Assembly: GCA_020720045.1 (NCBI GenBank)
Contig: DYPH01000030.1
Coordinates: 1-49,839, forward strand
Length of the DNA: 49,839 nt
Direction: 5' to 3'
Source: Sorangium cellulosum
GTDB lineage: Bacteria; Myxococcota_A; Polyangia; Polyangiales; Polyangiaceae
Numbering within the stretch: position 1 is the first letter of the stretch; each line of letters starts with the position of its first letter. Shown here one piece after another: positions 1 through 49,839 of this stretch. A model generated the notes under the pieces. It had not been told where the DNA came from, did no database searches, and saw nothing but the letters and a program-made list of their open reading frames with translations. Both the position numbers and the translations under genes were made by a program.

Positions 1-30
1 CCGGCCGGGCACTGGATCGTCCCCGGGATC

Positions 31-609
31 ATGAGCTGGTTGTTCGCCTTCGCCTTGCAGACGGTGCAGCGTGCGTCGCGATCGTGGAGCGGCGTCAGCG
101 CCGGGATCGCGTTGGAACTCGTCTCAAATTCGGTGCTCGTCATCGTCATCGATGCGGCGCTGGAAGAGGAGGGGGCAGTCTTTGCGCACACGCTCGGGAT
201 TCCCGACGTGACGGGGCCCCACCCGGCGAAAGCACGCAGCGTCCGCAGCGGAAATACCCTCCCCGAACTTCAAGCGGCGGCCGCCGGCATCCATGCCCTC
301 TATCGCGGCGCCTGCCCGCCATCCGACACCGGCACCTGCACGCGCCCCCTTCGTCTTGACTCCTTTCTTCGGGCCCGCGACGCCGATTTTGCGACGCGCT
401 GGGAGGCGGCCCAGGAGGCGACGGAGACGGCGCTTCAAACGCTCCCGAGCCCCCTGAACGAGCACCTGGGAGACCCCGAAGTACGCGCTGTCTACCGCGT
501 TCTCCGGACGGAACATTGCTCGTTCTCGGAGCCCGCCTTCGGCGTGATGGGTCTCACGCAGCGTGTTTTCTTCTGCGGCAACTGCCGGGTCTGTCAGTGG
601 CAGGAGTGA
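31..609 (+). CDS. Hypothetical protein, possibly 5'-truncated by the window edge
   Basis: I do not recognise this 192-residue protein. The reading frame is open from the first base of the window, so the ATG at 31 may be internal to a longer gene. The third codon positions are G/C rich, which supports real coding. The N-terminal part is hydrophobic (roughly residues 1-45), the middle is Ala/Pro/Arg rich, and the C-terminus carries a CGNCRVC cluster (C-x2-C-x2-C) just before the stop. That cluster could bind metal, but no family is assigned. The gene ends 16 bp before a 64-bp repeat that also occurs at 13.4 kb, so it may lie just outside the left edge of an accessory island. Confidence 0.45.
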   Translation: MSWLFAFALQTVQRASRSWSGVSAGIALELVSNSVLVIVIDAALEEEGAVFAHTLGIPDVTGPHPAKARSVRSGNTLPELQAAAAGIHALYRGACPPSDTGTCTRPLRLDSFLRARDADFATRWEAAQEATETALQTLPSPLNEHLGDPEVRAVYRVLRTEHCSFSEPAFGVMGLTQRVFFCGNCRVCQWQE

Positions 610-625
610 AGCTCCTGTCGACGTC

Positions 626-689
626 GGCCCGCCGTCTCTCGCGACGCCGCTCCCCGCAAATTCGCTGGCGGTCGCGAACGGACGGGCCC
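626..689 (+). repeat. Left copy of a 64-bp direct repeat
   Basis: The 64 bases here match 13401-13464 in the same orientation with two differences that I can see: one C/G change near the middle and one A/G change near the end. The copy lies between the end of the first gene and the end of the OLD-like gene, stopping just before the TAG of the latter. The short stretch just upstream resembles the tail of the extra 60-bp unit that precedes the right copy. The two copies bracket the 12.7-kb defence-rich block. Confidence 0.85.
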
Positions 690-690
690 G

Positions 691-2595
691 CTAGGTCGCG
701 AGAAGATGCTGAAACAGCGTCTCAATCTCCCGCGGGACGAAGCGCTCCGCCATCGGTAGCGCCGTCTCCTTGGTGTTCTGGACGAGCTTTTCGACGGTCG
801 TCGGGAAGTGGCCCGCGTTCGGGACGTTTGCGTCGAGGAGAGCCGTCCGCAGGTGGCCCAGAACGTACGCCGCGCGGAGCTTGCCGTGCTGGAAGTTGGC
901 ATCGGCCTCGGCCAGCTTGCCCTGCGCGATTGCCGCCGCGATCTCGTGCTCGGTGAGGGCGCCAGTCCTCTGTTTTGCAGCGAGCGCCTTGGTCATGGCG
1001 TTCGAATTGGCCTTTGCGCGGAGCTCGGGATCGGCGTCAGCGGCGGCGATCGCGTCGGCGATCCAAACACCGAGTAACTTCTGGTCGCCTTCGAGGAAGG
1101 CTCGCACCCAGACTTCGAGAACCTTCGGCTCCAGAAAGAGCGACTCGATGCTGTAGCCCGACCAGACCATGGTCGGCGGCTCGGCGCCCAGTTCCGCCGA
1201 GAAGCCAGGCGCACGGAAGCCATCGCGATCGAGGACGACCACGGTATGAAAGGGCTCCCCGGCCGCTGCCGGCCCGAGCGCTCTGCTCTTTAGAAGCTTG
1301 TTCAGGAGCTTCGGAACATCCTGGTTGCCCGAGCTGCCGAGTTCGACCCAGACCCACCGATCGAACTTCGTCAAGTCGGCGGGGCGGTTTCGGAAGGAGA
1401 GCGCCGCGAGTCGCGGCAGGAGCGCGCGGTCGGTCTTCCCTTCGCAGAACACGATGCGCCGGGAAGCAAGAAAATTAATGGCGCTGAACGGGGTAAGATC
1501 GGCCCATTTTCCCAGTTCCTGAAAGAGCGCATTGTCGCCGCGAAGCTCGACGGCCGCTGGCGTGTCGGCGCGGTTGCAGCGAAGGAGAACTGCGCCCTGT
1601 TCGGCGGAGAATCGATTGAGAATATCGACGGAATGCGTCGCGATAATCAGCTGCTTGTTGTACTCGCGGGTGACAAGGCTCGCCGTGCGAAGGGCGGCGT
1701 CGGCCTGGAGCTTCGGGTGGAGGTGGGCCTCCGGTTCGTCGAGCAGGAACAGCACCGGCCGCGACTCCGATCGCCAGCGCGCGAGCGAGCAAAAGAGTGC
1801 GATAAGGTTCACGAGTCCGGCGCCGGCCGCCGAGATTTCGAGTTCCCCGTTGGTGTCCGAAAAGGTCACCCGGAGCGGCGAGACGGTCTGCAATTCGTCC
1901 CCGGTGGTGCGCTTCACGATGCGCGCGCCGAGACAGTCACTGAGGAATGCATTCAAACGCTCGAAATCGTCGGTACGGAGGGCAGCGATGAGGTTCCGAA
2001 CGGCGTGGCTTTGGTCGCCACTTCCGACGATCCGATCGAGGACGACGCGGGAGCGGTATTCTTCGTCGACGACGGTGCCATAAAACGGGGGGACAAACAC
2101 CGCGCGAGGGGCGTGCTTGGAGAGGCCCTCGGTGAGCAATTGGTTGATTTTCGGCGACGTCTTCGACCGATCGGCGACAAGTGCCGCGATTTCGGGTGCC
2201 GTCGCTTGCGCGTCCAAGTGGACGAGGTCGCCGGTCTTCCACCGGAGCACGATCGCAATCTCGTGGATCGGATCGGTCGCTTCAAAGGTGAGAGTCACCG
2301 CGAGCTTGAGCCCCTGCTCGACAATTCCGCTCGGAAAGAGCTGCTCCCAATCGGCCAGCGGGAGCAAGGCATCGGGGCGGATCGGCAGCTCCTTCAGCTG
2401 GATCTTCCCCGTCGGCGTCAGACTCGCTGGCGACTCGCGCACAGCGCGCTCAAAGAGCTCACACGCGAGGCGAATGGCATGAAGCGCCGTCGTCTTCCCC
2501 GAGCTATTCGGACCGAGGAGCGCGGTGACGACGCCGATCGGCGCGTCCAGCTCGGTGAAGCCGCGGAAGTTTCGCAGGGCGACGCGCGTCAGCAT
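691..2595 (-). CDS. OLD-family ATP-dependent nuclease (AAA ATPase plus TOPRIM)
   Basis: This is a 634-residue overcoming-lysogenization-defect (OLD)-like protein. The N-terminus starts with the typical MLTRVALRNFRGF of SMC-like ATPases and carries a Walker A GPNSSGKTT at residues 28-36. A Walker B LFLLDEPEAHLHP follows near residue 285, with the ATPase domain covering about residues 1-370. The C-terminal part begins with RRIVFCEGKTDRALLP and contains VVLDRDGF, which fits the acidic residues of a TOPRIM nuclease domain. Family members cut or nick DNA and many act in phage defence. It is a single gene with no GajB-like helicase next to it, so it fits a class 1 (stand-alone) OLD. It sits at the left edge of a cluster of conflict genes. 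Confidence 0.88.
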   Translation of the reverse strand: MLTRVALRNFRGFTELDAPIGVVTALLGPNSSGKTTALHAIRLACELFERAVRESPASLTPTGKIQLKELPIRPDALLPLADWEQLFPSGIVEQGLKLAVTLTFEATDPIHEIAIVLRWKTGDLVHLDAQATAPEIAALVADRSKTSPKINQLLTEGLSKHAPRAVFVPPFYGTVVDEEYRSRVVLDRIVGSGDQSHAVRNLIAALRTDDFERLNAFLSDCLGARIVKRTTGDELQTVSPLRVTFSDTNGELEISAAGAGLVNLIALFCSLARWRSESRPVLFLLDEPEAHLHPKLQADAALRTASLVTREYNKQLIIATHSVDILNRFSAEQGAVLLRCNRADTPAAVELRGDNALFQELGKWADLTPFSAINFLASRRIVFCEGKTDRALLPRLAALSFRNRPADLTKFDRWVWVELGSSGNQDVPKLLNKLLKSRALGPAAAGEPFHTVVVLDRDGFRAPGFSAELGAEPPTMVWSGYSIESLFLEPKVLEVWVRAFLEGDQKLLGVWIADAIAAADADPELRAKANSNAMTKALAAKQRTGALTEHEIAAAIAQGKLAEADANFQHGKLRAAYVLGHLRTALLDANVPNAGHFPTTVEKLVQNTKETALPMAERFVPREIETLFQHLLAT

Positions 2596-2754
2596 GAGTG
2601 ACGCCTACCACGCGGTTTCCGAGCGTCCCAGAAAGGGTCCAGTCTCTTTGCGTCTTGCGTCGTCGGAAGCGGCCGGCCTCCCCTCAAGCGGGATCAAGGG
2701 ACGGCAAGCGGAAGCTCGCGAAGACGCGGGAGAATCGGGCTACGCCCTCCGCGG

Positions 2755-3471
2755 TTACCCTTCGCGATCGTTCGCCAGTGGCACGGCGCATCCCGCGCAA
2801 AACCGATTCTTGCGCGGCTGGATGTGCCCGCATCCGCTGCACGACTGCCAGTTCGGCGAAAAGTAGTGCTTGGCAACCTTTCCGAAGGCCAAGACTCCCG
2901 CGTAATTCATCGCGCTGCCGACCGGAATCGCGAGAAGGGGCACTGCGTTCAAGAGACCTTTCTTGGTGGCTGCGATCCCCAGGTTTCGGGCAAGGCGCTT
3001 CGCCGCCACAAGGACAGCGCCCTTGAAAAGCTCTTCGATCGCTCGCTTGGAAAGGGTGACGGCCGACTCTTTTGCGAGCTCCTTTACGAACTCCTGCCCC
3101 ATCGAGAACGTTAAGCAGGCGAGTAGAATCGGCAACAGCGCCTCCTTGGTCAGCGAGGGGCGATAAATCGCTGCGATACTCAACGCCACATCGAACTGGA
3201 TTCCCGTCATGTAAACGAGTTCCGCTGGGGCGCCTGCCGCCGCGATGAACTGCCCAACCAACGGGATTGTCGCACCGGCCCCGATGCCCACGCCGATCAG
3301 GGCGGCGAAGGATGCGGCGTCGTCGACCAATACCGTCGCGAGTTCATCGTCCGTCGCCTTTGGGGCGGCCGCGCGAAGCTCGCCAGCGTTGCGAACCGCG
3401 GCGTCCCAACGCGCATCGATCCGCAAGCTCGCGAGGCGAACGAGCCAGCCCGCATCCCCTTCCGTGGGCAC
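2755..3471 (-). CDS. EcsC-like membrane-associated protein with C-terminal zinc ribbon
   Basis: This 238-residue protein starts at GTG 3471, two bases after the TGA of the upstream gene. The purine-rich stretch GGGAAGCGG before it can serve as ribosome binding site. An ATG further upstream in the same frame only adds Arg-rich out-of-frame-looking sequence, so I reject it. Hydrophobic segments occur around residues 55-95, 105-130 and 180-205. The segment NAVPLLAIPVGSAMNYAG resembles the end of EcsC-family domains. The C-terminus has CSGCGHIQPRKNRFCAGC, a double CxxC zinc ribbon. The function is unknown. It is probably co-transcribed with the frameshifted zinc-ribbon gene before it. Confidence 0.7.
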   Translation of the reverse strand: MPTEGDAGWLVRLASLRIDARWDAAVRNAGELRAAAPKATDDELATVLVDDAASFAALIGVGIGAGATIPLVGQFIAAAGAPAELVYMTGIQFDVALSIAAIYRPSLTKEALLPILLACLTFSMGQEFVKELAKESAVTLSKRAIEELFKGAVLVAAKRLARNLGIAATKKGLLNAVPLLAIPVGSAMNYAGVLAFGKVAKHYFSPNWQSCSGCGHIQPRKNRFCAGCAVPLANDREG

Positions 3472-3473
3472 GC

Positions 3474-3829
3474 TCAGAGCCGCTTCCCGCAGTTGCCGCA
3501 CACGACGTCGGCTTGCTCGACCAGGCAGTCGCACCCTCCACATCGAGCTTCTACGGGCACTCTTGAAGCCGCGAGCGCCCCCGCTCCAGCACCCGCTGCG
3601 GCCAGGGCTCCTGTGGCGACTAAGGTCCAGCCGCCATACCGCCGCCGCCCGCAGCAACGGCACCACCACCGAGCAACGCGAGCCCGGCCGACGTCGCCGC
3701 GGCGCCGCTCAGCCCCATGGCGCCCCCGATGAACGTCCCAATGAAAGGGACTGCAAGGCCGCCGGTCGCGAACGCTCCGCCGCCAACAGCTACACCGCCT
3801 ACAAGCGCCACTTTCTTCCAATTTCGCAT
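3474..3829 (-). pseudogene. Glycine-rich membrane protein with zinc ribbon, broken by one frameshift
   Basis: From ATG 3829 the frame encodes MRNWKKVALVGGVAVGGG and further Gly/Ala-rich hydrophobic helices, then stops at 3620 after MAAGP. One frame over, the same kind of sequence continues without a start codon: LVATGALAAAGAGAGALAAS, then CGGCDCLVEQADVVCGNCG, ending at TGA 3474. Restoring a single base near 3625 joins the two parts into a protein of about 118 residues (MAAG-TLVATG). This looks like a recent one-base deletion or a sequencing error. The restored C-terminal zinc ribbon mirrors that of the next gene, so the two may work together at the membrane. Confidence 0.65.
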
Positions 3830-4050
3830 GGCCCGAAAGTATCACACACTTCCAGTGTCGTCCTGCGAAAAGGACGCTCGCTGCGGCTCCAAACGCGCAA
3901 TCTTTTGGGCTGTGAACGGCTACTTTCGATTTCGGAGGAGGAGGCAAGGCGGAACGTTCAAATTGTTTCCAGCGCCTGTGGAGAAGTGTCGAGCGGTCCG
4001 GGGTGCGTGACCGGCTCGACAATTGAACTTGCCGAAGGGAAGGTCGCCGT

Positions 4051-5367
4051 TCAATGAAGCATCTCTACAAGATCGTTTACAATTCGTTCAACGAGCGCTT
4101 CGGTGCCGTACGTCGATAGTCGTTGCCCGCTACGAACAGTCCAGCCGTCATTTGCATACGTAATTTCTTCGCCACCAGGGCCTTCCGAAGTATTTGCCCG
4201 ACGCCACTTCGGATACGACTCCGTAGCCACAGACCAGAACAGCGTCGGCCCACGCACCTCGCTTTTCCCCAGTCCCCACAACATCTCGTCGGACCGGAAA
4301 CCGATCCAAGCGAGGCGCTCTACGGGCGTGCACCCGGCGGCCTGGGCGACCAATAAGAATGCCCAGGCATCGGTGATTGCCTGTCCTTCACACAGTTGGA
4401 GGTACTCGTCGAGTTCAAGAGCGAGGTCGTAGGGGCGGACTTCGATCCGTACCCCTTGCGCGGCCATGCCCGTTGCCGCCGATGCGAGACTCGCAACCAG
4501 AAGTTCCGCGGCCTTGTTCCAGACGGCGAGCTTTCCAGCCTGCTTCTGACGCAGTGCAGCGACGGCCACGCTGTACCCCTCGGCCGCGACTGCCGTCCTC
4601 TCAAGATCACGAAGCGCATCAGCTCCGCGCGCCAAGATAAGCTCAAGAAAAGGGGCGAGATCGCCTTCGTCGGAAGCTGCTAGAGCCTCATAATAGCGGG
4701 CCCGATCTTTGCGACGAATGATGAGCGGTGGGTAACCGCCGCGGACAAATTCGAGCGTTGTAATCGCGCGCGCCGTTCGGCCATTTCCGTCGACAAACGG
4801 GTGAATGTGAGCGAGCCAGGCGTGCAGCACAGCGCCTCGGAGAAACGGGGGGAGATCGGCTCGCGCCAAGGACCAGCTTTCCCACGCTTCCATAGCATCC
4901 ATCACCGCTTTCCAATCGGGAGGTGGTCGATGCGTGGCACCTCTAATGATAACTTTTTGGGAGCGGAAGATCCCCGCACCGGGCCGTTCACCCAATATCA
5001 GGCCGTGTAGTGTCTGGACCTGCGTGATGTCCGTGGCGGCTCGATCTCGTGCAAGCTGAGCGAGCTTTTCGAACGCGGCGAACAGCGTCTGGGCGTCCTT
5101 CGCATAGGCCGGGTCGTGCCCAGTCAATGTCACGCGCTGAACCGCCAGCTCTGTCTCGCGAATCGTCAGCGGACTGCCCTCAATCGCATTTGACTGCGTC
5201 ACGTCTTCAAGGCGCGAATGTTGATAGTATTTCTCGATTGTTTCCTGCCGCAGGTTTCCCTTACTTCGAAGCAGGGCTACCCGGGTCTCGAGCTCTCCAA
5301 TTGCTGCCAACACGCGTTGCTCGACATCCGGCGATGCCAAGTAGGGGGTTCCGGAAAGCGCATCCAT
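4051..5367 (-). CDS. Fic family protein (AMP-transferase) with inhibitory helix
   Basis: The 438-residue protein contains the full Fic motif HPFVDGNGRTAR with catalytic His189. Fic enzymes usually transfer AMP from ATP to a hydroxyl side chain of a target protein. Residues 59-64 read SNAIEG, matching the (S/T)xxxE(G/N) inhibitory motif with Glu63, here in the N-terminal part (class II arrangement). The enzyme is therefore probably self-restrained. The C-terminal 150 residues have no recognised domain. I chose ATG 5367, which gives the usual start shortly before the Fic_N-like helices; the frame extends to 5523, but that extension is Arg/Cys/Pro rich and non-homologous in character. The Shine-Dalgarno is weak at either start. 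Confidence 0.85.
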   Translation of the reverse strand: MDALSGTPYLASPDVEQRVLAAIGELETRVALLRSKGNLRQETIEKYYQHSRLEDVTQSNAIEGSPLTIRETELAVQRVTLTGHDPAYAKDAQTLFAAFEKLAQLARDRAATDITQVQTLHGLILGERPGAGIFRSQKVIIRGATHRPPPDWKAVMDAMEAWESWSLARADLPPFLRGAVLHAWLAHIHPFVDGNGRTARAITTLEFVRGGYPPLIIRRKDRARYYEALAASDEGDLAPFLELILARGADALRDLERTAVAAEGYSVAVAALRQKQAGKLAVWNKAAELLVASLASAATGMAAQGVRIEVRPYDLALELDEYLQLCEGQAITDAWAFLLVAQAAGCTPVERLAWIGFRSDEMLWGLGKSEVRGPTLFWSVATESYPKWRRANTSEGPGGEEITYANDGWTVRSGQRLSTYGTEALVERIVNDLVEMLH

Positions 5368-5506
5368 TTGGCGTGAATAACGAAGGTCTCTGAGGAAGTC
5401 GACTAGAGCTGTTCGTTCCGACGATGGACAATCATGGCGCGGGCATCGCGCGTTCCCCGCCACGTCGTCGGAGGCTCGCCTCGGCGACCCCGACGAGCAC
5501 AAAAGC

Positions 5507-5540
5507 GAAGCCCGCGAATCCAACCGGACTCACGGGCTTC
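5507..5540 (-). terminator. Intrinsic terminator-like hairpin after the 270-residue unknown gene
   Basis: GAAGCCCG (5507-5514) pairs with CGGGCTTC (5533-5540). Read on the minus strand, the stem is followed by GCTTTTGTG, a short T tract. It lies 18 bases after the stop of the gene at 5559-6371, so it probably ends that transcript before the Fic gene. Confidence 0.55.
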
Positions 5541-5558
5541 TTCACTTCACAAACTCGC

Positions 5559-6371
5559 TCAGACGATCGGGTCTTCCGTGTCGTCGCTTCCGCCGCTCTT
5601 TCGCTGGGCGAGGCCGAGGCGGATTCGGTGATCGCGGCGTTTGATTAGGGCACGTGCGATGCCCGACCACTCCTCGTACCAGGCACGGAGGGCGCGGAGC
5701 TTTTCGAGGTTCTCGGCGGCGGCGGCCTTTTCGGCGGCGGCGTCGCGGATTTTGGGGGCGACGTAGCTCTCGGCGATGGCAACAAGGCGCGAAAGCTCCG
5801 TGCGGCGGGGGCCGGTGATCCCGCGTTTGACGAGGAGCGCGACGGCCGCCTGGTCTTCTGCTTCGTGCCCCTCGCGGCCGGCTTCGAGGGCTTGAATGCG
5901 CTCGAGGAAGACCTTCATGCCGAGCACCGCCTCGGGCCCGCGGCTTGCGGCGAGATCGTGAAAGACGAAGGCGGCCTGCTCGGGGAAACGGTGTTTGAGG
6001 GCGAGCTGAGTAATGCCGAAGACCTCTTCGTCGGCCGCGTCGACGGCGGCGATCGCCTCGGAGACTTCTTTTGTCGTTGCAGCCGTCTGCGCCTCGTCTT
6101 TTGGCGCGCCAGAGACGGCGTAGAGCAGGCGCCAGCCTTCGCTGTGGTCGCCGGGGCCATAGCCGGCCCCGGCGAGGACCGCGCGAATGGCGTCGCTGGT
6201 GCCGATTCCGCGCAAAAACTGGAAGGCGCGCGGCACGGTCGCCTCAAGGACGGCATCGCCGACGGTTACCGTGGCCACCAAGTCCGCCGTCAAGGTGCGA
6301 TCGGCAGCGGCTTCTGTGTGCGCGCTCTCGGTCGCTGCATCTTTGCTCGTTTTGTCAGATTTTTTCGCCAT
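5559..6371 (-). CDS. Hypothetical protein, Ala-rich, alpha-helical
   Basis: This is an unrecognised 270-residue protein starting MAKKSDKTSKDAATES. The start at ATG 6371 is supported by GGAG eight bases upstream. The frame stays open upstream to 6947, but that part is the translation of a repetitive non-coding region. The first 28 residues are polar and Lys/Ser/Thr rich, residues 30-60 look beta-like (TADLVATVTVGDAVLEATV), and the remainder is charged alpha-helix with a Lys/Arg-rich C-terminus. No catalytic motif, signal peptide or membrane segment is visible. It is divergent from the ABC-3C operon and shares the 560-bp repeat-bearing region with it, so co-regulation is possible. Confidence 0.6.
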   Translation of the reverse strand: MAKKSDKTSKDAATESAHTEAAADRTLTADLVATVTVGDAVLEATVPRAFQFLRGIGTSDAIRAVLAGAGYGPGDHSEGWRLLYAVSGAPKDEAQTAATTKEVSEAIAAVDAADEEVFGITQLALKHRFPEQAAFVFHDLAASRGPEAVLGMKVFLERIQALEAGREGHEAEDQAAVALLVKRGITGPRRTELSRLVAIAESYVAPKIRDAAAEKAAAAENLEKLRALRAWYEEWSGIARALIKRRDHRIRLGLAQRKSGGSDDTEDPIV

Positions 6372-6931
6372 CGAACGTCTCCGTGCGTAGGTCGGCGGCA
6401 GAGCGAGATTGCTCCGAATCCGCGCTTTCCCTCGGCATGGGATGTCACCGAAGTTCTCGTCCGCTGACAAGCGGAAAACGCCTGCAAATGCGCTCTCCGA
6501 TCCCGCGATGGGCGGCGACGAACCCTCGTTTCCGGCTTCCAACGCTCCGCGCGAGCTTCCCGCGCGCTGATTTGGCTTCACTTGCCGCGAAAATGCCTTC
6601 CCGCGGCGCCGCGAACCCTTCCTTTTCGAGGAAATACGTTCCACGCGCGTTGGGAGAGGCCTTTCGCGGCCCGAATTGGGCCAAATTCCGCCGCGTGAAG
6701 CTTCCGCAGCGCGCGTGAAGGCACTTTCACCGCGCGTGAAGGTACTTGCACGGCGCGTGAAGCGTCCGCGGCGCGCGGGAAGGCACTTGCACGGCGCGTG
6801 AAGCTTCCGCGGCGCGCGGGAAGCTCCCACGGGGGATTTGGGGGCCTTCTGACGGCGACCGGCGCCTATTCCTCTTCCTTCTCTGGCCCCGGCGCCCTTA
6901 GATTCCGCGCCCATTCGTAGCTGGAGGGGAG
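6372..6931. other. 560-bp divergent non-coding region with inverted and tandem repeat units
   Basis: This region separates the minus-strand gene at 5559-6371 from the plus-strand ABC-3C operon. I see no credible gene in it. The right half holds the 20/21-bp tandem array described separately. The left half holds single copies of the same core in opposite orientation (6553-6566, GAGCTTCCCGCGCG, and 6594-6610, TGCCTTCCCGCGGCGCC). The layout suggests a shared control region for both transcripts. Confidence 0.5.
6691..6830. repeat. Seven-copy degenerate tandem array, alternating 20/21-bp period
   Basis: Seven units share the core (C/G)GCGCG(T/G)GAAG. The core ends fall at 6700, 6720, 6741, 6762, 6782, 6803 and 6823, giving spacings of 20, 21, 21, 20, 21 and 20 bases. 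That is about two turns of B-DNA, so all copies would face the same side of the helix. Two spacer types recur: CTTCCGCGG or similar, and GCACTTGCA or similar. Helically phased arrays usually bind a protein cooperatively; here the likely use is control of the adjacent ABC-3C operon, but this is inference. Confidence 0.75.
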
Positions 6932-7822
6932 ATGGACCCGATTGCACAGGCCTGGGTGGAGCTGAAGTTTGAGAATTTGTATCTGAAGGCGCGCGGAGAA
7001 AGCTTCCAGGAGCTCTTTTCGACGCTTCTCGAAAAGCGATACCCAGGGGACTTTGTTCGTGTTCGGCCTTGGGGGAACGTCGGCGACAAAAAGAACGATG
7101 GGCATCTCCCCTCTGCGCGCACGATTTTTCAGTGTTACGCGCCCAATGAATTGACCGCCGCAGACGCCATCAAGAAGATCAACGCCGACTTTATGGGGGC
7201 GCTCGCCCACTGGCCCGACGACTTTGATCGCTGGATATTTGTCCACAACAGCAAGGCTGGACTCGGGCCGGACGTCTTAAAGGCGCTCCTCGACCTTCAG
7301 ACGAATCACCCTGGAAAGCTGGTTCAATCTTGGGGCTACGAAGAGCTTCTGCGCGAGGTGCTTTTCCTCGAAGAAGGGCAGCTTACATCGTTCCTAGGGG
7401 CTGCCCCAACGCGCCAAGCAATCGTCGATCTTGGGATGGAAGATCTCGTTCCTGTGCTCGATCAGATCGCGCGGCACTCCGTCAAGCCGGAGATCGATGT
7501 ACGCCCCGTCCCGCCCGATAAGCTGACCCGCAACATGCTTTCGATGAGCGTCGAGACGCTGCTCCTCGCGGGAATGGTGCGGACGCCCCTCGTACGCCAG
7601 TATTTTTCTGCAAAGCCCGGCGATCGCGATCGACTGGCGGCCCGGTTTCAAGCGGAGTACGCCGCGCTACGGGTGGGGACGTCCTCGCCCGACGAGATCT
7701 TCCACGCGTTGCAGCGCTTGGCGACCGGGGACCGCATGGCGACGCCCGCCCACCAGGCGGCGTCGTTTGCCGTTCTCGCGTTTTTCTTTGAAGAGTGCGA
7801 CATTTTCGAGCGGCCCGAATGA
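6932..7822 (+). CDS. ABC-3C system first gene: REase-like N-terminal domain plus ABC-3C C-terminal domain
   Basis: The 296-residue protein starts at ATG 6932 behind the strong site GGAGGGGAG. Residues 23-95 resemble a restriction-endonuclease-like fold: helix-1 acid in SFQELF (Glu27), then GDKKNDG (51-57), then FQCYAP (66-71). The last motif has Gln-x-Tyr where classical enzymes have (D/E)-x-Lys, so nuclease activity is uncertain. The C-terminal half (about 170-296) should be the ABC-3C-specific domain that ties the effector to its partners. The stop overlaps the start of the next gene (ATGA). In ABC-3C systems the effector is thought to be held and released by the ATPase in response to invasion. 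Confidence 0.78.
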   Translation: MDPIAQAWVELKFENLYLKARGESFQELFSTLLEKRYPGDFVRVRPWGNVGDKKNDGHLPSARTIFQCYAPNELTAADAIKKINADFMGALAHWPDDFDRWIFVHNSKAGLGPDVLKALLDLQTNHPGKLVQSWGYEELLREVLFLEEGQLTSFLGAAPTRQAIVDLGMEDLVPVLDQIARHSVKPEIDVRPVPPDKLTRNMLSMSVETLLLAGMVRTPLVRQYFSAKPGDRDRLAARFQAEYAALRVGTSSPDEIFHALQRLATGDRMATPAHQAASFAVLAFFFEECDIFERPE

Positions 7823-8067
7823 TTCTTCCGACCAAAGGTATCGCCCCGTCGCAAGCGCTCCTCGCCCTCGGCGCGGATGTCCTTCGGCTGCTCACGGAGC
7901 AGATGACGGTCTCGCGCTTGTGGAACGACTTTCGCGCGGACGGCCGCCACGCCCACGTGTCCTTCGACCGCTTCGTGCTTACGCTCGACCTGCTCTTTTC
8001 GCTCGGTGTCCTTGAGCACCGCGGCGGGCGCCTTCGACGCATCGTTCTATCGGAGGAGGCGTCGTGA
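7819..8067 (+). CDS. ABC-3C system middle component 6 (MC6-like)
   Basis: This 82-residue protein starts MILPTKGIAPSQALLALGAD, the typical opening of the MC6-type middle component of ABC three-component systems. The rest (TVSRLWNDF, SFDRFVLTLDLLFSLGVLE) also fits the compact winged-helix-like family. ATG 7819 overlaps the stop of the effector gene, and its own stop overlaps the GTG of the ATPase gene, so the three genes are translationally coupled. The middle component probably bridges effector and ATPase. An in-frame upstream ATG at 7795 is rejected because family members start at the LPTK motif. Confidence 0.85.
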   Translation: MILPTKGIAPSQALLALGADVLRLLTEQMTVSRLWNDFRADGRHAHVSFDRFVLTLDLLFSLGVLEHRGGRLRRIVLSEEAS

Positions 8068-9797
8068 TCTATCGCATTTACTCCGACTTGCCGCACTTCA
8101 AGGCGATTGTCTTCAAACCGGGCTTCAATCTCCTTCTCGCAGACAAGAGTGCGAACGCCACCGACAAACAGACGCGCAATGGCTCCGGGAAGTCGAGTCT
8201 TCTTGAAGTGATCCATTTTCTGCTCGGGTCGAACTGCGACAAGGACTCCATCTTCCGAACTCCCGCGCTAAACGGCGCGATGTTTGGGATGGATTTTGAC
8301 GTTGGCGGGGGCAGCAGGACGAATGTGGAGAGGACCGGCTCTGGCCCGGCGAAGGTTATCGTTGCCGGGGATTTTTCGACCTGGCCTGCGGTGCCGACGA
8401 AGAAGAACCCGGCCACCCTCTCCAATGAGCAGTGGAAGACAGTTCTTGCGAAGTTGATGTTTGGTGTCGACCTCGTCGAGGTGGCGTGGAGCCCGAGTTT
8501 TCGGTCCCTGATTTCCTACTTTGTTCGGCGCGAGCGCAGCGGCGGCATGAAGGATCCGATGAGCCAGGCGGCTCAACAAGCCCTGGTCGACCAGCAGGTG
8601 CAGATCTCCTACCTGTTGGGCCTCGACTGGCACGTTGCTCATGCCTGGCAAGGCGTTCGCGACCGTGAGAAAGCGTTGAAAACGTTGCGTAACGGGCTGA
8701 GCGATGTGCTTGGGACCGCGGCGACGCTCCGCTCGCAGCGCTTCGTGGAAGAAGCGCGCGTTGAGCGCTTACGCGTAACCCTCGCCGAGTTTCGGGTCCT
8801 TGAGGAGTACGAATCGTTGGAGCGTGAGGCCTCTCAAATTACAAGGCGGCTCTCGCACTTGTCCGACGAGAATATTCTCGATCAGCGCTACTTGGATGAA
8901 TTGTCCGCTTCGATCGAAGCCGAGAAGCCGCCGGAGCCGGAAGCCCTCGAGGCGCTCTTCGCGGAAGTTGGGGTGACGCTGCCGGGCCTTGTCCGCGCGC
9001 GGTTCGAAGATGTGGCGGCGTTTCACGAATCGGTGCTTCGAAATCGTCAAGCGTACTTGCATGCCGAACGCACAGCGACCCGTGAGAGGATCGCGGCGCG
9101 AAACGCCGAAAAACTTCCGCTCGACGCGCGCCGCTCGGACCTCATGAAGGTGCTTCGGTCCTCGGGGGCGCTCGCGCACTTCACCCAGCTCCAATCCGAA
9201 CTCTCAAAGGCGGAGGCGCGTTTGGAGGCGCTCCGACAGAAAGAGCAAATGGCGGAGACCGCGGAGGCTGGGGAGCTTCGGCTGAAGGTTGAGCGCGCGC
9301 ATTTGGTGGAGCAATTGCGCCGCGAATATACGGAAGAAGAACTCCAGATTCGTCGCGCCGTCGTGCTCTTCCAAGAGATCTCAACCCGCCTCTACGAGGC
9401 CGAGCACACCGGCGTGCTCTCCATTGAGCCGACCGAAAATGGCCCCACCTTTCACACCCATATCCCGAGCGACAAGAGCAAGGGGGTCAACAACATGCGG
9501 ATCTTCTGCTTCGACATGATGCTGATGTTGTTGTCGATTGAGCGAGGTCGAAGCCCGCGCGTTCTCGTTCATGACAGCCATCTTTTTGACGGCGTCGACG
9601 AGCGTCAGACCGGCCGCGCGCTCGCTCTCGGGGCGAAACTCGCGCACGCGCACAACTTTCAATACATCGTCACGATGAACAGCGACGCGGTCCCGAAGAC
9701 GCTCCCGGACGGCTTCGACCTGGCTCCGCATACCCTCGACGTACGTCTGACCGACGCAACGGACGATGGCGGGCTTTTCGGTTTGCGCTTTGGGTGA
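8064..9797 (+). CDS. ABC-3C system ATPase, DUF2326 family
   Basis: The 577-residue protein starts at GTG 8064, preceded by GGAGGAGG and overlapping the MC6 stop. The N-terminus (IYRIYSDLPHFKAIVFKPGF, LLADKSANATDKQTRNGSGK) is diagnostic for DUF2326. Walker A NGSGKSS lies at residues 39-45. Residues 210-440 are mostly charged coiled coil, as in SMC/RecN-like proteins. Near the C-terminus, SPRVLVHDSHLFDGVDERQ is the Walker B and D-loop region, and MNSDAVPK follows. These ATPases are predicted to sense nucleic acid or nucleoprotein structures and to license the partner effector. A perfect 18-bp hairpin ends the operon 23 bases downstream. Confidence 0.9.
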   Translation: MIYRIYSDLPHFKAIVFKPGFNLLLADKSANATDKQTRNGSGKSSLLEVIHFLLGSNCDKDSIFRTPALNGAMFGMDFDVGGGSRTNVERTGSGPAKVIVAGDFSTWPAVPTKKNPATLSNEQWKTVLAKLMFGVDLVEVAWSPSFRSLISYFVRRERSGGMKDPMSQAAQQALVDQQVQISYLLGLDWHVAHAWQGVRDREKALKTLRNGLSDVLGTAATLRSQRFVEEARVERLRVTLAEFRVLEEYESLEREASQITRRLSHLSDENILDQRYLDELSASIEAEKPPEPEALEALFAEVGVTLPGLVRARFEDVAAFHESVLRNRQAYLHAERTATRERIAARNAEKLPLDARRSDLMKVLRSSGALAHFTQLQSELSKAEARLEALRQKEQMAETAEAGELRLKVERAHLVEQLRREYTEEELQIRRAVVLFQEISTRLYEAEHTGVLSIEPTENGPTFHTHIPSDKSKGVNNMRIFCFDMMLMLLSIERGRSPRVLVHDSHLFDGVDERQTGRALALGAKLAHAHNFQYIVTMNSDAVPKTLPDGFDLAPHTLDVRLTDATDDGGLFGLRFG

Positions 9798-9820
9798 AGG
9801 CCCGAAGGCGAACCTATCAA

Positions 9821-9872
9821 CCCCAAAGAGAACCCCCGTGAGCTTCGCTGCTTGCGGGGGTTCTCTTTGGGG
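9821..9872 (+). terminator. Perfect 18-bp hairpin after the ABC-3C operon
   Basis: CCCCAAAGAGAACCCCCG (9821-9838) and CGGGGGTTCTCTTTGGGG (9855-9872) are exact inverted copies around a 16-base loop. The stem contains AAAGAGAA/TTCTCTTT, so it can serve as a terminator in both directions even without a downstream T run. It is longer than the other terminators of this window. Confidence 0.8.
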
Positions 9873-9993
9873 CGCTGGCGTGTTTCGCCTGCGGGCCCCT
9901 TCGGCCGCGCGGAATACTCCACTTGACGGATGGTTAACAGAAGGGGACTGTCCGCCACAGACCTAGCGCGACCCGCTGTCGAGAGGAGAGAAC

Positions 9994-10806
9994 GTGAGCG
10001 AAAAGATGGCGAATGCGACCGTTTACTACGCGGTGGCGCAGGCGCGTTTCAACACCATCGCCAACATGGCCCACTACGTGGACGCCGTTCAAGACGCCTT
10101 TCGCCGTCGTGACTTCACGACCTTCGAGACCCATGAATCGACGGTCATCGACTTCGACGACTCCACGCAGACCGTGAATTCGTCGAAGTCCCCGGCGTGG
10201 TTTTTTGCACAGGCCGACCGCAAAGCGGGCTTCATGGTGAGCCAGACGTCGATCCTGTTCCATACGACCCACTACGAGACCAGCGCGGACTTTCTACCAA
10301 AGCTTCTCGAAGGTCTTAAAATTGTACACGAAATAGTCGGGCTCGCTCATGTCGCCCGAATCGGCCTTCGCTATCTCGACGCGGTGCTCCCACGCTCTGG
10401 CGAGTCCCCCTACGCGTACATCGTCCCGACGCTTCATGGAATCGACCTCCGCGGCGAGTCGGTCCTGTACCGCGTGCACGAAGCCGTTTTCCCGATCGAA
10501 GCAGCCCCTCCAGCGACGGACAGTCTGCTTGTCTCGCGGGTTCACTGGCGGAAGGGCGCCGTCGCATTCCCCCCAGACCTTATCGTGTACCCCCATACGC
10601 TTGCTGCAAAAGATTCCTTCATCGCCTGGGGAACCGGTGAGCACATCGTTATCGACACGGATCATTTCGTCAGTGGTCAGTTTCCTATCGATGACGCCGT
10701 CCTGAGCGCCGAGTTGCGTAGCCTTCACGGGAGGAGCAAAGACGTGTTCAACACCGTCATCACTCAACATGCACGTGACGCATGGCACGTTGAAGGTGCG
10801 CCATGA
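9994..10806 (+). CDS. TIGR04255 family protein
   Basis: The 270-residue protein matches the sporadically distributed TIGR04255 family in length and layout. It opens with an ARF-type segment (YYAVAQARFNTIANM), has a middle part FFAQADRKAGFMVSQTSILFHTT, then a central helix followed by RIGLRYLDAVLP and a late beta-rich half. The biochemical role of the family is unknown. GTG 9994 is supported by GAGAGGAGAG just upstream. Its TGA overlaps the ATG of the XRE-type gene (ATGA), so it is the first member of a tightly coupled three-gene unit. Family members are patchily distributed and often lie in accessory regions, which fits this context. Confidence 0.78.
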   Translation: MSEKMANATVYYAVAQARFNTIANMAHYVDAVQDAFRRRDFTTFETHESTVIDFDDSTQTVNSSKSPAWFFAQADRKAGFMVSQTSILFHTTHYETSADFLPKLLEGLKIVHEIVGLAHVARIGLRYLDAVLPRSGESPYAYIVPTLHGIDLRGESVLYRVHEAVFPIEAAPPATDSLLVSRVHWRKGAVAFPPDLIVYPHTLAAKDSFIAWGTGEHIVIDTDHFVSGQFPIDDAVLSAELRSLHGRSKDVFNTVITQHARDAWHVEGAP

Positions 10807-11381
10807 CCGCCAGCGCACCGCCGACCGCCCTTCGTGCACCGATGAGCAACGAAGGCTGGACCTACCATCGCGGCACGGGGGGCGGGCTTCCGCGCGCCCT
10901 CCTCCGGCCGGACACTCCGTGGCCTTCGCCGACCCGACGCGCCAAGGCGTCCGCAACGCGAACGCCTTCCGCGTGGGAATGCGTTCAGGCGATACGCACC
11001 ACGCTAGGGCTTTCGATGACCGAATTGGCCAAGGAGCTCGGCGTCAGTCGCCAAGCGATCTACAAGTGGGAGCAGGGCTCGAAGCCTGACATCGCCGTCG
11101 ATGGTGCTTTGAATCGTCTACACAAGGTGGCAACGGCGTTTTGTGACGCTGGTATTTCAGATGCGAAGCAGCTCGTCCGGCGTCCCCAGTTTGCCGGCGA
11201 ATCGCTCCTCGAACTCTGGCGAAAGCAGAAGGAAAACGGTACTTCCGTGCAAGCGCTCGTCAAAGAGGAGCGGCGCATGCAGAGCGAATATGAATCCTTC
11301 AAACGCGGATCGTCAAAGGCGGTGAACAAAGACGCGTGGCGTTCGTACCTATCGATTCCGAGCACGGACGAGGAGCGTTGA
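10803..11381 (+). CDS. XRE-family helix-turn-helix protein
   Basis: This is a 192-residue protein with a Cro/C1-type HTH at about residues 59-95 (LSMTELAKELGVSRQAIYKW). It has an unusual 55-residue polar N-terminal extension and a charged helical C-terminal half (SLLELWRKQKENG to the end). The ATG overlaps the stop of the TIGR04255 gene; a second in-frame ATG (residue 14) is possible. It probably binds DNA and may be the repressor of its own operon or the sensor of the module. The C-terminal part has no recognised domain. The next gene starts four bases after its stop. Confidence 0.75.
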   Translation: MTASAPPTALRAPMSNEGWTYHRGTGGGLPRALLRPDTPWPSPTRRAKASATRTPSAWECVQAIRTTLGLSMTELAKELGVSRQAIYKWEQGSKPDIAVDGALNRLHKVATAFCDAGISDAKQLVRRPQFAGESLLELWRKQKENGTSVQALVKEERRMQSEYESFKRGSSKAVNKDAWRSYLSIPSTDEER

Positions 11382-11384
11382 CCC

Positions 11385-12185
11385 GTGCCCCTCTTTGACC
11401 GTCAGACCGCTTGGCGTCAGGGGAGCTGGATCGCGCCTGCGTCGAACGCGGGTGTTTGTTCAGAGGCTGATGACGCGAGCATCCTCGTGGTCATTACCCA
11501 CGACTGCGATCTCGCCAACGATGCAGAACCCTTCGTTGAATTCGTGCGCGGAACGCAGGTTCCTAAGACCGACGGCAACTTCGAGCGCGCCGAGAACGCG
11601 CGCAAGCTACACGTGACGCTGGCGGCGGGCTTGTCGGTAGAACTCACATTTTCCGAGCGCTTCGCCAAAGCAAAAGCCGACCTGGAGCAGGCTCAGCCCA
11701 AGCTCGACGGGCACTGCGACGAGGCGGCGAAGGCGATCCTCAAACAGTGGCTTGCCGCGAGGTACGGGCGGCCGGCGTTTCCGAACGAGTTCGAGAAGCG
11801 AATCGACCAGGTTCGCAAAAAGCTCGACGGGATTGTGTCGCAGGCGCACCTTCCGAAGACCTTGGTTGGCGTCTTTGTCGCCCTCGAAGATGTGGGAGAG
11901 CTTGCTACTAACTATCCTTACGTCCTGAAGATGGTGCTCGTCTATGAGCACGACGGGGATTCGAACAAGGCGAAAGCTGCTTCTGATGCTGCAGACGCGA
12001 TCAGGACGCTCTTCGAAGAGGCCTATGGGGCCTCCGGCGCAGCAACGGCGATCGACTTGGAGAGCTGCGACGCGATTCACGTCACAAAAATGACGCTTGC
12101 CGACCTTCGGCAGTACGATCAGTGGCGACTTGAGCACGTGAGCTTCAAAGCGGGGGAACCGCCACTCGCCGTGGTTCGGTTCTAG
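11385..12185 (+). CDS. Unknown protein with THDCDLAN motif, third gene of the module
   Basis: This unrecognised 266-residue protein starts at GTG 11385, behind GAGGAGCG in the end of the previous gene. The strand ASILVVITHDCDLANDAEPF (residues 31-50) carries His39, Asp40, Cys41 and Asp42 at the end of a hydrophobic beta strand. That arrangement is typical of a catalytic or metal site, though I cannot name the chemistry. The middle (residues 90-150) is charged helix, and residues 155-185 form another hydrophobic strand region (KTLVGVFVALEDVG). There is no signal peptide or membrane segment. Its constant coupling to TIGR04255 and XRE genes should be tested. Confidence 0.6.
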   Translation: MPLFDRQTAWRQGSWIAPASNAGVCSEADDASILVVITHDCDLANDAEPFVEFVRGTQVPKTDGNFERAENARKLHVTLAAGLSVELTFSERFAKAKADLEQAQPKLDGHCDEAAKAILKQWLAARYGRPAFPNEFEKRIDQVRKKLDGIVSQAHLPKTLVGVFVALEDVGELATNYPYVLKMVLVYEHDGDSNKAKAASDAADAIRTLFEEAYGASGAATAIDLESCDAIHVTKMTLADLRQYDQWRLEHVSFKAGEPPLAVVRF

Positions 12186-12607
12186 GGGCGAGCGCGTTGA
12201 GGACGTGCTGAAGGCTGTGCGAGCGATCTCCGCTCGCCGCGAACGCCTCCGCCGTTCGGAGTTCGTCACCGTAGGTCGTGGGGGGAGCGGGGAGGGGCAC
12301 TTGCAAGTTTCCTAACTTCAAACGTTTTCTCCCACCCGCCCCCCCCTCTTCGCACGCCCAAGCACGAGCGTCGAGGGGGAATCGTTGACCGCCCATCGTG
12401 GCGCGAGAGACGGCGCAATTGACCGTTGAACTACCGGCGGCCGGCGCGCCGTAGGTCTTCTCCGGTTTCGCCAATTCGGGCAGGCGAGCGCTTCGGCGCT
12501 CACGCGCGGGGGCCACTGAGAGGCTCGTTCCTGGGAGCCTCTGAGAAATTCTACGACCTCCCTATCGGGCGAGTGAGCCCGTCGGCGCCAGCCGCTAGAC
12601 TGGCCTC
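12186..12607. other. 422-bp non-coding stretch before the Uma2 gene
   Basis: No ORF here has convincing codon use. I see a hairpin AGAGGCTC (12519-12526) / GAGCCTCT (12535-12542) with an 8-base loop but no T tract. There is also an AT-richer island around 12300-12335 that could hold a promoter. Nothing else is recognised. Confidence 0.4.
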
Positions 12608-13237
12608 ATGACTGCCGCACGCAAACTTCCCGAACCGGCGTCGCCAACCCTCGAAATGCCAGCGAAGCCGGCCACCTACGCCGATCTCCTGGCGCTTCCG
12701 GACCACGTGAATGGGGAGATCGTTGCTGGCGACCTCTATGCGAGTCCCCGACCTCGCTTTTCCCATGCGCGGGCGCGTTCCCGCCTCGGAAGGAAGCTTG
12801 GCCCCTTCGATGATGACGACGGGAGCGGGCTCGGTGGCTGGATCCTTCTGTTCGAGCCGGAGCTGCACCTCGGCGGCGACGTCCTGATTCCCGACCTCGC
12901 CGGGTGGCGGCGCTCGACGATGCCCGAACTCCCCGAGGTCGCCTTCACCGACGTCGCCCCGGACTGGGTTTGTGAGGTCCTATCGCCTTCGACGGCGCGC
13001 CTCGACCGCGGAAAAAAGCTGGCCGCCTACGCCCGCGAGGGCGTCTCCCACGCATGGCTCATCGATCCGGATGCAAAGACCCTTGAGATCTTTGAGCGTG
13101 TGACGAGCGCCGACCACGGGCCCACATGGACAGGGGCGCGGTACGTCCTTGCCGCGGTCCACGGGGACGACGACGTCGTGAACGCGGCTCCGTTTGCGGC
13201 GTTGCCCCTCGAACTCGCCGCGTTGTGGGCCCGCTAG
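12608..13237 (+). CDS. Uma2 family (DUF820) predicted endonuclease
   Basis: The 209-residue protein has the layout of the Uma2 / DUF820 family, a PD-(D/E)xK-fold group. It opens with TYADLLALPDHVNGEIVAGD, then the strand with IPDLAGWR (acidic Asp), then WVCEVLSPSTARLDRGKKL (Glu and Lys), and AHAWLIDPD-like strands near residues 145-155. These proteins are numerous in cyanobacteria and myxobacteria; most have no tested role. It is monocistronic, with no clear Shine-Dalgarno before ATG 12608. It is the last intact gene before the right-hand repeat of the accessory block. Confidence 0.85.
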   Translation: MTAARKLPEPASPTLEMPAKPATYADLLALPDHVNGEIVAGDLYASPRPRFSHARARSRLGRKLGPFDDDDGSGLGGWILLFEPELHLGGDVLIPDLAGWRRSTMPELPEVAFTDVAPDWVCEVLSPSTARLDRGKKLAAYAREGVSHAWLIDPDAKTLEIFERVTSADHGPTWTGARYVLAAVHGDDDVVNAAPFAALPLELAALWAR

Positions 13238-13341
13238 CTGGTAGAAAAAGCCGGTGCGACGTCGACGGAGTGCGGTCTGGGTAGCCTCGCGAGCGCCCTT
13301 GTCGGCTGCAAAGCACGGAGCGAGGGGCCGACGGGAAGCGC

Positions 13342-13464
13342 GCCCGCCGTCTCCGGCGTCGCCGCTGCCAGAAAAATTGCTCGTCGACGCCGACGGACGG
13401 GGCCCGCCGTCTCTCGCGACGCCGCTCCCGGCAAATTCGCTGGCGGTCGCGAACGGGCGGGCCC
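13342..13464 (+). repeat. Right repeat: two tandem 60-bp units, the second nearly identical to 626-689
   Basis: The motif GCCCGCCGTCTC begins at 13342 and again at 13402, exactly 60 bases apart. The first unit is diverged and the second is near-identical to the left copy at 626-689. In one plus-strand frame the pair would read as related 20-residue peptides (PPSPASPLPEKLLVDADGRG and PPSLATPLPANSLAVANGRA), but no intact gene contains them. The array runs directly into a truncated FGE-like pseudogene. Confidence 0.8.
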
Positions 13465-13466
13465 AC

Positions 13467-13777
13467 ACCATCGCCTGGTCGCGGGGCCGGGACGATCTGC
13501 CGGTCGATCAAGTCGACTGGACCGATGCGAACCGGTTCTGCGCCTGGGCGCGGGCGCGCCTCCCGACGGCCGAGGAGTGGGACCGCATCGTCACGAACGG
13601 CTCACCGAATGGACGTCGTCGCCGTACCCCTTTCATCCCGGCGTCTCGAAGCAGGCGCGCGGCTCCAGCCACAATTCGTACCCGGACATGGCCGCCCCGC
13701 TCTTTGTCCACTGGTTCGACGCCGACGCCCGCGGCGACAACATCGGCTTCCGTTGCGTCCGCACGCCGCTGCCGTAG
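13467..13777 (+). pseudogene. Remnant of a formylglycine-generating-enzyme-like (SUMF1/FGE) gene
   Basis: Two pieces of an FGE-sulfatase-modifying domain are readable in different frames. The first (13467 to about 13590) reads PVDQVDWTDANRFCAWARAR followed by LPTAEEWDRI, the usual substrate-side half. The second (about 13605 to 13777) reads LTEWTSSPYPFHPG and later GDNIGFRCVRTPLP with a stop, the C-terminal hallmark. The roughly 100 central residues between them are missing, the frame changes, and the N-terminus is cut off at the repeat ending at 13464. The gene is dead. Such domains are common in myxobacterial effector or kinase-linked proteins. Confidence 0.75.
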
Positions 13778-13855
13778 CGGAGCGCGCGCAGATCTCTGCA
13801 AAGGTGGTTGCCTCCGCCGCTTGCACGCCTCTTTGGAAAAATCAACGCCGCAAGT

Positions 13856-13884
13856 TTGACCTGGTGACGGGCGTTCAGTAACGT
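13856..13884 (+). promoter_or_regulatory. Predicted lexA promoter
   Basis: TTGACC (13856-13861) and TAACGT (13879-13884) are separated by 17 bases, the ideal spacing for a housekeeping promoter. A start site 7 bases after the -10 would fall at about 13891, within two bases of the lexA ATG. Confidence 0.5.
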
Positions 13885-13892
13885 CCCTGAAC
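13873..13892. promoter_or_regulatory. Predicted LexA operator (SOS box), autoregulatory
   Basis: GTTCAG (13873-13878) and CTGAAC (13887-13892) form a perfect inverted repeat with an 8-base spacer, directly abutting the lexA ATG and overlapping the predicted -10. GTTCAG is the conserved core reported for the Myxococcus LexA-binding motif. Binding here would block transcription initiation. Confidence 0.6.
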
Positions 13893-14549
13893 ATGCAGGG
13901 GCTCACCGATCGTCAACAAATGGTTCTTGATTATATCCGTCAGTCGATCACCGACCGCGGATACCCTCCGACGCTCCGCGAGATCGGCGCCCGGATGGGG
14001 ATCAAGTCGACGAACGGCGTCAACGACCACCTCCGCGCCCTCGAGCGGAAGGGGTACCTTACCCGGGAAGACATGAAATCCCGCGCCCTTCGGCCGACCG
14101 GCATGGACGGCCCGGAAGGGAAGGAGGCCCCGAAAGAGTCCCCCGTCGACGAAGACGACATGGTCGAGATCCCCGTCGTCGGCCGCGTCGCCGCCGGCCA
14201 TGCGATCCTCGCCGACGAGCACGTCATCGACACCGTGAAGATCGACCGCGGCCTCCTCCGGGGCGGGCGCGAGGTCTTCGGCCTCAAGATCTCCGGCGAC
14301 TCGATGATCGAGGCCGGCATCCTGAACGGCGACTACATCTTCGTCCGGCGGACCGTCGAGGCCTCCAAGGGGGACGTCGTCGTCGCCCTCATCGGCGACG
14401 AAGCGACCTGCAAATACTACTACCCGGAGCGCGACTACATCCGCTTCGAGCCGGCCAACCGGGACATGGCCCCGATCCTCGTCCGCTCGTCGGATTTCCG
14501 ACCGACGATGATCCTCGGCATCGTCGTCGGCGTCTTCCGCCGCATGTAA
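13893..14549 (+). CDS. lexA: LexA repressor, SOS response regulator
   Basis: The 218-residue protein is a complete LexA. The N-terminal winged helix (LTDRQQMVLDYIRQSITDRG, REIGARMGIKSTNGVNDHL) binds operators. The self-cleavage site is Ala101-Gly102 in RVAAGHAIL. The catalytic Ser137 lies in SGDSM and Lys174 in ATCKYYY, both in the peptidase S24 domain. RecA filaments trigger self-cleavage and open the SOS genes. The ATG abuts a GTTCAG-N8-CTGAAC palindrome and has no Shine-Dalgarno, suggesting direct autorepression and possibly a leaderless transcript. A large minus-strand ORF across this and the next gene is a codon-bias shadow. Confidence 0.96.
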   Translation: MQGLTDRQQMVLDYIRQSITDRGYPPTLREIGARMGIKSTNGVNDHLRALERKGYLTREDMKSRALRPTGMDGPEGKEAPKESPVDEDDMVEIPVVGRVAAGHAILADEHVIDTVKIDRGLLRGGREVFGLKISGDSMIEAGILNGDYIFVRRTVEASKGDVVVALIGDEATCKYYYPERDYIRFEPANRDMAPILVRSSDFRPTMILGIVVGVFRRM

Positions 14550-14571
14550 AGAGCGCCCGTCTCTGCGCGCA

Positions 14572-14605
14572 ACGCCCGTGCCTCTTTGGAGTCGCGGGCG
14601 TTTTT
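14572..14605 (+). terminator. Intrinsic terminator after lexA
   Basis: ACGCCCG (14572-14578) pairs with CGGGCGT (14595-14601) around a 16-base loop and is followed by a T run. It lies 22 bases past the lexA stop. Confidence 0.75.
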
Positions 14606-14714
14606 CGTTCTTCTTACGACCAGTTGCCCCGACGAGGCGTCGCGCACCCCTCGCGCGGGCCCCCTTGAAATTTTTTTTGCCTCTTCGTGGTTCCGGTGTA
14701 AGCGGATTTCCCTC

Positions 14715-16487
14715 ATGCTCCGCTCGAAGTCCACCCCCGTACTCTCCGCGGTCGCTTTCGCGATCGCCCTGGCAGCAACCACGCCCGCGTACGCCGTCGA
14801 TGCGAAAATCGAGGGGCAGGCGAAGGCGCTCCAGAAGAAGGCGATGGAGGACAACTACCTCGCCACCGAGTACGCGAAGGCGAAGGAGCAGCTCGACAAG
14901 GCGATCGCCCTCTGCGCGGGCGACAAGTGCGCGCCGGCGGTGAAAGCGACGCTTCTTCGCGACCTTGCGACGGTCCAGTTCATCGGTCTCAACGACAAGA
15001 CCGGCGGCGCCGCGTCGATGACGGAGGCGGCCAAGCTCGACCCGAAGCTCGAGCTCAATCCCGACTACGAGACCAAAGAGCTCAAGCAGCTCCTCGCCGA
15101 CGCGAAAAAGGCCGGCGCAGGCACCGGGACCGGGACGACCCCGAAGCCGCCGGCCGGCAACGGCGAGGTCGAGTCGGATTTTGAGCTTATGGCGGTCCCC
15201 GAGCAGGCCGTCCGCACGCCGCTCCCGCTCGCCGTCGGCTACGAAGGGGATCAGAAGCTGGTCAAGGTCACCGCCCACTACAAGGGCTTCGGGATGACCT
15301 CCTACAAGAACCTCGAGCTCAAGAAGCTCCCCGACGGCAAAAACTGGGGCGCCAACGTCGAGTGCCTCGACGTCATCCAGGGGGACTTCGTCTACTACGT
15401 CTCCGGCTACGACGCCGGGAACGACGAAGTGGCGACCGCCGGCACGAAGAAGGACCCGATCCATGTCGCCGTCAAGGCGACCATCGAGGGGCCGGCCCCT
15501 CACCTCCCGGGCGCCCAGCCGCTCGCCCAGTGCCCGGACACCGGCGACTGCCCGCCCGGCTTCCCCGGCTGCAAGAAGTCGAGCGGCGGTGGCCTTGGCG
15601 ACCCGACCGCCATCGGCGACGACAAGTCGCTCAAGGAAGAGGGCGTCGCCTGCGAGAGCGACGAACAGTGCGCGAGCGACACCTGCGGCCCCAACGACAA
15701 CGACGACGGCGAGAAGGTCTGCCGCGCACGCCCGGCGAAGGCGAAGTTCAAGCGGATCTGGATCGGCGCCGCCGTCGGGGCGAACCTCTCCTTTATCCCC
15801 TCGGCGAGCAAGGTCTGCTCGTTGACGCCGAAAGACCAGCCGGGTGAGGGCAGGCCGCTCGTCGACACCGGCTACTACTGCACGAGCGATGGGAAAAACT
15901 ACCCGCTCCGCGGAAGCGACGGAGGCGACGGTTCTGACAATGCGGCTATCGACCCGAACCAGAAGGGGAACAGCGTCAGCGGCGGCCTCGCGGCGGCGAC
16001 GAACTTCCCGCTCCTCCTCACCGGCGACTACGCGATCAACGCGAACCTCCTCGTCGGCGCCCGCCTTGGCATCGTCCTCGGTGGCTACGACGCGACCGCC
16101 GCAAAGTCGGACGGCAAGCGCTTCGCCGCCGCGCCGCTCCACATCGAAGGGCGCGCCACCTACCTCCTCGGCAAGGACGCCCTCATGAAGAAGGGCTTCG
16201 CCCCGATGTTCTTCGGCGGCCTCGGCGCGTCGACCTTCGAACCGAGCGTCCCGGTCAGCGTAAAGACCAACGAGTATTCCCTCAACGGCGAGACGAAGCC
16301 GGCCGGGACGACGAAGGTCACCGCCTACTACATGGGCGGCCCCTTCTTCGTGAACGCCGGCGGCGGCGGTCGCTTTGCGGTCACCGAGAACGTCGCCCTC
16401 ACCGGCGCCGTCCGCCTCAATGCCGCCTTCGGGAACGGCTTCCTCTTCTCGGCGACGCCGGAAATCGGCGCCCAGATCGGCTTCTGA
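14715..16487 (+). CDS. Secreted outer-membrane-type protein with helical-repeat N-terminus and beta-barrel-like C-terminus
   Basis: The 590-residue protein starts at ATG 14715 with a clear signal peptide (MLRSKSTPVLSAVAFAIALA, cleavage after AYA). Residues 25-125 are TPR-like helices, then a Gly/Thr/Pro linker, then a beta-rich domain around residues 155-260. A Cys-rich stretch follows (TGDCPPGFPGCKKSSGGG; ACESDEQCASDTC). From about residue 345 the sequence alternates like an outer-membrane beta barrel and ends in Phe (EIGAQIGF), the usual outer-membrane insertion signal. This layout is common in myxobacterial surface proteins of unknown function. It lies between two terminators, so it is probably monocistronic. 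Confidence 0.75.
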   Translation: MLRSKSTPVLSAVAFAIALAATTPAYAVDAKIEGQAKALQKKAMEDNYLATEYAKAKEQLDKAIALCAGDKCAPAVKATLLRDLATVQFIGLNDKTGGAASMTEAAKLDPKLELNPDYETKELKQLLADAKKAGAGTGTGTTPKPPAGNGEVESDFELMAVPEQAVRTPLPLAVGYEGDQKLVKVTAHYKGFGMTSYKNLELKKLPDGKNWGANVECLDVIQGDFVYYVSGYDAGNDEVATAGTKKDPIHVAVKATIEGPAPHLPGAQPLAQCPDTGDCPPGFPGCKKSSGGGLGDPTAIGDDKSLKEEGVACESDEQCASDTCGPNDNDDGEKVCRARPAKAKFKRIWIGAAVGANLSFIPSASKVCSLTPKDQPGEGRPLVDTGYYCTSDGKNYPLRGSDGGDGSDNAAIDPNQKGNSVSGGLAAATNFPLLLTGDYAINANLLVGARLGIVLGGYDATAAKSDGKRFAAAPLHIEGRATYLLGKDALMKKGFAPMFFGGLGASTFEPSVPVSVKTNEYSLNGETKPAGTTKVTAYYMGGPFFVNAGGGGRFAVTENVALTGAVRLNAAFGNGFLFSATPEIGAQIGF

Positions 16488-16544
16488 GCGCACCGTTCGC
16501 GCCGATACCGCGAAAAACTGGCCCGTTCGTCGGGCGAAGGAAGC

Positions 16545-16575
16545 AAGCTCCTCCCTAGCGGGAGGGGCTTTCTTC
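16545..16575 (+). terminator. Intrinsic terminator after the outer-membrane-type gene
   Basis: AAGCTCCTCCC (16545-16555) pairs with GGGAGGGGCTT (16560-16570) across a TAGC loop, followed by TCTTCGTTTG. It lies about 60 bases after the stop codon. Confidence 0.65.
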
Positions 16576-16632
16576 GTTTGTTGTGCCGGTTTTCCACCCA
16601 TTCGTCGAGATGAGCAGGTAGCTTCCAGGCCG

Positions 16633-19296
16633 ATGGCAGCGTCCGGTCGTTCCACGGAAAAAGCTCCAGAGCCGCTGCTTCGGGTCGGTCGTTACGTCCT
16701 GTTTGACGAAATCGCCGCCGGTGGCATGGCGTCGGTCCATTACGGGCGGATGTTTGGCGGCTCCGGTTTCGCGAAGACGGTCGCCGTCAAGCGCCTGCAC
16801 AAGCAATTTGCGAAAGATCCCGAATTTCGCGGGATGTTTCTCGACGAGGCGCGCCTCGCTGCGCGCATCCGGCACACGAATGTTGTCCAGCCGGTCGACA
16901 TCCTCGCCTCGGAAGAGGAGCTGTTTGTCGCCCTCGAGTACGTCCACGGCGACTCCCTCTCGGGCCTCCTCGGCGCCGCCGCCCGGCGTGGGGAGCTCCC
17001 GAGCCCAGCGATCGCGTCGACGGTCGTCGCCGGCCTCCTCCACGGCCTCCACGCCGCCCACGAAGCGAAGGATGATCAAGGCGTCCCCCTCGGGATCGTC
17101 CACCGCGACGTCTCCCCCCACAACCTGCTTGTCGGCACCGACGGCATTCCGCGGGTCATCGATTTCGGCGTCGCGAAGGCGTCGAACCGGGTGCAGAGCA
17201 CCCAAGACGGCCAGCTGAAGGGGAAGGTCGCCTACATGGCCCCCGAGCAGCTCACCGGCGAAGCGGTCGGTCCCAGCGCCGACATTTGGGCGGCGGGCGT
17301 CGTGCTTTGGGAGTTCCTCGCCGGGCGTCGCTTCCACGAGGGGCTCGAGCCGATCGCGATCTTCGGGCGGGTCACCCGCGGCGAGCTCCCGATCCTCCGC
17401 GAGGTGAACCCCCACGTCCCCCGCGAACTCGAGCTCATCGTCGACCGGGCCCTCGATCGGGACGTCCGCCGCCGCTACACGACCGCCCGTGAGATGGCGC
17501 TTGATATCGAGTCGCACACCGCGTTTGCGCCGCCGTCGCTCGTGGCGGCGTGGGTCGACCGGCTCGTCGGCGACAAACTCGCGATCCGTGCCGAGCGGCT
17601 TGAGGCGATCGAGCGTGTGAATCTCGACGCCGAGTTTGAAGTCGAGGAGATCGAGCTCGCCCCGATGACGAGCGTCCCGCGGTCGTTCCCGAGCGCGCCT
17701 GGCCGCCTCGGGTCGGGGGGCGGTGGGACCGGCACCGGCTCCGGGCGCGCGAAGTTCCCGTCGCTCCCCCCGCCGGCACCATCGTCGAGCGGCGACTCCG
17801 CGCGCAGCCGTCGACCGTCCCTCGCCCCGAGTGCGCGAACACTCCTCTCGCAGGCGGAAGTGCTTGGGGTCGGCGCCGACCGAACGCCGCTTGCCGAGCT
17901 CGACACCTCGGGCCTGCTCCTCGATTCGGACACGCCCGAGCAGGTCCCCGCCGCCCGACCGTCGCGGGCGCGGCTGCCGGGAATGAGCGGCGAATTCGCG
18001 ACGACGTCTCCGGACGGTTCTGGCGGCTTTCACGTCGGCCCCTCCTACGTGACCGGCGTCCCGGCGAAGCCTCCGTCCGACCTGAAGCGCCCCGACGTCG
18101 TCCTTTCCGACGTCCGTTGGGCCGATCCGACCGCGGCCAAACCGACGACGACGCCGTCCACCGCGACGAGCCTCTGGAAGACGCTGCTCGGAATTGCGCT
18201 GTTGATTGCGGCGACCGTCGGAGTCGTCCTGTTCGGCATGCCGAAGTACGTGCAGTCGCGGGCCGAGGCGGAAATCGCTTCGCTAGGCTTCACAACAAAG
18301 GCGCAAGAGGTTTCGGTCGCGACGGGGATTCTCCGTTTCCGAAACGTCGAGCTCACGCCGATCGGCGTCGATGGGGTCACGATCCGCCTCTCGTCGCTCA
18401 CCGTCCACACCGACGGCAGTCGCGCCACCGACGCTACCCTCTCGGACGCGGTCCTTGAGGGGGCAGGGCCGGCCGCCGATCTCCTGCCGAAGCTCGCCAT
18501 TTGGCAGCGAAAATACGGTGATAGCTGGGGGAAGACCGGCCTCAACGAGCTTCGCCTGGACGGCGGTCGCCTCGAGTGGAAGGACGTCGTCGGCCCCGGC
18601 TCCCGTCTGGAAATCGCACGGCTTTCTGGAAACTCGGTTCCGGTGGACGGGGAGACGCTGCTCACGGGGGCCGACGTCTCCCTTGGCCTCCTCCGCCTTA
18701 CCACCGGGACGGGACGCACCTTCGGCCCCTGGCGCGGTCGCTACCATTCGGCGAACGACCGTCCGACCCTCGAGCTCTTCTTCGGTCAGAAGGCGATCGC
18801 GCCGGAGCTGACGGTCGCCCCGAGCGGCGACGCGACGGCGCTCACGGTCGCCATCCCGCGTACCCCCTTCGAAGAGCTTGCATTTCCTGCCGATTTTCTG
18901 ACTGTCAGTGGGGGAACGACGACGCAGGTCTCGGCGACGGGGGCCGTCCTCGTTTCCAACGCAGGGATCCGAGGGCAGGGGCGGTTTGCCTTTTTTGCCG
19001 CCAAGCCGCTCGGGCTTGCCTCCCCCGCCGACGGCGCCCTCGACTTTGTGGTCGACGGCAAAGGGGGGGCCAGCGGAAGCTTCACCTTCGGCGCCGACAA
19101 GGACGGGCACGGCCTCAAGACGCCGGTCCGGGGAACGGCGGCGCTCACCCCCGCCGGACCGAGCCTCGAACTTTCCGCGCGCTCGGCGTCCCGCCCCTGC
19201 GAAAAAGGCGGGGAGACGACCGTCGACGCCACCATCGTCCTCGGCGAAGCGGCGATCGTCCGCCTCGCGCCGACGACCCCCTGCAAAGGGCACTGA
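16633..19296 (+). CDS. Transmembrane Ser/Thr protein kinase with AsmA-like C-terminal region
   Basis: The 887-residue protein starts at ATG 16633. The kinase domain (about residues 18-295) is complete: glycine loop IAAGGMASVHYG, VAVK lysine, HRDVSPHNLL catalytic loop, IDFGVAK and APEQ. A 200-residue Pro/Ser/Gly-rich linker follows, then one membrane helix at about residues 515-537 (LLGIALLIAATVGVVLFGMP). The remaining 340 residues are beta-rich, non-enzymatic, and resemble the AsmA/DUF748 type (RAEAEIASLGF, ILRFRNVELTPIGVDGV). Topology puts that part in the periplasm as sensor or lipid-related module. The aminotransferase gene starts 9 bases after the stop, so they are likely co-transcribed. 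Confidence 0.85.
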   Translation: MAASGRSTEKAPEPLLRVGRYVLFDEIAAGGMASVHYGRMFGGSGFAKTVAVKRLHKQFAKDPEFRGMFLDEARLAARIRHTNVVQPVDILASEEELFVALEYVHGDSLSGLLGAAARRGELPSPAIASTVVAGLLHGLHAAHEAKDDQGVPLGIVHRDVSPHNLLVGTDGIPRVIDFGVAKASNRVQSTQDGQLKGKVAYMAPEQLTGEAVGPSADIWAAGVVLWEFLAGRRFHEGLEPIAIFGRVTRGELPILREVNPHVPRELELIVDRALDRDVRRRYTTAREMALDIESHTAFAPPSLVAAWVDRLVGDKLAIRAERLEAIERVNLDAEFEVEEIELAPMTSVPRSFPSAPGRLGSGGGGTGTGSGRAKFPSLPPPAPSSSGDSARSRRPSLAPSARTLLSQAEVLGVGADRTPLAELDTSGLLLDSDTPEQVPAARPSRARLPGMSGEFATTSPDGSGGFHVGPSYVTGVPAKPPSDLKRPDVVLSDVRWADPTAAKPTTTPSTATSLWKTLLGIALLIAATVGVVLFGMPKYVQSRAEAEIASLGFTTKAQEVSVATGILRFRNVELTPIGVDGVTIRLSSLTVHTDGSRATDATLSDAVLEGAGPAADLLPKLAIWQRKYGDSWGKTGLNELRLDGGRLEWKDVVGPGSRLEIARLSGNSVPVDGETLLTGADVSLGLLRLTTGTGRTFGPWRGRYHSANDRPTLELFFGQKAIAPELTVAPSGDATALTVAIPRTPFEELAFPADFLTVSGGTTTQVSATGAVLVSNAGIRGQGRFAFFAAKPLGLASPADGALDFVVDGKGGASGSFTFGADKDGHGLKTPVRGTAALTPAGPSLELSARSASRPCEKGGETTVDATIVLGEAAIVRLAPTTPCKGH

Positions 19297-19305
19297 ACGG
19301 ACCCG

Positions 19306-20484
19306 ATGCGCCGGCCGGAACGCTTTGTTGGCTCCCTCGCAACGACGTTAAAGCCAAGTGTATTTGGCACGTTGGAAGGCACACTCGCCCGCCGAACGGC
19401 GACCGGTCGCCCGCTCGCGCCCCTTCACATTGGCGACACCTGCTACCCGCCGCCGCCGGCAGCCCTCGCCGAACTCAACGACACCGCCCGCGCCGCCGCC
19501 GAACTCGCCCGCTACGGGCCGACGGCGGGCCTCCCGACGCTTCTCGACGCCCTCGCGAGTCACGAAGCGAGCATGCTTGGGAGCCCCGTAGACGCCTCCT
19601 GCATTCTCTTCGGCGGCGGCGGTACCTACGCGTTCGGTGCGGTCGCCCGTGCGGTCCTTGACCCCGGAGATGAGGTGCTGTTGATCAGCCCCTACTGGCC
19701 GGGGGCGCACAGCATTTTTACCGCCGTCGGCGCCCACGTCCGCGAAGTTCCGCGGGGGGGCGCACCGACGCCGACCACCCTCGGCGCGGCGCTTGAGGCG
19801 GCGGTCACGAAGCGGACGCGAGCCCTCTATTTCGTTTCGCCGAACAACCCAGATGGCTTCGTCTTCGGAGACGAATACCTGAAGGTTTTTCAGGCGTTTG
19901 CCGAAGCCCATGACCTGTTCGTCTTCGCCGACGAGGTCTATGCCGAAGGGTACGCGACGGTCCCCCTCCGGCCGTATGCGGCGACGAATTCCGGACAAGC
20001 GTTCGCCCGAACGGCCACGATCCGTTCGTTTTCCAAGAGCCACGGCCTTTCCGGGGCGCGCCTCGGTTACGTGGTCGCACCGCCCGAGGTCGTCGCCTAC
20101 GCCCGCCGCGTCAGTCTCTTTCAGCTTTTCAGCGTTCCGTTGCCGCTCCAGCGGATGGCGCTCGCGGCGCGTCGGGCGCCCGCCTCGTGGCTTGCTGGCG
20201 CCCAGGAATTTCAGCGGCGTCACCGCGCGATCACCCTCGACGTCCTCACCGGCAGCGACCTCCCAGTGACGTATGCAGAGCCCGAGGGGGCGTGCTACGT
20301 CTTCCTTGATTTTTCACGAATTTTGGAGCCCCACGGCGGCGCGGTCACCCTGCAGTATGTCCTCGAGCGCTGCGTCGACGGCTTTGAGAGTCACGTGCGC
20401 CTCTGCTTCACGGCCGCCCCCGAAGCGGACCTCCGCGCGGGGCTTGAGGCGCTCACCGTTGCTGTCCGCTCCTTCGCGCGGTAG
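19306..20484 (+). CDS. PLP-dependent class I/II aminotransferase
   Basis: This is a 392-residue fold-type I aminotransferase. Visible landmarks are ARYGPTAGLPTL (substrate loop), FVSPNNPDGFVF (Asn of the PLP ring site), FADEVYAEG (Asp and Tyr), and the Schiff-base Lys244 in SFSKSHGLSGARLGY. The C-terminal small domain carries VRLCFTA with the carboxylate-binding Arg. The substrate amino acid cannot be deduced. It starts 9 bases after the membrane kinase stop, so translation is probably coupled. Confidence 0.88.
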   Translation: MRRPERFVGSLATTLKPSVFGTLEGTLARRTATGRPLAPLHIGDTCYPPPPAALAELNDTARAAAELARYGPTAGLPTLLDALASHEASMLGSPVDASCILFGGGGTYAFGAVARAVLDPGDEVLLISPYWPGAHSIFTAVGAHVREVPRGGAPTPTTLGAALEAAVTKRTRALYFVSPNNPDGFVFGDEYLKVFQAFAEAHDLFVFADEVYAEGYATVPLRPYAATNSGQAFARTATIRSFSKSHGLSGARLGYVVAPPEVVAYARRVSLFQLFSVPLPLQRMALAARRAPASWLAGAQEFQRRHRAITLDVLTGSDLPVTYAEPEGACYVFLDFSRILEPHGGAVTLQYVLERCVDGFESHVRLCFTAAPEADLRAGLEALTVAVRSFAR

Positions 20485-20518
20485 CGTGCCAAGTCTACAT
20501 CCCTGATTTTACTCTCCT

Positions 20519-22044
20519 AAATCGAGCTGTCAGTCGGATTTGGGGGCGAATTTGTTCCTCGATCCGCGCTCGCGGGCGAGGACGAAGTTCTAGGGCCCCA
20601 CGTGGCTGTGAAAGGTCGGCTTCGCAACCGCCCAAGACGCCCAATCGGAGCGCGGGTCGCACGCGCCCCCCCTGGCACGGGCCAGGCAAAATGGACCGGG
20701 GCCACCCCCCATCGCGTCAATGGGGACCCAATTTCCTGCGTTTTTGTCTTGGCACACCGTCTGGGGGGCGGCGGGGATGTCCCAGCCCCACGAATACCGC
20801 CCCGGAACCTACTATGAGGTCGTCCGACGCTGCACCGACCGCGCCCACAAGCTTGCTCCGAAGGAAGCAGGCCGCGGAAAATACACATCGAGCGTTAAGC
20901 AGCTCTACCAATACGCAACCGGGTGCTTTGCGGCGCTCTTCGGTATTGAGATCCTTGCTGTCTGCCTCATGTCAAATCACATGCACGAGATCGTGTTCGA
21001 TCGCTACGGACTCATTGCCAAATTTCTGCAGCGAAGAAACGCAATGTTCGCAAACATGATTAAGGTTCGCTACGGCTTGTCAGGGAGCGTCTTTGAGAAG
21101 TGTGACGGAAAATACAATCGTCTCGAGGGGGCGCGGGCAGTCGCCGAAAAGATCGCCTACGTGCTCGCGAATCCTGTGGCCGCCGGACTCGTGGCTTCGC
21201 GAGAAGAATGGCCGGGATTCGTCTCTTCAGTAGCCGATCTTTCCGGCAGCGCCGTCCTCATTGAGCGCCCCCGTGAATATGTGTCAAAAAAGAAAAAGCG
21301 TAACCCGGCACGCGTCACGTTCGCGATGGGCGCGCCGGCGGAAGCAAAAGCACTATTTTGCGATCTTTCGATCATGACGGCAGTCGTTAGCGTAGAACTG
21401 GTGCAGCGAATCAAGAGTGCGCGCCGCCGGCACGCAGGGCGATTCGCGGGTCGTATTCGCGTTCTCGCAACGAGCCCGCATTCACGCGCGACGAGCCGCG
21501 AGCCTTTTGGCGGGCGAGTGCCGCGTTTTACCACGGCGGGTGACCTTGCGGCAGCGAAGCGGATTATCGCAGAAATGCGCGCCTTCCGGGAGGCCCATCG
21601 GCGCGCTTTTGAGGCGTCGCGAGGAGGGAAACGTCGTGTGACCTTCCCAGCGGGGACGGGGAAGATGCATTTTACCTATGGGTATCGGCGAGAAGAGTAC
21701 GCGGTGGCTAGCGAGCGAGCAGCTTAGGTCGATGGTTTCGCCGCTAAGTGCCGTCGCGCATTGACGGGCTCGAAAGTTCCCAGGTTGTCGGATTGAATGG
21801 CGCGGATGTGTCTCTCGGAAGAGGGGCCATTTCTGCGCGTCTTGCGTTTGTCGATGTCGAAGAATTGGCGCTCGCTTCCGAAGGTGTGAGCTTCCTCGTC
21901 TCTGGATTCGACGGTGCTGACCGGTAGCGTGCCCTGGGACGCGGCACTTTGGATGCGTTTTGCACCGAAGGTACCGCGGCGACCGGGACTCGAATGGGGC
22001 CAAATACTTGATCCTACGTCGATAAATCCAACTGTCAGTCGGAT
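20519..22044 (+). mobile_element. Candidate RAYT-type cassette bounded by imperfect direct repeats
   Basis: The 21 bases at 20519-20539 and 22024-22044 match at 19 positions in the same orientation (AAATCnAnCTGTCAGTCGGAT). Between them lies one transposase-like gene. Just before that gene, CCCCAT and ATGGGG around 20708-20728 form a REP-like hairpin (loop CGCGTCA). The unit looks like a transposase-like gene with its ends, but the activity and true borders are unproven. Confidence 0.5.
20777..21727 (+). CDS. REP-associated transposase-like protein (Y1/IS200 fold), catalytic Tyr apparently missing
   Basis: The 316-residue protein has the HUH pair in CLMSNHMHEIVF and the late motif YVLANPVAAGLV of the IS200/REP-associated family. 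Its opening (MSQPHEYRPGTYYEVVRRCT) matches family starts, so I chose ATG 20777 over ATG 20720. At the helix where active enzymes have a Tyr in a RYxxYIN-type motif, this protein reads RRNAMFANMIKVRYG, so the nucleophile seems absent or displaced. A Lys/Arg-rich tail follows. It may be a domesticated DNA-binding relative rather than an active transposase. Imperfect direct repeats flank it. Confidence 0.75.
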   Translation: MSQPHEYRPGTYYEVVRRCTDRAHKLAPKEAGRGKYTSSVKQLYQYATGCFAALFGIEILAVCLMSNHMHEIVFDRYGLIAKFLQRRNAMFANMIKVRYGLSGSVFEKCDGKYNRLEGARAVAEKIAYVLANPVAAGLVASREEWPGFVSSVADLSGSAVLIERPREYVSKKKKRNPARVTFAMGAPAEAKALFCDLSIMTAVVSVELVQRIKSARRRHAGRFAGRIRVLATSPHSRATSREPFGGRVPRFTTAGDLAAAKRIIAEMRAFREAHRRAFEASRGGKRRVTFPAGTGKMHFTYGYRREEYAVASERAA

Positions 22045-22122
22045 CCTGATGCCGGATCCCAAGCCGGTCCCTCAGGGGCGACCTCGCCACGAACTTCGAA
22101 GTCAGGTAGACCAGCGCCCCTC
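21728..22122. other. 395-bp stretch between transposase-like gene and M2 peptidase gene
   Basis: The right direct repeat of the cassette lies at 22024-22044. A minus-strand frame (21724-22062, 112 codons) has fairly biased third positions, but no start signal or homology is evident. I leave it unassigned; it could be a decayed gene carried with the cassette. Confidence 0.35.
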
Positions 22123-24057
22123 ATGAGAACCCGCCTCCTGCTCGCCGTTCCCGCACTTCTGCCGCTCTCTGCAGCCCTCCTTGGCGCATGCGGCGCGGAA
22201 AATACCTGCCCGCCGGCAGCCACACCGCTCCCCCCGGTTGCCGCGGCGCCGGCGGTGACCGTGAAGCCGCCGACGCCGGAAGAGGCGAAAGCCTTCGTCG
22301 CCGACGTCGACGTCAACCTGCGCCGCCTGTGGGTCGCCCGCGACCGGGCCGGCTGGGTCTCCCAAAACTTCATCACCGACGACACCGAAACCCTTGCCGC
22401 CGGCGGCGAAGAGGCGACGAGCGAGTACATCACCAAGACGATCCTCGCCGCCCGCCGCTTCGACCCGATCCTCGGGCAACTCGACCCGCAAACGGCTCGG
22501 ATGCTTCATCTTTTGAAGGTCGCCCAGACGGTGCCGGCCCCCGAAGATGCCGCCAAAGGGGCAGAACTCGCAAAGGTCCAAGCGGAACTCGGCGCCATGT
22601 ATGGCAAAGGGAAATACTGCCCGACAGCTGGATCTAAACTTTCGAAATACCTCACAAAAGCGGATACGAAAAAGGGCACCACCGCGAAGACCTGCCTCAA
22701 GCTGGACGACCTCGGCGCGATTCTCAAGTCCTCCCGGGACGAAGCCGAACTCCGTGAGGCCTTCGACGGCTGGCACACCATCGCCGTCCCGATGAAGGAC
22801 AAATACCTCCGCTACGTCACCCTCGGCAACGAAGGGGCAAAGACGATCGGTTTCGACGATCTCGGCGCCCTCTGGAGGGCCGGCTACGACATGACGCCGG
22901 CCGATTTTGAGAAAGATATTGAGCGTTTGTGGGGCGACGTGAAACCGCTCTACGACGAACTTCACTGCTACGTAAAAAAGCAGCTCCGCGCCAAGTACGG
23001 CGACAAGGTCGTCGCTTCCGGTAAGGGGGCGATCCCGGCCCACCTCCTCGGGAACATGTGGGCGCAAGAATGGAACAACATCTACGATCTTGTGGAGCCC
23101 TACAAAGGCCAAGGATCCCTCGATGTCGACAAGGGGCTCGCCAAGTACGATCCGGTGAAAATGGTGAAGACCGGCGAGAGCTTCTTCACCAGTCTCGGCA
23201 TGGATCCCCTCCCAAAGACCTTCTGGGAGCGCTCCCTCTTCACCCGCCCCGCCGACCGTGAAGTCGTTTGCCATGCGAGTGCGTGGGACGTCGAATACAA
23301 TAACGATCTTCGTATCAAGATGTGCATCAAGCCGACGGAAGAAGACTTGATCACCATCCACCACGAACTCGGTCACGACTACTACTTCCACGCCTACTAC
23401 ACGAAGCCGATTCTCTTCCAGCAGGGGGCGAACGACGGCTTTCATGAGGGCATCGGTGACACCCTTGCTCTAGCAGTCACTCCCCAGTACTTGAAAAATA
23501 TCGGTCTCTTGCCGAGTGTGCCGAGCAACGAGAAGGCGACGATCAACGTCCAGATGAAGCAGGCGATCGAGAAGGTCGCTTTCCTCCCGTTCGGGCTCCT
23601 CGTCGACAAGTGGCGCTGGGAGGTATTCTCGGGAAAGACGGCGCCCGCCGATTGGAACAAGTCCTGGTGGGCTCTCCGCGAGAAGTACCAGGGGATCAAA
23701 GCACCGGCCGCACGCCCGGCAGACGCGTTTGATCCGGGGGCCAAATACCACATCCCGGGCAGCACCCCCTACATGCGCTACTTCCTCGCGCGCGTATATC
23801 AATTCCAGTTCTACAAGGCGCTCTGTGACGCTTCTGGCCATAAGGGGCCGCTCCACACCTGTTCCTTCTTTGGAAGCAAAGAGGCTGGGAAGAAGCTGCA
23901 AGCGATGCTCGCCCTCGGCGCCGAGAAGCCCTGGCCGGAAGCGATGAAGGCGATCGCCGGCACCGACAAGGCCGATGCCGCCCCCCTCCTCGAGTACTTT
24001 TCGCCGCTTCGCGGCTTCCTCAAGGAGTCGACGAAGGGGGAGACCTGCGGCTGGTGA
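22123..24057 (+). CDS. M2 family metallopeptidase (ACE-like peptidyl-dipeptidase), lipoprotein
   Basis: The 644-residue protein begins with a lipoprotein signal (MRTRLLLAVPALLPLSAALL then GAC), so it should be anchored in the outer or inner membrane facing the periplasm. The zinc site HHELGHDYYFH has His414, Glu415 and His418, and FHEGIGDT supplies the third ligand Glu about 24 residues later. The full helical M2 fold length (about 600 residues) is present. Family members remove C-terminal dipeptides from peptides. The substrate in bacteria is unknown; peptide scavenging is the simplest role. Its own promoter is likely, since the upstream 395 bases hold no intact gene on the same strand. Confidence 0.92.
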   Translation: MRTRLLLAVPALLPLSAALLGACGAENTCPPAATPLPPVAAAPAVTVKPPTPEEAKAFVADVDVNLRRLWVARDRAGWVSQNFITDDTETLAAGGEEATSEYITKTILAARRFDPILGQLDPQTARMLHLLKVAQTVPAPEDAAKGAELAKVQAELGAMYGKGKYCPTAGSKLSKYLTKADTKKGTTAKTCLKLDDLGAILKSSRDEAELREAFDGWHTIAVPMKDKYLRYVTLGNEGAKTIGFDDLGALWRAGYDMTPADFEKDIERLWGDVKPLYDELHCYVKKQLRAKYGDKVVASGKGAIPAHLLGNMWAQEWNNIYDLVEPYKGQGSLDVDKGLAKYDPVKMVKTGESFFTSLGMDPLPKTFWERSLFTRPADREVVCHASAWDVEYNNDLRIKMCIKPTEEDLITIHHELGHDYYFHAYYTKPILFQQGANDGFHEGIGDTLALAVTPQYLKNIGLLPSVPSNEKATINVQMKQAIEKVAFLPFGLLVDKWRWEVFSGKTAPADWNKSWWALREKYQGIKAPAARPADAFDPGAKYHIPGSTPYMRYFLARVYQFQFYKALCDASGHKGPLHTCSFFGSKEAGKKLQAMLALGAEKPWPEAMKAIAGTDKADAAPLLEYFSPLRGFLKESTKGETCGW

Positions 24058-24106
24058 GTTGCTGTTTTTCCTGGTGAAGAGCGCGTCTGTCGGTCACGGT
24101 AGCGCC

Positions 24107-25078
24107 ATGCTGACCAGCCTGACGCGCCGTTCGCTTCGCCTCCTCCCGCTGCTTGCTTCGCCGGCGCTTGCCGGTTTCGTAGTGGCCCTCGCTGCGGTCC
24201 CCGCCTGCTCCGACGGGGGCGCGACGAGCCGTTTCTCCGATGCCGGGCGCGCCGACGGGACGACAGGGACCGAGGACTCCTCGGTCTTCATCCCCGACGA
24301 CGCCTCCTCGACGGCGACCGATGCCGCCGACGGCTGCAGCGACGCCGCCAAGCTCGTCTACGTAGTCACAAGCGACGACCAGCTCTACAGCTTCGATCCG
24401 GGTGCACTCAAGTTCACAAAGTTGCTCACGCTCAATTGCGGGAGTGGGTCTGCCACGCCGAATTCCATGGCCGTGGATCGGCAGGCAAATGCCTGGATCA
24501 ACTACAACGACGGCACCATCTGGAAGCTCGATATTGCTACGGGGAAGTGTTCCGCCACTGCGTGGTCCAAAGCACAAAAGGGGTGGCTCCGCTTCGGAAT
24601 GGGCTTCTCAACGAACGGCGCAAACACGACCGATGAAACGCTGTTCTTGAACCCGATGAATGAACTCGGGACCAGCAACACAAACGGTCTTGTGAAGGTC
24701 GATCTTGCAACGATGGCGCCGACGACGGTCGGGCGGTTCACCTCGACGCTCTCCACGCAGAGCGCGGAACTTACCGGCACCGGCGACGGCCGCCTCTACG
24801 GCTTCTTCACGACGACTCCCGCCAGCCTCGCTGCCATTGAACGCACGAGCGGCGCGACGTCGTCGATCCAGAAGCTCGGCAGCGTAAGCACCGGAGAAGC
24901 CTGGGCATTCTCGTTCTGGGGCGGCGATTTCTGGTTCTACACCGCGAACGGCGGAAACAGCGCTGTCACGCGTCTCAAGACCGCCGACAACACCCTCTCT
25001 ACCGTCGTTGCCAACACGGGAATGAAGATTGTCGGTGCCGGCGTATCGACCTGCGCGCCGCTCAACGGCGGCCGCTGA
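24107..25078 (+). CDS. Lipoprotein with beta-propeller-like repeats
   Basis: This 323-residue protein has a long Arg-containing signal and a lipobox-like VPAC near residue 35. A Ser/Thr/Asp-rich linker (residues 40-80) comes next, typical of myxobacterial surface lipoproteins. The rest contains blade-like strands (KLVYVVTSDDQLYSFDPGAL, NAWINYNDGTIWKLDIATGK, WAFSFWGGDFWFYT), suggesting a propeller fold and a binding role. No enzyme motif is visible. It begins 49 bases after the M2 peptidase stop and ends at a strong terminator, so the two genes may form one transcript. Confidence 0.7.
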   Translation: MLTSLTRRSLRLLPLLASPALAGFVVALAAVPACSDGGATSRFSDAGRADGTTGTEDSSVFIPDDASSTATDAADGCSDAAKLVYVVTSDDQLYSFDPGALKFTKLLTLNCGSGSATPNSMAVDRQANAWINYNDGTIWKLDIATGKCSATAWSKAQKGWLRFGMGFSTNGANTTDETLFLNPMNELGTSNTNGLVKVDLATMAPTTVGRFTSTLSTQSAELTGTGDGRLYGFFTTTPASLAAIERTSGATSSIQKLGSVSTGEAWAFSFWGGDFWFYTANGGNSAVTRLKTADNTLSTVVANTGMKIVGAGVSTCAPLNGGR

Positions 25079-25091
25079 GCGCACCTAAAAA

Positions 25092-25126
25092 AGAAGAACC
25101 CCCGGTCGTTGGATCGGGGGTTCTTT
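25092..25126. terminator. Bidirectional intrinsic terminator
   Basis: AGAACCCCCG pairs with CGGGGGTTCT across a 10-base loop, with A-rich sequence on the left and TTTTT on the right. It serves the plus-strand lipoprotein gene and the convergent methyltransferase gene. Confidence 0.85.
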
Positions 25127-25153
25127 TTCGTTTGTCGGTTTCCCGAGTCCGCT

Positions 25154-26023
25154 TCAGAGCGGGTCGTTGCCGATGACGATGTTGCGAAGCTTCATCCGCA
25201 CGTCGCTCGACCAGTGATTGGCGAACGCCTTCACGCAGGTCACGAGGTAGCGTTCGTAGTCGATGTAGACCTGATCGCCCCAGGTCTCGCGAATCTTCGC
25301 CTCGTGCATTTGAAGGCGACGGAGCCATTCGGCGGTCGTCTTCCCGTAGTGAACGCGCTGGGTCCGCATCTCGATGATTTCCCAGCTCGGGTTCACTGCC
25401 ATCACGAGCTCTTCGAGGCGAGCGTTGAGGCCGCCGGGGAAGATGACGTCGGCGGTAAACTTCAAGTCTTCGAGATCTTTGCGGTTCCGCGGGACGCGGT
25501 TCCGGAGAATCGACTGGAACGCGAAGAGGCCACCCGGCTTCACGAGCGCGGCGCAGTTGTTGAAATACTTGCGGTAGAGTTCGACGGCGAGCCCCTGGTT
25601 CGCCTGAGCCGGGGAAACGACGTGGTCGACCATCTCGATGGAGACGAGCGCGTCGTAGGGCTCCGCGGGCTTGTGAAGCGCGTAGTCGTTCTCGAAGACC
25701 TTCACGTTCGGGAGGTTACGGTCCGACGTCCACTTCGCCTGCTCGGACGAGAGCGTCACCCCGTGGGCCTCTTTGATCCCGCGACGGTGGATGTAGTCGA
25801 GGTTCGAGCCCCAGCCACAGCCGATGTCGAGGACCGTCTTGGTCGCGTTCAACTCGGCGTAATCATAGAGGGCGCGGCTCTTCGCCTCCTGGGCGTCCTC
25901 GAGGCTCTGCCCCTCGTACTCGTAGAATGCACTTGTATAGTGCATGTTCTTGTCGAGCCAGAGTTCAAAGAACTCGTTGGAGAGGCTGTAGGAGATCTCG
26001 ATGTCTTCCTTGGTCGACGTCAC
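25154..26023 (-). CDS. Cyclopropane-fatty-acid-synthase-like SAM methyltransferase
   Basis: This 289-residue protein starts at GTG 26023, behind GGAGGATGCC. It has the CFA-synthase opening ISYSLSNEFFELWLDKNMHY, the SAM-binding motif VLDIGCGWGSN near residue 66, and EMVDHV in the place of the usual E-x-x-E/H active-site region. CFA synthases add a methylene group to unsaturated acyl chains of phospholipids; mycolic-acid-type relatives modify other lipids or polyketides. At 289 residues it lacks the N-terminal extension of E. coli Cfa and is closer to the short forms. Two desaturases at the end of the window could provide unsaturated acyl chains, but that link is inference. Confidence 0.82.
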   Translation of the reverse strand: MTSTKEDIEISYSLSNEFFELWLDKNMHYTSAFYEYEGQSLEDAQEAKSRALYDYAELNATKTVLDIGCGWGSNLDYIHRRGIKEAHGVTLSSEQAKWTSDRNLPNVKVFENDYALHKPAEPYDALVSIEMVDHVVSPAQANQGLAVELYRKYFNNCAALVKPGGLFAFQSILRNRVPRNRKDLEDLKFTADVIFPGGLNARLEELVMAVNPSWEIIEMRTQRVHYGKTTAEWLRRLQMHEAKIRETWGDQVYIDYERYLVTCVKAFANHWSSDVRMKLRNIVIGNDPL

Positions 26024-26202
26024 GGCATCCTCCGGAACTACGGAACGTTTTCGTTTCGTTCCGACGAGCCGCCGGAGCCGAAACCTTCGTAATCACTTGA
26101 CCTCCGACCGGTGCAAACCGGCGATGGAGACCTCCGCCGCGGGCGGAAACGTGGCGCCCTCGTTTGCACGAAACGCGACCGCCGGAAAGGTCCTTCGCAC
26201 GC

Positions 26203-27561
26203 TTACGGAGTAACGGCGCTCCCGCCCCGTCCTGAGGTCGGAATGCCACTCGCCGGCGCCGTGTCACCGGTGCCCTCCCGTCGGCGCACCGAGCGCGGGC
26301 GAATCACGCGCGCTCCACGCTTGTCGGAGAAGTAACTCCAGGCCCAGTTAAACATAACAACGACCCGGTTCTGGAAGCCGATCAAATAGTAAATGTGGAC
26401 GAAGAGCCACCCCAGCCAGGCGAGGAAGCCGGAGAGTTCCAGGCCGTTGGCTGCGGCAACCGCTCGCGACCGTCCGATGGTCGCCATGGAGCCTTTGTCA
26501 AAATATTTGAAAGGTTTACGGTCACTGGAGCCGGGCGACTCTTCAAACTCGATGAGCTTCGCCACGTAGCGGGCCTGCTGCATTGCGACCGGACTCACGC
26601 CGGGAAGTGCCTTTCCGTCCTGTTCGAAGAAGGCCATATCCCCAATGGCAAAAATCTCCGGATGACCGGGGAGGGAGCAGTCGACACCGACGCGGACGCG
26701 CCCTTGGCGATCGGTCTCTTGCCCGACGCCGGTCGCGAGCTCGGTGGCGAGGCGCGTGGCACGGACGCCGGCCGCCCAAATGACGGTCCGAGCGCCGATT
26801 TTCTCATTGCCATCGAAGGTGACGCCGCTCGCGTCGATGTCGACGACCTTCGCATCGCAGCGGATCTCCACGCCCAGCTCCTGAAGCTGCTCGACTGCTT
26901 TGCGCGCGAGCTCGGGCGTGAACATCGTGAGGATCCGCGTGCCGGCCTCCACGAGCACAACGCGCGTCTCGTCGACGCGGATGTTGCGGAAGTCTTCGGC
27001 GAGGACGTAGCGCGCAAGCTCCCGAATTGCCCCGGCAAGTTCGACACCGGTCGGCCCGCCACCGATGATGGCGAACGTAAGCAGCCGCTCGCGCTCGGCG
27101 AGGTCGGTGGTGCGCTCGGCGCTCTCGAAGGCGAGGAGAATGCGCGTCCGAAGTTCGACAGCGTCGTCGAGGCTCTTGAGGCCCGGCGCATATTTCTCCC
27201 ACTCGTCGTGCCCGAAATAACTCGCCTTCGCGCCGGCGGCGGCGACCAACCAATCGTAGGAAAGCGCCTCCCGCTCCCCCTGATCGTCGGTGGTAAGATA
27301 CACCTTCTTTGCCGCAACATCGACGCGAGCGACCTCGCCAAGCACAACGCGGGCATTTTTCTGTCCGGCGAGCACGGCACGAATCGGTGAGGCAATCTCG
27401 GGGGCGGAGAGCCCCGCCGTAGCTACCTGGTAGAGGAGCGGCTGGAACAGGTGGTGGTTCGTTCGGTCGACGATGGTCACATCGACGTTGGCGCTAGAAA
27501 GCGCTCGCGCTGCGGTGAGTCCACCAAAGCCTGCTCCGATGATGATGACCTTGCGCTTCAT
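26203..27561 (-). CDS. ndh: Type II NADH dehydrogenase (NDH-2)
   Basis: The 452-residue flavoprotein carries two dinucleotide folds: IIGAGFGGLTAARAL at the N-terminus for FAD, and IIGGGPTGVELAGAI near residue 166 for NADH. HHLFQPLLYQVAT is the characteristic NDH-2 segment near residue 37, and AIGDMAFFE closes the FAD site. The C-terminal amphipathic or membrane helices (FLAWLGWLFVHIYYLIGFQN) anchor it to the inner face of the cytoplasmic membrane. It passes electrons from NADH to quinone without pumping protons. Start ATG 27561 fits the family; no strong Shine-Dalgarno. It is upstream of the methyltransferase gene on the same strand, with a 179-base gap. Confidence 0.92.
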   Translation of the reverse strand: MKRKVIIIGAGFGGLTAARALSSANVDVTIVDRTNHHLFQPLLYQVATAGLSAPEIASPIRAVLAGQKNARVVLGEVARVDVAAKKVYLTTDDQGEREALSYDWLVAAAGAKASYFGHDEWEKYAPGLKSLDDAVELRTRILLAFESAERTTDLAERERLLTFAIIGGGPTGVELAGAIRELARYVLAEDFRNIRVDETRVVLVEAGTRILTMFTPELARKAVEQLQELGVEIRCDAKVVDIDASGVTFDGNEKIGARTVIWAAGVRATRLATELATGVGQETDRQGRVRVGVDCSLPGHPEIFAIGDMAFFEQDGKALPGVSPVAMQQARYVAKLIEFEESPGSSDRKPFKYFDKGSMATIGRSRAVAAANGLELSGFLAWLGWLFVHIYYLIGFQNRVVVMFNWAWSYFSDKRGARVIRPRSVRRREGTGDTAPASGIPTSGRGGSAVTP

Positions 27562-28240
27562 GGGCGAAGTCTATGGGGGCACTTCACCCAGAAAGAAAGT
27601 GGAATCGAAGCAGGCGCCCAGTCAGGGATCGGTCGCTTCGGGCGCCTCAGCGCGTTCATCTTCGCCATTGGCGAGGCGCCCCGCGGCAAACAAAAGTGCG
27701 TATACAACTGCGACAACCAGTAGGGTTTCCGTCGAAGAAAGCATCGGTGATGATCCCTTTCTGATGGATGGCGAAAGGAAGCGAAAAGAGAAGCGGAGCC
27801 AACGAGCCGGGTGTCGTTAGAACGCCACGGGGCGTACGTGCTAAATTGGTGAGCACATACCGTTGCAGGGGCTGCGCAAAGAAGAGCGACGCACGTTTCG
27901 CGGAGGCCGGCCCCGTGATTGTTGCGACGTAAGCGACACGTTCCACAGCGCCCTCAAGCCCCGGAACTTCCGGCAATCTTGAAGGTTGTGTCGTCGGTGT
28001 TTCCCCCAACGACGGCGCTCACTTTGCACGCGCTTTGCGACAAGCCGATGACGGGCTCGAAGCGATGTGGGGACGTTCTCCGAAACCGTCTCGCCGCATC
28101 GGAAAACGCGCCGTCTGCCGCTTCGCGAACGGACGCATTCTCCGACCGGCGGTTCGCCGGGCGGAGACAAAGCAGTCCTTGCGGCGGCTTAGAGCAGCGA
28201 CTCCCGGAATTTCACCGCAGCGCTACTGCTGTTCGGGCGC
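27562..28240. other. 679-bp region without a recognised gene
   Basis: ORFs on both strands are short, Arg-rich, and differ in frame, so I see no credible gene. A hairpin GGGCGCCTC (27640-27648) / GAGGCGCCC (27673-27681) with a 24-base loop is the only clear structure. The part near 27562-27620 probably contains the ndh promoter. Confidence 0.4.
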
Positions 28241-28588
28241 TCATACCGGGCGCAGCACCATCAACGAGACGGCGATCACAAGGGGGACGACCACGACGCC
28301 GGTGGAAATCGGACCGCCACGCCCCTCTTTCGCTGCGAGATAGAGCACGCCGTTGAAGCTGACGATCGAGCAGGCCATCGCGCCGAGAATCCAGAGGGCG
28401 AAGAGCGGTACCGCATTGAACTGGGTGAGGGCGACGCCGAAACCCCAGGTCGCGAGGAACCCCGGGCCGGCGAGCCAGACGGCAAAGCGCTTCCGATCGT
28501 CGAAGCCTCGCGCAACGACGCAGCCGGCGGAGCCGGTCACATACACGAGCACGCCGAGGAGCTTTGCAAGCTTGATCCAATTACCCAT
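28241..28588 (-). CDS. Small integral membrane protein, OPT neighbour
   Basis: This 115-residue protein starts at ATG 28588 (MGNWIKLAKLLGVLVYVTGS). It has about four hydrophobic segments (residues 5-22, 35-57, 60-78, 95-113) joined by short basic loops, with no enzyme motif. The gene begins 11 bases after the OPT transporter stop on the same strand, so the two are almost certainly co-transcribed. It may be an accessory subunit of the transporter, but that is inference from position. The frame also extends upstream into the OPT gene; those residues are shadow translation. Confidence 0.7.
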   Translation of the reverse strand: MGNWIKLAKLLGVLVYVTGSAGCVVARGFDDRKRFAVWLAGPGFLATWGFGVALTQFNAVPLFALWILGAMACSIVSFNGVLYLAAKEGRGGPISTGVVVVPLVIAVSLMVLRPV

Positions 28589-28599
28589 GTAGATTGCAG

Positions 28600-30684
28600 C
28601 TATCCTTTCAGCACGAAATTGTTCAGCGCTTGCACGAGGACGCCGACGATGCTCTCGCCGGCGATCGCCCCGGCGGCGATCGGCACGAGGTACTTCTCGG
28701 CCCAGGTCTTGGCGCCACGCTGAAGCACCCAGGCGATCAAGGCGCCGAGGAACATCGCGAGCGGAGACGCGAAGGGGAGCGTCAAGCCGAGCCCGATGCC
28801 TGTCGGCGAGGGCAGCCACGCCTTTGCCTTGGGGAACAGGAGTTCCGCCAGCGCGAACACACTCCCGACGATAAGCCCGTGTACAATACACCGTGCAGCC
28901 ATCGGATGCAGGTTGGCGAGTCCATAGCGGAAAACCTCGGCGACCGCCTTCCACTGCTGGGCACCTGGCGCCGGGAAATCCCTGCCGAGCGCCGATGCGT
29001 CTGGGACGAGAATGTAGAAGCAGAGGACCGTCGCAGCAGTGCCTGTGAAGATGCCTGCCGCTTGGGCGAGGAATTGCCGTCGCGGACTCGCCCCGAGGAG
29101 ATATCCAGATTTGAGATCGTTGAGGAGATCGGCTGCAGCGAGCGCAGATCCCGAAGTGATGGCGGCGGTCATGAGGTTCGCCGTCGTGCTTTGAGGAATG
29201 AGCTTCCCGAAGGTGAGCTGCATGATCTTCCCCATGGCGCCACCAGGCGTGATGTCGGTCTCCCCCGTCGCCCGGCAGGCGACGAGGCCGAGCACCGCGG
29301 TCATCGCGACCGCGAGCAAGCCGTAGGGGATCGGGACTTCAAAGAAGGCCCGCGCGGTTCCGACAACGCCGATGGTCGAGATCACGATCCCCGTCCAAAA
29401 CCAGGAGCCGGGGACCTCCACATCGGCGCGCGCCTTCGCATGGGCCGCCTGCTCTTCCGCGCTCTCGGAGATGTCCCCTTCTCGAGAGCCCTTCTCGGCG
29501 CCCTCCGTCGTCGCGCTCTTCCGGAAGAATCCTTGAAAGGCGCGGACCATCGTCTTCGCCTGGGCGGCAAACGCGATCAATCCGCTGGCGACCAGCATCG
29601 GTGCGCCGAGCCAAATGCCAATTTCTTTCCAGGCTTTCATCGGCATCGTAGCCGCGTAGACGGTGATCCCCTGCGCATTCACAAAGGGACTTCCGAGCGC
29701 CTCTGGGCCGAGAACAAAGGCGAGATAGAGCCCGCCGGCGACCATCCAAAACGTCGTCCGTAGGCCCACAAGCGCGCCCGCCGCCACCAAGACCCCCGAG
29801 TGCTCCAGGGAAAGCGTCCAGTGGGAGAGCTCGAGGGCCGGCTCCTTCAGTTCGAGCTTGTGCATCAGCTCTTCCCGACGCACCTCCGGAATCTGAAAGA
29901 TCCGAAGCGACTTCGGGAGCACGCGATGGAGCCAATCGAAGATCTCCGACGAATCGGGGATCAATCCATGATCATGTTTCTTCTCTTTGCTCGGAAGCAG
30001 CTTTAGGTCGCGCACGATCGGGAGGAGCACACCAAGCCCCATCGCAAGAAACAATGCCCGCGCTTTCGCTGCCGCTTCGGCCCCTTTGTTGTAGAGGCCC
30101 TGGAGCGTCACCGCCGCCGCCGTCCCCGAGGGGAACTTCAAGCGCTCCTGGTTGATCAGGTTTCGCTTCAGCGGGATCGCGAGTGTCGTCCCAAGGACTG
30201 CGAGAAAGAAGACCCACAATGCGAGAACATACCAGGGTTTGTGGACGCCGCCCGGGTGCGCCTCCGACACGGAAAGCATGAGCATGGCCGGGATCGCCGA
30301 CACCATCGTGTTTCCCGTGGCGTAGCCGGCGGCCGAAGCGGTCGACTGCATGCAGTTGTTTTCGAGGATAGACATCGGGCTCTTCGTGAGCCCGAGCTTC
30401 GAGAACGATCCCCAAATCGCGAACGAAAGAATGCACGCTGTGAGCGCAACGCCAAGTAGCCAACCGGTTTTCAGGCCGATATAGATGTTGGTGAAAGCGA
30501 GGAAGAACCCAAGAATGCTCCCCGTCAGAACAGCACGAAACGTGAACTGAGGGACGTCGCCGCGGTAGGCACGTTTGTACCATTCCGCTTCATCGAAGGC
30601 GTTCACCTCTTCTGGGCTCAGTTCGAGCGGCTTCCCGAGTTCTTGCTCGGCGTCGGTCCGCGGGGGCTCTTGGAAAAACGACAT
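28600..30684 (-). CDS. OPT family oligopeptide/metal-chelate transporter
   Basis: The 694-residue protein starts at ATG 30684, preceded by AAGGTGGG. It has many hydrophobic segments and the OPT landmarks FTFRAVLTGSILGFFLAFTN and GLKTGWLLG near the N-terminus, NCMQSTASAAGYATGNTMVS, and PSPTGIGLGLTLPF with a Gly-rich end. OPT carriers import small peptides or metal chelates with protons. A charged cytoplasmic loop (about residues 400-435, with EGAEKGSREGDISESAEEQ) interrupts the core. The gene lies 28 bases after a Ser/Thr kinase gene on the same strand, so the transporter might be controlled by or with that kinase. Confidence 0.9.
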   Translation of the reverse strand: MSFFQEPPRTDAEQELGKPLELSPEEVNAFDEAEWYKRAYRGDVPQFTFRAVLTGSILGFFLAFTNIYIGLKTGWLLGVALTACILSFAIWGSFSKLGLTKSPMSILENNCMQSTASAAGYATGNTMVSAIPAMLMLSVSEAHPGGVHKPWYVLALWVFFLAVLGTTLAIPLKRNLINQERLKFPSGTAAAVTLQGLYNKGAEAAAKARALFLAMGLGVLLPIVRDLKLLPSKEKKHDHGLIPDSSEIFDWLHRVLPKSLRIFQIPEVRREELMHKLELKEPALELSHWTLSLEHSGVLVAAGALVGLRTTFWMVAGGLYLAFVLGPEALGSPFVNAQGITVYAATMPMKAWKEIGIWLGAPMLVASGLIAFAAQAKTMVRAFQGFFRKSATTEGAEKGSREGDISESAEEQAAHAKARADVEVPGSWFWTGIVISTIGVVGTARAFFEVPIPYGLLAVAMTAVLGLVACRATGETDITPGGAMGKIMQLTFGKLIPQSTTANLMTAAITSGSALAAADLLNDLKSGYLLGASPRRQFLAQAAGIFTGTAATVLCFYILVPDASALGRDFPAPGAQQWKAVAEVFRYGLANLHPMAARCIVHGLIVGSVFALAELLFPKAKAWLPSPTGIGLGLTLPFASPLAMFLGALIAWVLQRGAKTWAEKYLVPIAAGAIAGESIVGVLVQALNNFVLKG

Positions 30685-30712
30685 GGCGCCCACCTTGCCA
30701 TAAATCGGACCG

Positions 30713-32014
30713 CTAGCGGCTCCCGGTGGCGCGGTGCTCTCCGCTCGCTCCGCGGCATTTCTGGAGCGCTTCCGCTTCAAAGGCCGGAATCGCCCGCTGG
30801 GGCGGGAGGAACATCTCGGGGCCGATGAGCCGCACTTCCGCCGCCTGAGGGGCTCCCGGCCCGCCCGCCTGAAGAACACTCAGGAATTTTTCGAGTCCTG
30901 CCGCCGACTCCAGGAGCGCGACCGCCCGATGGCGATCGAGGAGGATCGCGTTCCCTCGTTTGGCGCACGCTTCGCGAAGACGCGAGGCGGCGAGTCCGTC
31001 AAGGGTCAACGTTTCGGCGTAACCGAGCGTCACGAGCCACCGGGTTTTGCGGGTCTCTGCCCGCGCGCCGCTCCGTTCCACGGGACCGGCAGGGAGCGAG
31101 CGCCGAATGGCGACCTCACCGCTCAGGCGGCGGTCCTCTTCCGCAAGGGCATCGAGAGCGGCAAGCACCTCTCCAGCACTCTCAGGACGGGCATCAGGTG
31201 CATTTTGCACCAAACGGGCGACGAGGGCCACCAGCGCCTCCGGCACTTCCGGAAAGTTGTGGGGTGCGACGACGCGCGGCGTCCCTTCCAAAATTCGCTT
31301 GTAGAGTGCACGCTCTCCAAGCGCCGCGTAAGGGGTGTTCCCGACCAGGAATTCAAACAGCACGATCCCGGCCGCACAGAGGTCGGAGCGCACGGTCGCT
31401 TCGCCGGCCGCCTGCTCCGGCGACATGTACTCCGGCGTCCCGACCGAAGTCCCCGGTTGGGTGAGGCGGAACCCGACAGGGGCGTCCCACTGGACGATGC
31501 CGAGGTCGATCAGCGTCGCGCGCCCGTCGTCATCGGAAAGCACGAGGTTTGCCGGTTTGATGTCGCGATGCACGAGGCCTTCCGCATGGAGGGCACTCAA
31601 ACCCTGGAAAAGGTCCTGGGCGAGCGCCACCGCGCGTGGCCATGGGAAGGCATTCGCCTCCTCCAAGACGTGGTCGAGCGGCTGCCCATCGACGTATTCC
31701 ATCGCGTAGGCGGGGCTCCCGTCGTCGAGAAACCCACTCGCAAGAAGGCGAACAACGCGGGGATGTTTGACGCGCGAAAGCGCACGTACTTCCTGGCGAA
31801 ATCGGCTTTCGACTTCCTTTGCGAGCGTGGCGCCCCCAAGGACAGCCGCCAGCGACGCCCCCCCTTCGCCCTCGTGGCGGGGGAGGACTTTCACCGCTGC
31901 CGCAGTCCCGTCGGTGAGGTTTCGTGTAAGATACACCTCGCCCATCGCGCCGCTCCCCAAAGGGGCTACGACTAGGAAATCAAACAGAACAATCGTGCCG
32001 GGGGCGAGAGGCAT
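30713..32014 (-). CDS. Ser/Thr protein kinase, cytoplasmic
   Basis: This 433-residue kinase runs from ATG 32014 (MPLAPGTIVLFDFLVVAPLG). The kinase core is complete: glycine loop LGSGAMGEVY, AAVKVL lysine, GLVHRDIKPANLVL catalytic loop, LIDLGI (DLG in place of DFG), and TPEYMSPEQ. The last 130 residues form a small alpha/beta region (TRKTRWLVTLGYAETLTLDG) of unknown role, with no transmembrane helix. An upstream in-frame ATG at 32149 adds 45 Arg/Pro-rich residues; I prefer 32014, although neither has a good Shine-Dalgarno. It is transcribed away from the FHA gene and towards the OPT transporter. Confidence 0.85.
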   Translation of the reverse strand: MPLAPGTIVLFDFLVVAPLGSGAMGEVYLTRNLTDGTAAAVKVLPRHEGEGGASLAAVLGGATLAKEVESRFRQEVRALSRVKHPRVVRLLASGFLDDGSPAYAMEYVDGQPLDHVLEEANAFPWPRAVALAQDLFQGLSALHAEGLVHRDIKPANLVLSDDDGRATLIDLGIVQWDAPVGFRLTQPGTSVGTPEYMSPEQAAGEATVRSDLCAAGIVLFEFLVGNTPYAALGERALYKRILEGTPRVVAPHNFPEVPEALVALVARLVQNAPDARPESAGEVLAALDALAEEDRRLSGEVAIRRSLPAGPVERSGARAETRKTRWLVTLGYAETLTLDGLAASRLREACAKRGNAILLDRHRAVALLESAAGLEKFLSVLQAGGPGAPQAAEVRLIGPEMFLPPQRAIPAFEAEALQKCRGASGEHRATGSR

Positions 32015-32286
32015 CGGAGGGGCGGGCGTCGTCGTTGGGGCCGTGAGCAGAGTGTGGGGACGAGAAGGCGAGAAGGGCCTGGCTCGCCCTTTGGCGCACC
32101 CTCTCCTCAGACGAGAACGGGCCTCCGACGCTACGGGGCGGTGCGGCAAAGATCAACTGTGCCGCAGAAAATTGCGCCCGCGTGGGCTGCGCAACCCTGT
32201 TTGAAAACGGGCACGGAAAGCAAGGTAGCGCTTCCACGTCCATTTTCTTTTCTTCCCTCCTAGGAACGCCGTACTCTCCCGGAGCT

Positions 32287-32991
32287 ATGAGCGGACCGCC
32301 CCATCGACAGTCCGGCGACGAGCGAAAGTCTGGCGAGGTCGTCGGCGGCTATCGAGCGGTGTCGACGGGGGCGCTTGCCGCCCAGCGCGGCTCTTCCCCC
32401 GCCGCTGCAAAACTCCCGGATGGCGACGATGCGGTTGCCCTGGTCCGTATCGTCGCACTTTCGGCGGGGCGTCCGCCGGCCTTTCCGCTGGATGTCCGTG
32501 TCGCCTACAACCGGCCGGTCCTCGTCGGGCGGGAGGGGCATCTGCGCCCGTCGCCCGACGACCGCTTTGCAAGTGCGCTGCACGCGCGGCTCTATGGCGA
32601 TCCGGCGACGAGCAAGCTCTACGTCGAAGATTTGCGATCGCGGGTCGGTGTCCACCGCCGACTCAGTGGGCTGTTCCGGCTTGAGGCGGGGGCGCGTCTG
32701 CGCTTCCGTGATCACGGCTATCGGTGCGTCGACGGCGGTCTCGTCCATGAGTCGCTCGACCCCGCCGAGACCCGTCCGCGGCCGGTCGCCAACGAGGATC
32801 TCCCGGCGCTTATTGCAGCCCTCGGTCCACCATTTCGTCGAGGAAATTCGCTGATTGGGGAGTGTCCGGAAGGGGCAGAGCCGGTCTACGAGCGCATCGG
32901 CCCGCAGACCGAACTCCACATTGGCGACGAGATCCTCATCGGCGCGCTTGCCTTGAGCGTGCTCGCGCCGCGGGCAAAGGTGCGCGGCTAA
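32287..32991 (+). CDS. FHA-domain-like protein
   Basis: The 234-residue protein (ATG 32287) carries an FHA-like domain. VLVGREGHL starts the fold, SALHARLYG corresponds to the S-x-x-H motif, and VEDLRSRVGVHRR matches the late DLxSxxGxxxN region with Arg in place of the last Asn. FHA domains bind phosphothreonine peptides. Residues 1-55 are polar; a second beta-rich part from about residue 160 to the end could be another FHA-like half. It lies between a divergent kinase and a pseudokinase on the same strand, so phospho-dependent signalling is likely, with partner unknown. Confidence 0.68.
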   Translation: MSGPPHRQSGDERKSGEVVGGYRAVSTGALAAQRGSSPAAAKLPDGDDAVALVRIVALSAGRPPAFPLDVRVAYNRPVLVGREGHLRPSPDDRFASALHARLYGDPATSKLYVEDLRSRVGVHRRLSGLFRLEAGARLRFRDHGYRCVDGGLVHESLDPAETRPRPVANEDLPALIAALGPPFRRGNSLIGECPEGAEPVYERIGPQTELHIGDEILIGALALSVLAPRAKVRG

Positions 32992-33143
32992 CGGCACGGT
33001 CCTCGAAACGTCCGGGCCCCGTTGTAATCGTGCACCGGGTCGTCTACCGTCCCACTTCCCCTTTGGCAGCGCGACGCACGCTGCAGGACCTAAACCCCTG
33101 CGGCCCTGTGTCGGGCTCCTTCGCCAGCGAATACACCTCTTTC

Positions 33144-34040
33144 ATGGCCCGGCTCCCCCTCGGCGACGTCGTCCTCTTCGACTACCGCATTGACGCGCTC
33201 CTCGCCGTCAGCGCGGGAGTGGAGAGCTACGTCGCTTCGCTCCCAGCGACCGGGGAGCGTGTCGTCGTGAAGGTCCCCGCCTTCTTGGCCCGTCCCGACG
33301 AGCAACGGGCGCTTACGCAGGAGGGGGTGTTCCTCGCGCAAGTCCGTCATCCAAACGTCGTCGCCTTCCTGCAAGGCGGCTTTCTGGATGACGGGACGCC
33401 GGCGTATGCACGTGAATTCATTGATGGACCGACGCTCGGTGAGGTCCTTCAGCGGCGCGGCGCGTTCCCCTTCTGGGAAGCGCTTCTCGTGGTGCTTCAA
33501 CTCCTCGACGGCCTCGCCGTGATGCACAGCGCTGCGCTCTTTCATCGGGGGATCTGCCCGGAAGGAATTCGCATTGAGGCGAACACCGGGATCGCCAAAT
33601 TTGTCTCCTTTGGGCGGCCCTCGCGGCACTACATCGCCCCAGAAACGCGCAAACCGGGCGGCGCGGCGGGCGCCCGGACCGACCTCCACGGCATCGGCCT
33701 CCTCCTCTACCGGTTGCTGACCGGCGAAGACCTCATCGACGACGACGGGCGCGTCCTTCGCCCCGATCTGCTGACGTCGATCGTCCCCTCGCTGCCGCTG
33801 CCCCCTTCGCGGCCACCGGTGCCGGCCGAGCTCGCGCGCCTCGTTGCAGAACTCCTCGAGCCCGACCCGGTTGCCCGCCCGGCCGATGTCGGCACCGTCG
33901 TCGGCGTCATTGAGGACGTTCTCCGTCTCTACGCGCCGAAAGCAGCTCCCGATGCCCCCGAGACGGTCCGCGGATCCCAGTTCCCGCCGAACCTGCTCCC
34001 GGAAGATCTCGAAGAAGATCGGGACAGTGGCTGGGATTGA
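33144..34040 (+). CDS. Degenerate Ser/Thr kinase (pseudokinase)
   Basis: The 298-residue protein starts at ATG 33144 (MARLPLGDVVLFDYRIDALL), echoing the kinase at 30713 (APGTIVLFDF). VVVKVPAF keeps the nucleotide-binding Lys, but the catalytic loop reads FHRGICPEGIRIE: the Asp of HRD is Gly and the metal-binding Asn is missing. The DFG position reads KFVSFG. The activation segment and later helices (HYIAPETRK, DLHGIGLLLYRLLTGEDL) are conserved. It is therefore a likely catalytically dead kinase that acts as a scaffold or regulator. It lies 152 bases after the FHA gene and converges on ybaK. Confidence 0.82.
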   Translation: MARLPLGDVVLFDYRIDALLAVSAGVESYVASLPATGERVVVKVPAFLARPDEQRALTQEGVFLAQVRHPNVVAFLQGGFLDDGTPAYAREFIDGPTLGEVLQRRGAFPFWEALLVVLQLLDGLAVMHSAALFHRGICPEGIRIEANTGIAKFVSFGRPSRHYIAPETRKPGGAAGARTDLHGIGLLLYRLLTGEDLIDDDGRVLRPDLLTSIVPSLPLPPSRPPVPAELARLVAELLEPDPVARPADVGTVVGVIEDVLRLYAPKAAPDAPETVRGSQFPPNLLPEDLEEDRDSGWD

Positions 34041-34046
34041 CGGCGT

Positions 34047-34538
34047 CTACTCCTCCGACTTCGCCCGCTGAAAGGTGCCCCAGGTCGCTCGCGTGGCGCG
34101 TGCGTACTCGCTCGGCGCGACGAACAGCTGGCAGCCCCGGACCCCCGCAGAAATCGAAATGACGGTCGCCGTGCGTGCGCTCTCGTCGAGAAAGACCGGG
34201 AACTCCTTCTTGGCCGCGAGCGCGGTGACGCCGCCGCGAATATAGCCAGTCAATCCGGTAAGATCCTTCAGCGGGACGGTATCGATCTTCTTTTCGCCGG
34301 CTACTTTCGCCAGCGCCTTCAAATCGAGCTCCTGGTCGCCAGCAATTACCGCAAACAGCGGCCCTTTCTTTTCCCCACGCACGAGAAGCGTCTTGTAGAC
34401 CTGGCTGCACGGCAGGCCGACTTTCGCCGCGACCGTCTCCGCCGAGAGATCGCTCTCGTCGACGTCGTACAGGTGGGCCTCGTAGCTGACGTTCAGCTTT
34501 TCGAGCGTCCGCATCGCGTTCGTCTTCGTCGGTTTCAC
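34047..34538 (-). CDS. ybaK: Cys-tRNA(Pro) deacylase, YbaK/EbsC family
   Basis: This 163-residue protein matches YbaK over its full length: KTNAMRTLEKLNVSYEAHLY, then VYKTLLVRGEKKGPLFAVI, and LTGLTGYIRGGVTALAAKK. The conserved Lys in VYKTL and the GYIRGGVTA loop line the substrate pocket. The enzyme hydrolyses Cys wrongly attached to tRNA(Pro), or related mischarged tRNAs. Its ATG overlaps the stop of the HD-domain gene (ATGA). It is the last gene of a three-gene operon with LOG and HD genes and ends 6 bases from the convergent pseudokinase gene. Confidence 0.9.
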   Translation of the reverse strand: MKPTKTNAMRTLEKLNVSYEAHLYDVDESDLSAETVAAKVGLPCSQVYKTLLVRGEKKGPLFAVIAGDQELDLKALAKVAGEKKIDTVPLKDLTGLTGYIRGGVTALAAKKEFPVFLDESARTATVISISAGVRGCQLFVAPSEYARATRATWGTFQRAKSEE

Positions 34539-35191
34539 GGCAAGATCTCCGAAGCGAGCTCATCGAGGTAGGTCTGAAGAAAGGCGCTCCGGCGCGCCGC
34601 GATCGCTCGCGCAGCTTCCGTGTGAAAGCCCGCTTGGAGCTTCAGGAGCTTCTTGTAAAAGTGATCGATCCCCCACTGTTTGTCGTCGGGAAGACGGTTT
34701 GTACAGAAGGGGTCTTCCGGGGCGTAGAAGGGGCGTTTCATCGCCGCCGTCGTTGCGAAGCAACGGGCAATACCGATCGCGCCGATCGCGTCGAGACGAT
34801 CGGCATCTTGCAGAATGCACCCTTCGAGGGTCGTCGGCGTCGCCCCCTTCGAGAAGGCGTGGTCCCGAATCGCGCTCGCGATCGCCTCCGCGTCCTCCCG
34901 GGCGACCCCTTCTTGGCGGAGCGCCGAGTAGGCGGCCTCCGCGCAAAGGTCGCCGGAACGTGACGAATTCGGATGATTTTTCGGGAGGTTTACCAGCTCG
35001 TGGAGCAGTGCGGCGATCTCAAGCTGCACCTCGTCGACCGGCTCGCCAGCCGCCTGCGTGGCCCGTCCGAGAATACGTGCATTATGCACTACACGCTGCA
35101 CATGGGAGAAATCATGGGCCGGCTCGGCATCAACGACGACGGCGGCGGCGAGCGCTTCCAAGCGGGCCAGGAGCCCTTCATCGCGGATCAT
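34535..35191 (-). CDS. HD-domain phosphohydrolase
   Basis: The 218-residue protein carries the HD signature: [26 protein letters not shown], and [18 protein letters not shown], giving the His, His-Asp, Asp metal ligands. It resembles the YedJ/uncharacterised HD group, which are small phosphohydrolases; nucleotide substrates are likely but untested. ATG 35191 overlaps the LOG gene stop, and its own stop overlaps the ybaK start. All three are translationally coupled. Confidence 0.85.
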
Positions 35192-35775
35192 CGGCGGTCC
35201 TCCTTCGGATCGCCGGCGGGGGGCGGCGTCCATGCGGCGAGGCGATCGAGCAGCGCTTCGGCGCTCTCGTCGACGACGACGAGGCCCCGATGGTTCGCCG
35301 GGACGAAGCGGGCATCAATCATGGAATTCATCAAGGTGATCAAAGGGTTCCAAAAGCCGTTTACGTTCAGCAGACCGATCGGCTTCTGGTGGAGCCCGAT
35401 CTGCGCCCACGTAAGGACCTCGAAGAGCTCGTCGAGGGTCCCGAAGCCGCCGGGGAGGGCGACGAAACCGTCTGCGAGCTCCATCATTTTCGCTTTTCGG
35501 GGGTGCATCCCGTCGACGATCACGAGTTCCGCCAGCCCCCGGTGGGCGATCTCTTTGCGGACGAGCGACTCGGGCAGAATACCGATCGCGTGCCCGCCGC
35601 CGGCGAGGTGAGCATCGGCGAGGGCCCCCATGAGGCCGACGGCAGCTCCGCCATAAACCAAGCCAATTCCGCGTGTTGCGAGCGCCGTTCCGAAGGCGAT
35701 CGTCGCCGCCCGATAGGCGGGATCGGCGCCATCCCGGGAGCCGAGGTAGACGGCGACCCGTCCAAGATTTTCCAT
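35188..35775 (-). CDS. LOG family protein (TIGR00730 nucleotide 5'-monophosphate nucleosidase)
   Basis: This 195-residue protein starts at ATG 35775 ([20 protein letters not shown]). It has the LOG/Rossmann hallmarks [18 protein letters not shown] and [20 protein letters not shown] (PGGxGTxxE). Family members split nucleoside monophosphates into base and ribose 5-phosphate; in plants and some bacteria the product is an active cytokinin. The ORF continues upstream through the divergent lemA gene only as shadow. It opens the LOG-HD-YbaK operon, with the lemA promoter region sharing the 75 bases upstream. Confidence 0.9.
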
Positions 35776-35850
35776 GGGGCGCGCTCTACCAAAGCGCCCG
35801 TATGACCGCCATGCTTGCGGCGGCTGGCTCCCGTCCTTACGGTCCCCGCC

Positions 35851-36453
35851 ATGAAAGCTACGTTCTCGTCTCTGCTCGCGTTCTTTGCGGTCCTCGTCGT
35901 CCTCATTGGGGCGCCGGGCTGCCAGAGCTACGACCAGCTCATCTCCCTCGACGAAAAGGCGAGCGCCTCCTGGGCCGACTACGAAGTTCAGCTCCAGCGC
36001 CGCGCCGACCTCGTGCCGAACCTCGTCTCCACCGTGAAGGCGCAGGCGAAGTACGAAGAAGAGGCGTTGACGGCGGTCACGAAGGCGCGCTCGGAGGCGA
36101 CTTCCGTCAAGCTTTCTGCGGATGACCTCACCGATCCGGCGAAGGTTGCCCAGTTTGAAAAGGCGCAGGAAGGGCTGAAAGGTTCCTTGAGCCGCCTTAT
36201 GGTTTCGAACGAGAAGTACCCGGAACTCCAGGCAAACCAAGCCTTCATGGGCCTCCAGAAGGAGCTCGCCGGCACCGAAAACCGCATCGCGAAGGCGCGC
36301 GGCGACTACAACGATTCCGTGCGCCTCTACAACACGGAACTTGCGAAGATCAAAGGGCAGGCGATCAATAAGATCACCGGTAAAGCCTTCAAGCCGCGCG
36401 TCTATTTCAGTGCTTCCGAAGGGGCGAAAGACGCGCCGAAGGTTCAGTTCTGA
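35851..36453 (+). CDS. LemA family protein, lipoprotein-like
   Basis: The 200-residue protein starts at ATG 35851 with a hydrophobic leader ending in GAPGC, a likely lipobox. The LemA core is clear: [59 protein letters not shown]. It is an all-helical protein of unknown function. It is followed 10 bases later by a TPM-domain gene, a pairing found in many bacteria. Confidence 0.9.
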
Positions 36454-36463
36454 AAGCACCGTG

Positions 36464-37378
36464 ATGAAAACCCCCTTCGCCGGTTCCCCCCTCGTCCGCC
36501 TCGGTGTGGCGCTCGCCCTTGCGGTCGCCGCGTTCCTGATCGGCGTCGCCCCGGGACGCGAAGGGGGCGCTCCTTCGCCAGGAGTGGCGTGGGTCTCGAC
36601 GGCCTACGCCGACCCGGAGCAGATCCCGAGCACAGGAAAGTTCGTTGTTCCTGCGATTCAGGGGCCGGTGACCGACATCGCCCGCATCCTTTCCGTCCAG
36701 GAAAAATCGGCACTTGCCGATAAGCTCCGTCGCTACAAAGCGGCGAGCGGCCACGAGATCGCGATCCTGATCGTGCCGTCGCTCCAAGAGCAGCCCGACG
36801 AAGACGTTGCCTTCGCCGTCGCCCGTACGTGGCGCCTCGGCGACGAAAAGCGGGACGATGGCGTTCTCCTCCTCTGGGCGGTTCAGGAACGAAAGGTCCG
36901 CATCGAGACGGGGCGCGGCGCCGAAGGGGACATCCCCGACGCGACCGCCTCGGCGATTATTGAGACGCAAATTCGCCCTTTCTTTAAAGATTCCAAGTGG
37001 TTCGATGGCCTCAATGCCGGCATCGACGGCCTGATCCACGAGTTCGGCCCGACCACGGCGCCCCTTCCAGGCGCGCGCCCCGGGCAGCCTCGGCCCCTCG
37101 ACCCGTCGACGGTCCATCCCGCCCCCCAGCTCACGGCAAAGCAGATCCTCATCACCGGCGCGCTCGGTGTGCTTTTCGTCTTCGTCGCGATTTGGCGGAT
37201 CCGCGCGGTCGGCATTCTCGGCTTCCTCTCCGAACTCTTCTTCTTCCTCTCGGTCCTCGGCCGCAGCGGCGGGCGCGGCGGCGGTGGCAGTTCGCGTCGC
37301 GATGACGATCGTGGCGGTGGCGGCTACGGGGGCGGTGGCGGCGGCTTCGGCGGCGGCGGCGCGAGCGGCGACTACTGA
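36464..37378 (+). CDS. TPM-domain membrane protein (YgcG family)
   Basis: This is a 304-residue protein with a signal-anchor (residues 10-30, [20 protein letters not shown]) and a TPM domain at about residues 60-190 ([50 protein letters not shown]). A second membrane helix follows at about residues 228-265, and the C-terminus is extremely Gly-rich ([19 protein letters not shown]). Family members have been linked to photosystem II repair and membrane protein maintenance; the role here is unknown. It probably works with LemA, whose gene ends 10 bases upstream. Confidence 0.87.
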
Positions 37379-37427
37379 GCGAATTTCCTCGCGGCCACGT
37401 TTTTTCGCCGGAAGCGTCGCGAGCCCC

Positions 37428-37455
37428 TTTGCAGCGCGTCGCGCGGCGCTATAGT
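37428..37455 (+). promoter_or_regulatory. Predicted promoter of the fadN-fadA operon
   Basis: TTTGCA (37428-37433) and TATAGT (37450-37455) are 16 bases apart. A transcript starting about 7 bases later would begin just ahead of the palindrome at 37470. The transcript would have a leader of about 150 bases before ATG 37611. Confidence 0.45.
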
Positions 37456-37469
37456 CCCGCCCCACGAAC

Positions 37470-37487
37470 TGAATGAACATTCATTCG
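37470..37487. promoter_or_regulatory. FadR-type palindromic operator
   Basis: TGAATGA-ACAT-TCATTCG is a near-perfect inverted repeat. It resembles the operator of the TetR-family FadR of Bacillus (TGAATGA-N4-TCATTCA), differing in the last base. It lies just downstream of the predicted -10 of the beta-oxidation operon, where a bound repressor would block transcription until long-chain acyl-CoA releases it. Confidence 0.6.
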
Positions 37488-37610
37488 GTGCGCAAGCAGG
37501 ACCTCCGCTGCCGGCTCTTCACGAGGGCCGCTGCGAGAAAAAAACGTGTGTGGCGCTGCCCTTACGGCGCCCACGCAGCAACCGAGACCGAGATGAGAGA
37601 GGAACGGGAC

Positions 37611-39989
37611 ATGACCAAGCCGATTCGGCACGTGGGTGTGGTGGGCTCGGGCGTTATGGGGAGCGGCATCGCGGCCCACCTCGCAAACGCAGGCATCAAG
37701 GTGACGCTGCTCGACATCGTCCCCCCGAACCTCCCCGAGAAAGACGCCACCAACAAGGCGGCCCGCAACGCGATCGCCCAGGGGAACCTGGACAAGACGA
37801 TCAAGAACAAGCCGGCGCTCTTCTTTCACAAGAACAATGCGCGCTTGGTCACTGCCGGCAATACGGAAGACGACCTCGCTTCTCTCAGCACCTGCGACCT
37901 CGTCATCGAAGCGATCATTGAGCGCATCGACGCCAAGCAGGCGCTCTTCACGAAGCTCGAAGCGATCCTCCCGCCCCACGCGATCGTCGCTTCCAACACG
38001 TCGGGCCTCCGCATCAAAGAGATGATGGAAGGGCGCACCGAGGCGTTCAAAAAGAACTTCCTCGTCATGCACTTCTTCAATCCCGTCCGCTACATGAAGC
38101 TCCTCGAGCTCGTGCGCGGGCCGGAAACCAGCGATGAAACTGCAAATGCCGTCGAAACCTTCGGCCGCGACATCCTCGGTAAGGGCATTGTTTGGGGCAA
38201 AGATACCCCGAACTTCGTCGGCAACCGTATCGGCGTCCATGGAATGATGGCGACGATCGGCGCCATGCTCGAGATGGGCCTTTCCCCGGAAGACGTCGAC
38301 AACATCACCGGCAAGCCGATGGCCCACCCCGGTTCGGCAACCTTCCGCACCGCCGACCTCGTCGGTCTCGACACCTTCGTGCACGTAGCCAAGAACTGCT
38401 ACGACTCGCTCACGGAAGACGAAGAGCGCGACATCTTTAAGATCCCGGCGTTTGCGCTGACGATGGTCGAGAAGAAGCTCCTCGGAAACAAGACCAAGGG
38501 CGGCTTCTACAAGAAGAACGGCAAAGAGGTTCTCACCTTCGACCCGCAGACCCTCGAGTATCGCGCCAAGGGCGGCGATGCCGCGATCAAGGAGATCACC
38601 AAGAAGATCGCCAAGATCGAAGACGCAAAGGCCCGCGTGAAGGCCCTCGCGAACGACACCGGCAAGGCCGGCGAATTCGCCTGGAAGGTCCTCTCGAAGA
38701 GCCTCGCCTACTCGGCGCGCCGCATCGGTGAAATCACCGATGACATCGTCGCGATCGACGACGCCATGCGCTGGGGTTACAACTGGGAGCTCGGCCCCTT
38801 CGAAGTGTGGGATGCCCTCGGCTTCAAGGAGACCGCCGAGCGCATGAAGAAGGACGGCATCGCCCTCCCGGCCAGCATCGACAAGATGCTCGCGAGCGGC
38901 GCGACCAGCTTCTACACCGCCGACAACAAGGTCTATGACCTCGTCAAGGGCGAGTACGTCGCCCGCAAGGTCGACGCCCGCGAGGCGACGTTCACCATCC
39001 TGAAGCGCGGCGAAGCGCCCGTCCTCAAGAACGACGGCGCAGAAGCCTGGGATCTCGGCGACGGCATCCTCGGCCTCACCTTCAAGACGAAGGCGAACAG
39101 CATCGATCCCGATGTTATTTCGATGCTTTCCAAGGCGGCCGAGAAGGCGGAGACCGACTTCCGCGGCCTCCTCGTCGCCAACGACGGCGAGCACTTCTGC
39201 GTCGGCGCGAATCTCTTCCTCGTCGTCATGGCGGCGGGCGCCGGCCAATGGGATCAGATCCGCTCGATGGTGAAGGGCTACCAGGACGCGACCCAGCGCC
39301 TCAAGTACGCCACCGTCCCCGTCGTCGCGGCCCCCTACGGCATGACGCTCGGCGGAGGTATGGAACTCTGCTTCGCCGCCGACAGCGTCCAGGCGGCTGC
39401 CGAAACCTACTCGGGGCTCGTCGAAGTCGGCGTCGGCCTCATCCCCGGCGGCGCCGGCACGCTCAACATGCTCTGGCGCGCGCTTGAGGGGATTCCGGAA
39501 GGGATCACCAACAACGCCGTCACCTTCGAAGCGGTCGCAAACACCTTCAAGAACATCGCCATGGTGAAGGTCGCCACGAGCGCAGAAGAGGGCAAACAGT
39601 TCGGTTACTTCCGCAAGACCGACGGCATCTCTTTCGACAAAGCTCGCCAGGTCACGGACGCAAAGAAGCGCCTCATCGGCCTTGCCGAGTCCGGTTACCA
39701 CCCCGCCTCGCCCCGCGCCTACACGCTCCCCGGCGAGAGCGGCATCGCGACGCTCGGCATGCTCGTCGATACGCTTGTCGCTGGTGGCTACGCCTCCGAG
39801 CACGACGGCAAGATCGCGCGAAAGCTCGCAGAAGTGCTCTGCGGCGGCCGCGGTGGCGCCTCGCGTGAGGTCACCGAGCAGGAGATCCTCGATCTCGAAT
39901 GCGAAGCCTTCCTCTCCCTCTGCGGCGAAGCGAAGAGCCAAGAGCGCATGCAGTACATGCTCATGAACAACAAGCCGCTCCGCAACTGA
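37611..39989 (+). CDS. fadN: 3-hydroxyacyl-CoA dehydrogenase / enoyl-CoA hydratase, FadN type
   Basis: The 792-residue protein starts at ATG 37611, preceded by GAGAGGAACGGG. The longer frame from 37473 begins inside the FadR-like palindrome and has no family homology. The dehydrogenase comes first (VGVVGSGVMGSGIAAHLANA, NAD-binding; MHFFNPVRYMKLLELV), a C-terminal helical domain next, and the crotonase domain last (HFCVGANLF oxyanion region; GGGMELCFAAD and VEVGVGLIPGGAG catalytic Glu region). This order, dehydrogenase before hydratase, is that of Bacillus FadN, not E. coli FadB. It performs the middle two steps of beta-oxidation. The thiolase gene follows 37 bases later. Confidence 0.93.
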   Translation: MTKPIRHVGVVGSGVMGSGIAAHLANAGIKVTLLDIVPPNLPEKDATNKAARNAIAQGNLDKTIKNKPALFFHKNNARLVTAGNTEDDLASLSTCDLVIEAIIERIDAKQALFTKLEAILPPHAIVASNTSGLRIKEMMEGRTEAFKKNFLVMHFFNPVRYMKLLELVRGPETSDETANAVETFGRDILGKGIVWGKDTPNFVGNRIGVHGMMATIGAMLEMGLSPEDVDNITGKPMAHPGSATFRTADLVGLDTFVHVAKNCYDSLTEDEERDIFKIPAFALTMVEKKLLGNKTKGGFYKKNGKEVLTFDPQTLEYRAKGGDAAIKEITKKIAKIEDAKARVKALANDTGKAGEFAWKVLSKSLAYSARRIGEITDDIVAIDDAMRWGYNWELGPFEVWDALGFKETAERMKKDGIALPASIDKMLASGATSFYTADNKVYDLVKGEYVARKVDAREATFTILKRGEAPVLKNDGAEAWDLGDGILGLTFKTKANSIDPDVISMLSKAAEKAETDFRGLLVANDGEHFCVGANLFLVVMAAGAGQWDQIRSMVKGYQDATQRLKYATVPVVAAPYGMTLGGGMELCFAADSVQAAAETYSGLVEVGVGLIPGGAGTLNMLWRALEGIPEGITNNAVTFEAVANTFKNIAMVKVATSAEEGKQFGYFRKTDGISFDKARQVTDAKKRLIGLAESGYHPASPRAYTLPGESGIATLGMLVDTLVAGGYASEHDGKIARKLAEVLCGGRGGASREVTEQEILDLECEAFLSLCGEAKSQERMQYMLMNNKPLRN

Positions 39990-40026
39990 TCGCCCCCGAA
40001 AGCGTCCCTCGAAAAGGATTTTTGTC

Positions 40027-41190
40027 ATGAAAGAAATCGTTATTCTCGATGCGGTTCGGTCGGCGGTCGGCCGTGGCCACAAAGGCTCGCTCGCCCAGCG
40101 CCGCTCCGACGAGCTCGCCGGCGAAGTGATCGCGGGGCTCCTCGCCCGCGTCCCCCAAGTGAAGCCGGAAATGATCGACGACCTCGTCCTCGGCGTCGCG
40201 ATGCCGGAAGGCGAGCAGGGGCTCAACGTCGCCCGCGTCGCCGGCTTTCTCGCCGGTCTCCCCCAGGAGTCGTCGGCGATGACCATCAACCGCTTCTGCT
40301 CCTCCGGTCTTCAGGCGATCGCCCTCGCGGCGGGCGCCCTCTCGATCGGCTCCGACGAGTATGTGATCGCCGGCGGCGCCGAGTCGATGAGCATGGTCCC
40401 GATGACCGGCTTCAAGATCTCGGCATCGAGCGAAGCGATCGCCCGTTTCCCGACGGTGTACACGCCGATGGGCATCACCGCGGAGAACGTCGCCAAGAAG
40501 TTTGGCGTCACCCGCGAAGAGCAGGACAAGTTCGCCCTTTGGAGCCAGCAGAAGGCGTCGAAGGCGTTGGAAAACAAGGTCTTCGAAGACGAAATCGTCA
40601 CCGTTCAGGGCGTCAAGTTCAACGGCAACGAGCGCATCACCTTCGACTTCCGCCGCGACGAACTCGTCCGCCCGGAGACGACGCTTGAAGGGCTCGGCGC
40701 CCTCAAGCCGGCCTTCTCGATGACCGGCTCGGTCACGGCCGGAAACGCGTCGCCGATCTCGGACGGCGCCGCCGCCGCCCTCCTCACGACCCGCGAAAAT
40801 GCAGACAAAATCGGCGCGAAGCCGCTCGGCATCTTCAAGGCGTTCACCACGGCCGGCGTCGACCCGGCGCTCATGGGCATCGGTCCCGTCCCCGCGATTC
40901 GCAAGCTCCTTGCGAAGACCGGCCTCAGCATCAAGGACATCGATCTCTTTGAGGTCAACGAGGCCTTCGCAAGCCAGTGCGTTTACGCGCAAAAGGAGCT
41001 TGGCATCCCCGATGAGAAGCTCAACGTGAACGGTGGCGCCATCGCCCTCGGTCACCCGCTCGGCTGCACCGGCGCGAAGCTCACCGCCTCGATTCTCTAC
41101 GAATTGAAGCGCCGCGGCCTGAAGCGCGGCATCGTCTCGATGTGCATCGGCGGCGGCATGGGCGCAGCCGGGCTTTTCGAACTCGCCTGA
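40027..41190 (+). CDS. fadA: Acetyl-CoA C-acyltransferase (3-ketoacyl-CoA thiolase)
   Basis: The 387-residue thiolase has the acyl-carrying Cys91 in RFCSSGLQAI, the GHPLGCTGAK His motif, and the second catalytic Cys in SMCIGGGMGAAGLFE. It also has VNEAFASQ of the NEAF box. It cleaves 3-ketoacyl-CoA to acetyl-CoA and a shortened acyl-CoA, the last step of beta-oxidation. It lies 37 bases after fadN, with AAAGGAT before its ATG, and a terminator follows. Both genes should be controlled by the palindrome upstream of fadN. Confidence 0.95.
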   Translation: MKEIVILDAVRSAVGRGHKGSLAQRRSDELAGEVIAGLLARVPQVKPEMIDDLVLGVAMPEGEQGLNVARVAGFLAGLPQESSAMTINRFCSSGLQAIALAAGALSIGSDEYVIAGGAESMSMVPMTGFKISASSEAIARFPTVYTPMGITAENVAKKFGVTREEQDKFALWSQQKASKALENKVFEDEIVTVQGVKFNGNERITFDFRRDELVRPETTLEGLGALKPAFSMTGSVTAGNASPISDGAAAALLTTRENADKIGAKPLGIFKAFTTAGVDPALMGIGPVPAIRKLLAKTGLSIKDIDLFEVNEAFASQCVYAQKELGIPDEKLNVNGGAIALGHPLGCTGAKLTASILYELKRRGLKRGIVSMCIGGGMGAAGLFELA

Positions 41191-41223
41191 GCGACGCTCC
41201 GATCCGGCAATCAACAGCGAAAC

Positions 41224-41252
41224 GGCTCTCTCGCACGGCGAGAGGGCCTTTC
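41224..41252 (+). terminator. Intrinsic terminator of the fadN-fadA operon
   Basis: GGCTCTCTCGC (41224-41234) pairs, with one mismatch, with GCGAGAGGGCC (41238-41248) across an ACG loop, followed by a short T run. Confidence 0.7.
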
Positions 41253-41302
41253 CTGTTTTCGGGTCACCGGAACCGTCGGAAGGTCGTGTAGAAGCCCTTC
41301 CC

Positions 41303-42088
41303 ATGCGCCCGTCCTCGACCATGCGCCGCCCGCTCCGCGCGCCGTTCGCCCCCTTTGCGTTCACCGCTGCGGCGGTCCTCGCCTTGGCGAGTGGCTGCAC
41401 GCCGAAAGAGAGCGGCCGTTGCTTCGTGGAGGGGGACTTGCGCTGCGACGGCACCGCGAAGGCGCTCGTCTGCACCGATAAGAGCTGGAAGTCGGTCGAC
41501 TGCCTCGGCGCCGCCGGCTGCACGGCAACTCCGACGCCGACCTGTGACGAGAGCATCGGGAAGTCAGGCGGAAGCTGCTGGTTTTCCAATGGAAACGGCG
41601 TTGCTTGCGAAACCGCGACGAATGCGGTCCTCGCCTGCACTTCGGGAAAGTGGGCCCCCAGCAAGTCTTGTGGCGGCAAGCGTGGATGCACGGTGACCGC
41701 CGCCGTCGGGGGCGTTTCTGATCTCTCCTGCGACGATAGCGTGGGCGCTGTGGGCGAAACCTGCGACAGCGACGCGATCGCTTGCTCGAAAGACGGCGCC
41801 CAATTGCTCGTTTGTACGAGCGGAACGTTCGCGGTGAAAACGGCCTGCGGAGGCGACAAACACTGCACCGTCGAGGAGGACGCGACGCGTCGTCTCGCGC
41901 GCTGCGACGGGTCGAAGGGGAGCATCGGCGCCGCCTGCGAAGCTGGCGCATTTGCTTGCTCTATCGACGGTTCCCGCGTCCTCACGTGCAAGGATGGCCT
42001 CCTCGCCGAGCAGGCCGTCTGTGGCGCGGGGCATACGTGTCACGTCGACCCCGACGGCGCCGATGCCTCGAAAATCGGCTGCCGCTGA
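41303..42088 (+). CDS. Cys-rich repeat lipoprotein
   Basis: The 261-residue protein has a signal peptide ending in LASGC (lipobox), so it is a lipoprotein. The mature part has about 25 cysteines in four to five repeats of roughly 50 residues, each with the pattern G-x-C, then C-x(0-2)-DG, then LxCxxGxW/Fxxxx-C-GG and CTV. The pattern suggests disulfide-stabilised surface domains, common in myxobacterial genomes. No enzyme motif is visible. A later in-frame ATG (MRRPLR, residue 7) is also possible. It is flanked by terminators, so it is probably monocistronic. Confidence 0.75.
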   Translation: MRPSSTMRRPLRAPFAPFAFTAAAVLALASGCTPKESGRCFVEGDLRCDGTAKALVCTDKSWKSVDCLGAAGCTATPTPTCDESIGKSGGSCWFSNGNGVACETATNAVLACTSGKWAPSKSCGGKRGCTVTAAVGGVSDLSCDDSVGAVGETCDSDAIACSKDGAQLLVCTSGTFAVKTACGGDKHCTVEEDATRRLARCDGSKGSIGAACEAGAFACSIDGSRVLTCKDGLLAEQAVCGAGHTCHVDPDGADASKIGCR

Positions 42089-42095
42089 AACGAAA

Positions 42096-42124
42096 AAAGA
42101 CCCCGGCTTCAAACCGGGGTCTTT
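42096..42124. terminator. Bidirectional intrinsic terminator
   Basis: AAAGACCCCGG (42096-42106) pairs perfectly with CCGGGGTCTTT (42114-42124) across a 7-base loop, with an A run before it. It lies between convergent lipoprotein genes and can serve both. Confidence 0.85.
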
Positions 42125-42155
42125 CACGGTCAGCCCTAAAGGCCGACGCTGGGCG

Positions 42156-42575
42156 TCACTTGTTGACGTTCTGGGTGACGATCACGTCTTCCGAAGGGAG
42201 GGCGACGTCCGGCTTGTCTTCCGCGGTCACCTGAAGGATGAACGAGGTATCCGGGACGGTTACGTCCTTGAGCAGGCCGACGCGATCGCTCTCGTCGTAC
42301 TTGAGGGCGCCGACGCGCTGCCAGGGGGCATCGCCACCTTTGCGCTGCCAAGCGACGAACGCATTGGCCGACGGCTTGATCGTCTTCGGCGGCGGGAGGA
42401 AGGAGATCGTCATGTTGAGGCGGGTCTGAACTTCCGCCTTCATGACGTCGGCCTTGATTTCCGTCTTGGCGCCGGGAGCGCGGGGGCTCGTGTCTTGGGT
42501 GTACTTGAGCGTCCCGCCGCAGGCGACGAGGAAGGAAAGGGCGAGGGCGGTTGCGCCGATCTTACCGAGCTTCAT
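42156..42575 (-). CDS. Small lipoprotein
   Basis: The 139-residue protein starts at ATG 42575 with the excellent site AGGAGGC upstream. Its leader MKLGKIGATALALSFLVACG ends in a lipobox (LVAC). The mature part is a single beta-rich domain (NMTISFLPPPKTIKPSANAF; VGLLKDVTVPDTSFILQVTA). The function is unknown. The frame extends further upstream but only with Arg-rich shadow sequence. Confidence 0.8.
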   Translation of the reverse strand: MKLGKIGATALALSFLVACGGTLKYTQDTSPRAPGAKTEIKADVMKAEVQTRLNMTISFLPPPKTIKPSANAFVAWQRKGGDAPWQRVGALKYDESDRVGLLKDVTVPDTSFILQVTAEDKPDVALPSEDVIVTQNVNK

Positions 42576-42861
42576 GAATTGCCTCCTGGCGAAAAAGGGC
42601 ACCGGAGATACCCCAACGCTCGAGGCGATGGGGCGCGAAAGAAGACCGATGCGCGAGGCGGCACCGTATCCCAAAGTTGGCCGGATGAGAACTGTTTCGA
42701 AAGAATTTCCGAGTGTTGTAGCGGGAACAACGCGAATTGAAGCCCCGCGACTACACTCGGCCGCGCAACCCGTCGGGCCGCTCGTGCCTCGGCGGGTCTT
42801 CAGCCCCCACCTGAATCCCGATTCAGCCGGCTCGCCAACTGTGGTAGCTCGCTTCGCATCT

Positions 42862-43842
42862 ATGCTGTTCTACGCGCTTTGTGCGGTCGGTCTCGGCGTG
42901 CTCGGCCTCGTCCCGAAGGTGCTCTTCGACGACGACCTCGGCTGGAAGGGGCGAGCCATCCGCTTCATCGCACTCGTCCCGATCGGCGCCGGCCTCTTCG
43001 GATTCGGCGCGCTCAACATCAACCGCACCTCCGGGCGCACGTTGCCGGCGCCGGAAGCGGCGACCCTCTTCGACGGAATTCGCTACGAACGCCAGGTCCG
43101 GTCGGTCGGCGACCCGCTCGTGTGGCACACGGTTCGGGCGTCGCTTGACAACGACGGCCTGGCCGTTGAAGTCACGCCGGGCCACCCGGGGCGCCTTCTG
43201 CCGATCGAGTCGCGGAAGACGACGACGGCCCTCCACGACTTCCGTTGGTCGGTTGCGATCAACGGCGGGCCCTTCGAGCCGAACGGCAACGAAGATGTGA
43301 ATCTTCCTCCACTTTTTGAGAGCGCCCCGGTGCGCCCGCTCGGTCACGCCGTCGCCCAGGGAAATGTGTATGGTGCAGCCAGTCCCGGCAACACCCTCTG
43401 GGTCGGTCTTGGAAACAAGCTTGCGGTCAACGAGAAGCCGATCAGCGCGCAGTACGCCGTTTCCGGCGACTGCACGCCGGTCGTAAAGAAAGCGGTTGGC
43501 GATCTCGGTGGCTGCCTCAAGAGCAACGCGCGCATCGCTCGCTCCTTTGCCGGTCTCGCCGATGGCGGAAAGACGCTCGTGTTGCTCGTCGTCGACGGCT
43601 CCCAGAACACCTACAGCGTCGGCGTTACTGCAAAGGAACTCGCCGACTTGGCGATCGCCGCTGGCGTTTCAGATGGCATCGAACTCGGCTCCGGCGCCAA
43701 CTCGGAGCTTGCGACGCGCGGCGAAGACGGGAAGCCCTACCTGCTCAACGTCCCCGTTTCTGGTGGCCTCGCCGGTGAAGAGCGCCCCGTCGGCAACCAC
43801 CTCGGGATCACCGCGCGCGCCCGGTTCGCATCGGCCCTCTGA
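42862..43842 (+). CDS. Membrane protein with phosphodiester-glycosidase-like (NAGPA) domain
   Basis: This 326-residue protein starts with two hydrophobic segments (residues 1-25 and 33-55; MLFYALCAVGLGVLGLVPKV). The C-terminal 250 residues resemble the NAGPA phosphodiester glycosidase domain: WSVAINGGPFEPNG (NGG-x-F), then ARSFAGLADGGKTLVLLVVD and ELADLAIAAGVSDGIELGSG. In typical members the last motif is LDGGGSTTL; here it reads ELGSGANSEL, so the active site may differ. It might act on surface polysaccharide phosphodiesters. The ATG is inside a longer frame whose upstream part lacks family features. A terminator follows 20 bases after the stop. Confidence 0.7.
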   Translation: MLFYALCAVGLGVLGLVPKVLFDDDLGWKGRAIRFIALVPIGAGLFGFGALNINRTSGRTLPAPEAATLFDGIRYERQVRSVGDPLVWHTVRASLDNDGLAVEVTPGHPGRLLPIESRKTTTALHDFRWSVAINGGPFEPNGNEDVNLPPLFESAPVRPLGHAVAQGNVYGAASPGNTLWVGLGNKLAVNEKPISAQYAVSGDCTPVVKKAVGDLGGCLKSNARIARSFAGLADGGKTLVLLVVDGSQNTYSVGVTAKELADLAIAAGVSDGIELGSGANSELATRGEDGKPYLLNVPVSGGLAGEERPVGNHLGITARARFASAL

Positions 43843-43862
43843 GTCGCCCGCGCGCAAAAAAC

Positions 43863-43892
43863 AAACCCCGAACTCGAAAGAGTTCGGGGTTT
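43863..43892. terminator. Bidirectional intrinsic terminator with GAAA tetraloop
   Basis: AAACCCCGAACTC (43863-43875) and GAGTTCGGGGTTT (43880-43892) form a perfect 13-bp stem capped by GAAA. It lies between the convergent NAGPA-like gene and dps. Confidence 0.9.
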
Positions 43893-43912
43893 TGTTATGG
43901 GCGAAGAATCGG

Positions 43913-44389
43913 TCAGCCGGTGTGCGCTTCAAGCATCCAGAGCCACTTATCGACGCTGCGCGACGTCCCCGTAAAGAGGTCGCTCGTACCCGCGTCCTTC
44001 TCGCTCGCCGTGGCCTCGATGGCAAAGCGTACGTTCTTCGCGAATTTAGCGACGGTCGCGATGACCGCGCGAAGGACGTCGGGCCCCTGGTGGGTCGCCG
44101 GCGCGAAAGGGGGCAGCAGTGATACGGCCCCCGCGATGTCGGCCGCCTTCCCCTTGACCGGGAAGCCGAGAGCGATGCTCCGTTCGGCGAAGTCATCGGC
44201 ATAGTCGTCGGCGTCGCTCGCAATTTTATCAAAAAGTGCGTGTAGTTCCGAGAAGTTTGGTCCGCGGACCGTCCAGTGGGCCTCCTTCACGCGAAGCTTC
44301 AGTTCGAGCGCTTCGTAGAGCGCCGTTTGCAGAATCGTGGCAACCCGCTCGCGGTTTTCGACGGGGAGGTCGTGATTGGTCGGATACAT
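43913..44389 (-). CDS. dps: Dps family DNA-protecting ferritin-like protein
   Basis: The 158-residue protein starts at ATG 44389 (MYPTNHDLPVENRERVATIL). It has the Dps ferroxidase signature: KLRVKEAHWTVRGPNFSELH, then LFDKIASDADDYADDFAERS. The rest completes the four-helix bundle, with a short C-terminal tail (KWLWMLEAHTG). The N-terminus is short and not Lys-rich, so DNA binding may be weak. Dps dodecamers oxidise and store iron with peroxide, limiting hydroxyl radicals. The gene follows ahpD by 104 bases on the same strand, fitting a peroxide-response block. Confidence 0.92.
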   Translation of the reverse strand: MYPTNHDLPVENRERVATILQTALYEALELKLRVKEAHWTVRGPNFSELHALFDKIASDADDYADDFAERSIALGFPVKGKAADIAGAVSLLPPFAPATHQGPDVLRAVIATVAKFAKNVRFAIEATASEKDAGTSDLFTGTSRSVDKWLWMLEAHTG

Positions 44390-44493
44390 CGCGGTTCCAT
44401 TTCGTGAGAGGGAAGGGAATATGGCGAAGACGCCAACGGCGGCGACACTACCCGCAGGGAGCTTCGCCGCCGTGAGGCAAGATGCGACAGAGG

Positions 44494-45018
44494 TCAGAGC
44501 ATGCCGACCGTCGTCGCCGCCGCAGCGATGACCGAAGCGGTGCGGATGGCGTCGTGGACTTGGTCTTCCGAGAGACCGCCGTCGAGGACGACTTTCTCGT
44601 GAGACCTGACACACGATTCGCACGCGTTGATCGCGGATACCGCGAGACAAGCGAGTTCGAAATCGGGTTTGTTGGTGGCCACTTGACCGAGGCGGTTCAT
44701 CCGGAGACCGGCCCGCTTCGTACCATAGACTTCCTTTCCGACGAGGTGCCGGAAACGGTAGAATACGTTGTTCATGGCCATCAACGAAGCGGCCGCCTTC
44801 GCATCTTCGAAAACGCCATCGGAAGCAACTCCGCGTGCGTCTGCGACGAGGGCATCCACCAGCGGGCGGCAGCCAAGGGCGTAGGCACTTGCGATCGCGA
44901 CGAGCCACCGTTGATCGGTGGTGAGCGTCGACGAACCGCGGAGTACCCCGTCGAGATTCAATCGCGTATCTTTGGCCGCGTCCGGAAAGGAGTCGCGGAG
45001 GCTATCAATGGCGCTCAT
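44494..45018 (-). CDS. ahpD: Alkyl hydroperoxide reductase AhpD
   Basis: The 174-residue protein has the AhpD redox centre CESCVRSH (Cys133, Cys136, His140) and the family opening MSAIDSLRDSFPDAAKDTRL. I chose ATG 45018 for that opening; an in-frame GTG at 45027 overlaps the ahpC stop (GTGA) and is an alternative start. AhpD reduces oxidised AhpC using lipoamide-type thiols, as in Mycobacterium. Its place directly behind ahpC fits this. Confidence 0.92.
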   Translation of the reverse strand: MSAIDSLRDSFPDAAKDTRLNLDGVLRGSSTLTTDQRWLVAIASAYALGCRPLVDALVADARGVASDGVFEDAKAAASLMAMNNVFYRFRHLVGKEVYGTKRAGLRMNRLGQVATNKPDFELACLAVSAINACESCVRSHEKVVLDGGLSEDQVHDAIRTASVIAAAATTVGML

Positions 45019-45023
45019 GGTGT

Positions 45024-45557
45024 TCACCCGAGGGTCGCTTGACCCTTTTCCCAGTTGCAGGGGCAGAGTTCGTCGGTCTGGAGACCGTCGAGGATACGAA
45101 GCGTTTCCGACGGATTGCGACCGACGGAGAGGTCGTTGACGGAGACGTGGCGGATGATGCCTTCCGGGTCGACGATGAACGTCGCGCGGAGGTCGACGCC
45201 GGCCTGCTTGTGGGCGATGCCGAGCTCGCGGGTGAGGTCGTGCTTCGCGTCAGCGAGCATCGGGAAGGGGAGGTCCTTCAGGTCGGCGTGGTGGGTGCGC
45301 CACGCGTGGTGGACGAAGTGGGTATCGGTGCTCATGCCGAGAACCTGGGCATCGCGATCCGCGAAGTCCTTGTTCTTCTTTCCGAACTCCGCGATCTCCG
45401 TCGGGCAGATGAACGTGAAGTCCATCGGCCATGCGAAGATCACGAGCCACTTCCCCTTGTAGGTTTCGTTCGTCACCTCGGCGAACTCCTTCCCCTTTTC
45501 AAGGGAAACGCACGCCTGAACCTGAAACTTGGGGAACGTATCGCCGACGGTCAACAT
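45024..45557 (-). CDS. ahpC: Peroxiredoxin AhpC
   Basis: This 177-residue peroxiredoxin has peroxidatic Cys51 in FTFICPTE and Cys165/Cys167 in LCPCNWEKG as candidate resolving residues. Its AhpD-linked type resembles the mycobacterial AhpC rather than the AhpF-dependent enterobacterial one. It reduces hydrogen peroxide, alkyl hydroperoxides and peroxynitrite. The promoter region upstream carries a PerR/Fur-type box, so the gene is likely repressed until peroxide stress. The stop overlaps a possible GTG start of ahpD. Confidence 0.95.
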   Translation of the reverse strand: MLTVGDTFPKFQVQACVSLEKGKEFAEVTNETYKGKWLVIFAWPMDFTFICPTEIAEFGKKNKDFADRDAQVLGMSTDTHFVHHAWRTHHADLKDLPFPMLADAKHDLTRELGIAHKQAGVDLRATFIVDPEGIIRHVSVNDLSVGRNPSETLRILDGLQTDELCPCNWEKGQATLG

Positions 45558-45694
45558 GATGGGATTCTCCGATTGATTCGTGAAACGGTTGCATGCGTTG
45601 CAAGCTGAGTTTCGTGATTCTCAGTTGCCTGGGTGAGAAGCCATTCGTCCGTCCGAGCAGGTCAGACGGTCAAGAGATGGCTTCGTGGAGTTGA

Positions 45695-45722
45695 GTATTA
45701 GAATCGTTCTAAATGGGCGCAA
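45695..45722 (-). promoter_or_regulatory. Predicted ahpC promoter
   Basis: On the minus strand, TTGCGC (complement of 45717-45722) and TAATAC (complement of 45695-45700) are 16 bases apart. The PerR-type box at 45698-45712 fills most of the spacer and part of the -10, so a bound regulator would block polymerase. Confidence 0.5.
45698..45712. promoter_or_regulatory. PerR/Fur-type operator upstream of ahpC
   Basis: TTAGAAT-C-GTTCTAA is a 7-1-7 inverted repeat with one mismatch in the inner pair, matching the shape of PerR boxes (TTATAAT-N-ATTATAA). It overlaps the predicted ahpC promoter. The regulator is probably the Fur-family protein encoded just upstream. Confidence 0.7.
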
Positions 45723-45753
45723 GGGGCGAAAGAACGAATCGTAAACGTCATTG

Positions 45754-46173
45754 CTAGGTCGCCTTGTTCGTCGTCCTCCGGCGGTGACGCTTTCCGCGGA
45801 TCACCACCTGGAAGTCTCGCACATCGATGCCGGGGAGATCGTCCGCCCCCTCAACGCGAATGCGGTCCCAGGGAATATCGACGATCGCACCGGTCTCATC
45901 ATCGACGAAATGATGATGGGGTTCTACGTGGGGATCAAACACCGATACCCCCTCGGTGAGGGCAAACTGTTTGAGGAGACCCTTCTTCACAAAGAGATGC
46001 AGCGTGTTGTAGACCGTTGCTCGCGACAAGGTGGGAAACGTCGCTGTGACGGCATGAAAGACCTGTTCGGCCGTCGGATGCTCTTTCGTCACAAGCACGT
46101 AATTCGCAACCGCAACCCGCTGAGCGGAGGGCTGGATGGCGTGGGTGCGGAGGAGTTCGACGACTTGTTTCAC
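45754..46173 (-). CDS. Fur-family regulator (PerR/Irr-like), without cysteine
   Basis: This 139-residue protein has the Fur winged helix (RVAVANYVLVTKEHPTAEQV; LSRATVYNTLHLFVKKGLLK) and the C-terminal dimer domain with PHVEPHHHFVDDETGAIVDI. The His cluster supplies regulatory metal ligands, but no cysteine occurs at all, so the structural CxxC zinc sites of classical Fur/PerR are missing, as in Irr-type members. I chose GTG 46173 because the family starts there; TTG codons further upstream are possible. The ahpC promoter with its PerR-type box is directly downstream, so it is the likely peroxide- or haem/iron-responsive regulator of the block. Confidence 0.85.
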   Translation of the reverse strand: MKQVVELLRTHAIQPSAQRVAVANYVLVTKEHPTAEQVFHAVTATFPTLSRATVYNTLHLFVKKGLLKQFALTEGVSVFDPHVEPHHHFVDDETGAIVDIPWDRIRVEGADDLPGIDVRDFQVVIRGKRHRRRTTNKAT

Positions 46174-46181
46174 AGCGACAT

Positions 46182-46204
46182 TTGGAATAAGTCCAAAGTT
46201 GGAC
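46182..46204. promoter_or_regulatory. Overlapping palindromes upstream of the Fur-family gene
   Basis: Three half-sites occur in a row: TTGGA (46182-46186), TCCAA (46192-46196) and TTGGA (46199-46203). They form TTGGA-N5-TCCAA and GTCCAA-AG-TTGGAC, two overlapping inverted repeats just before the predicted start. They could be an autoregulatory operator, but their sequence differs from the ahpC box. Confidence 0.4.
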
Positions 46205-46292
46205 GACGTCAAGACTTTTGAGGTCTGGAATCGGCGGCCCCCCGTCCTTCCCCTCTTCCGCTTCGGCCCCCTCCGATGCACCTTCGCGGACG

Positions 46293-47159
46293 ATGGTCGC
46301 TCCAAACCCACCCCCGTACGCACCGAACCCCGTCCACGACGCCCATCGCTACGTCGCCGGTGGAGCGCCGCTCGTGGCCCCACCGGCCGGCTACGCACCT
46401 CCGATGCCGTTACCGGCGGCTCCCGTCGGCTTTTTTAGCGGCGCCGCCCAGTTCTTCGTTGGCCTCGGTTTTCTGCTCTCGCGACCGAGCCTCTACGGCA
46501 TTGCTTCCGTCCCACTCTTTGTCGCGTCGGCGGTGACGACCGTCGGCTTCGTCATCTCCTGGTTTGCGGCCGGGGCCGTCGTTGCGCCCCATCTTGCCGA
46601 AGCGGAAGGCGTCGCCGCTGCGGCACTCCATGTTGCGCAAGCGCTTCTTTTTCTCACGTTTGCGCTGTTCTCCGTTCTCCTCGGCGCGACCCTCGCGCAG
46701 CCCCTCTCGGGCCCGGCGCTCGAGCGTCTCGTTGCGCGCACCGAAGAGACGCTTGGCGTCGTCCGCGATGGCGCGGCGCCGAAGGAATCATTGGCGGTCA
46801 AACTATTCCGCTCCTTGCGTGTGAACCTCTTCGGGCTCGGCTTCGCGGTGATCACGCTCGGGACGCTCGCCCTTTTGACGTTCCTCTTCCCGCCGATCTC
46901 CGTCGTCACGGTGCCGCTGAAATTCTGCGCGACGGCCCTCGTGGTCGCCTGGGACTTTCTCGATTATCCCTTGGAAGTTCGAGGAGGTGGCGTGCGCAAA
47001 CGCCTCGCGTGGTTCTTGGACCACTTCGGCGCCGCCTTCGGCTTCGGCCTTGCCGCGACCGGAACGCTCCTCCTCCCGTTCGTCGGTTTGATCGTGCTCC
47101 CGGCGGGGGTCGTCGGCGCGACTCACCTCGTCGCTCGTGCCGAGCGGGCCCGTCCGTGA
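46293..47159 (+). CDS. EI24-domain integral membrane protein (CysZ-like)
   Basis: The 289-residue protein starts at ATG 46293. It has a Pro-rich N-terminal tail (MVAPNPPPYAPNPVHDA) and four or five long hydrophobic segments of the EI24/CysZ fold (FFVGLGFLLSRPSLYGIASV; VISWFAAGAVVAPHL; LFLTFALFSVLLGATLAQPL; AFGFGLAATGTLLLPFVGLI). The DYPLEVRG segment is typical. CysZ imports sulfate in enterobacteria; many EI24 proteins have no known substrate, so I leave the role open. It is divergent from the Fur-family gene. Confidence 0.85.
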   Translation: MVAPNPPPYAPNPVHDAHRYVAGGAPLVAPPAGYAPPMPLPAAPVGFFSGAAQFFVGLGFLLSRPSLYGIASVPLFVASAVTTVGFVISWFAAGAVVAPHLAEAEGVAAAALHVAQALLFLTFALFSVLLGATLAQPLSGPALERLVARTEETLGVVRDGAAPKESLAVKLFRSLRVNLFGLGFAVITLGTLALLTFLFPPISVVTVPLKFCATALVVAWDFLDYPLEVRGGGVRKRLAWFLDHFGAAFGFGLAATGTLLLPFVGLIVLPAGVVGATHLVARAERARP

Positions 47160-47169
47160 GCGGACGCCA

Positions 47170-47230
47170 AGCGGCGTCAAGAGACCGCGACCGCCAGCGA
47201 ATTTGCTGGTCGACGCCGACGGCCGGCCCT
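47170..47230 (-). repeat. Third, inverted and diverged copy of the island-edge repeat
   Basis: The complement of 47186-47206 matches 21 bases of the repeat at 626-689 and 13401-13464 exactly (GCAAATTCGCTGGCGGTCGC plus G). Flanking bases match the same 60-bp unit with a deletion. It lies in the short gap between the EI24 and desaturase genes, in opposite orientation to the island copies. Confidence 0.7.
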
Positions 47231-47308
47231 CCGAGGCGGGACTGACGGTCCCGCTGCTGGGACGGGAAGATGTGCCCACCGTGACCGCATCGTGACACAG
47301 ACGGGCGT

Positions 47309-48283
47309 ATGACTTCCCCCATGACGATCGTTGCGCCTGTGCGTGCATCCCTCTCCAGCCCGGTCGACGTCGGCCCGGTTGCGCGCTCTGTCGAGGTCGC
47401 GCCGCCTTCGGTCGCGCCGCCTTCGGTCGCGCCGGTCGAGGAAGTCGACCGCATCGACTGGAGCGCGAGCATTCCGTTCTTGCTTGTGCACCTTGCGGCG
47501 ATCGGCGGAACCTTCGCGCTCGGACTTTCCTGGCGCGCCGTCGCGTACACGGCGAGCGCCTATGTCTTCGGAATGTTTTGGGTAACGGCCGGCTACCATC
47601 GGTACTTCTCCCACAAAACGTTCAAGACTTCGCGGGCGATGCAGTTCGTCTTCGCCTTCTTCGCGCAGACGACCATTCAGAAGGGGGCCCTTTGGTGGGC
47701 GGCCCATCACCGCCACCATCACCGCCATTCGGACAAAGAAGCCGACGTGCATTCGATGAAGCTCAAGGGCTTCTTCTACTCCCACGTCGGATGGATTCTC
47801 TCGCGCCGTTGGAATCGTACCGAGATTGAGCGCATCCCCGACCTCGCCAAGTACCCGGAGTTGGTCTGGCTCGATCGTTACCATGTGGTGCCCGTCGTCC
47901 TCTACGCGCTGGTCTGGACGCTCGCCGCCGGATGGCATGGACTTCTCTTCGGATTTGCCGTCCCTAGCGTGCTGCTTTGGCACGGAACCTTCGCCATCAA
48001 TAGCCTCGCTCATTGGCGCGGGAGCCGGCGATTCAAGACGATCGATGAGAGCAAGAATAATCCGCTACTTGCTCTTATTATGCTCGGAGAAGGGTGGCAC
48101 AACAATCACCACTTCTACTGCAAGAGCACCCGTCAAGGCTTCTACTGGTGGGAAATCGACGTGACCTACTACATCCTTCGCGCCATGGCGGTGGTCGGTT
48201 TGGTGCACGATATCCACGAGCCGCCGCCCCACGTTCTCGCACTCGGGCGCGGTGAAAAGCTCACCCCCAAGCGCGACCGCTGA
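47309..48283 (+). CDS. Acyl-CoA desaturase-type fatty acid desaturase (delta-9-like)
   Basis: The 324-residue membrane enzyme has the three His boxes of the SCD family: HRYFSH, HRHHHRH and GEGWHNNHH, which hold the di-iron site. Hydrophobic segments lie around residues 52-90 and 190-230. The N-terminal 45 residues are Pro/Val/Ala rich with a short duplication (VAPPSVAPPSVAP). A start at ATG 47321 would also fit. The enzyme introduces a double bond, probably at C9, into a saturated acyl chain, needing electrons from ferredoxin or a cytochrome. It is followed by a terminator and a second, different desaturase gene. Confidence 0.9.
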   Translation: MTSPMTIVAPVRASLSSPVDVGPVARSVEVAPPSVAPPSVAPVEEVDRIDWSASIPFLLVHLAAIGGTFALGLSWRAVAYTASAYVFGMFWVTAGYHRYFSHKTFKTSRAMQFVFAFFAQTTIQKGALWWAAHHRHHHRHSDKEADVHSMKLKGFFYSHVGWILSRRWNRTEIERIPDLAKYPELVWLDRYHVVPVVLYALVWTLAAGWHGLLFGFAVPSVLLWHGTFAINSLAHWRGSRRFKTIDESKNNPLLALIMLGEGWHNNHHFYCKSTRQGFYWWEIDVTYYILRAMAVVGLVHDIHEPPPHVLALGRGEKLTPKRDR

Positions 48284-48304
48284 CCGGTCCCTTCTGGCCG
48301 GATC

Positions 48305-48339
48305 CGCCCCCTCCTCGTGATGAGGCAGGGGGCGTTTTT
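48305..48339 (+). terminator. Intrinsic terminator after the first desaturase gene
   Basis: CGCCCCCT (48305-48312) pairs with AGGGGGCG (48327-48334), followed by TTTTT. The loop can form an inner CCTC/GAGG pair. Confidence 0.8.
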
Positions 48340-48614
48340 GCGAAACCTGCACCCCCGCCGCGACATCTCCAACACCGCCCCTCAGCGTTGCCGCGACGGC
48401 ATTTCTTGCGCGCAATGTCGGCTCGAACGTCTGCAGGTTTCGCATTGCTGCGTAGGAAATGACGCAGTGCTCGAATGCGAACGGCTAGGAAAAAAAGAGG
48501 GGTTCACGCATTTCTCGGGGTGCCTTGACGCAAGATCGCAAGTAGGTTCCGCCCCGAGGAGAGCCTCTGAAAACCGCTGTCCCGCGGCCAGATGCCCAAC
48601 ACAGGTTCGAGATT

Positions 48615-49649
48615 ATGGAAGCCACATTGAACATCGACGATGCACCCTCCGCGTCGCCGTCCAAAGAAGCGGCCCCCCGAGACGGCAAAGCCCTGATCGA
48701 CGCGACGAAGCCGATGGCCGCCGAAGACAAGGTCAAGAGCTGGACGCTCTTCGCCATCACCTGGGTTGTCGCTGGAGGCTTCTTAAGCCTTGCCGCCCAG
48801 GCGCCGTGGTGGCCGCTCCGCCTCGTCGGTTCGCTTCTCGGCGGGCTCACGCTTGTGCGGCTGTTCATCTTCTTCCACGACTACATGCACGCGGCGATCT
48901 TTCGCGGTTCCAAGATCGCGAAGCCGATCATGTGGCTTTACGGTGTGTACGTCATGACGCCGCCGCAGGCCTGGCGTGATTCGCACAATTACCACCACGC
49001 GCACACGGCGAAGATCGTCGGCTCTCACGTCGGTAGCTACGCCATGGTCACGCCCGCGCTCTGGGCGCAAATGAAGCCGATCGAGCGGCGGATGTACAAA
49101 ATCATCCGCCACCCGCTGGCCATCCTCGCCGGCTACTTCACGATCTTTTTCTACGGGATGTGTCTCTCGCCCTTCCTGCGAGACCCGAAGAAAAACTGGG
49201 ACGCCGGCGTCACGCTTGTCTTCCACACCGCGCTGACCGGCTTGCTCCTCTGGAAGTTGGGCTTCGCCTACTACTTCTTCGCGTATTTCCTACCGCTTGC
49301 GACGGCAACCGCGAGTGGCGCGTACCTCTTCTACGTCCAACACAACTTCCCCGATATCGACATTCAGCCGCGCCACACGTGGTCGTTTGTTCGGGCAGCC
49401 CTTGAATCGTCGAGCTACCTCGAGACGGGGCCGGTCATGCGGTGGTTTACCGGCAATATCGGCTACCACCATGTTCATCACCTCAACGCGATGATCCCCT
49501 TCTATCGGCTCCCGGAGACGATGAACGCGATTCCCGAACTGCAGCACCCCGGGAAGACCTCTCTCCGCCCCAGCGATATTCTTGCCTGCTTCAAACTGAA
49601 GCTCTGGGACCCCGACCAGCACAAGATGGTTCCATTCCCCGCGGAATGA
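48615..49649 (+). CDS. Membrane fatty acid desaturase (DesA/omega-6-like)
   Basis: This 344-residue enzyme has the other desaturase layout: HDYMH (box 1), HNYHH (box 2) and GYHHVHH (box 3). It belongs to the FA_desaturase family of acyl-lipid delta-12/omega-type enzymes. Hydrophobic segments occur near residues 45-85, 160-185 and 200-240. It probably acts on an acyl chain already desaturated by the upstream enzyme, but regiospecificity cannot be read from sequence. The 331-bp gap upstream holds only the terminator and presumably a promoter. A strong terminator follows the stop. Confidence 0.9.
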   Translation: MEATLNIDDAPSASPSKEAAPRDGKALIDATKPMAAEDKVKSWTLFAITWVVAGGFLSLAAQAPWWPLRLVGSLLGGLTLVRLFIFFHDYMHAAIFRGSKIAKPIMWLYGVYVMTPPQAWRDSHNYHHAHTAKIVGSHVGSYAMVTPALWAQMKPIERRMYKIIRHPLAILAGYFTIFFYGMCLSPFLRDPKKNWDAGVTLVFHTALTGLLLWKLGFAYYFFAYFLPLATATASGAYLFYVQHNFPDIDIQPRHTWSFVRAALESSSYLETGPVMRWFTGNIGYHHVHHLNAMIPFYRLPETMNAIPELQHPGKTSLRPSDILACFKLKLWDPDQHKMVPFPAE

Positions 49650-49666
49650 GTTTCCCGGAAGCACGC

Positions 49667-49699
49667 AAAGAGCCCTCGCCCGTCGAGGGCTCTTTTTCG
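49667..49699 (+). terminator. Intrinsic terminator after the second desaturase gene
   Basis: AAAGAGCCCTCG (49667-49678) and CGAGGGCTCTTT (49684-49695) form a perfect 12-bp stem with a 5-base loop, running into a T tract. The remaining 140 bases of the window hold no recognised gene. Confidence 0.88.
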
Positions 49700-49839
49700 T
49701 TTGTCATCCTCGGCCGCCAGGAAGCACTGACGGGCTGCCTGAAAGAGATCGGGGCCCGCAGCGTTGTCCCTCTATGCACCTGCTTGCCCTAGGTAGCTGC
49801 TCGGAATTGCAATTTACACGGGATGTGATCAAAGCAATG

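Follow-up and report, generated by a model that had tools for sequence, protein, structure and literature searches.

In E. coli, defence against phages includes three-component systems that resemble toxin-antitoxin (TA) modules. Vassallo et al. 2022 (PMC9519451) describe PD-T4-9/CmdTAC and PD-lambda-2, operons of three genes that encode a toxin-like protein and one resembling an antitoxin, with an Xre-type HTH in PD-lambda-2, and place 12 of 21 systems in intact prophages and four at the P2 replication-portal locus. This locus is a published anti-phage defence hotspot (PMC9122126; PMC9519451). The systems reported between gpA and gpQ of P2 by Rousset et al. 2022 (PMC9122126) include old/tin, DUF4238, DprA-PRTase and a three-gene system with no clear predicted domain. 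Rst_3HP, a validated three-gene system of P2-like phages, is listed as mostly prophage-borne in PMC9090908. MazF, PemK and Kid, as well as CcdB, are toxins of type II TA systems encoded in tight operons with an HTH protein upstream.

A three-gene operon downstream of an ABC-3C system

We analysed a 49,839-nt stretch of Sorangium cellulosum DNA (contig DYPH01000030.1 of assembly GCA_020720045.1, positions 1-49,839), hereafter the window. Its ORF listing contains three real genes on the + strand at 9994-12185. Gene A (9994..10806, +, GTG start, 270 aa) belongs to the TIGR04255 family, gene B (10803..11381, +, ATG start, 192 aa) encodes an N-terminal region and an HTH_3 domain, and gene C (11385..12185, +, GTG start, 266 aa) encodes the effector candidate. 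A and B overlap by 4 nt (ATGA) and B is separated from C by 3 nt (11382-11384); of the coupling described in the initial annotation, the overlap stands, while the B-C gap is 3 nt and not 4 bases. The tight operon with a DNA-binding partner that typifies type II TA systems is therefore present (4-nt overlap, 3-nt gap, HTH in B), and at most 30 nt lie between B and C in 44 of 48 non-redundant cassettes. This organization is shared with MazF/PemK/Kid and CcdB, from which the cassette differs by a third gene, TIGR04255, placed first in all complete copies.

An ABC-3C system (CTD10/MC6/DUF2326; PADLOC PDC-M68) is located upstream at 6932-9797. A strong inverted repeat resembling a terminator hairpin is found at 9821..9872 (no strand assigned; 23-nt arms at 9821-9843 and 9850-9872, 91% complementary, folding z -9.61), in the context between the ABC-3C genes and the cassette and outside the module. 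The cassette had been placed directly behind the ABC-3C system; the upstream position is correct, but 196 bp including the hairpin separate this system from A, and a functional link is unsupported. The three genes could be accessories of the ABC-3C system, with which they share the strand at this short distance, but this is extremely unlikely given the strong hairpin between them and the fact that none of 16 loci (9 plasmid, 1 phage, 6 E. coli) has an annotated ABC-3C gene next to the cassette, a comparison based on annotation, in which such genes are often left hypothetical. We therefore discarded a partnership, and the ABC-3C system looks separate from the cassette.

Comparison with the hotspot systems was done with PADLOC. 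The cassette in P2-like prophages has the same insertion point as the gpA-gpQ systems described above, but no PADLOC model matched A or C, either for the proteins of the window or for six E. coli proteins; B matched only the HTH parts of RmrA, mad1, capH and HTH_VI. Among the systems of PMC9519451, only PD-Lambda-1 was seen in the PADLOC output, for a neighbour protein. The three genes, the shared hotspot and the lack of a clear predicted domain (PMC9122126), the mostly prophage-borne distribution (PMC9090908) and an HTH in the E. coli B protein only just above the Pfam cut-off (23.6 vs 23) would all suit an identity with Rst_3HP. The PADLOC 2.0.0 models looked up by accession were DarG, Hydrolase and Hp2 (PDLC03005, 359 positions); in our reading, from its model name and its place near Hydrolase in the accession list, Hp2 belongs to Rst_3HP. 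Yet none of the three window proteins or the six E. coli proteins matched an Hp model at E ≤ 1, and no cassette protein is as long as Hp2, making it hardly conceivable that the cassette is Rst_3HP, and this identity was rejected. The available part of the DefensePredictor paper (PMC13092281) shows no sign of the cassette. Our literature search found no description of it, nor the term "TIGR04255" in the full texts searched, a search that would miss papers using another name.

Sequence and predicted structure of the three proteins

Protein A is a full-length TIGR04255 member (model positions 1-252 of 252; 120.8 bits vs a cut-off of 30 in the NCBIfam search), and the NCBIfam entry carries no function, in agreement with the assignment of the first gene to a family without known function. 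The protein is predicted to form a saddle-like alpha+beta structure (pLDDT 91.1). Conservation of residues Y94, R122, R126, Y127, D221, D223 and F252 extends to TIGR04255 proteins that are not part of the cassette. Fold matches were ambiguous and mixed, the best being arginine kinases (Z 9.0), followed by TATA-binding protein (TBP), with a stated noise level of Z 7-8 for the comparison tool; the fold models were built on 27 and 29 sequences. Arginine kinases have a characteristic pattern of nucleotide-binding arginines. As this pattern was not seen in A and the score is near noise, kinase activity was not retained, and the likeness to TBP was given the same weight. No SecB-like chaperone occurred among the fold matches listed for A, which were weak and mixed, and no sequence relative of A was found in the PDB. 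The viral structure library gave one unnamed 202-residue protein (E 7.6e-5) and otherwise weak matches.

Protein B contains an HTH_3 domain at residues 62-97 (10986..11093, +; 38.9 bits vs the Pfam cut-off of 23), as expected from the initial description of a DNA-binding protein. Upstream of the HTH, a G-T-G motif (residues 24-26; 10872..10880, +) recurs in relatives. It was found in 31 of 52 non-redundant HTH-type B proteins, with 2.3 expected by shuffling, and in none of the 34 second genes of other TIGR04255 operons. The motif is often preceded in relatives by a hydrophobic stretch (KD ≥ 1.6 over 15 residues), present in 30/52 HTH-type B proteins against 22/102 neighbour proteins and 5/34 other second genes. 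Since the stretch is not general and is absent from the window B, membrane anchoring was dismissed as a general property of B and only the GTG motif was retained as a feature.

Protein C matches no NCBIfam model, and its single Pfam match is below threshold and without bearing (16.6 vs 26.5 bits); it also matches phrog_34320, a PHROG of unknown function. The motif THDCDL (residues 38-43; 11496-11513, +) follows a predicted strand at residues 32-36, consistent with the first description of a His-Asp-Cys-Asp motif at the end of a beta strand. Its core, T38-H39-D40-C41-D42 (11496..11510, +), is kept as [TS]-[HQ]-x-C-D in 46 of 48 non-redundant C proteins, with the variants SHDCD, SQDCD and SQSCD in relatives; the two exceptions (L012, L015) are genes interrupted by stops, and C41-D42 is invariant. 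The metal site that had been suggested as one option was abandoned, because no conserved Cys/His set was seen beyond this motif. For C, dN/dS, which was computable in 6 of 8 pairs, was 0.033, 0.051, 0.101, 0.103, 0.118 and 0.588, the last value coming from a pair of low divergence.

Structure prediction around Cys41, which had been proposed as a check, models residues 1-131 (11385..11777, +) with the fold of MazF/CcdB/Kid toxins. Foldseek ranks 1 to 18 were all MazF or mRNA interferases (TMt 0.56-0.67, E 8.3e-4 to 1.6e-2, with a single match below E 0.001), and all 50 VIA matches listed were toxins of the MazF/CcdB/Kid group (Z 8.2-10.2). The VIA superpositions (rmsd 2.8-4.5 over 95-117 residues) align almost the entire toxin chain to the C model. 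Sequence or profile similarity to these toxins was not found: PF02452 (PemK/MazF) gave no match at E ≤ 1 in the Pfam search, hhalign of C against 3 and then 16 PemK-like sequences, a small yardstick set, gave probabilities of 0.3-6.7, and no PDB sequence relative of weight was detected. C further differs from MazF/PemK/Kid and CcdB by its own [TS][HQ]xCD motif and by an extra 135-residue half, modelled as an unassigned alpha/beta fold (residues 132-266; 11778..12182, +), with pLDDT under 50 at residues 252-256 and 258-266. In MazF the catalytic residues are an Arg that opens the second strand and a Thr that follows the third, and neither position looks conserved in C (alignment A1, by eye). 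The predicted fold is also unlike the toxins described in PMC9519451. With its predicted toxin fold and invariant C41-D42, C is the best effector candidate of the cassette.

These predictions bear on a non-suicidal mode of action, in which C (or A) would hit phage nucleic acid or protein directly and B would be only a transcriptional regulator. The conserved Arg/Asp positions of A may indicate a ligand or catalytic site, and the genomic location described below speaks for such a system as it does for abortive infection. However, the fold predicted for C is known from toxins that act on the host, and Pfam, NCBIfam, PADLOC and PHROG profile searches found no nuclease or modification domain in A or C; we consider direct action improbable.

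Conservation and mobility of the A-B-C cassette

The search for co-occurrence of the three families that had been suggested at the outset revealed a conserved mobile unit. The order A-B-C was found in 91 of 91 loci (48 non-redundant) where every one of the three profiles gave a hit at E < 1e-10 and the hits shared a strand, a count that includes repeats of the same place and that a locus lacking one of the genes could not enter. Given this constant order, the arrangement is beyond chance, and a conserved neighbourhood exists in all complete copies; the first of the refuting outcomes named at the outset, absence of such a neighbourhood, was thus not observed. Loci with interrupted or truncated C were kept (L012 and L015, C with stops but A and B intact; L077, C cut by the contig end). 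Left outside with a C hit were L007 and L067 (contig start), L058 (cut locus), L032 (weak C hit) and L042, a C fragment alone on a viral contig whose 11 kb gave no hit for A or B. Four divergent loci with weak hits (L150, L169, L170, L172) have the same gene order. Those that had hits for A and B only were mostly short A-centred loci ending before C, besides L056/L100 at a contig end and the divergent L171 and L173; L054/L207 are decayed, with stops in A and C. A search seeded by C recovered all three genes in 27 of 28 loci (L007 being cut at the contig start), and one seeded by an E. coli A protein did so in all 21, with a contig end truncating C in one of them. Mirror-tree correlations (r 0.944/0.947/0.925) were far above the permutation maxima (0.255-0.317). 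Among 274 gammaproteobacterial genomes, C occurs in 10, nested within the 28 that carry TIGR04255 (P 2.4e-11), and leaving out the genome chosen as centre gives 9 and 27 of 273 (P 2.3e-10).

Relatives of C were found in 9 of 72,556 plasmid records, 2 phage records and 10 + 3 IMG/VR contigs, and blastn-findable copies of the cassette are present in 19 of 5,426 complete E. coli genomes. The cassette of a Klebsiella plasmid had no blastn match in E. coli, and no relative of three distant A proteins was found in viral contigs. In all six E. coli prophages opened, the cassette lies between the P2 replication gene and the portal gene (gpA-gpQ), and a P2 portal homologue adjoins it in 16 of 21 viral contigs, a sample biased because the query that led to these contigs was an E. 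coli A protein carried by P2. The copy of the window itself lies outside any P2 prophage. Elsewhere the neighbours include integrases (L034, L035, L040), type I R-M systems (L012, L037, L023) and a protein with a PADLOC match to PD-Lambda-1 (L086), and the window itself has PADLOC matches to PDC-M68, SoFic and PDC-S03. Among ten neighbour proteins chosen for PADLOC comparison, three remained unmatched and one hit only a general UvrD-like helicase. Some chromosomal copies, e.g., L201 and L205, sit among ordinary genes with no obvious mobile element (by eye), which fits a mobile cassette and not a strict defence island. The initial view of a conflict module agrees with the P2 hotspot, the plasmid and integrase-side sites and some defence neighbours. 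Taken together, the data support the three genes as a conserved, horizontally mobile module.

Two readings without an anti-phage role were weighed against this distribution. A toxin-like cassette could stabilize plasmids and prophages by post-segregational killing, as its presence on plasmids (the nine records above) and prophages, its integrase neighbours and the predicted fold of C would allow; the P2 locus and the R-M and PD-Lambda-1 neighbours favour defence over maintenance, and chromosomal copies without obvious mobile element exist, so that addiction alone is an unlikely explanation. The genes could also help to regulate the lifestyle of prophages or plasmids (lysogeny or copy control) as accessory factors with no conflict function, in line with the HTH of B and with L040, where an integrase and a CI-like repressor gene flank the cassette. 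This is very improbable, as the set, surrounded by differing genes, also turns up in plasmids or contigs attributed to Actinobacteria, Verrucomicrobia, Cyanobacteria and Deinococcota, and C has a predicted toxin fold.

A proposed conflict module and the other TIGR04255 operons

The fixed gene order, the frequent location at the P2 anti-phage site and the toxin-like fold predicted for C suggest that the cassette probably represents a bacterial system, not described before, for immunity or addiction. In the reading we favour, which we hold with about even confidence, it is a self-contained mobile three-component conflict module, TA-derived or TA-like, acting most likely in abortive-infection anti-phage defence. 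Of the regulator, sensor and effector originally proposed, the regulator agrees with the DNA-binding domain of B and the effector with C as best candidate, while the sensor remains a putative role. B would bind DNA via its HTH, repress the operon and, together with A, keep C inactive. A, a predicted saddle-fold protein with a conserved Arg/Asp surface common to other TIGR04255 operons, may read a signal from infection or a mobile element, unless this signal acts via loss of the N-terminal segment of B. The signal would free or activate C, whose MazF/CcdB-fold domain may carry an active or binding site remodelled around T38-x-x-C41-D42, and we infer that C would then arrest growth, its target being RNA, gyrase or some other core component.

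TIGR04255 is also the first gene of other operons, in which the third gene varies. Most other members fetched belong to operons with different second and third genes, and the genome of the window has four TIGR04255 operons; these tallies are approximate, since ORFs were called mechanically. A HEPN assignment for one third gene (L164), made by eye and lacking a Pfam match, was dropped. The constant first position and varying third gene suggest a constant core with exchangeable effectors. It is conceivable, if somewhat short of an even chance, that a large and so far undescribed superfamily of modular immune operons, each with three genes, is built around TIGR04255 as its constant part, and that several such operons could occur per genome. 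A would serve as the shared sensor or guard and the second gene as a variable adaptor, and the third would encode a swappable effector, of MazF/CcdB fold with [TS]xxCD here, and an HNH-like nuclease, a possible Cys-peptidase-like protein or others elsewhere.

The association of TIGR04255 with a predicted toxin-fold effector and the P2 hotspot gives this family a testable role, with E. coli as a test bed. If the proposal is true, the toxins thought to be active in phage defence would be joined by an effector of MazF/CcdB fold whose conserved site differs. If the third gene is indeed exchangeable, TIGR04255 would give access to new effector types found by position and not by similarity.

Gene organization and surroundings of the cassette

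The cassette consists of gene A (9994-10806, + strand), encoding a full-length TIGR04255 protein, gene B (10803-11381, + strand), with an HTH_3 domain at residues 62-97, and gene C (11385-12185, + strand), whose sole family match is phrog_34320, of unknown function. C has no NCBIfam family and no Pfam match above the cut-off. The tight coupling described in the initial annotation holds for the ATGA overlap of A and B, while the gap between B and C is 3 nt and not 4. An ABC-3C system (6932-9797) lies upstream of A, separated by 196 bp (folding z-score -9.6) carrying an inverted repeat with 23-nt arms. This very strong repeat (9821-9872) shows no clear T run behind it on brief inspection and is a possible bidirectional terminator. 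A Fic protein (4051-5523, - strand; best PADLOC match SoFic, 7.9e-29) and a Uma2 protein (12608-13237, + strand; PADLOC match PDC-S03) flank the ABC-3C and cassette genes, so that the stretch resembles a small defense island.

Conservation and mobility of the three-gene unit

The initial annotation presented the three genes as one module, and a search for co-occurrence of the families bore this out. The order A-B-C was found in 91/91 loci with profile matches to all three at E < 1e-10 on one strand, a count that includes repeats of one place and leaves 48 once similar C proteins are removed. Among the first 28 loci examined, 27 carried A, B and C in order on one strand, the 28th being truncated at the contig start. 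When an E. coli A protein served as seed, B and C were located downstream in all 21 viral loci, one C being truncated by the contig end. Pairwise distances were strongly correlated (A/B 0.944, A/C 0.947, B/C 0.925; permutation maxima 0.255-0.317). Of 274 gammaproteobacterial genomes sampled, 28 carried TIGR04255 and 10 carried C, all within those 28 (P = 2.4e-11); without the genome chosen as centre, the counts were 27 and 9 of 273 (P = 2.3e-10). C was likewise nested in the phylum of the window (4/282 against 39/282 for TIGR04255, own genome included; P = 0.002 with it excluded).

A C-seeded scan of one genome per species yielded 15 loci, and C relatives were found in nine plasmid records, two phage records, and 10 and 3 viral contigs. 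Among the organisms recorded are Burkholderiaceae, Komagataeibacter, Enterobacterales, Pseudomonas, Acinetobacter, Vibrio, Acidothermus, a verrucomicrobium, Meiothermus and Gloeocapsa. The C protein of an Acidothermus MAG contig (L005) shares about 73% identity with a C encoded on viral contig L037 and roughly 60% with a Burkholderiaceae C, suggesting horizontal transfer provided that the MAG contig is correctly binned.

Two of the first 28 loci carry C split into two pieces. In both, L012 (4286-5139) and L015 (6971-7815), C is interrupted by stops and A and B are intact, which may mean that C is the costly part, unless these are assembly errors. On one viral contig, a C fragment bearing an SHDCD motif (L042:4698-5207) is probably a remnant, since the contig shows no A or B match in its 11 kb.

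Genomic settings of relatives and comparison with known systems

In E. coli, blastn matches were found in 19/5,426 complete genomes, all chromosomal, a count that more divergent copies could escape. The six records examined place the cassette in a P2-like prophage, with a replication endonuclease/DinI-like gene on one side and the portal gene on the other. A P2 portal homolog adjoins it in 16/21 viral contigs, which were retrieved with a P2-borne E. coli A seed. The P2 replication-portal locus is described as a hotspot of anti-phage systems by Rousset et al. 2022 (PMC9122126) and likewise by Vassallo et al. 2022 (PMC9519451). Elsewhere the cassette adjoins phage integrases (L034, L035, L040), type I restriction-modification genes (L012, L037, L023), a methyltransferase/DUF262/specificity-subunit set (L024) or a PD-Lambda-1 match (L086). 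Seven of ten hand-picked neighbor proteins matched PADLOC models, one merely as a UvrD-like helicase, and three did not; these illustrate the setting and give no enrichment figure. Some chromosomal copies lie by eye among ordinary genes (e.g., L201, L205), which counts against a defense setting; with relatives also placed in the P2 hotspot, a pure addiction module appears rather unlikely.

No PADLOC-DB 2.0.0 model matched the A or C of the window, nor those of two E. coli lineages, and B matched only the HTH parts of the RmrA, mad1, capH and HTH_VI models. Hotspot-era systems are represented there by PD-Lambda-1 and by a model named Hp2 (359 positions), which is taken to be part of Rst_3HP. 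Given its presence in the database, this validated three-gene system is most likely distinct from the cassette. The full texts searched contain neither the word TIGR04255 nor any of six accessions of proteins from the E. coli copies; a system described under another name or solely in a supplement would escape such a search.

Predicted proteins and the wider TIGR04255 operons

A model of C built from 29 sequences (pLDDT 86.6, pTM 0.68) was compared with the PDB. Foldseek ranks 1-18 went to MazF toxins or mRNA interferase, with TMt 0.56-0.67 and E values from 8.3e-4 to 1.6e-2, one of them below 0.001. In a second comparison with this predicted model, all 50 entries listed belong to the MazF/Kid/CcdB toxin group (Z 8.2-10.2), where we presumptively place some titled just toxin, endoribonuclease or YdcE. 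The matches span residues 1-131, the best covering 104 of 110 residues at 3.4 A; Pfam and profile comparisons gave no sequence-level relation to PemK/MazF. C41 and D42 are invariant in alignments of 24 and 29 sequences, and a [TS][HQG][DTS]CD motif occurs in 46/48 non-redundant C proteins, the exceptions being the interrupted genes of L012 and L015. Five pairs gave dN/dS values of 0.033-0.118 for C, and a sixth, of low divergence, gave 0.588; two further pairs yielded no value.

On our reading, the cassette is about as likely as not a toxin-antitoxin-derived conflict module. The analysis shows how the genes are arranged and linked, that the unit is mobile, that relatives occupy the hotspot, and that C has a predicted toxin fold and a conserved motif; toxicity of C, its neutralization, a trigger, a target and phage protection are what we infer. 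B would act as a repressor and, together with A, would restrain C; a trigger would free C, which would then halt growth. A direct, non-suicidal anti-phage system, set beside the predicted toxin fold, seems improbable.

The model of A (27 sequences, pLDDT 91.1) is a saddle-like alpha+beta protein whose best fold matches, arginine kinases and TATA-binding proteins (Z 7-9), decide no function. Conservation of residues Y94, R122, R126, Y127, D221, D223 and F252 reaches at least 96% among 48 A proteins of the cassette and 73-98% among 48 TIGR04255 proteins from elsewhere, whereas R37, G124 and E163 are invariant within the cassette and not conserved outside. Since R122/R126 and D221/D223 are spaced like one strand face, they likely form a common ligand or catalytic surface. 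In B, a G-T-G motif precedes the HTH in 31/52 non-redundant HTH-type proteins (2.3 expected), often after a hydrophobic stretch (30/52 versus 22/102 in the background); the B protein of the window has the GTG and lacks the stretch. None of 34 second-gene products from other TIGR04255 operons has the GTG.

TIGR04255 occurs more often than C. We analyzed 50 TIGR04255 loci that do not belong to the strong set, with ORFs called mechanically; six of these loci are divergent and match B or C weakly, and one is decayed. In 38 of the 50, the next ORF was on the same strand and either overlapped or lay at most 30 nt away, and in 14 the overlap was exactly 4 nt. The second downstream ORF shared the strand in 42, and an upstream ORF was equally close in 10. 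Within three genes either side of A, the strict C motif was found in 13/58 fetched genome loci, always in the second gene downstream, including shorter proteins unseen by the C profile (L157, L158, L182, L192); it failed at four loci with a profile match (L172, L200, L203, L204). Second genes of a different family, several with an N-W-D-x-Y-G-A-like stretch (L153, L155, L161, L165, L166, L194-L197), stand in place of the HTH protein in many of these operons.

Third genes vary. One cluster is HNH-like (L178:5740-6381, L183:3561-4151, L168:1610-2104), L178, the one tested, scoring 20.8 bits against a Pfam HNH cut-off of 21.4. Others share a conserved Thr-Cys-(Ala/Ser)-(Ser/Thr)-Phe stretch (L149:5912-6583, L151:3297-3947, L175:5889-6689, L189:1482-2138) and are, by eye, possibly cysteine-peptidase-like; the two tested (L149, L189) matched no Pfam family. 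The genome of the window also holds a DarG-like fragment interrupted by a stop (contig C8, 1980-2438; E 3.4e-64). This genome carries four TIGR04255 operons, in all of which the first two genes overlap by 4 nt while the partners differ; the three besides the cassette, on contigs C126, C148 and C336 (L189, L190, L191), have different third genes. Such tight operons with varying third genes suggest that TIGR04255 operons combine a constant first gene with exchangeable effectors.
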